From NCBI GenBank assembly GCA_000817105.1, contig JUEP01000005.1:62001-126000 (forward strand): a DNA stretch of 64,000 bases. Direction: 5' to 3'. Positions 1-64,000 of this stretch are shown piece by piece. Numbering within the stretch: position 1 is the stretch's first letter; each line of letters starts with the position of its first letter. The notes beneath the pieces are model-generated. The model had not been told where the DNA came from. It worked only from the letters and a program-made list of their open reading frames with translations, and did not search any database. A program made the position numbers and the translations under genes. The DNA comes from a marine actinobacterium MedAcidi-G3 (GTDB taxonomy: Bacteria; Actinomycetota; Acidimicrobiia; Acidimicrobiales; Poriferisodalaceae).

Positions 1-956
1 AACATTGCTGTTTCGGTCATGCCATATCGTTCAAGGACGCGTTGACCTGTTATCTGATAAATCTTGTGATGCAGTTCAGCAGCGAGAGGGGCTGAACCGG
101 AAACACACAACCGAAGTTTCTTTAACTCGTTTGATCTTGGTGATTCAAGCAACCTGCCATACATAGTGGGCACACCAAAAAACATCGTGGCATCGAATTC
201 TTGTATCGAGTCCAGCACCTGACCTACATCGAACTCTGGCAATAAAACTGTTTTAGCTCCAACCGTTAAAGTGCCATGCAACCCCACTCCTAGCCCGTGC
301 ATATGAAAGAGCGGCAGTGCGAGTATTAACGTGTCATCGACTGTCCAACGCCACGCTATCTCTAGTCCGCGGACAGAAGAGAGCAAATTACCATGCGATA
401 ACACAGCCCCCTTCGGTCGGCCTGTCGTTCCCGATGTGTAACCAATTAACGCTGGCATGTCTGATTGGGCTTGGTCTAAGGGAACTCTGGGTCCCACCTC
501 CAACTCGACAGACGGAGACGTGACCACAACATTTGGATCAGCCGCATGTATCCACTCGGCCCATTCACGGTGTTCGACGATCGCCACCTTAGGTCTCGCA
601 TCAGTTACCACATGCGCGACTTCTTCAGCTTTGTACGCTCCATTGGTGGGCATAACTACGGCGCCCAATCTCAGAACCGCTGCGTGAGCTGCAACAAGTC
701 CTGAAGAACTTGCGGCGCTGAGCAACACGCGATCACCTGTCTCGACCCCAGCGTGTGCAAGCTTCCGCGCAATTGTTTCCGACTGCTCTAGGAGCTCTTG
801 CCCTCTAATCCAGCCTCGTTCCGGGTCGTGGATCACAGCGTCCTGTGGACGTTCTCGCCACCTAGCAACCCAAGTCGATGAGAGCGAGCCTCCAATGAGC
901 AGTTCAACTTCAGCAGGTTCTAACTCACTGGGAAGGTGCCGATGCCATGAACTCAT
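1..956 (-). CDS. AMP-dependent acyl-CoA synthetase/ligase, 3' part beyond window edge
   Basis: Reverse-strand translation from ATG at 956: MSSWHRHLPSELEPAEVELLIGG...; contains the AMP-binding motif GYTSGTTGRPKGAVLSHGN and later YGMTET. Open at the left edge, so absent from the ORF track. Confidence 0.9.
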   Translation of the reverse strand, partial: MSSWHRHLPSELEPAEVELLIGGSLSSTWVARWRERPQDAVIHDPERGWIRGQELLEQSETIARKLAHAGVETGDRVLLSAASSSGLVAAHAAVLRLGAVVMPTNGAYKAEEVAHVVTDARPKVAIVEHREWAEWIHAADPNVVVTSPSVELEVGPRVPLDQAQSDMPALIGYTSGTTGRPKGAVLSHGNLLSSVRGLEIAWRWTVDDTLILALPLFHMHGLGVGLHGTLTVGAKTVLLPEFDVGQVLDSIQEFDATMFFGVPTMYGRLLESPRSNELKKLRLCVSGSAPLAAELHHKIYQITGQRVLERYGMTETAM

Positions 957-1068
957 AATTTGAACTTCTTTACTCAACTAGGCCAGTGACCATAGCGCCT
1001 TCCTGACAGCAGGCGCCCTGACCAAGTTGCAAAGTCAGTTATCAGAAAAGTAGAGGTTTAAGAAGAAG

Positions 1069-1144
1069 TGGCATCCCCAACGGGATTTGAACCCGTGCCG
1101 CCACCTTGAGAGGGTGGTGTCCTAGGCCGCTAGACGATGGGGAC
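1069..1144 (-). tRNA. tRNA-Glu(CTC)
   Basis: Reverse complement GTCCCCATCGTCTAGCGGCCTAGGACACCACCCTCTCAAGGTGGCGGCACGGGTTCAAATCCCGTTGGGGATGCCA folds as a cloverleaf; anticodon loop CTCTCAA; CCA encoded. Confidence 0.95.
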
Positions 1145-1222
1145 TGGGTCGAGGGTCGAGGCCCTCGATCGAAGGGCCAGCATAGCGATCCAGGCTTATG
1201 ACGACACTGACTTCGACCTGGT

Positions 1223-2233
1223 TCACTGAGTGATTCCACCTCTCCGTCGGATCCCTGCAAGTCCACGAGGAAAGAGGAAAGTCAGCAAAATCAGTCCGAA
1301 ACCGAACACGAAGGCTGAGTCATCTAACAGACTGAAAAATTCGCCTACCGGACCCAAACCGTCAAACTCAGCAGCAACCTCACCGAGTTTTCCAACTACT
1401 GTGCGGGCCAGAACTCCAAGTACAGAGCCCCATATGGTCCCTAACCCGCCCACAACAGCTGAGGCGTAGATGATCAAAGATTCTTGCGCCGGGAACTTGT
1501 CTTGTGAAACGAATGGGACCAGAACAACCTGAAGTGCGCCGCACAAGCCTGCCAAAGCCGCACTTAGTGCAAATGTCGTTACTCGAGCTGAGATAAGGTC
1601 AACGCCGTAGACGGCAGCAGCAGTGGGATTATCTCGAAGCGCTCTCATTGAGCGACCGAAACGGCTATTGACGACGTTCCAGGTGGCCCACAACGCCAGA
1701 AGAACGATTAACACACAAAACAGGTACCTGTACACAGACGAGGCCATCCGGCTATCACCGGGCCACCATCCCGGGGCATCGAAGCGGGCTTCAATCGACC
1801 GACCGCTTACTCCTCCAGTTATCGAAGGAAACCTTTTACTTAGAGGCCGAAATACAATCGCTAGCCCCAAAGTAACGAGAGCTAAATGGATTCCCCTGAT
1901 TCTGAGAGCTGGGAGACCAGCTAGAGCGCCAAAAACACCCGCTGTAGCTGCCCCAAGGACTATTGCGACCAACCACGGTAGGGATAGGTCTGAAACGTAG
2001 TAACCGGTCGCGAAAGCCCCAACGCCGACGAAAACTCCGTGCCCGAGACTGATCATTCCTCCATAGCCCGTAGCGATATTGACCCCTAGCACTGCTAGAA
2101 CGCTCACAATAATTTGGCTCGTCTGTCTAAGACCAGTGGTCGAGGACAGAAAAGGGATCACAATTAAGGCCGCACCGAGTGCGGCTATTCCAAAGGCACT
2201 TAACCGACTGACACGATGTTCTGGAACGACCAT
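1223..2233 (-). CDS. Branched-chain amino acid ABC transporter permease, LivM family (second pair)
   Basis: Translation has NIATGYGGMISLGHGVFVGVGAFATGYY, LPALRIRGIHLALVTLGLA and RALRDNPTAAAVYGVD, typical of LivM. Confidence 0.9.
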   Translation of the reverse strand: MVVPEHRVSRLSAFGIAALGAALIVIPFLSSTTGLRQTSQIIVSVLAVLGVNIATGYGGMISLGHGVFVGVGAFATGYYVSDLSLPWLVAIVLGAATAGVFGALAGLPALRIRGIHLALVTLGLAIVFRPLSKRFPSITGGVSGRSIEARFDAPGWWPGDSRMASSVYRYLFCVLIVLLALWATWNVVNSRFGRSMRALRDNPTAAAVYGVDLISARVTTFALSAALAGLCGALQVVLVPFVSQDKFPAQESLIIYASAVVGGLGTIWGSVLGVLARTVVGKLGEVAAEFDGLGPVGEFFSLLDDSAFVFGFGLILLTFLFPRGLAGIRRRGGITQ

Positions 2234-3180
2234 CAGACTCGTTCGATCCGTTTTGTTCCGAATAGGCCCGCCGGTCGGATTAACAAAATGACGACCATAG
2301 CTACAAGTGCTGGCAAAACACTTAACTCGAAGCCGATAAAGGGAACATAAGCTGGGATGAGCGTTTGGCTTAATCCGATAATGAGACCACCGACTAGCGC
2401 TCCTTTGGGTGAGTCCAGTCCCCCCAGTGTGGCTGCAGCGAACGCGTACACAAGAACTCTAAGCATCATGCTTGGTTCGAGTAAAACCGAATTGGCGCTC
2501 AGGCATGCGGCCAAAGCCCCAAATCCGGATGCGAGAGCCCAGCCATACATCAGTGTGGGTCCTACTCGCACGCCGACAAGTTCTGCGTTGGAAGGACTAA
2601 TCGAGACGGCTCTAAAGGCTAGTCCAGCGCGGGTGTGCCGCAACAACAACACCAGTAACACCAGTACTGACAGGAGTATTGCCCATACCCCCACAGTGGA
2701 GTAGCGAAGGCGGGCACCCAGAATCATAAAATGTTGACCGGCACCTGTAGGGAATATGGACGGAAAGAACCGTGGACCAGTTCCCCACCACTGAGCCATT
2801 AAGGAGTTTGTGGCTAATAGCAATCCAATGGTTATGTTGACCAAAGCTAAATCAGACGCCCCGCCGAGCGGTCTGATGAGGGCGCGTTCCGTCGCCGCGC
2901 CGACCAGCATTCCGCATATTACGGCGCCAGCAATAGCCAAAGGAATTGAAAACGGGACTCCTGGAATAAGGCCTGCCAGCCCTCCGCCTGTTAGCCGGGG
3001 TTGAGGGCCTGATAAAAGAACAAACGCAATGTAGGCGGTAAAGGTCGCCATCTCACCTTGCGCGAAATTGAGCAAACCTGTTGATCGAAAAATTATGACA
3101 AGCGCTAACGCCAGTGATGAATAAATAGCGCTGTTGAACAGCGCGTCAAAAATTCGTTGGAGCAGAAGAACGTAATCCAT
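2233..3180 (-). CDS. Branched-chain amino acid ABC transporter permease, LivH family (second pair)
   Basis: Translation has ALALVIIFRSTGLLNFAQGEMATFTAYIAF and AAATLGGLDSPKGALVGGLIIG, typical of LivH. Confidence 0.9.
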   Translation of the reverse strand: MDYVLLLQRIFDALFNSAIYSSLALALVIIFRSTGLLNFAQGEMATFTAYIAFVLLSGPQPRLTGGGLAGLIPGVPFSIPLAIAGAVICGMLVGAATERALIRPLGGASDLALVNITIGLLLATNSLMAQWWGTGPRFFPSIFPTGAGQHFMILGARLRYSTVGVWAILLSVLVLLVLLLRHTRAGLAFRAVSISPSNAELVGVRVGPTLMYGWALASGFGALAACLSANSVLLEPSMMLRVLVYAFAAATLGGLDSPKGALVGGLIIGLSQTLIPAYVPFIGFELSVLPALVAMVVILLIRPAGLFGTKRIERV

Positions 3181-3228
3181 AGCAAAGACAATGAGACCGT
3201 ATCAAGAACTCTCGACGGGAGTCGCGTT

Positions 3229-3254
3229 TCGGGGGTGGCCGAAGCCACCCCCGA
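3229..3254 (-). terminator. Strong perfect hairpin with UUCG tetraloop between the two permease pairs
   Basis: Minus strand TCGGGGGTGGC-TTCG-GCCACCCCCGA, an 11-bp perfect stem; no clear U-tract follows, so it may be a processing or stability element. Confidence 0.5.
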
Positions 3255-3280
3255 GGACGATGATTAGCAGGCAGTAGCCC

Positions 3281-4702
3281 TTAGTAGTTCACAACGAACC
3301 GTTGAAGTGCGTAAACGATTACGAACAACGTGCCGGCAGCACCTAAGAGACGAGCCATATTGGCCGTTCCTTGGACTGAGTCTGCGCGGTTTCCATCGGC
3401 GTGGGCTTTCAACTCGTTTGAACCAACCAGCATCGCTACTGGGGCGAGCAGAATGGTCATTCGTAAGCCGAATGCGAACACACCAACAATCAGGCTGTCA
3501 ACATTCATGAGAAGCCACCCAACTGCCAGTAGTACCGGAGGTACGATCGCCAGCTTCAAAGCAGAGTCAGCTCTTTTAGATTCCATGCCTGGATCAAAGC
3601 TTGAAATCGGTTGGATTGGATCTCCCGCCGGAGTTAAAGGCACGACCTTAATTAGCTTGCTCTGAACCATTCTTGCCAGCGAAACGATGCCGCCCGGAGC
3701 GAAGAAGGTGAACAAAATAAGGATCAAACCGAAAATTGCTTTTGCCAGCGGACCATCACCGTTAAGGGTGTATAGACCAAGAGGAATTGAAATTCTCTTA
3801 GTGAGGTCGTTCACCCATACGACGAAGAGGCCACCAACTATGGATCCTTGGATCGTTCCCACTCCACCAAGCACCAACCCGATGATGAGGTCAATAGCGA
3901 GAAGGAATGTGAAGTCTTGACCGGCTACGAAGCCTTTATCAAGACACCACATCAAGCCGGCTAGTGAGCCTAGCGAAGCACTGATAGCGAAGTTCATGGT
4001 CTTCACAATTGGAAGGTTGACCCCATAAACCGCTGCGCCGGCTTCGTTATCTCTAATTGCTAGCACCGCTCGGCCGGGTCGGCTGCGGAGATAGTTAGTG
4101 ATTACTAATAGGGTGATACCCAGCATCAATATGATGATCCAGTAACGGTATGCGGAACCGCCTCGAGCGCCATCTACGCCCGGCAACCATTCAAGGTAAC
4201 CCGGCGCTATGACTTCCTCGGAAACTCCTTTTCCGTTGGGTCCGCCCGTTCGAGCGGCGATACCTAGCTCATCGATATTTACCAAAGTTGGGAAGACAGC
4301 CGCTTGAGCAATCGTAACTAGGGCTAGATATAAGCCTTTCACCCTAAGTGCGGGAAGGCCGATCACCACTCCCATGATGAAGCCAACAATTAGGACAACG
4401 GGCAGAACTTGCCAGTAATCCCAGTTTTCATCCTGGACCATCGACGCTGTTACGAACGCCCCGATCCCCATGAAAGCTGAATGGCCGAGAGCCAACATGC
4501 CATTGAAGCCCACAACCAAGTTGACCGCCAAGATGGCGACGCTCATGATCAAGGCCCGGTTCATTTTTCCTATTTCGAATGGTTCTAAGACCAGCGGCGC
4601 GAGCACCAGGAAACCTGCTAGGTACAGCCACTGAACGTATTTCCACCGTTTATGTTCTGCGCTGTCTTTTGCAACGACAACCAGTGGTTCACTCATTTTC
4701 AA
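3281..4702 (-). CDS. Branched-chain amino acid ABC transporter permease, LivM family, with C-terminal membrane extension
   Basis: LivM core (NLVVGFNGMLALGHSAFMGIGAFV, LPALRVKGLYLALVTIAQAAVFP), followed by about 115 additional residues with hydrophobic segments. Confidence 0.88.
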   Translation of the reverse strand: MKMSEPLVVVAKDSAEHKRWKYVQWLYLAGFLVLAPLVLEPFEIGKMNRALIMSVAILAVNLVVGFNGMLALGHSAFMGIGAFVTASMVQDENWDYWQVLPVVLIVGFIMGVVIGLPALRVKGLYLALVTIAQAAVFPTLVNIDELGIAARTGGPNGKGVSEEVIAPGYLEWLPGVDGARGGSAYRYWIIILMLGITLLVITNYLRSRPGRAVLAIRDNEAGAAVYGVNLPIVKTMNFAISASLGSLAGLMWCLDKGFVAGQDFTFLLAIDLIIGLVLGGVGTIQGSIVGGLFVVWVNDLTKRISIPLGLYTLNGDGPLAKAIFGLILILFTFFAPGGIVSLARMVQSKLIKVVPLTPAGDPIQPISSFDPGMESKRADSALKLAIVPPVLLAVGWLLMNVDSLIVGVFAFGLRMTILLAPVAMLVGSNELKAHADGNRADSVQGTANMARLLGAAGTLFVIVYALQRFVVNY

Positions 4703-4723
4703 ACTCCTCTTGTTGTTGTTGGG

Positions 4724-5674
4724 TTAGACGCGTTCAACTCGTCGGGTACCGAATAGGCCCGCCGGTCGGAACAGTAGGACGATAAGAATAATGAGGAACG
4801 CTGCAGCTAGCTGCAGGATCGACATGTAGAGCTGGCCGAATACCACCACGCCGCCCCAAGTAACGAGGACTGCTTGGATCAATCCAACGAGGATTCCCCC
4901 AAGGACTGCTCCACCGAGGCTGTCAAGGCCACCCAAAGCAGCTCCAGCGAGCGCATAAATAAGGATTGTCGCCATCATGTTGGGGTTCACGCCACCAAGT
5001 TGCGGTGCAACCAGAACGGCTCCCAGAGTTCCGAAAGCAGAGGCAATAGCCCAGCCGAATCCCAGAGTTCGTCCTGTGTGAACGCCAACCAAGCGGGCCG
5101 ATTCAACATTGGAGGACACAGCGCGGAACGCCAATCCAGCTTTCGTCTTGTTGAGGATCAGACCGAGAATGAAAAGTGCCAACGCAAGAGTTACCCAGAT
5201 ACCAATTGATTGGTATTTCAGCCTGCTGCCAAGCACCTCAACGAAACGGTCGCCTCCTACGCTAGGAACCCAATCTGGGAATTTCCCAAACGGATTGGAC
5301 AGGATACGAACTTGGTAGTTCCAGATGTCACCAGCGACTGCGTTGATAATCAGGAAAAGTCCGAGCGTTATCAATACAACAGGCAAGTGGTCTTCGGGGT
5401 CGAAGGGCCGGGTGAGAGATCGTTCGATCAATACACCAAGTCCTGCGCTGAGCAGCATGGCTAGAAGCATCGAAAGCCAGAGCCAAATTCCTTGTTCCAT
5501 GTGAAGCACATAAACCAAGAAAGCACCAAGCATCGCTAATTCGCCCGTGGCGAAGTTAATTAGCGTGGTCGCCTTGAAGATAAGTACGAGTGCTAATGCA
5601 ACGGTGCCGTAGATAGCGCCGAGGCTTAGCCCATTAAAGATGAAGTCCGGGAGGACGTCAAAGTTCCAGTTCAT
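4724..5674 (-). CDS. livH: Branched-chain amino acid ABC transporter permease, LivH family
   Basis: ALALVLIFKATTLINFATGELAMLGAFLVY and LAGAALGGLDSLGGAVLGGILVG. Confidence 0.9.
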   Translation of the reverse strand: MNWNFDVLPDFIFNGLSLGAIYGTVALALVLIFKATTLINFATGELAMLGAFLVYVLHMEQGIWLWLSMLLAMLLSAGLGVLIERSLTRPFDPEDHLPVVLITLGLFLIINAVAGDIWNYQVRILSNPFGKFPDWVPSVGGDRFVEVLGSRLKYQSIGIWVTLALALFILGLILNKTKAGLAFRAVSSNVESARLVGVHTGRTLGFGWAIASAFGTLGAVLVAPQLGGVNPNMMATILIYALAGAALGGLDSLGGAVLGGILVGLIQAVLVTWGGVVVFGQLYMSILQLAAAFLIILIVLLFRPAGLFGTRRVERV

Positions 5675-5689
5675 TGCTTTTTGCCCTCC

Positions 5690-6418
5690 TCAAGCACCCA
5701 AGTACGCTTCCTGCACTGCAGGATCGTTCTTGAGTTTGTCAGCGGATCCGTGCAGCGTTATCTCACCAGACTCAATCACATAGCCGTAATCGGCCATATC
5801 GAGAGCGAGATTCGCGTTTTGTTCCACCACAAGCATTGTGAGGCCTGTCTCTTTGTTCAGAGTCGTGAAACGTTCAAATAGGTCTTCAATAATCAGCGGT
5901 GCCAGCCCAAGTGATGGCTCATCCAAAAGGAGGAGTCGGGGTCGACACATGAGTGCTCGGGCAACGGCAAGCATCTGCTGCTCGCCACCAGAAAGCGAAC
6001 CAGCTAGCTGGTCGCTCCGCTCACTCAGACGAGGAAAGATCTCAAACCAGCGATCGACGTCGTCTTTCACCTCTTTATCTTTTCTGGTGTATGCACCAAT
6101 CATCAAGTTGTCTAATACCGACAACTCTGGGAAGGTGCCTCGACCTTGAGGCACGTGTGCAACGCCTTTCCTCACGATGTCAGCGGTTCCAGCTCGGGAG
6201 ATATCTTCTTCTCCTAGTACAACCGAACCACTGGTAGAGCACATGTTGCATATCGCTCGGAGGGTGGTGGTCTTGCCGGCACCATTAGCACCGAGAATCA
6301 CCGACACACCTTTTGAGGCAACTTCGAAGTCCAATCCTCGGAGGACTTCTACAGCACCGTAGGAGGCGTGGAGGTTTTCGACCTTCAAGCCGACTTCGTC
6401 AAAAACGTCATCAACCAT
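5690..6418 (-). CDS. livF: Branched-chain amino acid ABC transporter ATP-binding protein LivF
   Basis: Walker A GANGAGKTT, signature SGGEQQM, Walker B LLLLDEPSLGLAP, VEQNANLAL. Confidence 0.93.
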   Translation of the reverse strand: MVDDVFDEVGLKVENLHASYGAVEVLRGLDFEVASKGVSVILGANGAGKTTTLRAICNMCSTSGSVVLGEEDISRAGTADIVRKGVAHVPQGRGTFPELSVLDNLMIGAYTRKDKEVKDDVDRWFEIFPRLSERSDQLAGSLSGGEQQMLAVARALMCRPRLLLLDEPSLGLAPLIIEDLFERFTTLNKETGLTMLVVEQNANLALDMADYGYVIESGEITLHGSADKLKNDPAVQEAYLGA

Positions 6419-7209
6419 TATGAGCTCCCTAGGTAGGCCTCGATAACTTCCGGGTCGTTACGAACGACATCCGGGTCACCGTCAGCTATTTTGCGACCAA
6501 AGTTAAGTACAACAAGCTTTTCGCTGATTCCCAGAACCATGCGCATGTGATGCTCAACTAACAACACAGTCAGGTTATGTCGATCACGAAGATCTTTAAT
6601 GTCTTGAGCAAGCGAGTCCACTTCGGCGTGGGTAAGACCCGAAGCTGGCTCATCGAGCATGATCAACCTGGGGTTCGCTATTAAAGCTCGGGCTAGTTCG
6701 ATTCGTTTTAAGGTACCGAACGGCAGTCCAGCTGCAGGGCTGTAGGCGACATCAGTGAGGTTTAATTCATCGAGAGCAGCCCAAGCTCTGTCTCTAAGAT
6801 CCGCTTCTTCTTTTCGCATTGAAGGGAGCCGAAGAGCGGAAGTCATGACATTCGCTTTGGTGTTGGTGTGGTCACCTACCATCACGTTTTCAATAACTGT
6901 CATGCCTGGCCACAGTGCCAAGTTCTGGAATGTTCGGTAGACGCCCACACGGCTAATTTCGTGTGCGGACATCGCAGTTAGATCTTCGCCATCGAAGGTA
7001 ACTGATCCGGTTGTCGGGTCGTAGATCCGACTCACCACGTTGAACAACGTGGTCTTACCTGCACCGTTCGGTCCTATGAGCCCGAGAATTTGTCCTTCAT
7101 CCATGGTGAATGACAAATCATCAAGCGCAACAATTCCGCCGAATCGGACAGTGATGTCTGAGACTTCGAGCAACGCCACGCGTTGCACCCCCTCTCTCGT
7201 TGAACGCAA
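6418..7209 (-). CDS. livG: Branched-chain amino acid ABC transporter ATP-binding protein LivG
   Basis: VRFGGIVALDDLSF, Walker A GPNGAGKTTLFN, LIMLDEPASGL, LLVEHHMRMV. The start may be the GTG near 7179. Confidence 0.93.
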   Translation of the reverse strand: MRSTREGVQRVALLEVSDITVRFGGIVALDDLSFTMDEGQILGLIGPNGAGKTTLFNVVSRIYDPTTGSVTFDGEDLTAMSAHEISRVGVYRTFQNLALWPGMTVIENVMVGDHTNTKANVMTSALRLPSMRKEEADLRDRAWAALDELNLTDVAYSPAAGLPFGTLKRIELARALIANPRLIMLDEPASGLTHAEVDSLAQDIKDLRDRHNLTVLLVEHHMRMVLGISEKLVVLNFGRKIADGDPDVVRNDPEVIEAYLGSS

Positions 7210-7390
7210 AGGCTTAGTGCCTAGCGAATGCGCAAATTACCAGTCTGAACCGGTCACGCAAGTTTCGTTTGCCTACTTCTACTATTTTATCTGTGCTTTC
7301 TTAGCTCATAAACGGGCCAAAAGCGCTAACCACTGGGCTCTATCCTAAGGATTTTCTCGACTCAGGTAAAATAAAAATTTAAGTTTTTTG

Positions 7391-7462
7391 TTCGGGGAGG
7401 AGGACTCGAACCCCCAACGACTGGACCAGAACCAGATGTGTTGCCAATTACACCATCCCCGA
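7391..7462 (-). tRNA. tRNA-Gln(CTG)
   Basis: Reverse complement TCGGGGATGGTGTAATTGGCAACACATCTGGTTCTGGTCCAGTCGTTGGGGGTTCGAGTCCTCCTCCCCGA+A; anticodon loop TTCTGGT; CCA not encoded. Confidence 0.93.
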
Positions 7463-7553
7463 TCGGATGGGCTCAAGAAAGCAGGAGTGTCAGGGTAGCG
7501 CGGTCATTTCGATCAACAAACAACGTCTTTCCGCAATTGTCGTGCCCTCAGCT

Positions 7554-8855
7554 TTATACCCCGGCAAGCCTATTTTGTGCTTGAACAATTCGCTCAAGGA
7601 CCGCGTCACGTCCCAAAGCATGTAACGATTCAAACAAAGGCGGTCCGACCAAGCGGCCTGTGATCGCAACCCGAACCGGCGCTTGAGCTTTGCCTAACTT
7701 CATACCGAGCGAGTCCCCTATAGCTCGCAAACTCTCATGCAATGCAGCAACCGTCCAATCCACGGTCGTAAATGCCGTTTTTGTTGAATCCAGAATTAAT
7801 GGAGCCTCAGCTGTTGTCATCGCCTTATCCCAGGCACTCTGGTCAATTTCTGGAGTCTCGAGAAAGAAGAAATCTAGTTGAGGTGGACCCTCAGCCAATA
7901 CGCGGGTCCGTTCCTGAACTAGCGGTGCGACCCGGCACAGCTGGTCACGATCGACTAAAGAGTTCCAAGGTTGGTCGGCTATCCACGGAAGTAGCGCATC
8001 CGAGAATTCTTCGTATTCCATGGAGCGTATATATTCGCCGTTAACGGCTTCCAGCTTTTTGACATCAAACATCGCTGGCGACGGGTTGACGTCTTCTAAT
8101 CTGAACAATTTGACAATTTCTTCGATCGGTCTTACCTCGATGTCGTCAGATGGGCCCCAACCAAGTAACGCCAAATAATTAATCATTGCGTCAGCCAGCA
8201 CGCCTCTATCTCTGTAACTCTCCAATGCAACATCATCACGTCTTTTTGAAAGCTTCTTTCGTTGTTCATTCACAATCAAAGGTAGATGGGCAAACGTGGG
8301 CAAATCCTGTGCACCGAGAGCTTTACGAAGCATGATTACTTTGGGAGTCACATTGACGAGATCTTCTCCTCTCACAACATGAGTTATCCCTAAGTCAAAG
8401 TCATCAACGGCATTTGCAGTAAAGAAGGTGGCAGTGCCGTCAGTTCTTCTCACTACGAAGTCTTCGATATTTTCGTTTTCGAAAACAACCTTTCCCCTGA
8501 CTACGTCGTCCCAAGAAGTCGTGCCCTCAGAAGGAACACGAAAACGGACCGCTCCATCATCCACGTATGCCAAATCATCCGACAGCCATCTTTCGACGGC
8601 ATCGTTGTACAGATCAGTTCGTTCACTTTGCCTGACTGGTTCGCCATCAAAGTCAATCTGAAGCCAGTCAAGCGAGCGGTAAATGTTGTCAATTAATTCC
8701 GGTCTCGTCAGTTCGGCATTCGTGTCTTCGATACGAAGTATCAGTTGACCTTCTGTGCCTCGCGCTGTCAGCCAGTTAAACAATGCTGTGCGCGCTGACC
8801 CAAGATGGAGAGACCCTGTCGGTGCAGGAGCGAAACGAAGACGATTAGTACTCAC
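7554..8855 (-). CDS. gltX: Glutamyl-tRNA synthetase
   Basis: RFAPAPTGSLHLGSARTALFNWL, HVVRGEDLVNVTPK, KLSKRRDDVALESYRDRG. The ORF extends to 8936 but GTG at 8855 (VSTNRLRFAPAPTG) is the probable start. Confidence 0.95.
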   Translation of the reverse strand: MSTNRLRFAPAPTGSLHLGSARTALFNWLTARGTEGQLILRIEDTNAELTRPELIDNIYRSLDWLQIDFDGEPVRQSERTDLYNDAVERWLSDDLAYVDDGAVRFRVPSEGTTSWDDVVRGKVVFENENIEDFVVRRTDGTATFFTANAVDDFDLGITHVVRGEDLVNVTPKVIMLRKALGAQDLPTFAHLPLIVNEQRKKLSKRRDDVALESYRDRGVLADAMINYLALLGWGPSDDIEVRPIEEIVKLFRLEDVNPSPAMFDVKKLEAVNGEYIRSMEYEEFSDALLPWIADQPWNSLVDRDQLCRVAPLVQERTRVLAEGPPQLDFFFLETPEIDQSAWDKAMTTAEAPLILDSTKTAFTTVDWTVAALHESLRAIGDSLGMKLGKAQAPVRVAITGRLVGPPLFESLHALGRDAVLERIVQAQNRLAGV

Positions 8856-8886
8856 ATCTTTGATGGTACGAGAGTATCTAGCCGCT

Positions 8887-9486
8887 TCAGACTTCCCGAC
8901 CGAAGATCTCCAACAGTTGGGTTTGGTCATCCGCATCAGAGGAAGACGTTTTTGGTGGGTCGAAGAGTTCCGGCATTTGAGCCATTTGATCTCGTCGATC
9001 TCTCGCCCATAGAAGTGCAGCTGCCACTACCTCATCATCAATCCGGTCATCGACACCCAGCCCCACAGCTAAGTCCCAGGAGTGGACTGCCAAGTCACAG
9101 GCCCGAATTCGCAAAAATTCAATAGTGGGGATTGTTTGCGCACCTAATTCGACGTGACCTTCTAAATCAGTCTGTGCAAAAGCTGCCACAACGTTGCGCC
9201 ACGAGACTTCCCATGCCATTTCAGGATCTTCAACTACTACCTCCGGGACAACAGACATCACATCTTCGAACGAAGCACCCTCAAGGATGAGCGATGCGCG
9301 CATGTTCTCCACGACGCAGTGTGCAACGAGGTCATAAACGTCCCATTCGTCACAGGGGGTTGACGCATCCCAATATTCGGGAAGAATTTGGCGAATTCGA
9401 TAATCCACTTCTACTGCAGCGAGCTGATGTATCCGAAGCCAAGCAGCGTCAGGGGTTTCCTCAGTTAGCACTGACCGGTGCCACAA
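8887..9486 (-). CDS. DinB/maleylpyruvate isomerase-like (mycothiol-dependent superfamily, TIGR03086-type) protein
   Basis: STPCDEWDVYDLVAHCVVENMR and RACDLAVHSWDLAVGLG resemble TIGR03086 family proteins. Confidence 0.7.
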   Translation of the reverse strand: MWHRSVLTEETPDAAWLRIHQLAAVEVDYRIRQILPEYWDASTPCDEWDVYDLVAHCVVENMRASLILEGASFEDVMSVVPEVVVEDPEMAWEVSWRNVVAAFAQTDLEGHVELGAQTIPTIEFLRIRACDLAVHSWDLAVGLGVDDRIDDEVVAAALLWARDRRDQMAQMPELFDPPKTSSSDADDQTQLLEIFGREV

Positions 9487-10058
9487 GAAGGGTCTGAGGG
9501 GTCAATCCAAAGACCTGCAGAACGTCCATGCTGAGCTAGGAGTCGCAGTATTGGCGGTGTCGACATATCAAATTCAAGAGAATCCAAGAATGGCCATACA
9601 GTCACATCAGGTCCCACTGCAGCTATCCGGTCAACAAGAAGGTCATCTAAACCGGTCCCAGCTCGTATAGCTTGCTGGAGGTCGTATCCAAGCATGGTGA
9701 TTTCAACTACCCGTTGCCACAGTAACTCGCGACGTTGGGGGCTGAAACCAGACTGATGATCCAGCCCTGAAGCAACTGTCAAAACTGTGCGAATAGATTC
9801 GACCACGACTTCAGTGGGGTCAGTTCCAAGCTCAACTGGAGGCGGCGCAACTTGACCTGCCAGTTCTGCCGCAGCCGCCAAATTTCCATTAACTACTCGA
9901 CAAAGTAAATCTCCGACCGTGAACTCACTCATCGGAGGAGTCAAAGGCATGGGGAGATGTTCCCAGGCCGGCAATCGCATTCGAGCAGCAAAATCTGTAC
10001 ATGCTCGCCTATGGAGGCGGAGCAACTCACGATCAGGCGTTGAGTCCTTCATGCCCAC
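9465..10058 (-). CDS. Divergent maleylpyruvate isomerase/DinB-like protein
   Basis: Fold-like pattern (FTVGDLLCRVVNGN, RVVEITMLGYDLQQAIRAGTGLDD); overlaps the next gene by 22 nt. Confidence 0.5.
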   Translation of the reverse strand: MGMKDSTPDRELLRLHRRACTDFAARMRLPAWEHLPMPLTPPMSEFTVGDLLCRVVNGNLAAAAELAGQVAPPPVELGTDPTEVVVESIRTVLTVASGLDHQSGFSPQRRELLWQRVVEITMLGYDLQQAIRAGTGLDDLLVDRIAAVGPDVTVWPFLDSLEFDMSTPPILRLLAQHGRSAGLWIDPSDPSCGTGQC

Positions 10059-10573
10059 TCCAGTAATGAACGCCAGTCCATCAAATACTGCTCTTCCAAG
10101 TCACGCGGAGACATCTTTAGCGTTCCTTCGGAAACAGTCGCGACGAGCCGACGCACATCCGCATAGTGATGCGACTCAGCTAGACCCTCGAAAAGGCGAG
10201 AGCGTTCGGCAACTAGTGCAGCATCTGCGACAGCATCAAGAAACCCGTAAACCCGGTATGCCATCTCCAAGTCATGAACCACCGGGGCTCGACCGAAAAT
10301 GGACGCTCTTTTGAGAGCTATCTGAACACATCCACGTTCAACATCGTTCAAATGTTCATCTTCACTAATATGAAGCTGTTCTCTAAACCCACGACATAAT
10401 CTCAACGCGTAACCTTGATCGGGACCTTGGTAGCCCATAGAGCCACCACTTGGTTGAAATGATTCAAGATCTCCGGGACGCCGATTAACCCAACTTGATG
10501 GGACGACATCTGGTGACCTGTATGCAGTCGAATCTTCCGTTGGGGACAACGGTACGTGTCGGGGAGCCGCCAT
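10049..10573 (-). CDS. Conserved hypothetical protein
   Basis: 174-aa ORF, overlaps the next ORF by 10 nt on the same strand; no family recognised. Confidence 0.55.
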   Translation of the reverse strand: MAAPRHVPLSPTEDSTAYRSPDVVPSSWVNRRPGDLESFQPSGGSMGYQGPDQGYALRLCRGFREQLHISEDEHLNDVERGCVQIALKRASIFGRAPVVHDLEMAYRVYGFLDAVADAALVAERSRLFEGLAESHHYADVRRLVATVSEGTLKMSPRDLEEQYLMDWRSLLEWA

Positions 10574-10579
10574 AGGAGA

Positions 10580-12226
10580 TTAGTTTAGAGAACTATCTAC
10601 CTTCGCGCGGTGTCGGTAGAGCGCATAAATCAACGCGTCTCGAAGAGCAAGCCAAGAAGCTTCAATAATGTTTCCGGACACACCAATCGTTGTCCATGTT
10701 GCCTCTGAATCGCTACTATCCACCAAGACTCGGGTCACGGCTCCAGTTCCACGGTTTGTGTCAAGGACACGCACTTTATAATCAGTCAGATGCACCTCAG
10801 CTAGTTCGGGATAAATATCGATCACAGCATTTCTGAACGCGTTATCCAGAGCATTCACTGGGCCATCGCCCTCGCCGACGGTGATCATACGTTCGCCGCC
10901 CACATCTATCCGCAACGTCGCTTCGGTATCGAACTGCCTATCCTGACCTCGCTCAACTAGCACTCGGAACGATTCCACATTGAAATAATCAAACTGTTCG
11001 CCCGCAGCTCGTCTCATCATTAGTTCCAAAGAAGCATCAGCTACTTCGAAGTGGTAACCCTCATGTTCCAGCCGTTTCATTTCTTCCACGACCTCAACCA
11101 TTTGCTTATCTTCGATTTCGATACCCAACTGCTCGGCTTTTAATTCGACTGATGCTCGGCCTGATAAATCGCCTAGCAAGAATCTCGTGCTGTTTCCGAC
11201 CGCTATGGGGTCTACGTGCTCGTAACTGTCGGGGCGACGGGCAATGGCACTGGTGTGCAGACCAGCCTTATGAGCAAATGCTGAAGTGCCGACATATGGC
11301 TGTTGATGTTGTGGAGGCATATTCATTAATTCGGCCACATGGTGCGATACTGAGGTCAATCTCTCTATGTGATCTCTTGGCAGAGTCTCGATCCCCATCT
11401 TCAAACTCAGATTAGGCACAAGAACTGTGTTGTCACAGTTCCCCGTTCGCTCCCCGTATCCGTTGATTGTTCCCTGAACGTGCGTTGCTCCTGCAACTAC
11501 ACCTGCTACTGCATTAGCAACTGCGCAACCTGTGTCATTTTGGGTGTGCATTCCGATCTGGACACCATCGAAATGACGTACGACCTCTGCGACAATTTTC
11601 TCTACTTCGTGAGGCAATGATCCACCATTAGTGTCGCAAAGAACAAGGCAGTCGGCGCCTTGAACGGCTGCGGCTTCCAGAACCCTCAAAGAAAACTCGG
11701 GGTTGCGTTTATAGCCATCAAAAAAGTGTTCCGCATCAAAGAAGACACGAAGGCCTTCTGATTTCAAGAACTGCACGGAGTCACCCACCATTGCGACACC
11801 TTCATCCAAAGGTTGTCGCAAGGCTTCGGTGACGTGATAGTCCCAAGATTTACCGACTATGCACACAGTCGAAGTACCGGCTTGCACGAGAGAAGACAGT
11901 GTTTGATCTTCGTCCACTCGACCCCTAGGTCGACGTGTTGATCCGAAAGCTACAAGTTGAGAAGTCTTGAGTTCTAACTCACTAGTCGCGCGTTGGAAAA
12001 ATTCTTCGTCTTTGGGATTGGAGCCTGGCCATCCACCTTCAATCCAATGAACCCCGAGATAATCAAGCTGGCGAGCTACCTTCAGCTTGTCGTCGGAAGA
12101 AACCGATATGCCTTCAAACTGAACTCCATCGCGCAAGGTGGTATCAAAAATCTCGACCATTTCGGGCCAAGTCGAATCTCGAACACCTTGACGGTTCAGT
12201 GAAGGTTGCAGGCTGTCACTGGTCAT
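10580..12226 (-). CDS. cimA: (R)-citramalate synthase
   Basis: [54 protein letters not shown] and [12 protein letters not shown], characteristic of the CimA/TIGR00977 LeuA-like family. Confidence 0.92.
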
Positions 12227-13212
12227 TGAGCTACCTGAGAAATATTTTCAAGAATCGCAGACGCAATCTCGTCAGTAGTTCCTGTGCTTGGAATTCCTTC
12301 GCACGCGGCTCGCACCTTTTCTGCTGTATCTGCTTCACCTAAAAAGTCGAGCATCATCGCAGCAGACAAAACAGCTGCTGTCGGATTGGCTAGCCCCTGG
12401 CCCGCAATATCTGGAGCCGAACCATGCACAGGTTCGAAAAGCGATGGAGCCGTCCGGTCAGGATTGAGATTCGCTGAAGATGCGAGCCCTATTCCACCAG
12501 AAACCGCGCCACCAAGATCAGTCAAAATATCCCCAAACAAGTTGTCAGTAACGACAACTTCATAGCGTGTGGGGTCTTCAACGAAATAGATGCAAGCGGC
12601 ATCAACATGGTTGTAGGCGGTTTCAACGTCGGGGTATTCGGTTGCTACCTCTGCGAAAGTTCGTTCCCATAAGTCACCTGAAAACGTCAAGACGTTTGTT
12701 TTATGCACAAGTGTCAGGTGTTTTCTTGGCCGGTTTCGTGCTAACTCAAATCCGTACCGAATGCAACGCTCTGCGCCCTTTCGAGTGTTTACGGATCCTT
12801 GCGTAGCAATTTCGTGAGGGGTTCCTTTACGGAGGAAACCGCCCTCACCGGCATAGGTCCCTTCGGTGTTTTCTCTGATAACCACGAATTCGTGGCCATC
12901 AGGAAGAACAAACGGCCTCAAATTTACGTAGAGGTCGAGTTCAAAACGTGCTTTTAACAAGAGCCCCCTTTCGATTACTCCCGGTGGTACTTCAGGAGTG
13001 CCGACAGCTCCAAGCAAAATAGCGTCATAGGCGCGCAACTCAGCAAGCGTTTCATCAGGAAGGACAACGCCATCTTCCAGGTAACGAAACCCTCCCAACC
13101 GGAATTCGGTCGTGTCGAGCACCACACCCGCAGCTCTCATAACATCAAGGGCTACCGAGATTACTTCGGGCCCAATGCCGTCTCCTCCAATGACTGCAAT
13201 CTTATGAGGCAC
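12223..13212 (-). CDS. leuB: 3-isopropylmalate dehydrogenase
   Basis: [76 protein letters not shown]. Confidence 0.93.
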
Positions 13213-13283
13213 TTAATTTCTCCTAGTTCAGTTTTTAGCCAAAAGTTGTAGCAAAGGCTTGTTACAGCCCCAATAAAGCCAAA

Positions 13284-13304
13284 GACCGCCCCAAAGGGAC
13301 GGTC
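13284..13304 (-). terminator. Putative attenuator terminator upstream of leuB-cimA
   Basis: Minus strand GACCGTCCC-TTT-GGGGCGGTC (9 bp including one G-U), followed by TTTGGCTTTATT. Confidence 0.75.
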
Positions 13305-13308
13305 AATA

Positions 13309-13333
13309 AGCGCACACGTTAAACGCGTGCGCT
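13309..13333 (-). promoter_or_regulatory. Leader hairpin overlapping the leader-peptide stop codon (leuB-cimA attenuator)
   Basis: Minus strand AGCGCACGCGT-TTA-ACGTGTGCGCT, an 11-bp stem with one G-U. Confidence 0.75.
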
Positions 13334-13379
13334 ACGAAATAATAATGATGGCGTTCAGGTTTTCCCTCACACCCTCCAT
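13332..13379 (-). CDS. Putative leader peptide MEGVRENLNAIIIIS
   Basis: ATG GAG GGT GTG AGG GAA AAC CTG AAC GCC ATC ATT ATT ATT TCG TAG; four consecutive Ile codons next to the hairpin/terminator pair upstream of leuB-cimA. Confidence 0.72.
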   Translation of the reverse strand: MEGVRENLNAIIIIS

Positions 13380-13479
13380 TGTCGGCAACTTAAGGCGCTG
13401 CGTCAAACTGATTATTTGAGTTCAACGAGAAACTTGGTCTTCAGTTCATACCTCAACTTCAATTGGGTACGATTTAGCT

Positions 13480-13947
13480 GTGGCCGAATTACACCATCTC
13501 TCTCCTGAAGCTCATGCTCGTCTAGCTACCGAGCTTAGGGATCTGACCACCCGTGGTCGTATTGAGATCGCCGACAAGATCGAAGTGGCACGGTTGCTCG
13601 GTGACCTCTCAGAAAATGGTGACTATCACGCAGCTAAAGAAGAACAAGGAAAAATGGAAGGACGAATTCTTCGTCTTTCTTCAGTGCTAGAGAATTGCGA
13701 GATTGTTGAGCAAGCATCAAACGACTCAGTTACTCCAGGAGTTGTTGTGGAAATCCGTTTCCAAGGCGACGACACAACAGAAAAGTATCTCTTTGGTTCT
13801 ATCGAAGAACGGCGTGACGGCTTGGAAATCATTTCTCCGGGTTCTCCTATGGGCCAAGCTCTTGAGGGTGGCACAGTTGGCGATGTAGTGGAATATGAAG
13901 CGGGGGCGGGCTCGTTATCTGTCGAGATCGTCTCGATAGAGGTATAA
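13480..13947 (+). CDS. greA: Transcription elongation factor GreA
   Basis: GTG start; LGDLSENGDYHAAKEEQGKMEGRILRLSSVLENCEIV and SPMGQALEGGTVGDVVEYE. Confidence 0.93.
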   Translation: MAELHHLSPEAHARLATELRDLTTRGRIEIADKIEVARLLGDLSENGDYHAAKEEQGKMEGRILRLSSVLENCEIVEQASNDSVTPGVVVEIRFQGDDTTEKYLFGSIEERRDGLEIISPGSPMGQALEGGTVGDVVEYEAGAGSLSVEIVSIEV

Positions 13948-13956
13948 CGATTTTTC

Positions 13957-14883
13957 ATGAGCGGAGACGCGGCAATTGCCCCAAGAGAAGCGTCACAACG
14001 AGACGATCAACAAAATCGCTTAGTCCTACCCCGAGGTCGACACTATGACCTGCCAGGACGCGGACGCACTTTTGCCCGAGTGGTCGAAGCTCCTCCGGGC
14101 GCTCCAACTCTGCTCCTACTTCACGGTTGGACAGCAACAGCAGACCTGAATTGGTACAGCAGCTATTCAGCACTAGAGGGCAAGTTTGGCTTGGTGGCCC
14201 TCGATCACCGAGGTCATGGACGAGGTATTCGTTCTCGAACTCCGTTCCGTTTAACCGATTGCGCTGACGACGCCGTGGCCCTCCTAGACGAACTTGGGGT
14301 AGAGAATGTCGTCGCTGTCGGGTATTCAATGGGTGGACCCATAGCTCAACTCATCTGGCGACGGCACCCGAAACGAGTTTTAGGACTTGTGCTGTGCGCC
14401 ACGGCTGCCTCATTCAGCACGACGAAGCAGGACCACGTCAGGTTTGCGATGATCGGGACTTTGGCTCAGGCAGCCAAAGTAATTCCTAGAGCGCTGCGAC
14501 AGCTAATCGGCAGTCAGCTCCTCACAGGGAAATCGGGCAAAGACCTCCGTCAGTGGGCTATCGGCGAGTTGCGCCGTCATGATCCTCTGCGACTCATTCA
14601 GGCTGGTCATCGAATCGGATTGTTCGATAGCCGACGTTGGCTTCGCACAATTGATGTTCCTGTCTCAGCGGTGGTAACTACCAATGACGAGGTTGTCCCT
14701 GTCTCACGACAACGAGAAATGCTCGAAGTGATTCCGGGAGCAACTGGACACGAAGTCGACGGGAGTCACACAGTTTGTGCCGGACAGCCAGAGGTATTTC
14801 GAGAAGCACTTTTATTAGCAATCGGTGATGTCATAGCAAAGTCCAACTGGACCAAGGTCGAGCCGACTGACACAGTGAAGTAA
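13957..14883 (+). CDS. Alpha/beta hydrolase
   Basis: LLLHGWTATADLNWYSSY, LVALDHRGHGRG, VVAVGYSMGGPIAQLIWRRHP nucleophile elbow. Confidence 0.88.
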   Translation: MSGDAAIAPREASQRDDQQNRLVLPRGRHYDLPGRGRTFARVVEAPPGAPTLLLLHGWTATADLNWYSSYSALEGKFGLVALDHRGHGRGIRSRTPFRLTDCADDAVALLDELGVENVVAVGYSMGGPIAQLIWRRHPKRVLGLVLCATAASFSTTKQDHVRFAMIGTLAQAAKVIPRALRQLIGSQLLTGKSGKDLRQWAIGELRRHDPLRLIQAGHRIGLFDSRRWLRTIDVPVSAVVTTNDEVVPVSRQREMLEVIPGATGHEVDGSHTVCAGQPEVFREALLLAIGDVIAKSNWTKVEPTDTVK

Positions 14884-14922
14884 TGCCCTTGTGGCGAAAT
14901 AGCACGAAACAAAAGGATATTG

Positions 14923-16326
14923 ATGTCCGGTAAGACTCTTAGCGAAAAAGTTTGGGAGCGTCACGTAGTACGCAGTGGCGATGGTTTGCCTGACCTCCTG
15001 TATATAGATCTTCATCTAATACATGAAGTGACATCTCCTCAAGCTTTCGATGGGTTGCGAATAAACGGCAGGCGGGTTCGCAGGCCGGATCTGACGGTAG
15101 CTACCGAAGATCACAACGTTCCTACCGAAGATATTCACCTGCCGATCGCCGACGAAGTCAGCAGGAAGCAAGTCGAAGTGTTAAGAACGAACTGCGAGGA
15201 GTTCGGCATACAGCTATATCCAATGGGACATCCCGGTCAGGGAATCGTTCATGTAATAGGGCCTGAAAAGGGTCTTACCTTGCCCGGTATGACTGTCGTG
15301 TGTGGAGATAGCCACACTTCAACACACGGGGCATTCGGCGCCTTGGCGTTTGGAATCGGCACATCCGAGGTCGAACATGTTCTGGCAAGCCAAACACTCC
15401 CTCAGAGCCGACCTGGAACAATGGCAATCAATGTTGAAGGTGATGCGCCAAGCGGGGTAACGGCAAAAGACATTGTTCTAGCAATTATTGGTCGAATAGG
15501 CACTGGTGGCGGGATAGGCCACATCATTGAATACCGCGGTTCAGCGATACGCGAGCTGTCTATGGAAGGTCGAATGACTGTGTGCAACATGTCAATCGAA
15601 GCAGGTGCCAAGGCGGGGCTCATTGCGCCGGACGAAGTGACTTTTAACTATCTAGAAGGTAGACCACACGCTCCTACTGGAAGAGATTGGGAAGACGCTG
15701 TAGCAGACTGGGGCGGCCTGACAACTGATGATGAAGCAGTGTTTGATCAGTCAGTGGACATTGACGCAAGCCAACTCGAACCACACGTCACTTGGGGCAC
15801 GAACCCTGCGCACGTAATACCAATCAGCGCTCCAATTCCGGGACCAGATTCTTACTCAGATCCGGTGGAGGCCGGGACGGCCGAACGTGCACTCGAATAC
15901 ATGGGTCTAACCGCAGGCGAGAAGCTAAGCGACGTTTCTTTAGACACAGTATTTATTGGGTCTTGCACCAATTCCAGGATCGAAGATCTTCGTCTAGCCG
16001 CCGAGGTAGCCCAGGGCAGAAAAGTGAAACAAGGAGTCCGAACTCTCGTAGTTCCCGGGTCGTTCGAAGTTAAAACTCAGGCTGAAGCTGAAGGACTTGA
16101 TCGAGTATTCAAAGAAGCTGGTTTTGACTGGAGAGAACCCGGATGTTCAATGTGTTTAGCCATGAATCCAGACAAGCTGCAGCCGGGCGAAAGATCCGCA
16201 TCAACTTCAAACCGCAATTTCGAAGGTAGGCAAGGTCGTGGAGGAAGAACTCACCTAGTGTCACCGGCGGTAGCGGCTGCAAGCGCCATAGCCGGAACGT
16301 TTGTAACTCCCGAAGATTTGGACTGA
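14923..16326 (+). CDS. leuC: 3-isopropylmalate dehydratase large subunit
   Basis: [81 protein letters not shown] at 14923 preferred to the TTG at 14920. Confidence 0.95.
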
Positions 16327-16339
16327 AAGAGGAATAACT

Positions 16340-16930
16340 ATGCAAGCAGTTCGAGTACACGAGGGACGCGCCGTGCCCCTAGACCGCAGTGACGTCGACA
16401 CGGATCAAATCATCCCTAGCGACTGGTTAAAGCGAGTTGAACGAACAGGGTTCGGAAAAGGCTTATTTTCGGAATGGAGGGATGAACGAGATTTCATCCT
16501 CAACGACGAAGATTACGTTGGTGCCTCGATCTTGGTTGCAGGTTCCAACTTTGGAACAGGTTCTTCGCGCGAACATGCTGTCTGGGCCCTTATGGATTAC
16601 GGCTTCATGGCCGTTATATCTCCTCGTTTTGGCGATATTTTCAAAAATAATGCCACGAAGAACGGCCTCATTCCATGCCAGATTAGCGAAAACGGTGCTT
16701 CTAAATTGCGGGAGGCTCTCCATCAAGACCCGGGTCTAGCTGTAACGGTTGATGTTGAAAGGCTAAAAGTGCTAGTCCCAGCTATCGGACTGGAGGAAGA
16801 CTTCCCAATGGACGACGCAACACGAGAACGTTTCCTTGAAGGACTCGACGACATAGGAATTACTCTCAGAAGCGAAGGTTCGATCGATGGCTATGAGAAA
16901 AATCGGTCAGGTTGGCTTCCCAGTACTTGA
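16340..16930 (+). CDS. leuD: 3-isopropylmalate dehydratase small subunit
   Basis: RSDVDTDQIIPSDWLKRVERTGFGKGLF, NFGTGSSREHAVWALMDYGF, FGDIFKNNATKNGLIP. Confidence 0.95.
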   Translation: MQAVRVHEGRAVPLDRSDVDTDQIIPSDWLKRVERTGFGKGLFSEWRDERDFILNDEDYVGASILVAGSNFGTGSSREHAVWALMDYGFMAVISPRFGDIFKNNATKNGLIPCQISENGASKLREALHQDPGLAVTVDVERLKVLVPAIGLEEDFPMDDATRERFLEGLDDIGITLRSEGSIDGYEKNRSGWLPST

Positions 16931-16955
16931 GCGCCACAGTCTTTTATTAGATCAA

Positions 16956-18524
16956 CTATTCAAGCGCTACCACTGAGGCCGACTGAATTCCTGCTTCCGA
17001 TCGAAGATCTTCCAAAGTCGCTTCAGCTATCGAATGGTCTGATGCCAATGCCATCAAAGCATGGTCTCCGACGCCGTCACGTCCTAGACCCATGAACGAG
17101 ATATTTACATCAGCGCCACCCAAAATAGTCCCAACAGTGCCGATCATTCCCGGACGGTCATCATTTCGAATCACCAAGATGTGCTTCGCTAGAGGCACTT
17201 CCACCGAGTGGTCGTCAATCATCACGATGCGAGGCTCGTTTCCCGAGCGAATGAGGGTCCCAGCCACTGCATGAGAGCCTCCACGCACTTCAACAAGGTT
17301 GCGAAACTCTCCGGCATCGCGAGATCCCGAGTCACTCACCTGGACTCCTAATTCATCTGCGCGTTGGAACGCATTAACGAATGTGACAGGTCCATCGCAA
17401 GCCTTATTCAAGATCCCGCGCAGTACAGAAAGAACCAGAATCTTTGTTTCATAACCACTTATCTCACCCGCGACTTTGACTTCAATCTCGGTGGGGAGCT
17501 CACCAACCAATCCACTGAAGAAAGCTCCGAGTCTTTCCGCGATCCCAAGATACGGACGAAGCGCGTCAGATGCCTCGTCAGCTGCAATATTGACAGCGAA
17601 AGGCACAAAGTCGCCATCAAGGGCCAGGGCTACTTGCTCCGCAATCGTCAGGCCAGCTCGATCTTGAGCTTCATTAGTGCTTGCCCCTAGGTGCGGCGTG
17701 ACTAAAACGTCGGCTCGACCAAACAATGGCGAATCTAGCTTAGGTTCAGTATCAAAAACATCCAGAGCAGCTCCCGCAAGTTGCCCCTTACTCAAAGCAT
17801 CAACGAGGTCGTTTTCCACAATCACCCCACCCCGAGCGGCATTCACCAGAAAAGCGCCGCTCTTAAATTTCGAGAACCGTGAGGCATCGAACAAACCAAC
17901 CGTCTCTTCAGTCTTAGGCAAATGAACAGTTACAAAATCTGATCGACCCAATAGTTCGTCAAGTTCCACCATTTCTGCGTTGACTTCACGCGCCGACTCG
18001 GGGCTAACAAATGGATCGAATGCAAGAATTTGCATATCAAAACCACTAAGTCGCTTTGCTACCAGCCTTCCCACTCGACCAAGGCCCACAATTCCAACTG
18101 TCTTATTAAGTAACTCAACTCCAGTCCAGAGACTGCGTTCCCAGCGCCCCTCAGCCAAAGCACCATGAGCTTGCGCAACATTGCGCGCAAGCGCCAGCAA
18201 CAAGCCCACCGAGTGCTCTGCCGCGGATACAACATTGGACTCAGGAGCGTTACAAACCAAAATTCCTCGAGCAGTGGCGGCGCTCGTGTCGACGTTATCC
18301 AGACCGACTCCAGCTCGACCTACGACTTGCAACTTATTCGCGACCTCCAGAAGTTGAGCGTCAACCTGAGTCGCCGAGCGAACAATCAGTGCATCAACTT
18401 CGGAAATATACGAACGCAGATCTGCAGCGGACAGATCTAAGCGAACTTGAACATCGTGACCTCGAGCTTGAAGAAGATCTAAACCACTTTCAGCGAGTTC
18501 TTCTGTTACTAATACCTTGCCCAT
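16956..18524 (-). CDS. serA: D-3-phosphoglycerate dehydrogenase
   Basis: VGRAGVGLDNVDTSAATARGI, TVGIVGLGRVGRLVAKRL, VTPHLGASTNEAQDRAG, C-terminal ACT-like domain. Start taken at MGKVLVTEE. Confidence 0.93.
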   Translation of the reverse strand: MGKVLVTEELAESGLDLLQARGHDVQVRLDLSAADLRSYISEVDALIVRSATQVDAQLLEVANKLQVVGRAGVGLDNVDTSAATARGILVCNAPESNVVSAAEHSVGLLLALARNVAQAHGALAEGRWERSLWTGVELLNKTVGIVGLGRVGRLVAKRLSGFDMQILAFDPFVSPESAREVNAEMVELDELLGRSDFVTVHLPKTEETVGLFDASRFSKFKSGAFLVNAARGGVIVENDLVDALSKGQLAGAALDVFDTEPKLDSPLFGRADVLVTPHLGASTNEAQDRAGLTIAEQVALALDGDFVPFAVNIAADEASDALRPYLGIAERLGAFFSGLVGELPTEIEVKVAGEISGYETKILVLSVLRGILNKACDGPVTFVNAFQRADELGVQVSDSGSRDAGEFRNLVEVRGGSHAVAGTLIRSGNEPRIVMIDDHSVEVPLAKHILVIRNDDRPGMIGTVGTILGGADVNISFMGLGRDGVGDHALMALASDHSIAEATLEDLRSEAGIQSASVVALE

Positions 18525-18525
18525 G

Positions 18526-19722
18526 TCAGTTAGCAACCACTTCGCCTAGTCGACCTATGCCGTCTATTAAGTCATCTATTCCTAAGGCAAACGAAAATCG
18601 AGCGTACCCAGGGGCCCCAAAGGCCTCACCGGGCACAAAGGCTACTTTCGCCTCTTCCAAGACAACTGTTGCTAAATCCAAAGTCGAGGCAACTTTCCGT
18701 CCTGCTATATCTCGACCTAACAAGCCCACCAGTGACGGGAACGCGTAGAACGCGCCTTCAGGTTCAAGACAATCCACTCCTTCGATGTCATTCAACATTT
18801 TGTGGATAGTGACTCTTCGTTCGTTAAACGCCTCACGCATCGTCGCCACATCCTCAAGACCTCCATTCAGAGCTGCCGCAGCTGCCACTTGAGCAATATT
18901 GCAGACATTTGAAGTGGCGTGACTCTGCATATTTGACGCCGCCCTTATCACGTCAACCGGACCGGCCATCCAACCGACACGCCATCCTGTCATCGCATAT
19001 GTCTTAGCCACTCCGTTCAAGACGATGCATCGATCCAAGATCTCGGGTACCAGAACAGGCATCGAATAGTGTTGTGTTTCTCCATAAACAAGGTGCTCAT
19101 ATATTTCGTCAGTAATTACCCATATTCCTTTATCTGCGGCCCATTGTCCGATTGCTTCGATCTCTTCTTTGGAATACACAGCGCCCGTGGGGTTGCTGGG
19201 TGAAACAAAGACAAGAGCCTTAGTTTTTGGGCTCATTGCATTCTCAAGTTGTTCGACACTCACCCGGAAGCCTTGGTCTGAGCCAGCCAGGACCTCGACT
19301 GGAACCCCGCCAAACATGCGAATCGATTCGGGATAGGTAGTCCAGTACGGGGCTGGAAGAATTACTTCGTCTCCAGGATCGATCAGACTCATCATCGTAT
19401 TAAAGACAGCTTGTTTCCCGCCATTAGTCACTAGGAATTGGGTTGGGTCAAGATTTAAACCAGAATCACGAATCGTTTTTTGGGACAGTGCCTCTTTCAA
19501 TTCTGGAAGCCCACCCGCTGGTGAATAACGGTGATGCTTGGTTTCTCTGCAGGCTTGCACCGCTGCCTCAACTATGTGGGCTGGAGTCGCGAAATCAGGC
19601 TCTCCGGCCCCAAATCCGATGACGTTCTCTCCCTGCGCTTTTAGGGCTTTCGCCTTCGAGTCAACTGCAAGAGTGGCGGATTCGGCGATCTGTCCAACAG
19701 CGGACGAAACTCGGTTATTCAC
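18526..19722 (-). CDS. Class I/II pyridoxal-phosphate aminotransferase (aspartate aminotransferase-like)
   Basis: [34 protein letters not shown] (PLP lysine), YARFSFALG. Confidence 0.9.
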
Positions 19723-19782
19723 GGATAAGCTCCTACGGTCTTGGGGCCTAACTCGAATGGCCCACCGACATAGTGACAGGCC

Positions 19783-20901
19783 ATGAGCGCTACTGAAAAT
19801 TCAATTTCTCTTCCCGCCGAAATACTTCCTAAAGATGGGCGGTTCGGGTCGGGTCCCTCAAAAGTTCGGGAAGAAGCTGTCAATGCCCTTTTAGCGGCGG
19901 CTCCTACATATCTGGGCACTAGCCACAGACAAAACACAGTTAAGTATCATGTCTCTCGCCTTCGCAGAGGTCTTTCTAGTTTGTTTCAATTACCGACGGA
20001 CTGGGAGATCATTTTGGGAAATGGCGGCACGACTTTGTTTTGGGATGCTGCGTCTTTTGGCCTAATTAACTCTTCAAGCCAACATTTGGATTTCGGCGAG
20101 TTCTCATCGAAATTTGCGACAGTTGTGCAAAAGGCTCCTCATCTCGATGAACCAGAGGTAATCAGAAGCGAACCTGGTACTTGTCCTTCTCCAACTGCTT
20201 CGACCGTAGACACTTACGCGCTAACCCACAACGAGACTTCTACTGGTGTAACTGCGCCCTTGAACCGTCCTGCCAAGGAAGGTTTGGTGCTGGTAGACGC
20301 TACTTCTGCCGCTGGAGCTATTTCGTGGAACCCAAGTGAAGTTGATTGCTATTACTTCGCCCCACAGAAGGCCCTCGCGTCCGAAGGGGGCCTGTGGTTG
20401 GCAGCTTGTTCGCCTGCAGCCATCGAAAGAATCGAAAAGATATCTTCTGGCGATCGTTGGACTCCTGCAGGCCTTGATCTAGGTATAGCGCTTTCAAACT
20501 CTCGACAAGACCAGACCTACAACACTCCAAGCCTCGCAACGATCTTTCTTGCTGCAGAAATGGTCGAATGGATAAATAACTCAGGTGGCCTTTCCTGGGC
20601 TGAACAACGATGCTTGCAGAGCAGCGGAATTATTTACCAATGGGCTTCCGACCGCTCTTTCGCACAACCATTCGTAACAGAGGCAGATAAACGATCTCCA
20701 GTTGTTTGCACCATTGATTTGGAAGGGGTGGACGCAGATACAATAGCTACAGTTCTCAGAGCAAACGGCATAGTTGATACCGAGTCCTACAGGAAGCTCG
20801 GGAGAAATCAATTGCGACTAGCTACCTTTCCTGCAGTAGAACCCGCTGATGTCGAGGCATTGTGTGCCTGCATAGACTTCATAGTGGACGCTTTGGATTA
20901 G
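19783..20901 (+). CDS. serC: Phosphoserine aminotransferase
   Basis: [59 protein letters not shown]; divergent from the aminotransferase-serA pair. Confidence 0.88.
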
Positions 20902-20913
20902 CTAACGTTTGAC

Positions 20914-21483
20914 TCAGTTCATATAAGCCTGATCAGGATAAATCGACAGCAAACTCGCTGCTGATCTTTGCCGAGCCAGAACCGTTCGCCAACAATCAGA
21001 CGGGTCACACAGAAATTCTTCCAGACTGGAATCGAAGGTCCACCAAGCACCTTCTTCGATCTCTAAGCGAAGTTGACCAGGGCTCCAACCCGAATATCCG
21101 CAATAGAACTGGACTACTTCAAGGTGCTCTTCGGACATACCGGTCTCAACTTCGAGATCTAACATTGAAACCTGTTCCGTTATTTTGCTACCTCCGGGCA
21201 AATCAGCAGAACTTGGAACCAAAGCCACAACGGCATCAGGCTGCACTGGTCCACCGACATAGACCTTCGGCAAGATCACCTCCCTGGCCAACCACTCCGG
21301 AAGCGGAGGCTCTGATGAGCGCGTCCAAGGGCGATTGAGGACTACGCCTAACGACCCTTCCGAACCATGCTCAATCATAAAAATGACCGACCTGCGAAAA
21401 TTTGGATCTTCAAGCAGGGGTGTTGCAACGAGAAGACTGCCTCGACGCGGATCGGCCACGGGGGTAACTAACGGTTCTGACAC
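20914..21483 (-). CDS. YqgE/AlgH (UPF0301) family protein
   Basis: RGSLLVATPLLEDPNFRRSVIFMIEHGSEGSLGVVLNRP, VYVGGPVQPDAV, YCGYSGWSPGQLRLEIEEGAWW. Confidence 0.9.
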   Translation of the reverse strand: MSEPLVTPVADPRRGSLLVATPLLEDPNFRRSVIFMIEHGSEGSLGVVLNRPWTRSSEPPLPEWLAREVILPKVYVGGPVQPDAVVALVPSSADLPGGSKITEQVSMLDLEVETGMSEEHLEVVQFYCGYSGWSPGQLRLEIEEGAWWTFDSSLEEFLCDPSDCWRTVLARQRSAASLLSIYPDQAYMN

Positions 21484-21543
21484 GCCGCTAGAGCCTTGCC
21501 TATCGAGAAGACAGCATTAGTGACTATAAAAATTTGGGCCCGC

Positions 21544-22581
21544 TTACTTGACGTCGCCGCCCGATGCTTCGGTTACATCCTGCTTACCGGCGGTTATCCA
21601 AGGCATCATTGCTCGTAGTTCAGCGCCAACCGCCTCAATCGGATGTTCTTTGCCTTCTTCTACAAGACGCTTGTAGTTAGGGAGGCCGTTTCGGTTTTCT
21701 TCAATCCACTCGTTTGCGAAGGTTCCATCTTGAATCTCCGTCAAGATACGTTTCATCTCTGCGCGAGTTTCATCAGTCACAATGCGTGGTCCTCGAGTTA
21801 AGTCCCCATATTCAGCAGTGGTTGATATCGAGTAGCGCATACCGGCTATGCCGGCTTCGTATATAAAGTCCACGATGAGTTTTACTTCATGCAAGGTTTC
21901 AAAATATGCGGATTCGGGCTGATACCCAGCCTCTACCAAGGTGTCGTATCCAGCGCGAATTAACTCGGTTAAACCGCCACATAAAACAACTTGTTCTCCA
22001 AACAAATCCGTTTCAGTTTCCTCTGCGAATGTGGTGGTCAAAACACCGCCGCGAGTGCCGCCAATTCCTTTGGCGTAGGCGAGAGCGTCGTCTAAAGCAT
22101 TTCCTGTCGCGTCTTGATGAATAGCTACCAGCGCTGGGACTCCGCCACCCTCAGCGTAAGTTCTACGAACGTTATGACCTGGACCCTTAGGGGCAATCAT
22201 CCAAACGTCCACATCATCGGGCGGCTGAATCTGGTCGAAGTGAATGTTGAATCCGTGAGAAAACGCTATTGCATTCCCCGGAGACAAGTTCGGCGCGATT
22301 TGTTCAGAATAAATGGATGCCTGCTCCGTATCAGGAAGAGCCATCATCATTACGTCGGCTCTCTGAGCTGCCTCGGCAATTGTCATAACGGGGAGTCCTT
22401 CGGCCTCAGCTTTCGCTGTTGAAGATGATCCTTCGCGAAGACCCACCACAACATTCACGCCGCTATCGCGAAGATTCAAGGCGTGGGCATGACCCTGTGA
22501 GCCATATCCCATAATCGCGACGGTTCGGCCAGCGAGGTGGCTCAAATCTGCATCGTTTTCGTAATAAATAGTGGCTGGCAT
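21544..22581 (-). CDS. ilvC: Ketol-acid reductoisomerase
   Basis: [74 protein letters not shown]. Confidence 0.95.
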
Positions 22582-22647
22582 CGATGTGCTCCTAATTAGC
22601 AAAAACCGTTGTTCGGCTTAAGATTCGTTCGAGTTCTGAAATAATTC

Positions 22648-23154
22648 TCAGCCATCAAGATGGCCTAACGCAATTCGGCCTGTTCGTTGAAGTTCGACAA
22701 TGCCAAATTCGTGTAATGCAGTTTCGCACCGGTCAAGTTCATTGGGGTGAGCGTGGACACTAACAATCAGTTCTTGTTCATTCGAGTCCGCAATCGAGCC
22801 CCCAAAATCGTCAATTATGTGTCTGACAGCTTCAGCATCGGAAGCTCTGACTCGAGCAAGCATCAACTCTTGCTCAACCGACAATCCGGGCTTCAACTCC
22901 TTGATATCCAACACATTGACGAGTTTGTCTAACTGCTTAGCTATTTGCGTGGCGTCAGTGTTGTGCACGTCCACGACGATGCTAATTCGGCTTCGGGATG
23001 AATCGTCAGTCGGGGCAACAGCAAGCGAAAAGATATTAAATCCTCGCCTACTGAATAAACCTGCTATCCGAGCTAAAACACCGAATTTATTCTCCACAAG
23101 AACCGACAGAATGTGCAGATTCGGTTCACTATCGGAAGTTGTCGCATCTGTCAT
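22648..23154 (-). CDS. ilvN: Acetolactate synthase small subunit
   Basis: HILSVLVENKFGVLARIAGLFSRRGFNIFSLAVAPTDD ACT domain; QLDKLVNVLDIKEL. Confidence 0.94.
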   Translation of the reverse strand: MTDATTSDSEPNLHILSVLVENKFGVLARIAGLFSRRGFNIFSLAVAPTDDSSRSRISIVVDVHNTDATQIAKQLDKLVNVLDIKELKPGLSVEQELMLARVRASDAEAVRHIIDDFGGSIADSNEQELIVSVHAHPNELDRCETALHEFGIVELQRTGRIALGHLDG

Positions 23155-24890
23155 GAAGGGGCCGTCCCCTTGGCTTTGGCATCTGCATCGCCCTCGGGTC
23201 CGAGAATGATGTCGTCGTTCGATCCTCCAGCAGGAACCATCGGGTAGACCTTTTCAAATGCATCTACTCGGAAGTCGATAACAACAGGCCTGTCGTTGAT
23301 CTCGTTTGCTTTTTCGATAGCCGGCACAACTTCGTCCGCAGATTCAACCCGCATTCCGACACAGCCCATAGCCTCGGCCCAACCCACGTAGTCAGGATGG
23401 TCCGGACTCAAATAGACCTCGCTATAACGCTCGTCATAGAACAACTCCTGCCATTGTCTGACCATTCCCAAGTAGGCGTTATTCAGGATCGCTATCTTGA
23501 CAGGAATATTTTCAGCCGCCGCAGTAATTAGTTCTTGGGCAGTCATTTGGAAACAGCCGTCACCGTCAATAGCCCATACCGTTTTCTCTGGTTGACCTGC
23601 CTTCGCCCCAATCGCCGCTGGCACTGCAAACCCCATCGTGCCGAGACCTCCTGAATTAACCCAGGTGTACGGATAATCAAATTTCCAGAACTGGCTCGCC
23701 CACATTTGATGCTGACCAACGCCTGCCACCACGATGGTGTCGTCAGGCGTGTTATCCCTCAACTGTTCGAGCACAAACTGGGGTTTGAGCGGGAAGCCGC
23801 TATCAGACTGTTCGTATTTCAAAGGGTGTTGCTCTTGCCAACCGCTGATCGTTGATTTCCATTCAGAACGGTCGACCGATGAGTCAGCCGAAACTTTGTA
23901 TTCTGCTATTAATGCTTCCAGAGCCTGCCGGGCGTCGCCGCGTATAGCGACATCGGGACGCCGAACTTTGCCATGTTCAGCGGGGTCAATATCAACATGA
24001 ATAATCTTCGCATCAGGAGCGAAAAATTCAGTGTTTCCAGTAACCCTGTCATCAAAACGAGCACCAAGATTTATTAATAGATCAGCTCTTTGAAAGGCCA
24101 TCACAGCTGTGTAATTGCCGTGCATTCCGGGCATCCCAAGGCACAGCGGATCTCGATCAGGGAACACCCCTCGTGCCATCAAGGTCGTAGCAACATGGAT
24201 ACCAGTTAGATCGACAAATCGTCTTAGCGCATCTGCGGCATGCGCCTTTAACAATCCACCTCCCGCATATACAACCGGCTTCTCGGCAGCTTTAATCAGT
24301 TCTATTGCTTTAGAAATCTGTGTTGCTTCGACTTTGGTAACTGGCGTATAGCCAGGCAAATCAATCTCATCAGGCCAGTACCACTCCATCGTTTGATTAC
24401 TGACGTCTTTAGGAACATCAATCAGAACAGGGCCTGGACGGCCAGTGGTAGCTATGTGAAATGCTTCCTTAACTATTCTTGGGATGTCTCCGGGATCAGT
24501 AACCAAATAGTTGTGTTTGGTTACTGCCATCGTGATACCGGTCGTGTCACATTCTTGAAAAGCGTCAGACCCGATTGAGCCAAGAGCGACCTGTCCGGTT
24601 ATCGCCACCATTGGTATTGAATCCATGTAGGCGTCGCACAGGGGTGTCACGATATTCGTGGCGGCCGGTCCGCTCGTAACTATTGCAACACCGGGTTTAC
24701 CGGTAACGTGCGCATACCCCTGAGCCATATGGCCAGCACCTTGCTCATGCCGGACGAGAACATGTCGAATCTTCGAATCAAGGATCGGGTCATATACGGG
24801 AAGGATCGCTCCACCAGGTAGACCGAACATGACCTCTACGTCGCACATTTCAAGACTCTTAACGAGAGCTTGAGCGCCGGTGAGTTCCAT
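23151..24890 (-). CDS. ilvB: Acetolactate synthase large subunit
   Basis: MELTGAQALVKSLEMCDVEVMFGLPGGAILPVYD, RHEQGAGHMAQGYAHVTGKPGVAIVTSGPAATN, ThDP motif GDGCFQMTAQEL. Confidence 0.95.
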   Translation of the reverse strand: MELTGAQALVKSLEMCDVEVMFGLPGGAILPVYDPILDSKIRHVLVRHEQGAGHMAQGYAHVTGKPGVAIVTSGPAATNIVTPLCDAYMDSIPMVAITGQVALGSIGSDAFQECDTTGITMAVTKHNYLVTDPGDIPRIVKEAFHIATTGRPGPVLIDVPKDVSNQTMEWYWPDEIDLPGYTPVTKVEATQISKAIELIKAAEKPVVYAGGGLLKAHAADALRRFVDLTGIHVATTLMARGVFPDRDPLCLGMPGMHGNYTAVMAFQRADLLINLGARFDDRVTGNTEFFAPDAKIIHVDIDPAEHGKVRRPDVAIRGDARQALEALIAEYKVSADSSVDRSEWKSTISGWQEQHPLKYEQSDSGFPLKPQFVLEQLRDNTPDDTIVVAGVGQHQMWASQFWKFDYPYTWVNSGGLGTMGFAVPAAIGAKAGQPEKTVWAIDGDGCFQMTAQELITAAAENIPVKIAILNNAYLGMVRQWQELFYDERYSEVYLSPDHPDYVGWAEAMGCVGMRVESADEVVPAIEKANEINDRPVVIDFRVDAFEKVYPMVPAGGSNDDIILGPEGDADAKAKGTAPS

Positions 24891-24972
24891 CGATCTTCTC
24901 CTAATGACAAATTATTTGTTAGTGCTGAACTTAGTTATTACTGCGGGTGTTAAGTATGACCCATAAACGCAA

Positions 24973-24992
24973 ATGGCCCCCTAGGGGACCAT
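24973..24992 (-). terminator. Putative attenuator terminator upstream of ilvB
   Basis: Minus strand ATGGTCCC-CTAG-GGGGCCAT followed by TTTGCGTTTATGG. Confidence 0.68.
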
Positions 24993-25004
24993 CAACAAAG
25001 GGAT

Positions 25005-25032
25005 CGTAGTAACCGCTTACGTTGATACTACG
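25005..25032 (-). promoter_or_regulatory. Leader hairpin of the ilvB attenuator region
   Basis: Minus strand CGTAGTA...TACTACG; the leader TAG stop lies inside the 5' arm. ATCAAC (25026-25021) can alternatively pair with GTTGAT (24996-24991), which overlaps the terminator arm. Confidence 0.6.
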
Positions 25033-25081
25033 GGAAAGCGAGTAACGCCGGATCAGTCCTTATCAGATCGCACAAAACCAT
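25028..25081 (-). CDS. Putative ilvB leader peptide MVLCDLIRTDPALLAFP
   Basis: ATG GTT TTG TGC GAT CTG ATA AGG ACT GAT CCG GCG TTA CTC GCT TTC CCG TAG; 6 of 17 residues are Leu/Ile/Val. No clear Shine-Dalgarno. Confidence 0.5.
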   Translation of the reverse strand: MVLCDLIRTDPALLAFP

Positions 25082-25167
25082 TTTGGCGGCGCGAATTGCG
25101 AGTCGCAACTTCAGAAGCGATAAGTCTCGCTGTCGTTTACTGAACTCACAGCTAGATTCAACATCTA

Positions 25168-26433
25168 ATGGCACCGCTGTCAGGCACCACAAGATACATA
25201 ATTTTGACTTTCGCAATAATTGCTGGGATCGCAATATTGCAGACGCCATCCTCAAATTCTGAGGGCACAGGCAACAGGCGGGACGAAATTCGTTGGCAAC
25301 CAGAGACCAATCCTTTAATCCCCTCTCAAGATTCTAAAGAATTTGTGCTTTCTAACGAGCCGTGTCCTAACGACATTCCTCTACTCGAACCCATCTCAAG
25401 CCCAGCCGAGAATCTTGAACTTTCAGTCTTTGTCGATCTCCCAGGGGCTATCTCCATCGTGTTTCTTGACACCGGCGACGGATACGTAGCGGAGCGGACT
25501 GGTCTGGTTTATGCATTCGCATCTGGCGAACTTGTCGCTAAGCCCGTGCTCGACCTTTCTTCTAATACCAGCACCGAGATGGATCAAGGACTTTTAGGCA
25601 TGGCGGTTTCGCCGGATGCTCGCTGGCTATACCTAAACAGAACCGACAGCAACGGATCTAGCGTGTTATCGGCTCATTCTCTAGGTGCTGACATCATAAA
25701 TGTCGGACCCGAGATCGAAATTATGGTGGTAGATCAGCCATCAGCGATGCACAACGGGGGCGATTTAGCTTTCGACAGCCACGAGAACCTTTTGATCTCA
25801 TTCGGAGATGGCGGCGGCTTGGGCGATCCGTATGGCCACGGACAGAATCTTTCCACTCCTCTCGGTTCGATTCTTCGGATTTCTATCGACCCTGAATCGT
25901 GGCCGCCTCATAGACCGTCTCCCGGTAATCCAGATCTAGGTCCTGAATCCGATCCCCGAATCTGGGTTAGTGGTGTTCGCAATCCATTCCGCTTTTCTTT
26001 TGACGAAGTCACTGGAGACCTTTGGGTCGCAGACTTAGGACAGCAATGTGCAGAAGAAATTACCGTTCTTTCTCCAGATGAAGCTGGTGCCAATCTGGGC
26101 TGGAATCTGGTGGAGGGTTCCAGATCATTTATGGGCGAACCTTCTAAGTCGCTGAGGGCACCAAATTTTGAATATCGGCATGGGCGGGGCCGATGCGCGA
26201 TTATCGGAGGTTTTGTACTTCGCAATACACCCCACCAATCATTAAAGGACCGCTACATCTTCAGCGATATGTGTGCAGGTCAACTAATGACACTCGACCT
26301 TGGCAGAAAATCGGAAGTGACCTCCCTTCCATTATTTGTCGATCAACCGGTGGCATTTGGTCGCGACTCGAAAGACAACCTTTATGTCGTTGATCTAGCC
26401 AACGGAGTCTGGCTTTTGAGAAATTCCAAATGA
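25168..26433 (+). CDS. PQQ-dependent sugar dehydrogenase-like (glucose/sorbosone dehydrogenase family) secreted protein
   Basis: N-terminal hydrophobic segment; MHNGGDLAFDSHENLLISFGDGGGLGDPYGHGQNLSTPLGSILRI, WVSGVRNPFRFSFDEVTGDLWVADLGQ. Confidence 0.88.
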   Translation: MAPLSGTTRYIILTFAIIAGIAILQTPSSNSEGTGNRRDEIRWQPETNPLIPSQDSKEFVLSNEPCPNDIPLLEPISSPAENLELSVFVDLPGAISIVFLDTGDGYVAERTGLVYAFASGELVAKPVLDLSSNTSTEMDQGLLGMAVSPDARWLYLNRTDSNGSSVLSAHSLGADIINVGPEIEIMVVDQPSAMHNGGDLAFDSHENLLISFGDGGGLGDPYGHGQNLSTPLGSILRISIDPESWPPHRPSPGNPDLGPESDPRIWVSGVRNPFRFSFDEVTGDLWVADLGQQCAEEITVLSPDEAGANLGWNLVEGSRSFMGEPSKSLRAPNFEYRHGRGRCAIIGGFVLRNTPHQSLKDRYIFSDMCAGQLMTLDLGRKSEVTSLPLFVDQPVAFGRDSKDNLYVVDLANGVWLLRNSK

Positions 26434-26506
26434 TGCTTTCGAATAGCAAAGTTCGTAAAGTCACGTCAATGAAACCTGATGCAGCAATGGGGAGCTAGGG
26501 GTTGTT

Positions 26507-26914
26507 ATGCCATCGATCGAGGCGATCCAAGACATCGGGGTTCGGCACCGCTCCCGTCTCAAAGCGGCTGAGCTTTGGTCTTGTCGCGCCTTACTCGAGG
26601 CTGGCGCTACTAAGAAGGGACGTCGAATAGTCGCCGAGACAGTCGGGGTTTCTGAAAGCCGCGTACTTGAATGGGTTCACAAAGCAGATCTCATGAGGGT
26701 AAATGGTATTTCTACCCGCTATTCCCAACTTCTCGAAGCTGCAGGAGTCGAGTCCATGCGCAAACTCAGAAAAAGTCGGCCTGCTCAGCTACATCAATCA
26801 CTGGTGGAAGAGGATAAAAAACGTCGGAAACGGCTGGTCAATCGTCTACCACCCGCAAAAGAAGTCGCCGCCTGGATAGAACAGGCACGAACGCTTTCAC
26901 CGATAGTCAAATAG
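26507..26914 (+). CDS. DUF4332-like (helix-hairpin-helix) protein
   Basis: IQDIGVRHRSRLKAAELWSCRALLEAGAT and ADLMRVNGISTRYSQLLEAAGVESMRKLRKSRPAQLHQSL resemble DUF4332 HhH repeats. Confidence 0.75.
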   Translation: MPSIEAIQDIGVRHRSRLKAAELWSCRALLEAGATKKGRRIVAETVGVSESRVLEWVHKADLMRVNGISTRYSQLLEAAGVESMRKLRKSRPAQLHQSLVEEDKKRRKRLVNRLPPAKEVAAWIEQARTLSPIVK

Positions 26915-26929
26915 CTTTATACAAAAAGT

Positions 26930-28336
26930 TCAGCCCCGGCGCTTTCGAAGAATTGTGGAGACTACTTTTCCATCGGCTTGCCCTTTTGATGCTTTCATCA
27001 CAGCCCCCACGAATACTCCCTGGACCTTTTCTTCGCCTGCGCAAAACTTTTCCCATGCATCTGGATTCTCGGTAATCGCAATATCAACCATATGTTCGAG
27101 CTCACTCAAATCCATTGATTCGAATCCGTGTTTTTGGGCGATGGAAGCAGGGTCAAACCCGCTTTCGACCATCTCTACCAGGATCTGTTTGCTCTGCGTG
27201 GCTGACAAAGCCCCGGACTTTTCCATATCTGTTAATTCGGCAAAATGTCGCGGATTCAGCTCGCCTGCTCCCTTAATCGACAAATTTTGAACTGCGTGTC
27301 TAATAGCTCTTCCAGGGTCAGCCCCGAAATCAATCGCTTCTAACACGAGTACTGCCAAGCCCCTACTCACAACGCTGGCCGCTGTGTCAATATCGACGCC
27401 GGCCTCAGCAACAATTTTCTTTCTTAGCTGAGCCGGAAGTTCTGGCATAGCGGTCGCGATTTTCGTGATCCATTCCGGATCAGGGTCGAGTAACACCAAG
27501 TCGGGTTCCGGGAAATACCGATAATCGTTAGCTTCCTCTTTCGATCGTAAGGTGTGCGTTCTACCTTCTTCGGACCAATGGCGGGTTTCTTGAACCGGCT
27601 CTTCGCCTGCCTCATAAAGATTGATATGACGCTCAGCCTCATAAGTGACTGCCCGCTGCAAAGACCTCAACGAATTTAGATTCTTGATCTCACATCGTGT
27701 CCGCAACTCTTGCGAACCGACCGGTCGAACACTGACGTTCGCATCAACTCGCATCGATCCCTCCTCCAAGCGTGCTTCCGAAGCCTTGGTGGCGATCAGG
27801 ATTGCTCGAAGTTCTTCAACGTAGGCCCTGGCATCTTCTGCCGACCTGATGTCTGGTCTGGACACGACCTCCAAAAGAGGAACGCCTGCCCGGTTGTAGT
27901 CGACTAAGGCTTCTTCGGCTCCATGGATTCGGCCGTCACTGCCTCCAATATGTGTGGTCTTTCCCGCGTCTTCCTCAAGGTGAGCACGTTCGATACCTAT
28001 TCGAGTCCCGTTCGGCAAGTCCAAGGCACCATCGGCGCAGATAGGGCGGTCATATTGACTTACCTGATAATCCTTGGGCATATCTGGATAAAAATAGTTT
28101 TTGCGGTGAAAAACTGATGGCCGGATGTCACAACCTAGGGCTAGGCCAATCGTCATAGCTAGTTCGACTGCTCGACGATTCAGAACAGGCAAAGATCCCG
28201 GTAATCCGAGACAGACCGGGGTGATATTCGTATTTGGTTCATCTCCGAACCTATTGGGTGCGTGCGAAAACAATTTGGTTTCGGTTGCTAGTTCAACGTG
28301 AACTTCTAAACCCACCACGATTTCCCAGTCACTCAT
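26930..28336 (-). CDS. gatB: Asp/Glu-tRNA amidotransferase subunit B
   Basis: WEIVVGLEVHVELATETKLFSHAPN, CLGLPGSLPVLNRRAVE, YFYPDMPKDYQVSQYDRPI, GEEKVQGVFVGAVMKASKGQAD. Confidence 0.96.
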   Translation of the reverse strand: MSDWEIVVGLEVHVELATETKLFSHAPNRFGDEPNTNITPVCLGLPGSLPVLNRRAVELAMTIGLALGCDIRPSVFHRKNYFYPDMPKDYQVSQYDRPICADGALDLPNGTRIGIERAHLEEDAGKTTHIGGSDGRIHGAEEALVDYNRAGVPLLEVVSRPDIRSAEDARAYVEELRAILIATKASEARLEEGSMRVDANVSVRPVGSQELRTRCEIKNLNSLRSLQRAVTYEAERHINLYEAGEEPVQETRHWSEEGRTHTLRSKEEANDYRYFPEPDLVLLDPDPEWITKIATAMPELPAQLRKKIVAEAGVDIDTAASVVSRGLAVLVLEAIDFGADPGRAIRHAVQNLSIKGAGELNPRHFAELTDMEKSGALSATQSKQILVEMVESGFDPASIAQKHGFESMDLSELEHMVDIAITENPDAWEKFCAGEEKVQGVFVGAVMKASKGQADGKVVSTILRKRRG

Positions 28337-29763
28337 ACAGCATCTTGCTTTGGTGCTTGCGACTCAATGAAGGAGGCCACTTGAAACATTTGAGATTCAC
28401 CTAACTGGGGGGCTAATACTTGGACCCCGACCGGCATTCCTCCCTCCCCTGTTCCATAGGGAACAGATATCGCGGGATCGCCGATCAAATTACTCGGGAC
28501 GGTACAGGTATCGCAGCGATACATGGTCATCGGATCCGACCGCTCACCAAATCTGAAAGCTACTGATGGCGAAGTTGGCGATAACAAGATGTCGTGCTTC
28601 GCGTAGGCCGAATCAAAGTCTCGCCGGGTTAACGTTCTCACTTTCTGTGCTTTCCCATAGAAGGCGTCGTAGTAGCCGGCACTGAGAGCGAAAGTTCCCA
28701 TCATTATCCTCGCAATAACTTCATCGCCAAAGCCTTGTCGTCTCGTAGCTGCGTTCATCTCCGCTACCTCACTACCTTCGGCTCTCATGCCGTATCGGAC
28801 GCCGTCGTATCTGGCAAGGTTGCTAGAAGCCTCAGCCGGCGCGATTAAGTAGTAAGCAGTCAGTCCATATTCAACCGCTGGAATCGAAACCGAATCCACA
28901 ATGGCCCCCCCAGCTCTTAAGGCATCAGCTGTTTGGTGAAGCTGTTCGACGACATCTTCATCGACACCCTCCAAAAGCTCCGATACCAAACCGACACGAA
29001 GGCCGTCAACTCCACTGGAAAGACGATCACTTAAGCTCGGTGGGGGCGAAGGAATCGACGTACTGTCAAGAGGGTCGTGTCCTGCAATTGTTTCTAGGAC
29101 TAGCGCTGCATCAGCGACATCGTTAGCAAAAGGACCCACCTGGTCAAATGAGGAAGCAAAGGCGACTAGCCCATAGCGACTAACAAGCCCATAAGTCGGC
29201 TTCACACCGACCACCCCACACAAAGCTGCAGGTTGGCGGATTGATCCCCCGGTATCAGAGCCCAATGCAATGGGTGCGAAACCTGCTGCCACGGCTGCCG
29301 CCGATCCGCCACTCGAACCCCCTGGTACCCGGGTTAAATCGCGGGGGTTACGCGTCGGACCATAAGCAGAATGTTCAGTCGAACTACCCATAGCGAACTC
29401 ATCAAGATTGGTTTTACCAATGATGACTGCTCCTGCCGAACGCAGGCGTTCGACGACGGTCGCATCGTAAGGTGGTTCCCATCCCTCTAAAATCCGAGAG
29501 GAACAGGTGGTGGCAAGATTTCGAGTACATAAATTATCCTTTATAGCCACCGGCACCCCAGCCAGCGGACCTGCATCACGGCCAGAGGCCAGAGTTTCGT
29601 CAATCTTGGCAGCGGCCTCAAGCGCATTTTCACGGTCCACCAAGTTGAACGCATTTACGTCATCTTCTCTAACGTCAATGTTTTTGAGGAAGTCTTCTAA
29701 GACCTGAACCGCCGTCTTGCGAGATTCTCGGATATCCGATGCCAAGCCTCGAGCTGAATTCAA
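28333..29763 (-). CDS. gatA: Asp/Glu-tRNA amidotransferase subunit A
   Basis: [96 protein letters not shown]. Confidence 0.96.
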
Positions 29764-30062
29764 GATGAACCTCCCAAAATAGGGGGCACACGAAACTGGC
29801 CATCCGCAACATCAGGTGCTTGATCCAACACTTCTAGAGGCTCGACAGTCGGACCCACTACATCATCTCTCAAGACATTCGATAACGGGTACGGGTGTGA
29901 CATTGCTTCCACAGAGTCAAGATCAAGGCCGTCCAACTGACTCACATGATCAAAAATTTTCTCCAGATGTTTAGTGAAGTGGGCTATTTCTTCCTGGGAG
30001 AGGTCTATGCGCGCCAGTGAAGCCATGTGGGCAACGAGATCTTGCGAAAGTGGTTGATTCAT
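29760..30062 (-). CDS. gatC: Asp/Glu-tRNA amidotransferase subunit C
   Basis: MNQPLSQDLVAHMASLARIDLSQEEIAHFTKHLEKIFDHVSQLDGLD; ORF extends to 30101, ATG at 30062 preferred. Confidence 0.93.
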   Translation of the reverse strand: MNQPLSQDLVAHMASLARIDLSQEEIAHFTKHLEKIFDHVSQLDGLDLDSVEAMSHPYPLSNVLRDDVVGPTVEPLEVLDQAPDVADGQFRVPPILGGSS

Positions 30063-30084
30063 AATGCTTAATCTCCAAAGCGGT

Positions 30085-30330
30085 TCACATATAAGGGTCA
30101 TTTACGCTCAAGGGCTCTTGCCACCACTCTTCTGACGAAGGAGCCCAATCCTCAGTAGCAAGAGGATAGATACAATCTACGGGACATGGTTCTATACATT
30201 TATCGCATCCGGAACACAATTCCGGCAGGATAATCACATCAATACCATGGTTGAAGATTGCACCAAAATTTGGTGGGCATGCACGAAGACAAGCGTCACA
30301 GTTAATGCACTGAGACATGTCTATATACAT
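30085..30330 (-). CDS. 2x[4Fe-4S]-type ferredoxin
   Basis: MYIDMSQCINCDACLRACPPNFGAI...CSGCDKCIEPCPVDCIY, two CxxCxxCxxxCP-type motifs; ORF extends to 30414. Confidence 0.88.
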   Translation of the reverse strand: MYIDMSQCINCDACLRACPPNFGAIFNHGIDVIILPELCSGCDKCIEPCPVDCIYPLATEDWAPSSEEWWQEPLSVNDPYM

Positions 30331-30469
30331 AGGGGGATTGGGCCATTTCTCGTTTCGTTGGCGATTTTCGATTCGCTCCAGCCTTGCTGGACTGTTACCC
30401 GATGCCATTGCCATAATTCTACGGGGCTAGGTCGGTTCCAATTCGACAACCCTCAACAACTCTTCGTTA

Positions 30470-32308
30470 TCAATCAGAAAGAACCCACAACACCACAGCG
30501 GAGTTTGGCGCCAACATTGTTCCGGCAGGTGGCTCTGTCGCCTGAACTAGCTCGCCTTCGCCCGTAACATCTTCTACTTTCAGTCCAACTTCGATCAGAC
30601 GTTCTCTCGCCTCCATAACGCTGAGGCCCCGCATATCAGGGACCTCTCGACGATCTGGACCTGCTGACAGCGTTAACGACACTTGCGAGCCGCGTTCCGC
30701 CAACAAACCTGGTGACAAACTCTGCCGAATCACCGCTCCCTCGGGCACAGATTCACTGATCTCATAAGTCAGTGGTCGAGCAAGGGAAAGTTGAACTGAA
30801 TCCAATGCCCGCTCAGCAGCCCCTAGATCAAGACCTCCTAACTGGGGAACGGACCGGGGAACAGGGCCCCCAGAGACAATCAAGACGGCTCTCGTTCCAG
30901 GCTCCCTGAGAGATCCGCCCAAAGCCGTTTCGCCATCAATCGTTAGCTTGATTACTTCGCCGGGCGAAATGATCTCGTCGTAGAGCGGCTGCACGAGATC
31001 AACCTCGAAACCTTTAGCCATTAGTCGGGATGAAGCTGCCTCTGTTGACAACCCCAATACAGGAGGAGTCATACGGAGACGAGGTCCACTCGCGACTTCG
31101 ACAACCAGCATCGCTCCTTCAGATAGGCGGCTTCCGGCTTGCGGTCGTTGAGCTATAACAATCCCAGCGGGTACCTCGTCAGTTCGTATCTGGTCCTCAT
31201 CAAGAACCCAAGAAATAGAATCGGCGATTGCACGCACTTCGCCGATAGTACGCCCGGCGTATTCAGCTACCTCATGACTAACGAGACCTTGCGGGCGAAC
31301 ACTACTTACGGCCCACGCAGTAAAAGCAGCGAACGCCACCAGAACGACACCTGCAGCGACACCTAATTTCCACACAGGTCGCCAACGAACTTGATCGATA
31401 TCGGAGGCCACAGCCTCCATCGCGCTACTCTGCGAGACCCCCACCTTAGATTGACTAACCAAGAATGAAGTGAGATCGATTGGCATCGGTTTCGCAAGAC
31501 TTCTAGCAGCTTTGACAAGACCCTCGATCAGAGACGCTGCGTCACAGCGCAAATCCGGATCCTGCGACAGAGCTAGCTCGAAGACGTCCTTGACACTGGG
31601 AACACCTAATAGCTCGGTGCGATCTGATGCCTCAATGTCGTGAGAAGTGATCGGCAGTTGACCTTCGGCTGCGCGAATCGTCATCGCTAGCGAATACACA
31701 TCAGATTTCAGGCCGTTTAAACCATTGCCGAGTTCCGGAGCTTGAAACTCATGCAGACGCTCATCAATACCAGTTCCCACCAGTTCGAGCCGGCCAGCTT
31801 CAGCCGCTACTAGCGCATTTGCTAAGTAAACAGACGAAAGCTTCGCAGATCCATCCAAACTTAGAAGGACGGTGTTGGGCGAAATATCACCGTGGCACAG
31901 CCCTTGAAGGTGAATTTCCTTCAGCCCTGACGCCAGTTCAATACCCAACTTCAATGTTTGAGCTACGTTGAGCACTTTCCCCGAATCCAGAAACATTTTG
32001 AGGGTGATACCAGGAATCTGATCGGTTACCACATAAGCGCTTTTTTGGAATCTGCCCCAGTTTCGAACCCTCTCGACAGAAGGGTGAATAACTGATGCTG
32101 CCGTTGTTACATCTGAAATCAGAGATCTAGAAAACTCGATATCTGTAGAAATCGAAGCGCCAAAGATCTTAACTTTTACCTGATCGCCGGTTTCGAGATC
32201 ATTTGCGCCATAGTCGACTGCCACCTGGGACCGACCCTGGTAGTCAATCAACTGGTAACGGTCTTCGAGCACTCGACCGGATAGTTCTTTTAGATCGTCG
32301 AGAGGCAC
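30470..32308 (-). CDS. Ser/Thr protein kinase-like protein with TM segment and about four PASTA domains; predicted pseudokinase
   Basis: Kinase-like LCHGDISPNTVLL and FQAPEL...SDVYSLAM; TM VWKLGVAAGVVLVAFAAFTAWAV; repeated PASTA-like units. The DFG position reads SVY and the Gly-rich loop is absent. Confidence 0.88.
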   Translation of the reverse strand: MPLDDLKELSGRVLEDRYQLIDYQGRSQVAVDYGANDLETGDQVKVKIFGASISTDIEFSRSLISDVTTAASVIHPSVERVRNWGRFQKSAYVVTDQIPGITLKMFLDSGKVLNVAQTLKLGIELASGLKEIHLQGLCHGDISPNTVLLSLDGSAKLSSVYLANALVAAEAGRLELVGTGIDERLHEFQAPELGNGLNGLKSDVYSLAMTIRAAEGQLPITSHDIEASDRTELLGVPSVKDVFELALSQDPDLRCDAASLIEGLVKAARSLAKPMPIDLTSFLVSQSKVGVSQSSAMEAVASDIDQVRWRPVWKLGVAAGVVLVAFAAFTAWAVSSVRPQGLVSHEVAEYAGRTIGEVRAIADSISWVLDEDQIRTDEVPAGIVIAQRPQAGSRLSEGAMLVVEVASGPRLRMTPPVLGLSTEAASSRLMAKGFEVDLVQPLYDEIISPGEVIKLTIDGETALGGSLREPGTRAVLIVSGGPVPRSVPQLGGLDLGAAERALDSVQLSLARPLTYEISESVPEGAVIRQSLSPGLLAERGSQVSLTLSAGPDRREVPDMRGLSVMEARERLIEVGLKVEDVTGEGELVQATEPPAGTMLAPNSAVVLWVLSD

Positions 32309-32387
32309 GACCCGACAGTACCGCTAGTGGCAGCCATTTCCGGGTCGCTGAATTTCAACTCAGCCAATAATCGGCCATTATAGAGAG

Positions 32388-32852
32388 GTGAAGAAGCCTC
32401 AAAAAAACAATTGGATGACGGACAATCCCGGTGGCAACTGGAGTCTCAAGAAAGGTGTCGCGTCATCCTTGACGATATTGGTCTTCTTTGCATTGGTATT
32501 GGTAATTTGGATTGCCTCATCAACACGGGGGGCTCCGCAGCCTTCGACTCTCCCCACCGGATTGCTTGCACTAATCCCCCAAGAAGGTGCCCAAGCTCCC
32601 AAACAAACATTGGTCGGTGTTTCGTTGAGTCCTGGTTGGGAACCAACAGTCATCATTGACGGAGTTGCTATCCCCGACAACCAATTAAGCGCTGGCACTA
32701 GGCAGTTAGGTGAGTTCTTCTTTAGTCCCGGGGAGGACATGGTGATGCCTCAACTTCGCCGAGGCCTCATTTGCGCCAAAGTGATTGCCATTCCGATTAT
32801 TGATATTGAAGTCGACAACATCAACCATGAATGGTGTTGGACTTCTTTTTAA
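32388..32852 (+). CDS. Hypothetical membrane-anchored protein
   Basis: 154-aa ORF with one N-terminal TM helix (SLTILVFFALVLVIWIASS); divergent from the PASTA protein. Confidence 0.6.
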   Translation: MKKPQKNNWMTDNPGGNWSLKKGVASSLTILVFFALVLVIWIASSTRGAPQPSTLPTGLLALIPQEGAQAPKQTLVGVSLSPGWEPTVIIDGVAIPDNQLSAGTRQLGEFFFSPGEDMVMPQLRRGLICAKVIAIPIIDIEVDNINHEWCWTSF

Positions 32853-32860
32853 TGAATATT

Positions 32861-34951
<2,091 letters not shown>

Positions 34952-34996
34952 TTAGGTAGTTATGAAGAGCGCGCTGAAATAAGCCACGATTGAGAG

Positions 34997-35878
34997 GTGA
35001 AGGTTAATAAACCACTTCCGATTTTCGTAGCTGTTTGGGTGACCATGCCTTTTTCTATGGGGTTTGCTATCGATACAGCGCTGCAACAAGACACGATGCA
35101 AAGGCAGATCGGGGCATCCGTTTGTTTTTGGGTCGGATGGGGACTAGTTCTGGGGTCGTGCATTATCCGAAGGCCTTGGGGCTTGACCGTGATGCGTGTT
35201 CTAACGCCAGCAACACTGCCTGCCTTATTAGCAGCCCATCTTTATTCCAATATCTCGACAGCCATTTTGGCCCTGGCGCTAACTCATGCCACCGTGGCTA
35301 GCTTTCTAGCTTTATTGCCTGAAACGGGGAACGTTATGGTGGATGGTTTGAGCTACGGCGATGAAAAGCGATTTTTACTTCGAGTGCCTAGCGCAATCGT
35401 CATTGGACCATTGATCCTGCTTTGGGCTGTTGTGGTATTCGGCCTAATTGCTGGGCCGATAGCGGTCGCCTCAGACAACTGGATTCTAGGAATGGTATTC
35501 ATAGGCATCGGATGGCCTATTTCGGCTTTCGGATTTCGAGCAATTCACCAGCTCGCTCGAAGGTGGATAGTTTTCGTTCCAAATGGTTTTGTAATTCATG
35601 ACTATCTAGCAACCAGGGAACCTTTTCTTCTAAGGCGACAAGACATTATCTCTCTAGGTCCCGCACCTGCCGACACCGAAACCGATAGTGAAGAGGTCAT
35701 CGACGTCACTCAATTCGCCTTGGGCCCTGTGCTCCAAGTCGCTCTTCATGGCGAAGTGGAAGTGGTGCCAAGGTCACGGGGAGTGAGCGAAGTGAAACTG
35801 GCGAAAAGAATTTTGTTCTCTCCAACTCGTCCGGGAGCAGTCCTGAAAGAGGCCTACCTAAGAAGACTGGTTCGATGA
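34997..35878 (+). CDS. Conserved hypothetical membrane protein
   Basis: 293-aa ORF, probable GTG start, several hydrophobic segments and a soluble C-terminal region. Confidence 0.6.
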   Translation: MKVNKPLPIFVAVWVTMPFSMGFAIDTALQQDTMQRQIGASVCFWVGWGLVLGSCIIRRPWGLTVMRVLTPATLPALLAAHLYSNISTAILALALTHATVASFLALLPETGNVMVDGLSYGDEKRFLLRVPSAIVIGPLILLWAVVVFGLIAGPIAVASDNWILGMVFIGIGWPISAFGFRAIHQLARRWIVFVPNGFVIHDYLATREPFLLRRQDIISLGPAPADTETDSEEVIDVTQFALGPVLQVALHGEVEVVPRSRGVSEVKLAKRILFSPTRPGAVLKEAYLRRLVR

Positions 35879-35881
35879 TCT

Positions 35882-36910
35882 TCAGACTGCCGTAGCCCCG
35901 CCTATCACTAGGTCATCACGGTAGAACACCACCGCTTGGCCAGGCGCTACCTTTCGCCGTGCATCGTCCCAATGCACATTTCCATCCGCGGTTAAATAAG
36001 CAGGTTCTTGAGCGCCATGAGCACTGATTTGGACCTGCAAGCGTCCTATATACGGCTCGTCTACCCAAACATGATCTGATAGGGAAACTTCTTCTGAAAG
36101 CAGGTCTTCAGCACTACCCGCCACTACTCGACGAGACCGGACGTCTACCTGCACAGCGTAGGTTCGGTCAGCATTTCCACCAAGATTAAGCCCTCTCCGT
36201 TGGCCTATAGTTACAAGCTCGACTGCGTCAACGGATCCAAGTTCATTGCCCTTCACATCCACCACTTCAGCACTGTGTAACTCAAGCCGGTCAGACAAGA
36301 AACGGGCACGTCCCTCTGAAGCAGTTATAAAGCAAACATCCTGGCTATCAGGCTTCGTCGCCGATCGTAAGCCTCTGCGACTAGCTATTTCACGAACTTG
36401 GCTCTTCGTCATTTCACCAACCGGGAACTCGAGCATAGAAAGGTCCGCCGCCGTCAACATATAGAGGACGTATGATTGATCCTTGCTCTCATCAACTCCT
36501 CGAGCGAGCCGTAAACCCTTATCGGTATCAACAATTCTGGCGTGGTGGCCCGTGACTACCGAATCAAACCCTAACTTTCTGGCACGAGTTACTAAGGCAT
36601 CAAACTTGATGTGTCGGTTGCATTCGATGCACGGGTTGGGGGTTAAACCAACCGCGTGAGCATCTACGTAGGGGCCAACCACATGCCTATCAAACTCCTC
36701 GCCATAGTTGAATACGAAGTGGTCGATATCTAATTGCTGAGCAACTCGGCGAGCATCGTCCACATCTGAAACCGAGCAACACCCTTGATCTTGAGGACCG
36801 CCCCAGAGCTTCAGGGTCACTCCAGTTACATCATGACCCTGTTCTTTCATTAGGGCCGCTGAAACCGCACTATCGACCCCACCCGACATCGCTACAAGAA
36901 CGCGACTCAC
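35882..36910 (-). CDS. mnmA: tRNA-specific 2-thiouridylase
   Basis: MSRVLVAMSGGVDSAVSAALMKEQGHDVTGVTLKLW, NPCIECNRHIKFDAL, QDVCFI. Confidence 0.95.
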   Translation of the reverse strand: MSRVLVAMSGGVDSAVSAALMKEQGHDVTGVTLKLWGGPQDQGCCSVSDVDDARRVAQQLDIDHFVFNYGEEFDRHVVGPYVDAHAVGLTPNPCIECNRHIKFDALVTRARKLGFDSVVTGHHARIVDTDKGLRLARGVDESKDQSYVLYMLTAADLSMLEFPVGEMTKSQVREIASRRGLRSATKPDSQDVCFITASEGRARFLSDRLELHSAEVVDVKGNELGSVDAVELVTIGQRRGLNLGGNADRTYAVQVDVRSRRVVAGSAEDLLSEEVSLSDHVWVDEPYIGRLQVQISAHGAQEPAYLTADGNVHWDDARRKVAPGQAVVFYRDDLVIGGATAV

Positions 36911-38049
36911 GATTCACCCCTGAGTTGTTCAACACAACGAGGTATCACCTCAATAGCGTGTTCTATTTCCCACTCTTCAGTGCACCAACCTAGAGAAAGC
37001 CGAAGTGACCCTGCTGCCAAAGCCCTGTCCATTCCCATCGCCGCTAACACGTGTGAAGGGTCCATTGCTCCAGACGCGCACGATGCGGCCGCTGATGCCA
37101 TCACTCCCTCACGTTCAAGCAATACCAACAAAGCTTCGCTCTCGATATCTTCAATAACTAGTTGCAGAAGCCCCGCTGCTCTTTCTGTTTGAGGAATGGT
37201 TTCAGAACAGCTAGGCATAGCTTCCTTCAAGCTGGTGGCCAAGCGTTCGGCAAGGATCCCCAAACGTGCAATTTCACTCTTTCGGGACTTCTCGAGATGC
37301 TGCAAGGCAACGCCTATCGCTACTATCCCTGCCGTATTGTGTGTTCCACTTCTCCGCTCTGCTTCTTGACCACCACCAAGTAATTGCGGGGCGAGCCCGA
37401 CATGGTTTCGAACCGCCAGCACACCGCTCCCCTTCGGTCCACCAAACTTATGGCCACTTATAGAAAGCATGTCTGCCCTCGCTGAGGCATCAACGAGATC
37501 AATCCAATTAATTGCTTGAACTGCGTCTGTGTGCAACATGGCTTGCGGAGCATGACGATCTCTCAGTTCAGCGATCGGTTCCAGGTCAATGATTTTCCCT
37601 GATTCATTATTTACCAACATGACGGAAAGAACAGATACCTCCTCATCGAGCAGGGTTTCGAGGTGCTCTAGGTCAATATCGCCGGTCGAACTGACCTTTA
37701 CTAGCCGCCCGTTATGGAATTCCACAGGATGTAACACCGCATGATGTTCAGTTTCAGGACAGATAGCAACGCCATCTGCACCACATACTCCATGGATAGC
37801 AAGATTATCCGATTCGGTGCCACCACTAGTGAAGACAATCTCATGGGGACCAAATCCCAAGAAGTGTCCACAAATTTCTCGAGCATCGTCTATCGCGGTC
37901 CTAGACGACCGAGCCATACGATGACCACCAGATGGATTTCCAAAATGCTCGGTAAAATAGGGCAACATTGCATCGAGAACTTCTGGCCTGACTGGAGTAG
38001 AGGCAGCGCAATCGAGGTATACGGAGCGATCAACCTTTGCTGTCTTCAT
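36907..38049 (-). CDS. Cysteine desulfurase (IscS/NifS family)
   Basis: YLDCAASTPVRPEVLDAMLPYFTEHFGNPSG, SISGHKFGGPKGSGVLAVR, catalytic loop SCASGAMDPSHVL. Start chosen at MKTAKVDRSVYLD. Confidence 0.92.
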   Translation of the reverse strand: MKTAKVDRSVYLDCAASTPVRPEVLDAMLPYFTEHFGNPSGGHRMARSSRTAIDDAREICGHFLGFGPHEIVFTSGGTESDNLAIHGVCGADGVAICPETEHHAVLHPVEFHNGRLVKVSSTGDIDLEHLETLLDEEVSVLSVMLVNNESGKIIDLEPIAELRDRHAPQAMLHTDAVQAINWIDLVDASARADMLSISGHKFGGPKGSGVLAVRNHVGLAPQLLGGGQEAERRSGTHNTAGIVAIGVALQHLEKSRKSEIARLGILAERLATSLKEAMPSCSETIPQTERAAGLLQLVIEDIESEALLVLLEREGVMASAAASCASGAMDPSHVLAAMGMDRALAAGSLRLSLGWCTEEWEIEHAIEVIPRCVEQLRGES

Positions 38050-38084
38050 GACACCAAGGTTAGGGCCCAAATAAACTGAGTGGT

Positions 38085-38837
38085 ATGGAGCTGCCGAATT
38101 CAGTTAACTATCTATCGTCAACCTACGGTGATGCCTTTGCTGATGTGTACGACGATTGGTACCAGCAAGTAACGGATGTAGAAGGCACAGTAGCTCTAAT
38201 CAGCCATCTTTCCCAAGGCCGGGAGGTCCTCGAATTAGGAGTAGGAACTGGTCGTTTAGCCCTTCCAATCGCTTCTAAAGGCATACCCACTACAGGGGTG
38301 GACTCATCTTCTGAAATGCTAAGACGTTTAAAAGCCAGAGATACTTCAAAGGTCGTCAAGATTCACTTAGCGGATATGGCTGAATGGCTTCCGGTCGGGC
38401 CTTTCAAAATAATTTTTTGTGCGTACAACACTTTTTTCAATCTCGTTAATTCAGCCGAACAAGAACAATGTCTTCAGCTCGTGAGAGATCGTTTGACACC
38501 AGACGGACTATTCATTGTCGAAGCCTTTGTCCCCTCTAACTACTCTCTTTTACCAACCAGAGGAGTCGAGTCCCGCCATCTGGCCAATACGACTGTGCTC
38601 AACATCACAATTCGAGAAAAAGTTTCGGGAATTGTACGTGGTCAAAGTGTGGAGTTAGGCGAAAGCGGTGCCGTATTACGCCCTTGGAAAATCCTCATCA
38701 AGACTCCCGACGAACTAGACCAGATTGCAGCCCGTCAGAATTTAAAATTGGTGGAGCGATGGCAAGATTGGCAGCAAAGCGCTTTTACCAGCACAAGCGA
38801 TCACCATGTATCCGTCTACGCTCTAGCTAATTCATAA
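38085..38837 (+). CDS. Class I SAM-dependent methyltransferase
   Basis: REVLELGVGTGRLALPIASKGIPTTGVDSSSEMLRRLKAR. Confidence 0.88.
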   Translation: MELPNSVNYLSSTYGDAFADVYDDWYQQVTDVEGTVALISHLSQGREVLELGVGTGRLALPIASKGIPTTGVDSSSEMLRRLKARDTSKVVKIHLADMAEWLPVGPFKIIFCAYNTFFNLVNSAEQEQCLQLVRDRLTPDGLFIVEAFVPSNYSLLPTRGVESRHLANTTVLNITIREKVSGIVRGQSVELGESGAVLRPWKILIKTPDELDQIAARQNLKLVERWQDWQQSAFTSTSDHHVSVYALANS

Positions 38838-38867
38838 TTCCGATCCACTGCCTGAGAGCAAAAGTAG

Positions 38868-39995
38868 ATGAAGATTCAAATCTCAATTGATCTACCCGCC
38901 TCTCCTACAGAAGTATGGGACTACCTCCGAGACGTAACGAAGCATCCTGAGTGGATGATCGATGCCCTAAGTGTCGAAGTGACATCTGAGATATCGGAAG
39001 GGCCAGGATTAACCTTTGTGTGCTTGACAGCTATCGGGCCCTTTAGGATCCGCGATCAAATGGAAGTGGTCGAATGGCAACATGAAAAACTCATGGCGGT
39101 CAAACATTCAGGCATCGTCGCTGGGGTTGGCCGGTTCACACTTGACGCTATTGCAGGAGGAACGCGTTTCAGCTGGGTCGAGTCCATTGACTTGCCGTGG
39201 CATTTTGCAGGCAGGCTAGGGGAACGGTTTGCCAAACCGATCCTTACGTCTATCTGGAAGCGAAATTTAAGGGGACTGAGAAAGAAAATCATCGAACGGC
39301 AACAAACCGGAACTGAAATGGAGCCCGCTGGGCTCATAAATATTGGGTCCGAATGGGAGCTTCGCCATTACGGTCCCGACCAGGTAGTTCGAACAAGCAC
39401 CCATGAACTGGACCTATCTCGCGAAGCCGAGGCATTAGAGATACTGGCAGATGCAGGCTTCCCTGTGCCTAAGTTAACCAAGCGTTTGTCTAAAGCTTCC
39501 TTAGTGATAGAGCGCATTGACGGTCCAACAATGTTGGAGGATCTCATAGCTCGCCCCTGGACGCTGAGCAGACATGCAAAAAATCTCGCCCGACTGCATC
39601 GGGCCCTCGGAAAGATCAATGCACCGCAAGACTGGAAGCGCGTCAGCCAGGGCGACTCGATAGTCCATCTGGACTTACATCCTGCGGCGATCAAAATGCG
39701 GAGCGGACGTCCCGTGGTGTTGAACTGGTACAGGGCGGCTCGTGGTTCTCCAGCGTTCGATGCCGCTGTGACCTACGTGATTCTCCGCACAGCTCAATCT
39801 GACAATGGCCGGCTAGGCCGCTTGCTTGTCTCCAGTCTCAGGAAAAGATTCGCAAAAATCTTCATCAAAGAATTCGGAGCCAAAGAAGTCCTGGCTTGCG
39901 TGCGTGAGGCCGCTGAGCTCAGGTTGTTGGATGTAAATCTTTCTTCAAATGAACGAGAAGCCGTTTTCGCGCTGGCCCGAGATGAGCTCGATTAA
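38868..39995 (+). CDS. Fusion of SRPBCC/START-like domain with degenerate aminoglycoside-phosphotransferase-like domain
   Basis: N-terminus IDLPASPTEVWDYLRDVTKHPEWMIDALSVEV...GTRFSWVESIDLPW (SRPBCC); C-terminus LVIERIDGPTMLEDL...HLDLHPAAIKMRSGRPVVLNWYRAARGSPAFD (APH-like). Confidence 0.75.
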   Translation: MKIQISIDLPASPTEVWDYLRDVTKHPEWMIDALSVEVTSEISEGPGLTFVCLTAIGPFRIRDQMEVVEWQHEKLMAVKHSGIVAGVGRFTLDAIAGGTRFSWVESIDLPWHFAGRLGERFAKPILTSIWKRNLRGLRKKIIERQQTGTEMEPAGLINIGSEWELRHYGPDQVVRTSTHELDLSREAEALEILADAGFPVPKLTKRLSKASLVIERIDGPTMLEDLIARPWTLSRHAKNLARLHRALGKINAPQDWKRVSQGDSIVHLDLHPAAIKMRSGRPVVLNWYRAARGSPAFDAAVTYVILRTAQSDNGRLGRLLVSSLRKRFAKIFIKEFGAKEVLACVREAAELRLLDVNLSSNEREAVFALARDELD

Positions 39996-40963
39996 TTATC
40001 GTCTTCTGCCATCGAAATAAGCTGGGCCGCCGCCGCATATGGGTCGATCTCTCCCCGCATTAACTGCTCTTTTAGTTTGGCTGTCTCCGGTCGATCCATT
40101 GTCGCTACGACTCGATTTTCAAGGCTTCGAGTCACAATTTCGCTTAGCTCAGCGTCAATCCGTCGGATGCGTCGTGCCTTAAGTTCACCGCAGTTTTCGA
40201 GATACTCACGGTGTGCTGCAATTTCTCTCCACAGCTCATCAACACCAACTTGGTCGGTCGCAACAGTCATCAATATCGGTGGTTCCCATTCTCCAAGGGA
40301 GGACAATTCAAGCATCTGCTGAATATCTCGACGCGTATCATCTGCACCTTTTCGATCCGCTTTGTTGATGACGAAAATATCCGCCACCTCCATGAGCCCA
40401 GCCTTGTTCGCTTGGACTGCGTCTCCCCAACCCGGATTGACAACCACAATCGTCGTATCTGCCGCTCCCGCAATATCTACCTCAACCTGCCCAACTCCAA
40501 CCGTTTCAACTAGCACCCACGGCCAATCCAAAGCGTCGAGCACTCGGATTGCTTGAGGAGTGGCGAGACTCAGGCCTCCAAGGTGACCCCGGGTCGCCAT
40601 AGAACGAATGTAAATTCCATCATCCATAACGTGATCTTGCATACGAACCCGATCACCTAAGATGGCCCCGCCTGTAAAGGGTGACGAAGGGTCGATCGCT
40701 AAAATCGCTAAACGTTCCTCTTCTGCACGAACCACTGATGCTAGAGCGGCGGTGAGGCTAGATTTCCCTGAACCAGGTGCGCCAGTCATCCCAACGGTAT
40801 AGGCCCCGCCAACATGCGAGTAAGTCTCAGCACCCAAAAGACGGGCTTCATCTCCCCCGCGTTCGACTAGGGACATGAGCCTGGCAAGCGCTAGACGCTG
40901 CCCCTCACGTGCTGCCTTCAGCAAGGCTACGGGATCTCTGCTGAGCCTGTTCATCGATGACAA
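39992..40963 (-). CDS. meaB: ArgK/MeaB family methylmalonyl-CoA mutase-associated GTPase
   Basis: GMTGAPGSGKSSLTAAL, LAIDPSSPFTGGAILGDRVRMQDH, VETVGVGQVEVDIAGAADTTIVVVNPGWGDAVQANKAGLMEVADIFVINKADR. Confidence 0.93.
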   Translation of the reverse strand: MSSMNRLSRDPVALLKAAREGQRLALARLMSLVERGGDEARLLGAETYSHVGGAYTVGMTGAPGSGKSSLTAALASVVRAEEERLAILAIDPSSPFTGGAILGDRVRMQDHVMDDGIYIRSMATRGHLGGLSLATPQAIRVLDALDWPWVLVETVGVGQVEVDIAGAADTTIVVVNPGWGDAVQANKAGLMEVADIFVINKADRKGADDTRRDIQQMLELSSLGEWEPPILMTVATDQVGVDELWREIAAHREYLENCGELKARRIRRIDAELSEIVTRSLENRVVATMDRPETAKLKEQLMRGEIDPYAAAAQLISMAEDDN

Positions 40964-40981
40964 TCAGTGGCAGACAGTCAA

Positions 40982-42229
40982 TCATGTTCGAGTGACTTGG
41001 GCGCCAACCGAGGAGAGCTTACCCGCCAAATCTTCATAACCCCGATCTACGTGATGTGCGTGAGAAATAGCTGTCTCACCATCCGCAGCTAATCCCGCGA
41101 CTACCAAAGCTGCTCCTGCTCTTATGTCATGAGCCCTAACCGGGGCTCCGGATAGCCGCCTTACACCGCGAACAACAGCATGTCGGCCTTCTGCTCGTAT
41201 TTCCGCGCCCATCCGAACTAACTCATCTATGTAGCGAAAACGCCCAGCAAAAATATTTTCGGTAACCATTCCGGCACCATCGGAAACAGTTAGTGCAGCA
41301 ACTAAGAATGGTTTGTAATCGGTCGCCAAACCTGGATAGGGAAGCGTAGAAACATCCGCAGCTGTAAGTCGGTCCACGACTTTTGCCTGGAGACCCGAAT
41401 CGTCTTCCTTCAAGATCATTCCCATCTCTTCAAACTTGCGCAAAAGCATCTCCATGTGGTCCACACGCGCTCCTTCTAAATGAAGCTGCCCGCCACAAAC
41501 GGCTAACGCAGAGAGGTAGGTCGCTGCTTCTACCCGATCTGGAATCACCGTGTAATTGACGGGGCTCAGTTTGTCGACACCTTCGATCCTTAAGCGCGAT
41601 GTTCCTGCTCCTTCAATTCGACCACCCATTTCTGAAAGAAAGTTCGCTAGGTCAGTAATTTCTGGTTCTCTAGCTGCATTCTCAATAATCGTGACGCCTT
41701 CAGCTAAGACCGATGCCATCAACAAATTTTCGGTAGCTCCTACAGAAGGAAATTCTAAGAACACTTCAGATCCGATTAACCGATCGGCTCGCCCGTTTAT
41801 ATCGCCGTGCTCATGCGAAAAGGTTGCTCCTAGCTGTTCCAGTCCCTGTAAGTGCATATCAATGGGGCGAGACCCGAAATCGTCTCCTCCTGGCATTGCT
41901 ACTCGGGCTCGCCCGATTCTTGCAAGTAATGGGCCTAGTACGACTATCGAGGCGCGCATCCGCTCCACCAAGCTATATGGGGCTATCGGATCAATTTCAT
42001 TGGGAACGTTGATGTCAACGCGTTGGCCTGTCCGCCGAATCTCAACTCCCATGGCTTCCAACAACTCGGTCATGATCGCTACATCAGTAATGTCAGGAAC
42101 ATTGACTAAGGAGGTCGTACCTTCCGCCAGCAGTGAAGCTGCCATAAGTTTGAGAGCGCTGTTCTTCGCTCCGCCGATACGAAGTTGGCCGTCTAAGGGT
42201 CCGCTTCCCCGCACAAGGAATTTATCCAT
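40982..42229 (-). CDS. murA: UDP-N-acetylglucosamine 1-carboxyvinyltransferase
   Basis: DKFLVRGSGPLDGQLRIGGAKNSALKLMAASLLAEG, RMRASIVVLGPLLARIGRARVAMPGG, PYPGLATDYKPFLVAALTVSDG. Confidence 0.95.
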   Translation of the reverse strand: MDKFLVRGSGPLDGQLRIGGAKNSALKLMAASLLAEGTTSLVNVPDITDVAIMTELLEAMGVEIRRTGQRVDINVPNEIDPIAPYSLVERMRASIVVLGPLLARIGRARVAMPGGDDFGSRPIDMHLQGLEQLGATFSHEHGDINGRADRLIGSEVFLEFPSVGATENLLMASVLAEGVTIIENAAREPEITDLANFLSEMGGRIEGAGTSRLRIEGVDKLSPVNYTVIPDRVEAATYLSALAVCGGQLHLEGARVDHMEMLLRKFEEMGMILKEDDSGLQAKVVDRLTAADVSTLPYPGLATDYKPFLVAALTVSDGAGMVTENIFAGRFRYIDELVRMGAEIRAEGRHAVVRGVRRLSGAPVRAHDIRAGAALVVAGLAADGETAISHAHHVDRGYEDLAGKLSSVGAQVTRT

Positions 42230-42273
42230 CTCTCCAGTATGTTCATCTAAGTGGCGAAGGACACATCACTCGC

Positions 42274-43779
42274 GTGGCTCATTTAGAAATAACTCATGAT
42301 TTAGATGATGAGGGTCTTAAACGCGTTTCTTCTCCAAGAGCAGATTTAGTTCGAGAAACAGACGCAGGCAACGGTGAATTTGCACTGATTGATGGTCCTT
42401 TCACTCTCTACAAAAGAACCCTCACTATTGTGTCTGAACCCGGGAGACACCTAGTCAAAGAGCAGTTTGAATATGAACTCTCTATTCCCTGGTTTGGTTT
42501 TCTCTTTCGGTTGCCAATTCGTCACGCTCTTCGTAACCGTCGCGACGATGGTACTGCGCCGTTTTGGGCTCCTCCTGATCATTTAGGACAAAGAGCGACA
42601 ACAATCTTTGCCACCTTGTGCGCTATCGCTCTTCTCTCAGGCTTTCTGTCCAACGCTCCATCTGAGACACACACATACGCTGCCGATGAATTCAAGGTTG
42701 ATCAGCTCAGCCAGGGCCTCCTTGGCGCTCTCATTCGCATTGGAACTTTGTTGGCTATCGGTTTTGCTGTCCTCGCCGACCGGCATGGTCGTCGACGGAT
42801 ACTGGGTTGGGCGATGGGTTTTGGGATCGCATTCTCGTGCATGGCGGCACTTTCACCATCTATACAAATATTCGCTGCCTGTCTCGTGGTTGTGAGAACT
42901 TCTAACGCGACACTCGGCGTAATAATGGTCGTCTTCGCTTTAGAAGAACTTCCTGCGGGTAGTCGCGCTTGGGGTCTTTCAGTCCTAGGTCTCTCTGCTG
43001 CTTTGGGAGCCGGTTTGGTCGTATGGACGCAACCCGTGGCCGGTTTCGCCGAATGGTCGTGGCGCCTTATTTTCTTTATCCCGGTTTTAATGGTTCCCCT
43101 CATATTCGGGGCAATTCGTCAACTTCCTGAAAGTAGAAGATTCATAAACCAGGTCGCGGGTCTCAGGTTAAGGAACTATTGGAGACCCGTGGCCCTATTA
43201 GGTGGAACCTATTTTTTACTGGGACTCTTTTTATCGCCGATCGACTGGTTTAGAAATGAGTATTTGCGTGACGAGCACAACTTCAGCGCTCTACAAGTCA
43301 GTCTTTTCGTGGTGACAACTGCCACCCCAGGCGGTATCGGTCTTTATGTAGCAGGCCGGGTGGCTGACCTACGAGGTCGCAGAATCGTGGTGGGAGTAGC
43401 GGCGGTGCTGGGGCTCGGCATTACCACTATTTTCTTTAATGCATCTGGGGCTTTATTGTGGCCGCTTGCCTTCGCCGCGATCACTCTCGCCAGCGGTCTA
43501 TTGCCAGCGGTAGGTGTCTATAGAGCCGAAATGTTTCCGACCGCAGTTCGGGCCCGGGCCGCAACGATCGTTGGAGCAATCGGAGTCGTTGGTGGCTCCA
43601 TAGGAATAATTGCGGCGGGCTGGATGAGAGTGCGTTGGGGCTCTTTCGGTCCCGGCATAGTTGTTCTCTGGATAGGCCCGCTTATCGCTGCGTTTATCGT
43701 TTGGAGACGGTTCTATGAAGGCACGAAAAAGGAGCTCGAGGCACTAAACCCTGAAGATGTTGGGCCGCTGAACTTTTGA
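42274..43779 (+). CDS. MFS transporter with about 100-residue N-terminal soluble extension
   Basis: GTG start; multiple TM helices; LADRHGRRRILGWAMGF and VADLRGRRIVVGVAA MFS loops; N-terminal ...ALIDGPFTLYKRTLTIVSEPGRHLVKEQFEYELSIPWFGFLF. Confidence 0.85.
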   Translation: MAHLEITHDLDDEGLKRVSSPRADLVRETDAGNGEFALIDGPFTLYKRTLTIVSEPGRHLVKEQFEYELSIPWFGFLFRLPIRHALRNRRDDGTAPFWAPPDHLGQRATTIFATLCAIALLSGFLSNAPSETHTYAADEFKVDQLSQGLLGALIRIGTLLAIGFAVLADRHGRRRILGWAMGFGIAFSCMAALSPSIQIFAACLVVVRTSNATLGVIMVVFALEELPAGSRAWGLSVLGLSAALGAGLVVWTQPVAGFAEWSWRLIFFIPVLMVPLIFGAIRQLPESRRFINQVAGLRLRNYWRPVALLGGTYFLLGLFLSPIDWFRNEYLRDEHNFSALQVSLFVVTTATPGGIGLYVAGRVADLRGRRIVVGVAAVLGLGITTIFFNASGALLWPLAFAAITLASGLLPAVGVYRAEMFPTAVRARAATIVGAIGVVGGSIGIIAAGWMRVRWGSFGPGIVVLWIGPLIAAFIVWRRFYEGTKKELEALNPEDVGPLNF

Positions 43780-43790
43780 GCTACGAGAGG

Positions 43791-44363
43791 TCAAGCCACC
43801 GAAATGACCCATTTATTAACGGCCTGAACGATTGCCGCTACGTGGTCTTGAGTCTTTGGGTCATGACCTCCACCCTCTAGGTACTTAGCTTCAACCCTCC
43901 CGTTTATTTGCGTTAAATGTTGGTTGAACTCCTCCGGACAGCCGAAGGGGTCATTGCTTCCAGAAACAAACAGGCACGGAACGCTGATATCGGCAAAATG
44001 TTCAACACGTAACTTGTCTGGTTTTTTGGGAGGGTGAAGCGGGTAGCTAAGTAAAACTAGTCCAGCAGCCGGCATCCCCGCTGCTACCGCCATCGAACAT
44101 ATCCGCCCTCCCATCGATCTACCTCCGTAAATCAGTCGGTCAGGCTGGCACCCCAATTCATCTGTTATCAACTGCTGCTCCTGTATGAGCTCTGCAACTA
44201 GTTTGGGGGCTCGAGGAGGGACACGTTTGCCTGCACGACGGTATGAGAACTCACGTCTCAGCACAGGTAGGGGCGAGAGGGAGTCTTGCAACGCCACGAG
44301 GGTGTCGTGTTCTTTACTGCCACCAGATCCTGGGAATAAAACCAATCCTTCTATCATCGGCAT
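43791..44363 (-). CDS. Alpha/beta hydrolase of the KANL3/Tex30-like type
   Basis: LVLFPGSGGSKEHDTLVALQ, LIYGGRSMGGRICSMAVAAGMPAAGLVLLSYPLHPP, GGGHDPKTQ. Confidence 0.82.
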   Translation of the reverse strand: MPMIEGLVLFPGSGGSKEHDTLVALQDSLSPLPVLRREFSYRRAGKRVPPRAPKLVAELIQEQQLITDELGCQPDRLIYGGRSMGGRICSMAVAAGMPAAGLVLLSYPLHPPKKPDKLRVEHFADISVPCLFVSGSNDPFGCPEEFNQHLTQINGRVEAKYLEGGGHDPKTQDHVAAIVQAVNKWVISVA

Positions 44364-44419
44364 AGCAACTCCTTATCCGGGCAGAATAGGTGTCAATTCT
44401 CGTGCAAAGGGACATCCAC

Positions 44420-45217
44420 ATGGCTACTACTAAGTTCACGAACGAAATAGTTCTTACATCCGTCAATGACAGGGTGGGCACAGTGACTCTCAACAGACCC
44501 GAAGTCCGAAATGCTCTAAGTAGCGAGCTTCTCGCAGTGCTACCTCAAGCCCTAAGTTCATTAGACGAAGACCCTGAGGTAGACGTTTTAGTTCTCACTG
44601 GAGCCGATCCCGCATTTTGTGCTGGTCTCGACTTGAGAGAACTAGGCGGATCCGGAGGGAATATCAACCCGGATAGACCCTCCAAAGCCAAAGGACCTTT
44701 CCCAAGCTACACAAAGCCATTAATTGGCGCGATTAACGGAGTAGCGGTGACAGGCGGTCTCGAGCTCGCTCTTGCGTGCGATTTCCTTATCGCTTCGGAC
44801 CGAGCAGCCTTCGCAGATACACATGCCCGCGTGGGCGTCATGCCAGGCTGGGGTCTTAGCGTCCTTCTTCCTCAAGCAATCGGAGTGCGCCGGGCTCGAG
44901 AAATGAGTTTGACCGGTAACTATATCGACGCACAAACAGCTGCTGCTTGGGGGTTAGTTAACAGGGTTGTGCCACATGAGCTACTCCTCGAAACGGTTCA
45001 ATCACTAGCGTCAGACATAAGTTCGAATGATCAAGAAGGTGTCCAACAGATGCTGAAAACTTACGAGCGAACTGGAGACACAACGGTCGCTGAAGGGTGG
45101 GAGATAGAAGCTTCCATGGGAGCGGATTGGTTAGAGAGATCTGACTTCAAACCACAGAAGGTGGCGCAACGACGAGCGGAAATACAGACCCGAGGGCGAA
45201 CTCAAAACCGTTCCTAG
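44420..45217 (+). CDS. Enoyl-CoA hydratase/isomerase family protein
   Basis: VGTVTLNRPEVRNALSSELLAVLPQAL, LTGADPAFCAGLDLRELGG, PLIGAINGVAVTGGLELALACDFLIAS. Start chosen at MATTKFTN. Confidence 0.92.
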   Translation: MATTKFTNEIVLTSVNDRVGTVTLNRPEVRNALSSELLAVLPQALSSLDEDPEVDVLVLTGADPAFCAGLDLRELGGSGGNINPDRPSKAKGPFPSYTKPLIGAINGVAVTGGLELALACDFLIASDRAAFADTHARVGVMPGWGLSVLLPQAIGVRRAREMSLTGNYIDAQTAAAWGLVNRVVPHELLLETVQSLASDISSNDQEGVQQMLKTYERTGDTTVAEGWEIEASMGADWLERSDFKPQKVAQRRAEIQTRGRTQNRS

Positions 45218-45218
45218 T

Positions 45219-46424
45219 TCATGAGCTACGTGTGTCGATCATTCGAACAATCTCTGCTGCTATTTCAAGACTTGCTGTAGCAGCGGGGCTTGGTGCATTA
45301 AGTACGTGCAGGGTATTAGCGGCTTCGGTAATGGAGAAATCATCCAGTAACTCTCCCTTCCCATCCATAGCTTGGGCACGGACTCCGGCTGGACTAGCTT
45401 CCAAATCCTTGGCCACGATGTCCGGCACCAAACGTTGCAGAGCTTTCACAAAAGCGTCTTTGCTAACCGACCTCCATATTTCGCCAGCTCCAGTCCGCCA
45501 ATATTTACGCGCTAATTTCCATAGTCCTCGGTTGCCTATGTGTTCCACGATCTGACTCAACTCAATATCTCGCCACGTGTACCCTTCGCGAGCCATCGCT
45601 AAGACAGCATTTGGACCGGCATGCACCGAACCGTCAATCATTCGAGTTAGGTGCACACCTAGGAAAGGGAAACTGGGGTCAGGCACTGGATAGATCAGTC
45701 CTCGGACCAAATCACAACGCTCCGGAACCAATTCAAAGTACTCACCTCTAAAAGGCACTATCCGATGTCCGTCAGCCGCACCAACCATCTTTGCTACGTG
45801 ATCGCTGCGAAGGCCCGCGCAGTTCACAACGAGACCGGCAACTATTTCGCCCTTTAAGGTCGAAACACGAGCCCCTTCGTTAGATTCATCAATCGTTAAG
45901 ACTTTCGCCCCGTATCTGATGACACCTCCCTTATCTTCGATCTCAGCGACCAAGGCTCTACAGACTGCCGCATACGACACGATCCCGGTTGAGGGGATGT
46001 GAAGTGCTTCAACACCCATGCAATGAGGTTCGATTTCCTTCAGCCTCGCAGTACTGATTAGTTCAGCAGCAAGACCGTTATGGTCTGCCCGTTCTCGCAA
46101 AGCCCGAAGCCGTTCTATTTCATCATTTCTGGTAGCAACAATGACCTTCCCGCAGATCTCGTGATCAATTTCTCGTTCCTCGCAGAACTTCACCATCGCG
46201 CTCCGGCCAGCAACCGCGAGTTCAGCTTTCATCGAGCCAGGTGCATAATAAATTCCGGAATGCAGAACCCCAGAATTCCGACCAGTTTGGTGCAACGCCG
46301 AGTCATCTTCCCTCTCAAGCACTACTACAGACTTACCTGGACATTGGGAAAGATACTGACGAGCAGTGGCAAGACCGATAATGCCAGCTCCAACTACTAC
46401 TAGATCAATTCGCTCAGATGTCAT
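45219..46424 (-). CDS. lhgO: L-2-hydroxyglutarate oxidase (LhgO-like FAD enzyme)
   Basis: IDLVVVGAGIIGLATARQYL, LHQTGRNSGVLHSGIYYAPGSMKAELAVAGR, NCAGLRSDHVAKM, FLGVHLTRMIDGSVHAGPNAVLA. Confidence 0.9.
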   Translation of the reverse strand: MTSERIDLVVVGAGIIGLATARQYLSQCPGKSVVVLEREDDSALHQTGRNSGVLHSGIYYAPGSMKAELAVAGRSAMVKFCEEREIDHEICGKVIVATRNDEIERLRALRERADHNGLAAELISTARLKEIEPHCMGVEALHIPSTGIVSYAAVCRALVAEIEDKGGVIRYGAKVLTIDESNEGARVSTLKGEIVAGLVVNCAGLRSDHVAKMVGAADGHRIVPFRGEYFELVPERCDLVRGLIYPVPDPSFPFLGVHLTRMIDGSVHAGPNAVLAMAREGYTWRDIELSQIVEHIGNRGLWKLARKYWRTGAGEIWRSVSKDAFVKALQRLVPDIVAKDLEASPAGVRAQAMDGKGELLDDFSITEAANTLHVLNAPSPAATASLEIAAEIVRMIDTRSS

Positions 46425-46430
46425 GGGGAG

Positions 46431-47153
46431 TTAACCGTTCCTATTTTCCAGAAGAATATTGCGAGCTGCGGTCAGCATCTCAATCCGTTGCCCCGCATCC
46501 TCAGCAACACCCCCATGGTCGGGGTGGGCGGTACGCAGCAACCGACGAAAAGTTCTACGTATTTGGCGCGGTTCCGGTACCCCGTTCGCCGACGCGCCAG
46601 TCAGTCCCAATACTTCGAGTGCCCATACGATGGGGTCGGCCCCCACATCGCTACCCCATTTAGTTACCGGAGATTTTCCAGAAATATAACGAAGCAAATC
46701 ATCATGATCTTGGCCTCGCCAGCCGCGCACAGAACGTAAAAGCGTAAGTAAACTTCGCCGCATTTGTCGCGGTTGCTGACTTATCCGATAAAGGACTGCC
46801 AGCACATGAGGTTCTGGACGATCGCTCGGTGCTAGATCAAGCACTACACGACCATCGGATAATTCAATCAGCTGGTGGGTTGACCGAGTGAGACCTACAC
46901 GATCTTCTTGCAATCGATGCCGAAGCTTTGGTTGCGGAATTCGAGCACCAATCTCAATGAGGTTTAATAAATCATTTAAATCATTATTCTCATCATCACC
47001 GAATTGTTGAGTATGTGCCGCGAAGACAGCTGCGATAAGTAGCCCACCAGCGCCCGGCGAGGGATCAAACCCCAACTGGTCCTCACCCAAGGCCACGCGA
47101 CGTGTAGGAACCGCGGGCCGTGAATGCCAGACATTCAACTCAGCCAAAATCAC
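46431..47153 (-). CDS. Protein with C-terminal DnaJ-like J domain
   Basis: C-terminus EVLGLTG...PEPRQIRRTFRRLLRTAHPDHGGVAEDAGQRIEMLTAARNILL includes the HPD motif; N-terminal ~170 aa unassigned. Confidence 0.7.
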   Translation of the reverse strand: MILAELNVWHSRPAVPTRRVALGEDQLGFDPSPGAGGLLIAAVFAAHTQQFGDDENNDLNDLLNLIEIGARIPQPKLRHRLQEDRVGLTRSTHQLIELSDGRVVLDLAPSDRPEPHVLAVLYRISQQPRQMRRSLLTLLRSVRGWRGQDHDDLLRYISGKSPVTKWGSDVGADPIVWALEVLGLTGASANGVPEPRQIRRTFRRLLRTAHPDHGGVAEDAGQRIEMLTAARNILLENRNG

Positions 47154-47225
47154 CTTAGGGAAGCTACTAGCGGAACGAGCGACTAACTCATACTTATCTC
47201 ACTTGACGGGCTAGGGTCACACCCT

Positions 47226-48221
47226 ATGGCTAAGTCACTTTCAGAGGTTCCTGATAGAAATCTTGCTCTTGAGTTGGTACGCACTACTGAAGCGGCCGCT
47301 CTAGCAGCGGCCAGATGGATGGGACGAGGTGACAAAGAGGGTGCAGACGGCGCAGCAGTCGATGCTATGCGCATCATCTTGGGATCAGTCCCTATGGATG
47401 GCCTAGTAGTCATCGGAGAAGGCGAAAAAGACGAAGCCCCAATGCTCTACAACGGAGAAGCTATCGGTGATGGAACGGGAGCTAAAACCGATATTGCTGT
47501 GGACCCAATCGACGGGACCACTCTGACGTCTTTGGGAAGAGGAAACGCCATTTCGGTGATCGCCGTTGCACCCAGGGGAACAATGTTTGACCCGGGCCCT
47601 TGCGTATATATGGAAAAGATTGCGGTCGGCCCAAAATCCAAAGGCCTAATATCTATCGACAAAAGTCCCACCGAGAACCTGGCCGCAATCGCTGCAGCCA
47701 CGGGACGTGGCGTACGGGATCTGACGGCCGTGATACTTGACCGAGATCGACATACGGAATTGATTAACGAGGTCAGGGAGAGTGGAGCCCGCATCCGACT
47801 GATCCCTGACGGCGACGTCGCGGGTGCGATCGCCACAGCTACAAGTGACGGCGCCGATGTTCTATTTGGGATAGGAGGAACTCCTGAAGGTGTGATCTCA
47901 GCTGCAGCTCTTAAGTGCCTCGGAGGAGAAATGCAGGGCAAATTGTGGCCCAGGAATGGAACTGAACGCCAAGCAGCGATAGATGCCGGCTACGACTTAG
48001 ATCGAGTTCTAAACACAGAAGATCTCGTCCGGTCTGATGACGTTTTTTTTGCCGCTACCGGCATCACCGACGGAGAGCTCTTAAAAGGCGTTCGGTTTAC
48101 CGCTGAAGGAGCTATCTCCGATTCATTGGTGATGCGTTCGAAAAGCGGCACAGTCCGCAGGATAGAAGCGACACATAACATAGGAAAATTGAGCGAATTT
48201 TCTTCAGTGGACTTCACTTAA
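47226..48221 (+). CDS. glpX: Fructose-1,6-bisphosphatase class II
   Basis: [83 protein letters not shown]. Confidence 0.95.
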
Positions 48222-48269
48222 ATCAAATTCCGTTATTCCGCAAAACGCGTCATTCTCATCTGCACCTCT

Positions 48270-48698
48270 ATGATCACTCCTATGTCAAAACCCAATGACT
48301 TAGAGGAAGGCACAGCACAGCGCCTTGATTTCGACAAGATCGGTTCAATTGGCAGAAGCGGCCATCAGGTTCTACCCGTAGTTCTTCAGGAAGCTGACTC
48401 TGGTGACGTCTTATTTGTCGGCTATGCAAACGAAACTGCATTGCGGATGACCTTAGAACTTAGAAGTGCTGTTCTCTACTCAACTTCAAGACAGGAAATA
48501 TGGCACAAAGGGGCCACCTCGGGTGACACCTTGTCTCTTATAGATGTGCGAGTCAACTGTGAACAAAACTCACTTCTGTACCGGGTTCGAAGAGACGGAC
48601 AGGGAGCCTGCCACACTCTGAAGGAAGACGGGTCTACAAGGTCGGGTTGCTACTACCGAATTGTGGCAAGCGAGAATGAACTACTTTTTGTGGAGTAG
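48270..48698 (+). CDS. hisI: Phosphoribosyl-AMP cyclohydrolase
   Basis: LPVVLQEADSGDVLFVGYANETALRMTLE, YSTSRQEIWHKGATSGDTLSLIDVRVNCEQNSLLYRVR, GACHT. Confidence 0.93.
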   Translation: MITPMSKPNDLEEGTAQRLDFDKIGSIGRSGHQVLPVVLQEADSGDVLFVGYANETALRMTLELRSAVLYSTSRQEIWHKGATSGDTLSLIDVRVNCEQNSLLYRVRRDGQGACHTLKEDGSTRSGCYYRIVASENELLFVE

Positions 48699-48742
48699 TT
48701 AGGAAATGACCGGTATTAAATATCTGAACAGCATTCCTATAT

Positions 48743-49126
48743 TCAGCCGGCGCTCGACACCTGAATTCGAGTTTCTGCCCACTTCTTAGCGTTTGCGGCC
48801 TGATTATCATCGGCGTCCGCGTTAAGTGCCTGCTCGGCAGCTTGAAGATCTGATTGCGCCTCTTCGACATTGATATCTTCAACTGCAAGAGCACCGTCGC
48901 TAAGAATCGTTACGGAGTTGCCGCTTACCTCGACAAATCCGCCATTTATAGCCAGCGACACCACGCCATCATTAGCCCAGAGTTGCGTTTGCCCAATGTC
49001 TAGAGCTCCTATGAAGGGAGCATGGTTGTCGAGAAAAGCTACATCGCCTTCTACTGTGCGGGTTACTACTTGCGAGCATTCGCCCGAGAAGAGCACCGCT
49101 TCGGGTGAGACAAGTTCAACCTGCAT
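48743..49126 (-). CDS. atpC: ATP synthase epsilon subunit
   Basis: MQVELVSPEAVLFSGECSQVVTRTVEGDVAFLDNHAPFIGAL; last gene of the atp operon. Confidence 0.93.
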   Translation of the reverse strand: MQVELVSPEAVLFSGECSQVVTRTVEGDVAFLDNHAPFIGALDIGQTQLWANDGVVSLAINGGFVEVSGNSVTILSDGALAVEDINVEEAQSDLQAAEQALNADADDNQAANAKKWAETRIQVSSAG

Positions 49127-49146
49127 ACGTTTGGCTCAACTCCCAA

Positions 49147-51571
<2,425 letters not shown>

Positions 51572-51577
51572 TGCTTA

Positions 51578-53119
51578 TCAGTCCTCTGAATCGTTCGTGT
51601 CGGCTTCGGCGGTCATTTGGAAGGTCGCCTTGAACGACTCCACTGCTGCTTTCACTTGGTCGTCCGGCAACACTCCAGTGCTCCGGATTTCATCCAGCAA
51701 GCCGGCATTTCGAGACCTCATACTCTCTATAAACTCAGACTCGAAGCGCTGGACATCTTCGACAGGCAAGTCATCGAGGTATCCGTTAGTTCCTGTATAA
51801 ATCGATACGACTTGTTCTTCGACCGGCATAGGGCTGTTGAGTCCCTGTTTCAACAGTTCAACGAGTCGATAACCTCTCCCCAACTGCGCCGCAGATGCGG
51901 CATCCAACTCAGAGCCGAAGGTCGCAAAAGCTTCGAGGTCTCGGAACTGCGCTAAGTCAATTTTTAATGTTCCAGCGACGCTCTTCATAGCCTTAGTTTG
52001 AGCATCTCCGCCTACACGCGAGACTGAAACGCCCACGTCAACCGCTGGTCGGACACCAGACTTAAAGAGATCATCTTGGAGATATATCTGACCATCAGTA
52101 ATCGAAATCACATTGGTAGGGATGTATGCAGATACATCTCCTGCTTTGGTCTCAATAACTGGTAGTGCGGTCAGTGATCCTGCACCCTGGGCATCAGACA
52201 ATTTTGCGGCTCGCTCGAGAAGTCGACTGTGAAGATAAAAGACATCCCCCGGGTACGCCTCGCGTCCTGGCGGCCGCCGAAGCAGCAAAGACAGCTGTCT
52301 ATAGGCTTCGGCTTGCTTGGAAAGGTCGTCATAGACGATCAGGGCATGCTCGCCATTTTCCATCCAATGCTGGCCCATGGCGCATCCTGCATAGGGAGCT
52401 AAATATTTGAACGGGGCCGCATCTGCAGCCGGGGCGCACACGACGACGGTGTAATCCATCGCTCCTCGCTCTTCCAGCGTGCTGACAACCTGCGCAACTG
52501 TTGAACCCTTCTGGCCAACTGCAACGTAAATACATTTAACGCCAAGACCAGCCTGGTTAAGAATGGTGTCGATAGCGACTGAGGTTTTGCCGGTCTTCCG
52601 ATCTCCAATAATTAACTCGCGTTGACCTCGCCCAACGGGCGTCATGGCGTCAATTGCTTTGATACCCGTTTGAAGAGGTTCGTGCACAGGTTGGCGGCCC
52701 ATTATCCCGGGAGCTTGAATTTCCATCCGGCGCGCTTCGGTTCCTACTAACGGACCTTTTCCATCAATGGGCTCACCTAAAGCGTTGACAACTCTTCCCA
52801 AGACACCATCGCCGACCGGCACCGACAAGATTCTTCCGGTTGCCTTAACGTTTTGACCTTCTTCAATGTTCTCCACATTTCCGAGAACGACTGCACCAAT
52901 TGAATCTTCATCTAAGTTCAAGGCGAGGCCGACATCACCACTATCAAATTCCAAAATCTCATTGACTGAAGCGTTAGGGAGACCCGACACGCGCGCAATG
53001 CCGTCTCCTACTTCAAGAATGCGACCTACTGTTCCAGATTCGACGGAAGGATCAAACCCTTCAAGATTTTTCTGGATGGCTGCAGTTATATCCGCAGCAT
53101 CGAAGCTGAGGTCAGTCAT
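51578..53119 (-). CDS. atpA: ATP synthase alpha subunit
   Basis: [72 protein letters not shown]. Confidence 0.97.
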
Positions 53120-53643
53120 GACAAACGCTCCTTCATTTTTTCAAGACGAGTACGTACTGATCCATCGAAGACCGTGTCTCCCACTTGGGCAACAACTCCT
53201 CCAAGGATGTCTGGGTCCACAACGACGACTACATCAATGTTCATCCCAGTTGCTTTAGATAAGGCGCCCCTAAGACGCTCACGTTGATCTTCATTAAGTG
53301 CCACGGCTGAGCGAACCTCTGCAACCGCCTGCCCTCGAGATTCCGCTGCTTGTCGAACCAATTCGTCAGCTATCACACTGATATCGTTTCCCCGGCCGGC
53401 GCCCACCAACATGCTCACAAGATTGATAGTGACTGGCGAGGCACTAACTCCTAGCAAGTCCTCTAGCACTCCGATTCGACGCGATGCAGGTATTGCCCTA
53501 TCGCTGAGCGTCGAACGCAGCTGATCAGAAGACTCAACGGTCCGACCCAACTGATACAGCTCATCCGCGACGCGGTTGAGTTCACCTTCGGCTTCAGCCA
53601 ATTTGGCTATGCCGGCGGCGTACTCCTCCACTTTCTCGGTCAT
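53116..53643 (-). CDS. atpH: ATP synthase delta subunit
   Basis: Position in operon and C-terminal region [32 protein letters not shown]. Confidence 0.93.
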
Positions 53644-53743
53644 CGCTTTCCTCGTTCTACTCGTAAACAGTTACTGCAGCTAAATCGCTGCTTCATGAGT
53701 GGTCCATCAACCAGAGCTCGAAGGACCACTTTGGGTATGTCGG

Positions 53744-54280
53744 TCAGCTACCAACTGATTCAATGTAGTCGTCCACTAACCTAGAATAAGAAGCTTCATC
53801 TAAGCTAGAGCGAACAACTTGCTCGGCTGCTCCGACGGCTAATGATGTAACTTGCGCCCGAATGTCGGCCATAGCTCTGGCCTTTGCTGCCTCGATATCG
53901 GCGTCCGCTTGAGCGCGTTTCTCATCAATTTCAGGTTCTATCGCTGCTATGCGATCCTGTCTGACCTGTTCAGCTTCAGCCCGCGCAGCCTCAAGGATTC
54001 GCGATGCTTCAGCCTGGGCTTCTGCAATCTTAGAATCATACTCAGCACGGAGGCCTTCGGCCTCCGACCGCGCGGTATCAGCGGCATCAAGATCGCCCTG
54101 AATCTTTTCAGATCTAGCTTCCATCACCTTCTTTATCGCCGGGTAGGCGAATTTCGACATGACAATGAAAAGGATTGCGAAGGCCATGCCTCCCCAAATA
54201 ATTTCATTCCATACAGGAAGGATCGGGTTCGAAGCCCCCCCTCCTGCGTCGCCCGCCGCTAGGAGTCCAATTGAGTTCAT
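53744..54280 (-). CDS. atpF: ATP synthase b subunit
   Basis: N-terminal TM (WNEIIWGGMAFAILFIVMSKFAYPAIKKVMEARSEKI) followed by a long charged helix. Confidence 0.94.
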   Translation of the reverse strand: MNSIGLLAAGDAGGGASNPILPVWNEIIWGGMAFAILFIVMSKFAYPAIKKVMEARSEKIQGDLDAADTARSEAEGLRAEYDSKIAEAQAEASRILEAARAEAEQVRQDRIAAIEPEIDEKRAQADADIEAAKARAMADIRAQVTSLAVGAAEQVVRSSLDEASYSRLVDDYIESVGS

Positions 54281-54289
54281 TGTCTCTCC

Positions 54290-55367
<1,078 letters not shown>

Positions 55368-55371
<4 letters not shown>

Positions 55372-55850
55372 TTGATCTCCTTGCGATTTCTTTGTGTCAT
55401 CTGGCTAGGTCTCAATCCGGGGTAAGCCAGCGATATGGAAACATAGCGCGTCTCCCACACCAGCAACCCAAGATGGGAAACGATAATCGTTATAGCGAGG
55501 GGAATAGGTGCAAAAACGCCAATTTTACTAAAAGCTATAACTGCAACGGTCAGAATCGCCAAACGAAGGACGAAGCCACCTAATGCGGCGAACATAAGAG
55601 CTCCTACCGATATCCGCCCAGCCCAAGTCAAAAGCGCTGCTGCGAACGCAAAGTTAGCGAAGATCAGGCCAAGCCCATAAGCAGATGATGCCAGTCCGTT
55701 AACTCCCCAAAAAACAAGTGACAACGCTAGCCATGCCGGACTTATCTTTAAACCTCTCAACAGCATGTCTCTAACAATGCTTTTTTCTGGCTCGGCTAGT
55801 TGGCTTACCTGCGGGAAGTCTGTTGATCGCTCGTCTACTTTTTCACTCAT
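55368..55850 (-). CDS. ATP synthase-associated membrane protein (AtpI-like)
   Basis: 160-aa protein with multiple TM helices immediately upstream of atpB. Confidence 0.65.
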
Positions 55851-56188
55851 CTTTCGCTGCGCCCCTCAAGAGTGATGCCCGTCGGTAGATGATCATCAAT
55901 TTCTTCCTGCCTGTCCAGTCCTCTGACATTGGCAGGGCGGCTTGTCATCATCTCATCTTCGATACGTGACATCCGGCTTGTATAGCGGTACCACTCGGCA
56001 GTCAGTTTTCCTAGAAAGGCGACTAACCCAAACCCTAGAGCCACCCAGGGACCTGTTTCGAGCCAGCGATCAATGAGCCAGCCGATCGCAGAGAAAATAA
56101 CTGGGGTCACGACAATCTCTACGGAGCGCGAAAATGCATCATCTGTGCCGAAGAAGATTTTATTCTTGGAGAGCGCTGGTGCTCGCAT
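55847..56188 (-). CDS. AtpZ/AtpI family (F0F1-ATPase subunit) small membrane protein
   Basis: VTPVIFSAIGWLIDRWLETGPWVALGFGLVAFLGKLTAEWYRY resembles the AtpZ/AtpI family. Confidence 0.72.
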   Translation of the reverse strand: MRAPALSKNKIFFGTDDAFSRSVEIVVTPVIFSAIGWLIDRWLETGPWVALGFGLVAFLGKLTAEWYRYTSRMSRIEDEMMTSRPANVRGLDRQEEIDDHLPTGITLEGRSER

Positions 56189-56229
56189 GCTAGGGGCAGT
56201 CTCCCGACTGTTAGCGAATGAGTGGACAG

Positions 56230-56267
56230 GTCAAGAAGCGGCTTCACCCTAATTGGGGTGTCTTGAC
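56230..56267 (-). promoter_or_regulatory. Nested stem-loop between wecA-like gene and atp operon
   Basis: Minus strand GTCAAGA-CACCCCAATTAGGGTG-AAGCCGCT-TCTTGAC: outer 7-bp stem enclosing an inner hairpin. Confidence 0.4.
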
Positions 56268-56315
56268 GGTTGCAAGCGGCTACGGGTCTAATTACGCCAT
56301 ATCAAATGATTTACG

Positions 56316-57443
56316 CTAAGCACTTCGGACTTTCGTGTTCTTTTTGGTTTCTGGCCCAGTTCTTGGACGAAGCAAAAAGAAAAGCAAAATAGCCACACCG
56401 GCCAAAGCAAACGGGAGCACGGCATCTCCACTGCCCGTCAAAGTCGGAACCAGCGCGACACCGGAAAGCAACGCTGTCCAAGCCCACAAAAGCAAAACTG
56501 TTCGTCTATGGCCATGCCCCATTCTCAACAAACGATGATGCAAGTGGTCTTTATCTGCAGTCGCAATGCCCTCCCTGCGGTAAGCGCGCCGGACAACAGC
56601 CAGGGCTACATCAATTAGTGGGACGCCAAGAATCAAGAAAGGAATTGCTATAGGGGCGAAGAAGAAATAGACCTGGCCGCTGAACTGGTCAACAACTCTG
56701 CCCCCGACAGTCATTGTCGCTGATGCCATCAAGAGACCGAGCAGAAGCGCACCTCCATCGCCCATAAAAATTCGAGCGGGATGAAAGTTGTGAGGCAGAA
56801 ACCCTAGACAAATTCCCAGCGTCACTAATGCAAGCAGAGGTCCAAGATTAGTGTCACTGATAAGGCCAGCATTCTGCAATTCCCCGCTGTAGAAATAGAA
56901 AGCTCCAGCCGCAATAGCGACGGTACCGGCGGCTAGTCCATCCAATCCATCTATCAAGTTGACGGAATTAGCGACGACCACAACCAGAAGGACCGTTATC
57001 AAAGTGGCCCAATCAGCCGAAAGGACCACCAGTTGCCCAAAAGGAACTCTGAAGTAAAAGAGTGTGACTCCCAAGACGGCTAGCAGGCTGCCGGATAGGA
57101 CCTGTCCAGCCACCTTCGCTGGAGCTGAGAGCTCTCTAAGGTCATCGACTGCACCAATAGAAAACATTACCGTCGCCGCAACAACTACAGCTAGAGCTTC
57201 AGACGAGCCAGCGAACACCTGAGTAAAGCCGGGTAACCGACTAGCTAGAACCAAGGCTGCCAAGAAACCCACAAACATGGCTGCCCCACCGCCAGTAACT
57301 GTCGGGCGTTGATGAACGCGCCGGTCATCCGGCTCGACAACCGCTCCTAATCTGGGTGCAACTCTGGTCACAACAAACGTGAAGAGGTAGGTCACAACCG
57401 CTGCTGTGCCTAAAACCACGGCATGTTGGAGTGTCCTACTCAC
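56316..57443 (-). CDS. Undecaprenyl-phosphate GlcNAc-1-phosphate transferase-like (WecA/MraY family)
   Basis: VVEPDDRRVHQRPTVTGGGAAMFVGF, NSVNLIDGLDGLAAGT, FLPHNFHPARIFMGDGGALLLGLLMA, DKDHLHHRLLRMGHGHR. Confidence 0.92.
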   Translation of the reverse strand: MSRTLQHAVVLGTAAVVTYLFTFVVTRVAPRLGAVVEPDDRRVHQRPTVTGGGAAMFVGFLAALVLASRLPGFTQVFAGSSEALAVVVAATVMFSIGAVDDLRELSAPAKVAGQVLSGSLLAVLGVTLFYFRVPFGQLVVLSADWATLITVLLVVVVANSVNLIDGLDGLAAGTVAIAAGAFYFYSGELQNAGLISDTNLGPLLALVTLGICLGFLPHNFHPARIFMGDGGALLLGLLMASATMTVGGRVVDQFSGQVYFFFAPIAIPFLILGVPLIDVALAVVRRAYRREGIATADKDHLHHRLLRMGHGHRRTVLLLWAWTALLSGVALVPTLTGSGDAVLPFALAGVAILLFFLLRPRTGPETKKNTKVRSA

Positions 57444-57565
57444 GGAAATGCCCTACTCACCAAGCCCAAAAGGCTCACGTTACGACTTTTAAATCTAGTC
57501 CCAGCCTAGTTACCAGTGATTGAGATTTGATGGAGGCTGCTTAGCTATCGCAGCTATGACTTTGC

Positions 57566-58825
57566 TTATTCTGGGTAAGGCGGATATTGAGCACACAACT
57601 CAGCAACTTCCTTAGCTATTGCGTTCACGGCGGCTTCATCATCTCGTTGCCGCAGGATTCTCGCTGTAAAATCAGCAATCTTGGTCATTTCGTTGATGCC
57701 CATTCCTTGCGTAGTAACCGACGCGACCCCCATGCGCACGCCGCTGGTCACAAACGGGGAACGCGGGTCGTCAGGGATTGTGTTCCGGTTTAGCGTCACT
57801 CCGCCTTGGTCCAGCACTTCCTGTGCTTCTTTACCCGTCAAGTCTTCGTCAAAAGCGCGCAAATCGAGCAACAATAAGTGATTGTCAGTCCCCCCCGAAA
57901 CCAATCTGAACCCATGGCTTGCAAGCGCATCCGCCAGCGCACCCGCATTATCAACTATTTGCTTAGCGTAAGCTGCGAAGTTTTCGTCCATCGCTTCTCG
58001 AAACCCAATTGCCTTAGCGGCGATTACGTGTTCTAAAGGGCCACCTTGATTCCCAGGAAACACGGCGCTATCAACCTTTTTCGCAAGGGCTTCAGTCGAA
58101 AGGATGCAACCACCTCTTGGACCCCGCAGCGTCTTATGAGTGGTGAAAGTTACTACGTCTGCATAGGGAACAGGGTTCGGATGTTGACCACCCGCTATCA
58201 GCCCAGCAATATGCGCTGCATCGAACATGAAGTAGGCGCCTATTTCATCGCAGACTTTGCGGAAAGGTTCAGGGTCTATTCGCCGAGGGTAAGCCGTTGC
58301 ACCAGCAACAATAAGCTTCGGTCTTTCAGCAATGGCTATCGAACGCATTTCTTCGTAATCAATGCGCTCGTCTACGCCAGTGAGACCATAGGAAATAAAA
58401 TTATAGAAACGTCCACTTGCGTTGACCGGCGAGCCATGGGTTAGATGGCCTCCATGGTCAAGACTCATGCCCATCACAGTGTCTCCAACGTCAAGAAGCG
58501 CCATATACACAGCTGCGTTAGCTTGCGAACCTGAGTGCGGTTGAACATTCGCATGTTCTGCGCCAAACAATTCCTTAGCTCGGTCAATCGCTAGTTGCTC
58601 TACTACGTCTACTTTCGCATTACCTCCGTAATAACGACGCCGCGGATAACCCTCACTGTATTTATTTGTAAAGACGCTGCCTGTCGCTTTCATCACAGCT
58701 GGAGAAGCAAAGTTCTCCGACGCGATTAATTGCAAACTTGTCTCTTGGCGTTTTTTCTCTTCAGAGATCAGTTCTTCAATCTCAGTGTCAGGTCCTACGG
58801 TCCATACGTTGTTCAGGTTCGTCAT
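57566..58825 (-). CDS. glyA: Serine hydroxymethyltransferase
   Basis: [62 protein letters not shown] extends to 58909; [13 protein letters not shown] preferred start. Confidence 0.95.
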
Positions 58826-58923
58826 GAGTAGAGGCCTTTCGCGATTGACGCGGGACATGCTGACACAGCATGCCTGAAAATTGAGCTTCACACTCGCTTT
58901 CGAGACCAAGCTCAGTCCGGAGC

Positions 58924-59439
58924 CTAAAGAGCGTCTAACTTTTCTACACGTCCTTGATGTCGCCCACCCTCGAAGGAGGCACCGAGGTATGCATCCACGA
59001 TGTCTAGAGCCGCTTGTTCCCCAACTATTCGCGCTCCAATCCCAATGACATTTGCATCATTGTGCTCGCGGCTTAAACAAGCAGTTGTCGTGTCGTGAAC
59101 GGTCGCTGCCCGAATACCAGGCACTTTTCCAGCTGCCATAACAATTCCAATTCCGCTGCCACACACCACAACGCCGCACTCAGCATCGCCATTGATCACA
59201 GCCAAACCGACGGCAGCTCCATAGTCAGGGTAATCAACCCGTGACTCATCATGAGTACCGCAGTCAACTACTTCGTGCGCTTGGCGTAATAGATGCTGAA
59301 TGATTACCTGTTTAAGCGCAAATCCTGCGTGATCGGCTCCAAGAGCGATAACAGACACGTTGCCCTTTCTTTGGGTTGACTCGGCTATCTTCCCACGCAG
59401 ATCTTCACTCGTCGCGGCTAATGCATCTTCCAAAGCCAT
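58924..59439 (-). CDS. rpiB: Ribose 5-phosphate isomerase B
   Basis: [68 protein letters not shown]. Confidence 0.93.
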
Positions 59440-59446
59440 GTTGAGG

Positions 59447-60958
59447 CTATAAAAGCTGGTTTACGTCGACCGCACCCTCTCGGAGCACCACCAAAGACTC
59501 TCCTGTGGTATCAACCACCGTTGACGCCAAACCCCCTTCGGAAACTCCTGGTATGACATAAGCAGCTTCGATAGCGAGTGTTGCCGCCGCGTCTTCTGCT
59601 CCTACGAGGGTTTCTACTCCGTGTAAGTTTGCGCTGGATCCAGTTACCGGTCCGACATCATCGATAAGAAGACGAAGCCATCCGGGTTCAGGGCATCTCA
59701 CCCCAATAGTATTTCCACCGGTTACCGGATCTACCCCAGAGATTCGCTCTGCCACAAGGGTCAGGGCCCCAGGCCAGTGGGTCGCAACAAGCTTTCTCAC
59801 CTCGTCATTGAGATGAATCATTTGTGCCGCCTGTTCAATGCCACTCACCAAAACCGGAACAGGTTGGTCTGAGGGGCGGGCCTTAGCTTTGTATGAACTC
59901 TCAACAGCCGAGACGTTGTTGTATTTTGCCAGAAGCCCAGGAAGAGTATCTGTTGGTGCAACGACTAATAATCCTCGTTGCAACGCATCAAAGGCTGCTC
60001 GAACGTGCAATTCCTCAACATCATCCAGAGGACGTCGAGCCGTAACAAATCGTTGCTTTCCTGACATATCAAGATTGATTTCCACCTCGCAGTACCCCCT
60101 GGCGATCAAGAGACTCTGCAATCGGATGCCTTGCTCGGAACCGCATTCAAGAATGAGCCAGCCACCAGGGCGTAGCCAATTTCTTCCTTCTCGGACCAAC
60201 AGATCTAAGTGACGAAAACCATCCTCTCCCCCCATGAGTGCATCTACAGGTTCCCAGTCAGCAACAACAGCAGGAAGTTGGTCGTTCGACGAAACGTACG
60301 GGGGGTTAGAAATCAACATATGAAGTTGCCCTTTAAGTCCTGCTGGCAACGCCTCGAGCCAATCACCCGCATGTAATTGAACTCTTGCCGCTGCACGTCC
60401 TAAACCCGCAAGGTTAGATCTGGCTAAAGCGAGGGCTTCTTGAGATATGTCAGTGGCATGGACGTGTGCATCCAAAACTTCTTGAGCTATCGATAAAGCA
60501 ATCGCACCAGTTCCAGTTCCTAAGTCCGCAACGATTGACGGTTTTCCGTCAACATTTTTGTTCTTTGAAGTCAGTATCTCGATCGCTTGACCAACAACTT
60601 CTTCGGTCTCAGGCCTAGGAATTAACGCCCTTCGGTCTACTGCAAGATCTAGATAACGAAATTGCCAACTACCAATCACGTATTGCAATGGCTCCCCGAG
60701 AACTCTCCTTGCCGTTAAGGAATCTGTTCGGACGACCGTTCGTCGATTCATCAACTGGCCTTCCTCCGCTGGGAACTGGCCAATATCGATGCCCGTAGTT
60801 TCCTCCAAAATTCGGCGGGCGCTCAATTCTGCGTCGTCAACATGAGCGGCTCGAAGTCTTGCCAGAACTTCCCTATGCAACTGCGCAAGTGTCAGAGTGC
60901 TATCGGAACTATCTTCCAGTTTCGCCATTTCCAGCCTCAAGCTGCTGCGCACGTTCAT
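59447..60958 (-). CDS. Fused release-factor glutamine methyltransferase (PrmC/HemK) and threonylcarbamoyl-AMP synthase (TsaC/Sua5/YrdC)
   Basis: Residues ~1-310 PrmC-like (ALIPRPETEEVV, VADLGTGTGAIALSIA, LISNPPYVSS); residues ~310-503 YrdC-like (GLLVVAPTDTLPGLLAKY, GALTLVA, VTGSSANLHG, ASTVVDTT). One uninterrupted 503-aa ORF. Confidence 0.93.
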   Translation of the reverse strand: MNVRSSLRLEMAKLEDSSDSTLTLAQLHREVLARLRAAHVDDAELSARRILEETTGIDIGQFPAEEGQLMNRRTVVRTDSLTARRVLGEPLQYVIGSWQFRYLDLAVDRRALIPRPETEEVVGQAIEILTSKNKNVDGKPSIVADLGTGTGAIALSIAQEVLDAHVHATDISQEALALARSNLAGLGRAAARVQLHAGDWLEALPAGLKGQLHMLISNPPYVSSNDQLPAVVADWEPVDALMGGEDGFRHLDLLVREGRNWLRPGGWLILECGSEQGIRLQSLLIARGYCEVEINLDMSGKQRFVTARRPLDDVEELHVRAAFDALQRGLLVVAPTDTLPGLLAKYNNVSAVESSYKAKARPSDQPVPVLVSGIEQAAQMIHLNDEVRKLVATHWPGALTLVAERISGVDPVTGGNTIGVRCPEPGWLRLLIDDVGPVTGSSANLHGVETLVGAEDAAATLAIEAAYVIPGVSEGGLASTVVDTTGESLVVLREGAVDVNQLL

Positions 60959-62033
60959 GAAGCATGAGTGGTTTCACTACCTCATCAAGGCCACCCGCTA
61001 GCACGCGTTCTAATTTGTAGAGAGTCAATCCAATGCGATGGTCAGTTACTCGACTCTCCTTAAAATTGTAGGTTCGAATTTTTTCAGCCCGTCCGCCACT
61101 TTTAATTTGATCGCGCTTTTGGGCTGCCTGACTCGAGGCTTGCTCCTCTTGTCGAAGTCTCAAAAGGCGGGCTCGTAAGACCCGCAAGGCTTTAGCTTTA
61201 TTCTGCAGCTGACTTTTTTCATCTTGCATCGATACCACCAGACCGGTCGGCAAGTGAGTCACCCGAACCGCTGAATCAGTTGTGTTTACGGACTGACCAC
61301 CCGGCCCAGATGAGCGATACGTGTCTATCTCCAGGTCATTAGGGTCAATATCTACTTCCACTTCATCTGCTTCTGGTAGCACCGTTACTGCGGCCGAGGA
61401 CGTGTGAACTCGGCCCTGCGATTCTGTTGCTGGAACTCGTTGCACGCGATGCGGGCCACCCTCGTGTTTTAGATGACTCCAAACACCGTCACCCTTTACC
61501 AAAAAAGCAATATCGGTGTAGCCGCCCATGTCACTGAAGTGGCTGCCAAGAACCTCTAAGCCCCAACCCTTGGCATTTAAGTACGAACGATACATTTCGA
61601 AAAGATCGCGAGCCCAGAGATTCGCTTCTTCTCCCCCCTCGGCTCCTCTTATTTCAACGATCACATTACGATCATCGTTTGGGTCGCGAGGTAGTAACAA
61701 AAATCTGAACTTATCTTCGAGGGCTTCAGCTTCCGCCAAGGCCGCTATTTCCATTTCTTTGGCTTCGACTACTTCGTCGCCGCTACTAGCTTCACCGATT
61801 TCCCTAGCAACCGCGGCATCTTCTAAAGCTGTCCTCCACGCGGACCCAACTTCAATCATTTCTGTGAGTTGAGAGTGACGTCGACTTACTTCGATGAAGC
61901 GGTCCCGGTCAGAGGTAACTTGCGGATCCCCAAGCTGAGACTCAACATGAGTCATCTCTTCTTCTAACCCAAGTAAACGATCCAGCACGCTCTCAGGGTA
62001 CCGACGGAGAGGTCGTCCATTCGCGCCAACCAT
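60909..62033 (-). CDS. prfA: Peptide chain release factor 1
   Basis: GGQ motif YRSSGPGGQSVNTTDSAVRVTHLPTGLVV, RVPATESQGRVHTS (PAT tripeptide). ORF extends to 62045. Confidence 0.95.
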   Translation of the reverse strand: MVGANGRPLRRYPESVLDRLLGLEEEMTHVESQLGDPQVTSDRDRFIEVSRRHSQLTEMIEVGSAWRTALEDAAVAREIGEASSGDEVVEAKEMEIAALAEAEALEDKFRFLLLPRDPNDDRNVIVEIRGAEGGEEANLWARDLFEMYRSYLNAKGWGLEVLGSHFSDMGGYTDIAFLVKGDGVWSHLKHEGGPHRVQRVPATESQGRVHTSSAAVTVLPEADEVEVDIDPNDLEIDTYRSSGPGGQSVNTTDSAVRVTHLPTGLVVSMQDEKSQLQNKAKALRVLRARLLRLRQEEQASSQAAQKRDQIKSGGRAEKIRTYNFKESRVTDHRIGLTLYKLERVLAGGLDEVVKPLMLHERAQQLEAGNGETGR

Positions 62034-63006
62034 CTTCGATCTCAATTATCTCAGCTGGATCAATAAGCCGTTCGACTAGGTCTTCCAAAATTTTGTGTGC
62101 GTCGCGTTGAGGAACTGCGATCTTTAATTCAGCGTCGGGGTCGTGTAGGAGTCGAGCGTCCGCAGCAAAAGGCACTAGATCCAGATCGATGCCGACTGCG
62201 GAAACAATAACGGTATCTCGCCCATCTAACGACACACCTTTTGCAACCGCCGGAACCGCCTCTTTCAAGTTCGTTCTTTGGATGGGAGGTGCTGCAGCAG
62301 AAAGCCGCCTCATACCGATCCTTTCGGGCTGAGAGATAAGGTGCGCCCTCAACCACCGTTCAGAACCAAGACGATTCAGCGGGTGAGGTTCGGCGCCTGG
62401 TACGCGGTGTGTCCGCACAACATTGGCTACTTGCTGAATCGCTTGTGCTGTGGGTAGTTCTCCATAAAGGAGCCCGAATGCTTCTCGATCGTGCGCACCT
62501 ACTCCAACATCAATACGATCTCCGTTTTCGCCCGAGACAATTCTTGCGACTTCGAGGCCCTCAACTTCCCCGACGGTCACACCGTGTTCGAAGATCACAT
62601 CAAGACCTGACTCTTCTAGCGTTGCGATCAGCTCGGCTGCACCTGCGGATTTTGTTTCAGCTAGCGGTTCAGCAGGCGTAGCCTCCTTTACTTGATCGTC
62701 TTCAATTTCGAGAACTGTGATTGGCCCAGAAAACAAAGAAGCGCGGCGCGCCAAAACGCCTCCGGCTCCCGTGGTGAATAAATGGATTTCATCACCGGTT
62801 GAACGAGCTGACGAAGCTAACGCTCCACCTAGGGCGCGATTATGGCGTTCCTCGGCGAGCACAGCCACGCTGCCGTCGCTCAGCTTCGCTGATGCGCCGT
62901 CGTCGGTTCCCAGGAGTTCTTTGACCGACAACTCCAAGTGAGCACTCACGATTGAGCGGAGCTTCATCGCGTGTAATTGACGGCGGCGTTCCGGATCTAG
63001 CGCCAC
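61993..63006 (-). CDS. Conserved hypothetical protein between rpmE and prfA
   Basis: 337-aa ORF on the operon strand overlapping prfA; contains HPLNRLGSERWLRAHLI; family not recognised. Confidence 0.65.
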   Translation of the reverse strand: MALDPERRRQLHAMKLRSIVSAHLELSVKELLGTDDGASAKLSDGSVAVLAEERHNRALGGALASSARSTGDEIHLFTTGAGGVLARRASLFSGPITVLEIEDDQVKEATPAEPLAETKSAGAAELIATLEESGLDVIFEHGVTVGEVEGLEVARIVSGENGDRIDVGVGAHDREAFGLLYGELPTAQAIQQVANVVRTHRVPGAEPHPLNRLGSERWLRAHLISQPERIGMRRLSAAAPPIQRTNLKEAVPAVAKGVSLDGRDTVIVSAVGIDLDLVPFAADARLLHDPDAELKIAVPQRDAHKILEDLVERLIDPAEIIEIEDGWREWTTSPSVP

Positions 63007-63014
63007 TAGTCGAC

Positions 63015-63296
63015 TTATTCTTCGGCCTCGTCAGAGTTCTGTTCTGAACCACGACGACGCCCATAGCGCCGTTCGAATCTTTCTACTCGTCCAGCGGTAT
63101 CCACGATCTTCATTTGTCCTGTAAAGAATGGATGACTGGCGCTCGACAGCTCGACCGTGACAAGCGGGTACTCGGTACCATCCTCCCAAACAACCGTGTC
63201 ACTTGTTTCTACTGTTGATTGGGTGATGAAGGAAAACTCAGCACCAGCGTCGCGAAATACGACCGGTCGGTAATTGGGGTGGATATCACTTTTCAT
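63015..63296 (-). CDS. rpmE: 50S ribosomal protein L31, cysteine-free (type B-like)
   Basis: [32 protein letters not shown]...[39 protein letters not shown]; no Cys residues. Confidence 0.9.
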
Positions 63297-63375
63297 GATG
63301 GAACCATTCTGGCGGATACTTCGACGAATCGCACACCGTAGGACACAATTCCCTGCCATCTCTTTCTAATGATGT

Positions 63376-64000
63376 CTAGCCGTCTCTCGATACTGCCAAT
63401 TGGGCAAGGATTTGTTGATTGGAGCTGGTCGCATTTATTTGCTCCAATACCCAGTCAATCGCTGAACCCGGTTCCTGGTCTTCGATTGCGATTAGAGCAT
63501 CTGCAAGGGCCTGTCCAGCTAAGGCCCGGTCATCACCTTTCAGCCGGTGGAGTTCACGTGTGCAAGATGCAACCAAATCGATGGCGGGATACACCCGTCG
63601 ATCAGCGGCTCTCCGATCGAGCCGCACTAAAGAGTTAGCTGTTCCTTGCAGTGATTCAAGGATCATTTCATCCAAGTGCCAACCAGTTTCGACAGCGGCA
63701 GTGGCCATAACTGTTAACGATCCGCCTTCTTCCAGAGCTCGGGCGGCGCCGAAGAAACGTTTCGGGGGATATAACGCTCCCGCTGCCACCCCTTCAACCA
63801 GTACTTTGCCATTACCAGGCGCTGCCATGTTGTATGCCCTTGCTAGTCGGCTAAGGCCATCAACAAGAATTACGACGTCTAAGCCGCCTTCCACCATTCT
63901 TTTCGCACGTTCTAAGGTCAGTTCTGCTACTTGGATATGCTCTTCGGCTGGCCTATCGAAGGTTGACGCCAAGACTTCACCTTCAACTACATCTGCAATC
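63376..64000 (-). CDS. rho: Transcription termination factor Rho, C-terminal part (5' end beyond window)
   Basis: VVEGEVLASTFDRPAEEHIQVAELTLERAKRMVEGGLDVVILVDGLSRLARAYN...GALYPPKRFFGAARALEEGGSLTVMATA; open at right edge. Confidence 0.93.
   Translation of the reverse strand, partial: IADVVEGEVLASTFDRPAEEHIQVAELTLERAKRMVEGGLDVVILVDGLSRLARAYNMAAPGNGKVLVEGVAAGALYPPKRFFGAARALEEGGSLTVMATAAVETGWHLDEMILESLQGTANSLVRLDRRAADRRVYPAIDLVASCTRELHRLKGDDRALAGQALADALIAIEDQEPGSAIDWVLEQINATSSNQQILAQLAVSRDG

Follow-up and report, generated by a model that had tools for sequence, protein, structure and literature searches.

In the window analyzed here, a 64,000-nucleotide stretch of the genome of the marine actinobacterium MedAcidi-G3, the minus strand between the divergent greA gene (13480) and leuB carries a -35/-10 pair, a short open reading frame and two hairpins. 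The first gene that this region would regulate, leuB (12223 to 13212, minus strand, with a GTG start at 13212), has a product that the NCBIfam models identify as 3-isopropylmalate dehydrogenase (PRK03437, score 473 against a cut-off of 393), and its stop codon overlaps the start of the second gene, cimA (10580 to 12226, minus strand), whose product is identified as citramalate synthase (TIGR00977, 675 bits against a cut-off of 450). The -35 box TTGACG (13401 to 13406) and the -10 box GACAAT (13378 to 13383) are separated by 17 nt on the minus strand; TTGAC is present in every relative whose sequence extends that far, and the -10 box is GACAAT, AACAAT or GAAAAT in relatives and TACACT-like in distant members. 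The putative leader peptide gene that follows (13332 to 13370, minus strand) runs from a GTG start to a TAG stop and would encode the 12-residue peptide MRENLNAIIIIS. Direct reading of the minus strand bears out the four consecutive Ile codons that the original prediction described, ATC ATT ATT ATT at 13338 to 13349 (codons -5 to -2, counted back from the stop), which are followed by a Ser codon and the TAG at 13334-13332. The A and G of this TAG lie within the 5' arm of an 11-bp hairpin (H1; 13309 to 13333, minus strand), also as predicted. A second hairpin, H2, has a 9-bp stem (13284 to 13304, minus strand) that its sequence and its compensatory changes mark as a putative intrinsic terminator, and it ends about 70 nt before leuB; the T-rich tail that was described for it is present (TTTGGCTTTATT; 13272 to 13283, minus strand), with a U-tract that is weak here and stronger in distant members. 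The leader RNA as a whole folds with z = -4.7, and none of 200 shuffled sequences was equally stable. We considered H1 as a second terminator and discarded this candidate, as no T-run follows it; a third hairpin past H2, seen by eye in several genera, was likewise discarded as inconsistent and lacking a T-run.

The start codon is not the one first proposed. The original prediction had the Ile run and the TAG stop of the reading frame right but began it at an ATG at 13379, and we dropped this start because it overlaps the -10 box and is not conserved, being ATA in 5 of 19 relatives. What is conserved as a start is the GTG at 13370-13368 of the same frame (ATG in one relative), which lies exactly 7 nt after the -10 box in each of the 20 leaders compared. 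Over the whole order, 88 of 106 leuB-type leaders have a -10-like box 5-9 nt before an in-frame ATG or GTG, compared with 1 and 6 for the other two frames. A start 7 nt past the -10 box, together with this frame-specific spacing, makes it most likely that the leader mRNA is leaderless, and the peptide is probably translated from an mRNA that starts at or next to GTG 13370. Leaderless leader peptides have been reported in Streptomyces lividans (PMC8079986), and the C. glutamicum ilvBNC leader is likewise reported to be leaderless (PMC11857589). One relative (L002, from genome G001) has two consecutive TAGs, the first directly after IIII and the second in H1, and its reading frame is one codon shorter.

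Distribution of the leader and conservation of its hairpins

A DNA search found the leader in 19 of 61 genomes, in four genera of the family, and a first covariance model built from these 19 family leaders had matches in 156 of the 397 genomes from the order. Outside the training set there were 147 order matches, every one of them directly upstream of leuB (107), ilvB (27) or cimA (13), and since all 147 stand before one of these three genes the element exceeds chance. A second model, built from 96 leaders, matched 206 of 296 genomes sampled from the class Acidimicrobiia, often twice per genome, and 54 of 397 genomes in a sample of the phylum, 27 of these being outside the class. Four of the phylum-level matches (L327, L328, L329 and L332) have no fitting peptide or gene, and we set them aside as probably due to chance. 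Among leuB loci with enough flanking sequence, cimA is downstream in 24 of 24 with the leader and in 30 of 54 without it, in a count that covered named genomes of Acidimicrobiales, Acidimicrobiia and Ilumatobacteraceae and in which the I/L/V codons helped to choose the leaders. Many Ilumatobacteraceae and their relatives (loci L084-L154) have no leader before leuB, some of them despite a cimA gene downstream, which suggests either loss or another regulator. With Rfam 15, at the gathering score, no leader was matched in the window, where the matches were tRNAs only, or in 20 related loci; a T-box or another leader known to Rfam was rejected for this lack of a match.

Within the family alignment H1 and H2 hardly vary. 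The order-wide alignment of 96 sequences, which was fitted to the H1/H2 structure before covariation was counted, has 98.3% of its cells paired and both-side changes in 18 of 19 pairs; cells with a double change in H1 or H2 number 240 vs 54 in shuffles, and paired cells fall to 32-45% in slid controls. Native duplex energies favored the two hairpins because their stems had been chosen sequence by sequence, and the evidence for covariation is therefore that of the family and order-wide alignments. Compensatory changes in both hairpins had been named in the original prediction as one of two observations that would support it, the other being conservation of the Ile run (below). The geometry of the two hairpins is also kept: TAG ends at the first paired column of H1 in 90 of 96 sequences, so that the stop codon stands at the base of that hairpin, the gap between H1 and H2 is 0-6 nt, and the distance from stop to H2 is 23-36 nt, with a median of 27, the whole of which is spanned by H1. 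In the credible members outside the class the stop-to-H2 distance is 25-41 nt and the H1-H2 gap 0-4. The tails are less uniform, for distant members have a true U-tract after H2 (GGGCGGTTTTTT) and those of the window and the focal family are T-poor. Most members of the order keep a U-G wobble within the H2 stem (family alignment columns 89 and 99) in place of the stronger G-C or U-A, a hint that the terminator is tuned.

Regulatory codons and the downstream gene

When leaders were picked solely by their stop codon and hairpins, Ile occupied codon -2 in 20 of 20 focal-family, 98 of 106 leuB-type and 13 of 13 cimA-type leaders, and the focal leaders have Ile at codons -2 to -4 in 20 of 20. The 27 ilvB-type leaders have mostly Leu or Val at codons -5 to -2, with Leu in 15, Ile in 6 and Val in 4 at codon -2. 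Codon -1 is unconstrained, with Pro, Arg, Val and Ser among its residues. ATT and ATC both encode the Ile residues of these leaders, and the use of both codons points to selection on the amino acid. Outside the class, in a leader set that the I/L/V codons helped to choose, the same layout is found before ilvB, leuA (peptide MSQNLLLT) and leuS (peptides MKPFSCSLLLT and MKEISAPTATLLLT), the genes being confirmed by NCBIfam; the Leu-codon leaders from other classes of the phylum are L325, L331 and L324, two of them before leuS and one before leuA. A leader ending in VLLIT and the stop, with both H1 and H2, is also present at locus L315, where it unexpectedly precedes a prephenate dehydratase gene. 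The window holds a second such region on its minus strand, at 24975-25073, before its ilvB gene (ATG at about 24890), with its own leaderless leader, a stop-anchored hairpin and an H2-like hairpin. Relatives of this ilvB leader encode peptides ending in FLVV(P/S)(A/T) and the stop; in this genome a TGA after six codons breaks the reading frame, the Leu codon is CCC and the first hairpin is weakened, which could be due either to decay or to an error in the MAG.

This match of codon to gene is the strongest evidence, from sequence comparison, for amino-acid sensing. The region might instead contain a constitutive 5'-UTR terminator that senses no amino acid, with a short reading frame kept for some other reason, for example as a micropeptide; we consider this highly improbable, as the leader residues vary freely except at codons -5 to -2, where they are conserved and switch with the downstream gene, from Ile at cimA to Leu or Val at ilvB and Leu at leuA and leuS. 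The conserved Ile-codon reading frame, the position of H2 between that frame and leuB, and the promoter upstream of the leader are all features of an attenuator. The original prediction of an isoleucine-sensing attenuator of leuB-cimA thus gains comparative support from codon conservation, both hairpins and gene association, and we put at roughly 80% the probability that the leader is an Ile-responsive ribosome-mediated transcription attenuator; its transcription start site, its translation, termination at H2 and the response to Ile itself are what we infer from these comparisons. The weak U-tract in the window and the many leuB-cimA relatives without a leader count against this reading.

Ribosome position, base pairing and a possible mechanism

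The original prediction had reported no obvious 2:3 antiterminator, and we agree, since none is detectable across the family by crossed duplexes or by masked folding. Native pairs had no advantage over species-crossed duplexes for the H1 3' arm with the H2 5' arm (2:3), the H1 5' arm with the H2 3' arm (1:4), the leader with H2, or the loops with any partner. Indeed, 2:3 pairing is weaker than in shuffled sequence, at -2.4 vs -5.0 kcal/mol in the focal family and -1.5 vs -4.8 kcal/mol in ilvB leaders. When folding was masked for a ribosome at each of codons -5 to -2 and at the stop, H2 had a mean probability of 0.88-0.98 throughout, and H1 was closed with the ribosome at codons -5 to -3, half open at -2 and open at the stop. 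In these models the position of the ribosome over the regulatory codons decides the state of H1, and RNA pairing alone does not relay that state to H2. The prediction of H2 in every ribosome position also weighs against the main reading itself, as ordinary RNA folding yields no regulation.

These results bear on whether the leader could be a classical attenuator with three structures, in which a 2:3 antiterminator, or a leader coding segment paired with the H2 3' arm, would replace the terminator. Such a model has been proposed for M. tuberculosis ilvB1 (PMC13236596) and C. glutamicum ilvBNC (PMC11857589), and some leuB-type sequences allow an imperfect duplex between the H1 3' arm GGTGTGCG and CGTCCACC of H2, so that a 2:3 antiterminator looks plausible by eye; however, it fails both the crossed-duplex and the masked-folding tests. 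For the focal family, GGCGGTC in the 3' arm of H2 is a possible partner of the leader segment TGACCGCC, but this pairing came from one minimum-energy fold, it is not conserved in the window (where it is broken, the sequence being GAACGCC) or in the genome G008, and a ribosome stalled on the Ile codons would cover the segment. We therefore regard a three-structure attenuator as improbable.

How a stalled ribosome might act on H2 with no exchange of base pairs is suggested by work on E. coli, in which a terminator is repressed by a ribosome standing at an upstream stop codon as long as the two are no more than about 27 nt apart, the ribosome keeping the hairpin from completing inside RNA polymerase (PMC4824070). 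In a scheme of this kind, the leuB-cimA attenuator would read charged tRNA-Ile. Transcription would begin at GTG 13370 or right beside it. A ribosome would translate MRENLNAIIIIS from the 5' end of the message. With ample Ile it would pass the four Ile codons and reach the UAG at the base of H1, H2 would form, and RNA polymerase would stop about 70 nt before leuB; with Ile scarce it would stall on the Ile codons, and more polymerases would continue into leuB-cimA. A stall at codons -5 to -3 would keep H1 closed, so that its 22-33 nt would drop out of the distance and leave an effective gap to H2 that we estimate at 15-20 nt (9-15 nt to the stop, plus the spacer), a gap so short that H2 would be unable to complete within the polymerase. 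A ribosome at the stop would open H1 and give back the full 27 nt or so, and H2 would form. The two hairpins alone could in this way turn starvation into readthrough, and plenty or a lack of translation into termination.

We hold this distance-switching step of H1, which is drawn by analogy, to be possible though somewhat doubtful: its yardstick is an E. coli measurement made with another terminator, and in our models H1 is already half open when the ribosome stalls at the best-conserved Ile, codon -2. Our wider proposal, offered tentatively, is that stop-anchored H1 abutting a terminator constitutes an antiterminator-free two-hairpin attenuator in which a stalled ribosome blocks H2 by proximity, and that this attenuator may be ancient and widely used for ilvB, leuB-cimA, cimA, leuA and leuS, both in Acidimicrobiia and in some other classes of actinobacteria. 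The Ile codons might also sense Ile with H1 serving as a polymerase pause hairpin or as a brake on the ribosome, and induction would then be kinetic, through Rho or through mRNA decay. H1 is indeed strong, conserved and just upstream of H2, and the T-poor tails of H2 in the focal family would suit such a model; the full U-tract of distant members does not, and a pause hairpin would leave unexplained why H1 always abuts H2. We think this rather unlikely.

Relation to known attenuators

The leuB-cimA leader thus provides a named candidate regulatory element for the branched-chain amino acid genes of a large and mostly uncultured actinobacterial class. In the open-access literature searched, we found no attenuator of citramalate synthase, for which this one would apparently be the first to be described, and none of any kind in Acidimicrobiia. 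It offers a case of one leader scaffold retuned by codon swaps to different amino acids, a help in assigning function (Ile in front of cimA, Leu in front of leuA and leuS), and the lack of an antiterminator turns a long-standing uncertainty over actinobacterial ilv leaders into a testable question, namely how a stalled ribosome could avert termination with no alternative pairing.

We class the leuB-cimA leader as a variant of the leader-peptide attenuator and not as the classical trp/his type. It shares with the enteric trp, his and ilv attenuators a short leader reading frame with regulatory codons near its stop and a terminator beyond it; those systems use a 2:3 antiterminator exclusive with the terminator, whereas at leuB-cimA no covarying alternative was found and H2 is present in all modelled states. 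The M. tuberculosis ilvB1 leader also has an upstream reading frame with four branched-chain codons and an intrinsic terminator before the structural genes, and its induction is lost when the codons are mutated to Ala (PMC13236596). That leader is 166 nt long with a proposed terminator-exclusive antiterminator, in contrast to leuB-cimA, where none is detectable and the leader would lie at the mRNA 5' end. The Corynebacterium ilvB-II/ilvBNC attenuator (PMC10272879, PMC11857589) resembles ours in having a leader peptide at or next to the transcription start and two hairpins, P1 and P2, with P2 as the terminator, but in ilvB-II the upstream reading frame is inside P1 and the P1 loop pairs with the 3' side of P2 in a P1-P2 pair exchange; the leuB-cimA reading frame just ends at the base of H1, the H1 loop does not covary with H2, and no exchange was found. 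The ilvB, leuS and trp leaders of Actinobacteria (PMC1262725) and the leader peptides of S. lividans (PMC8079986) have the same short leaderless reading frames, runs of I/V/L codons and terminators, and the mode of regulation of the ilvB leaders was left unclear. No cimA or leuB-cimA target is reported in those studies, and we found no mention in them of a stop-anchored hairpin or of a reach into Acidimicrobiia. Finally, the proposed mechanism is like E. coli pyrBI-type attenuation and the repression of nearby terminators by ribosomes (PMC4824070) in that terminator folding would depend on the proximity of the ribosome and not on an antiterminator; in the pyrBI type the distance is set by the progress of the ribosome, whereas at leuB-cimA a hairpin would shorten and restore that distance, and the signal would be a single amino acid.
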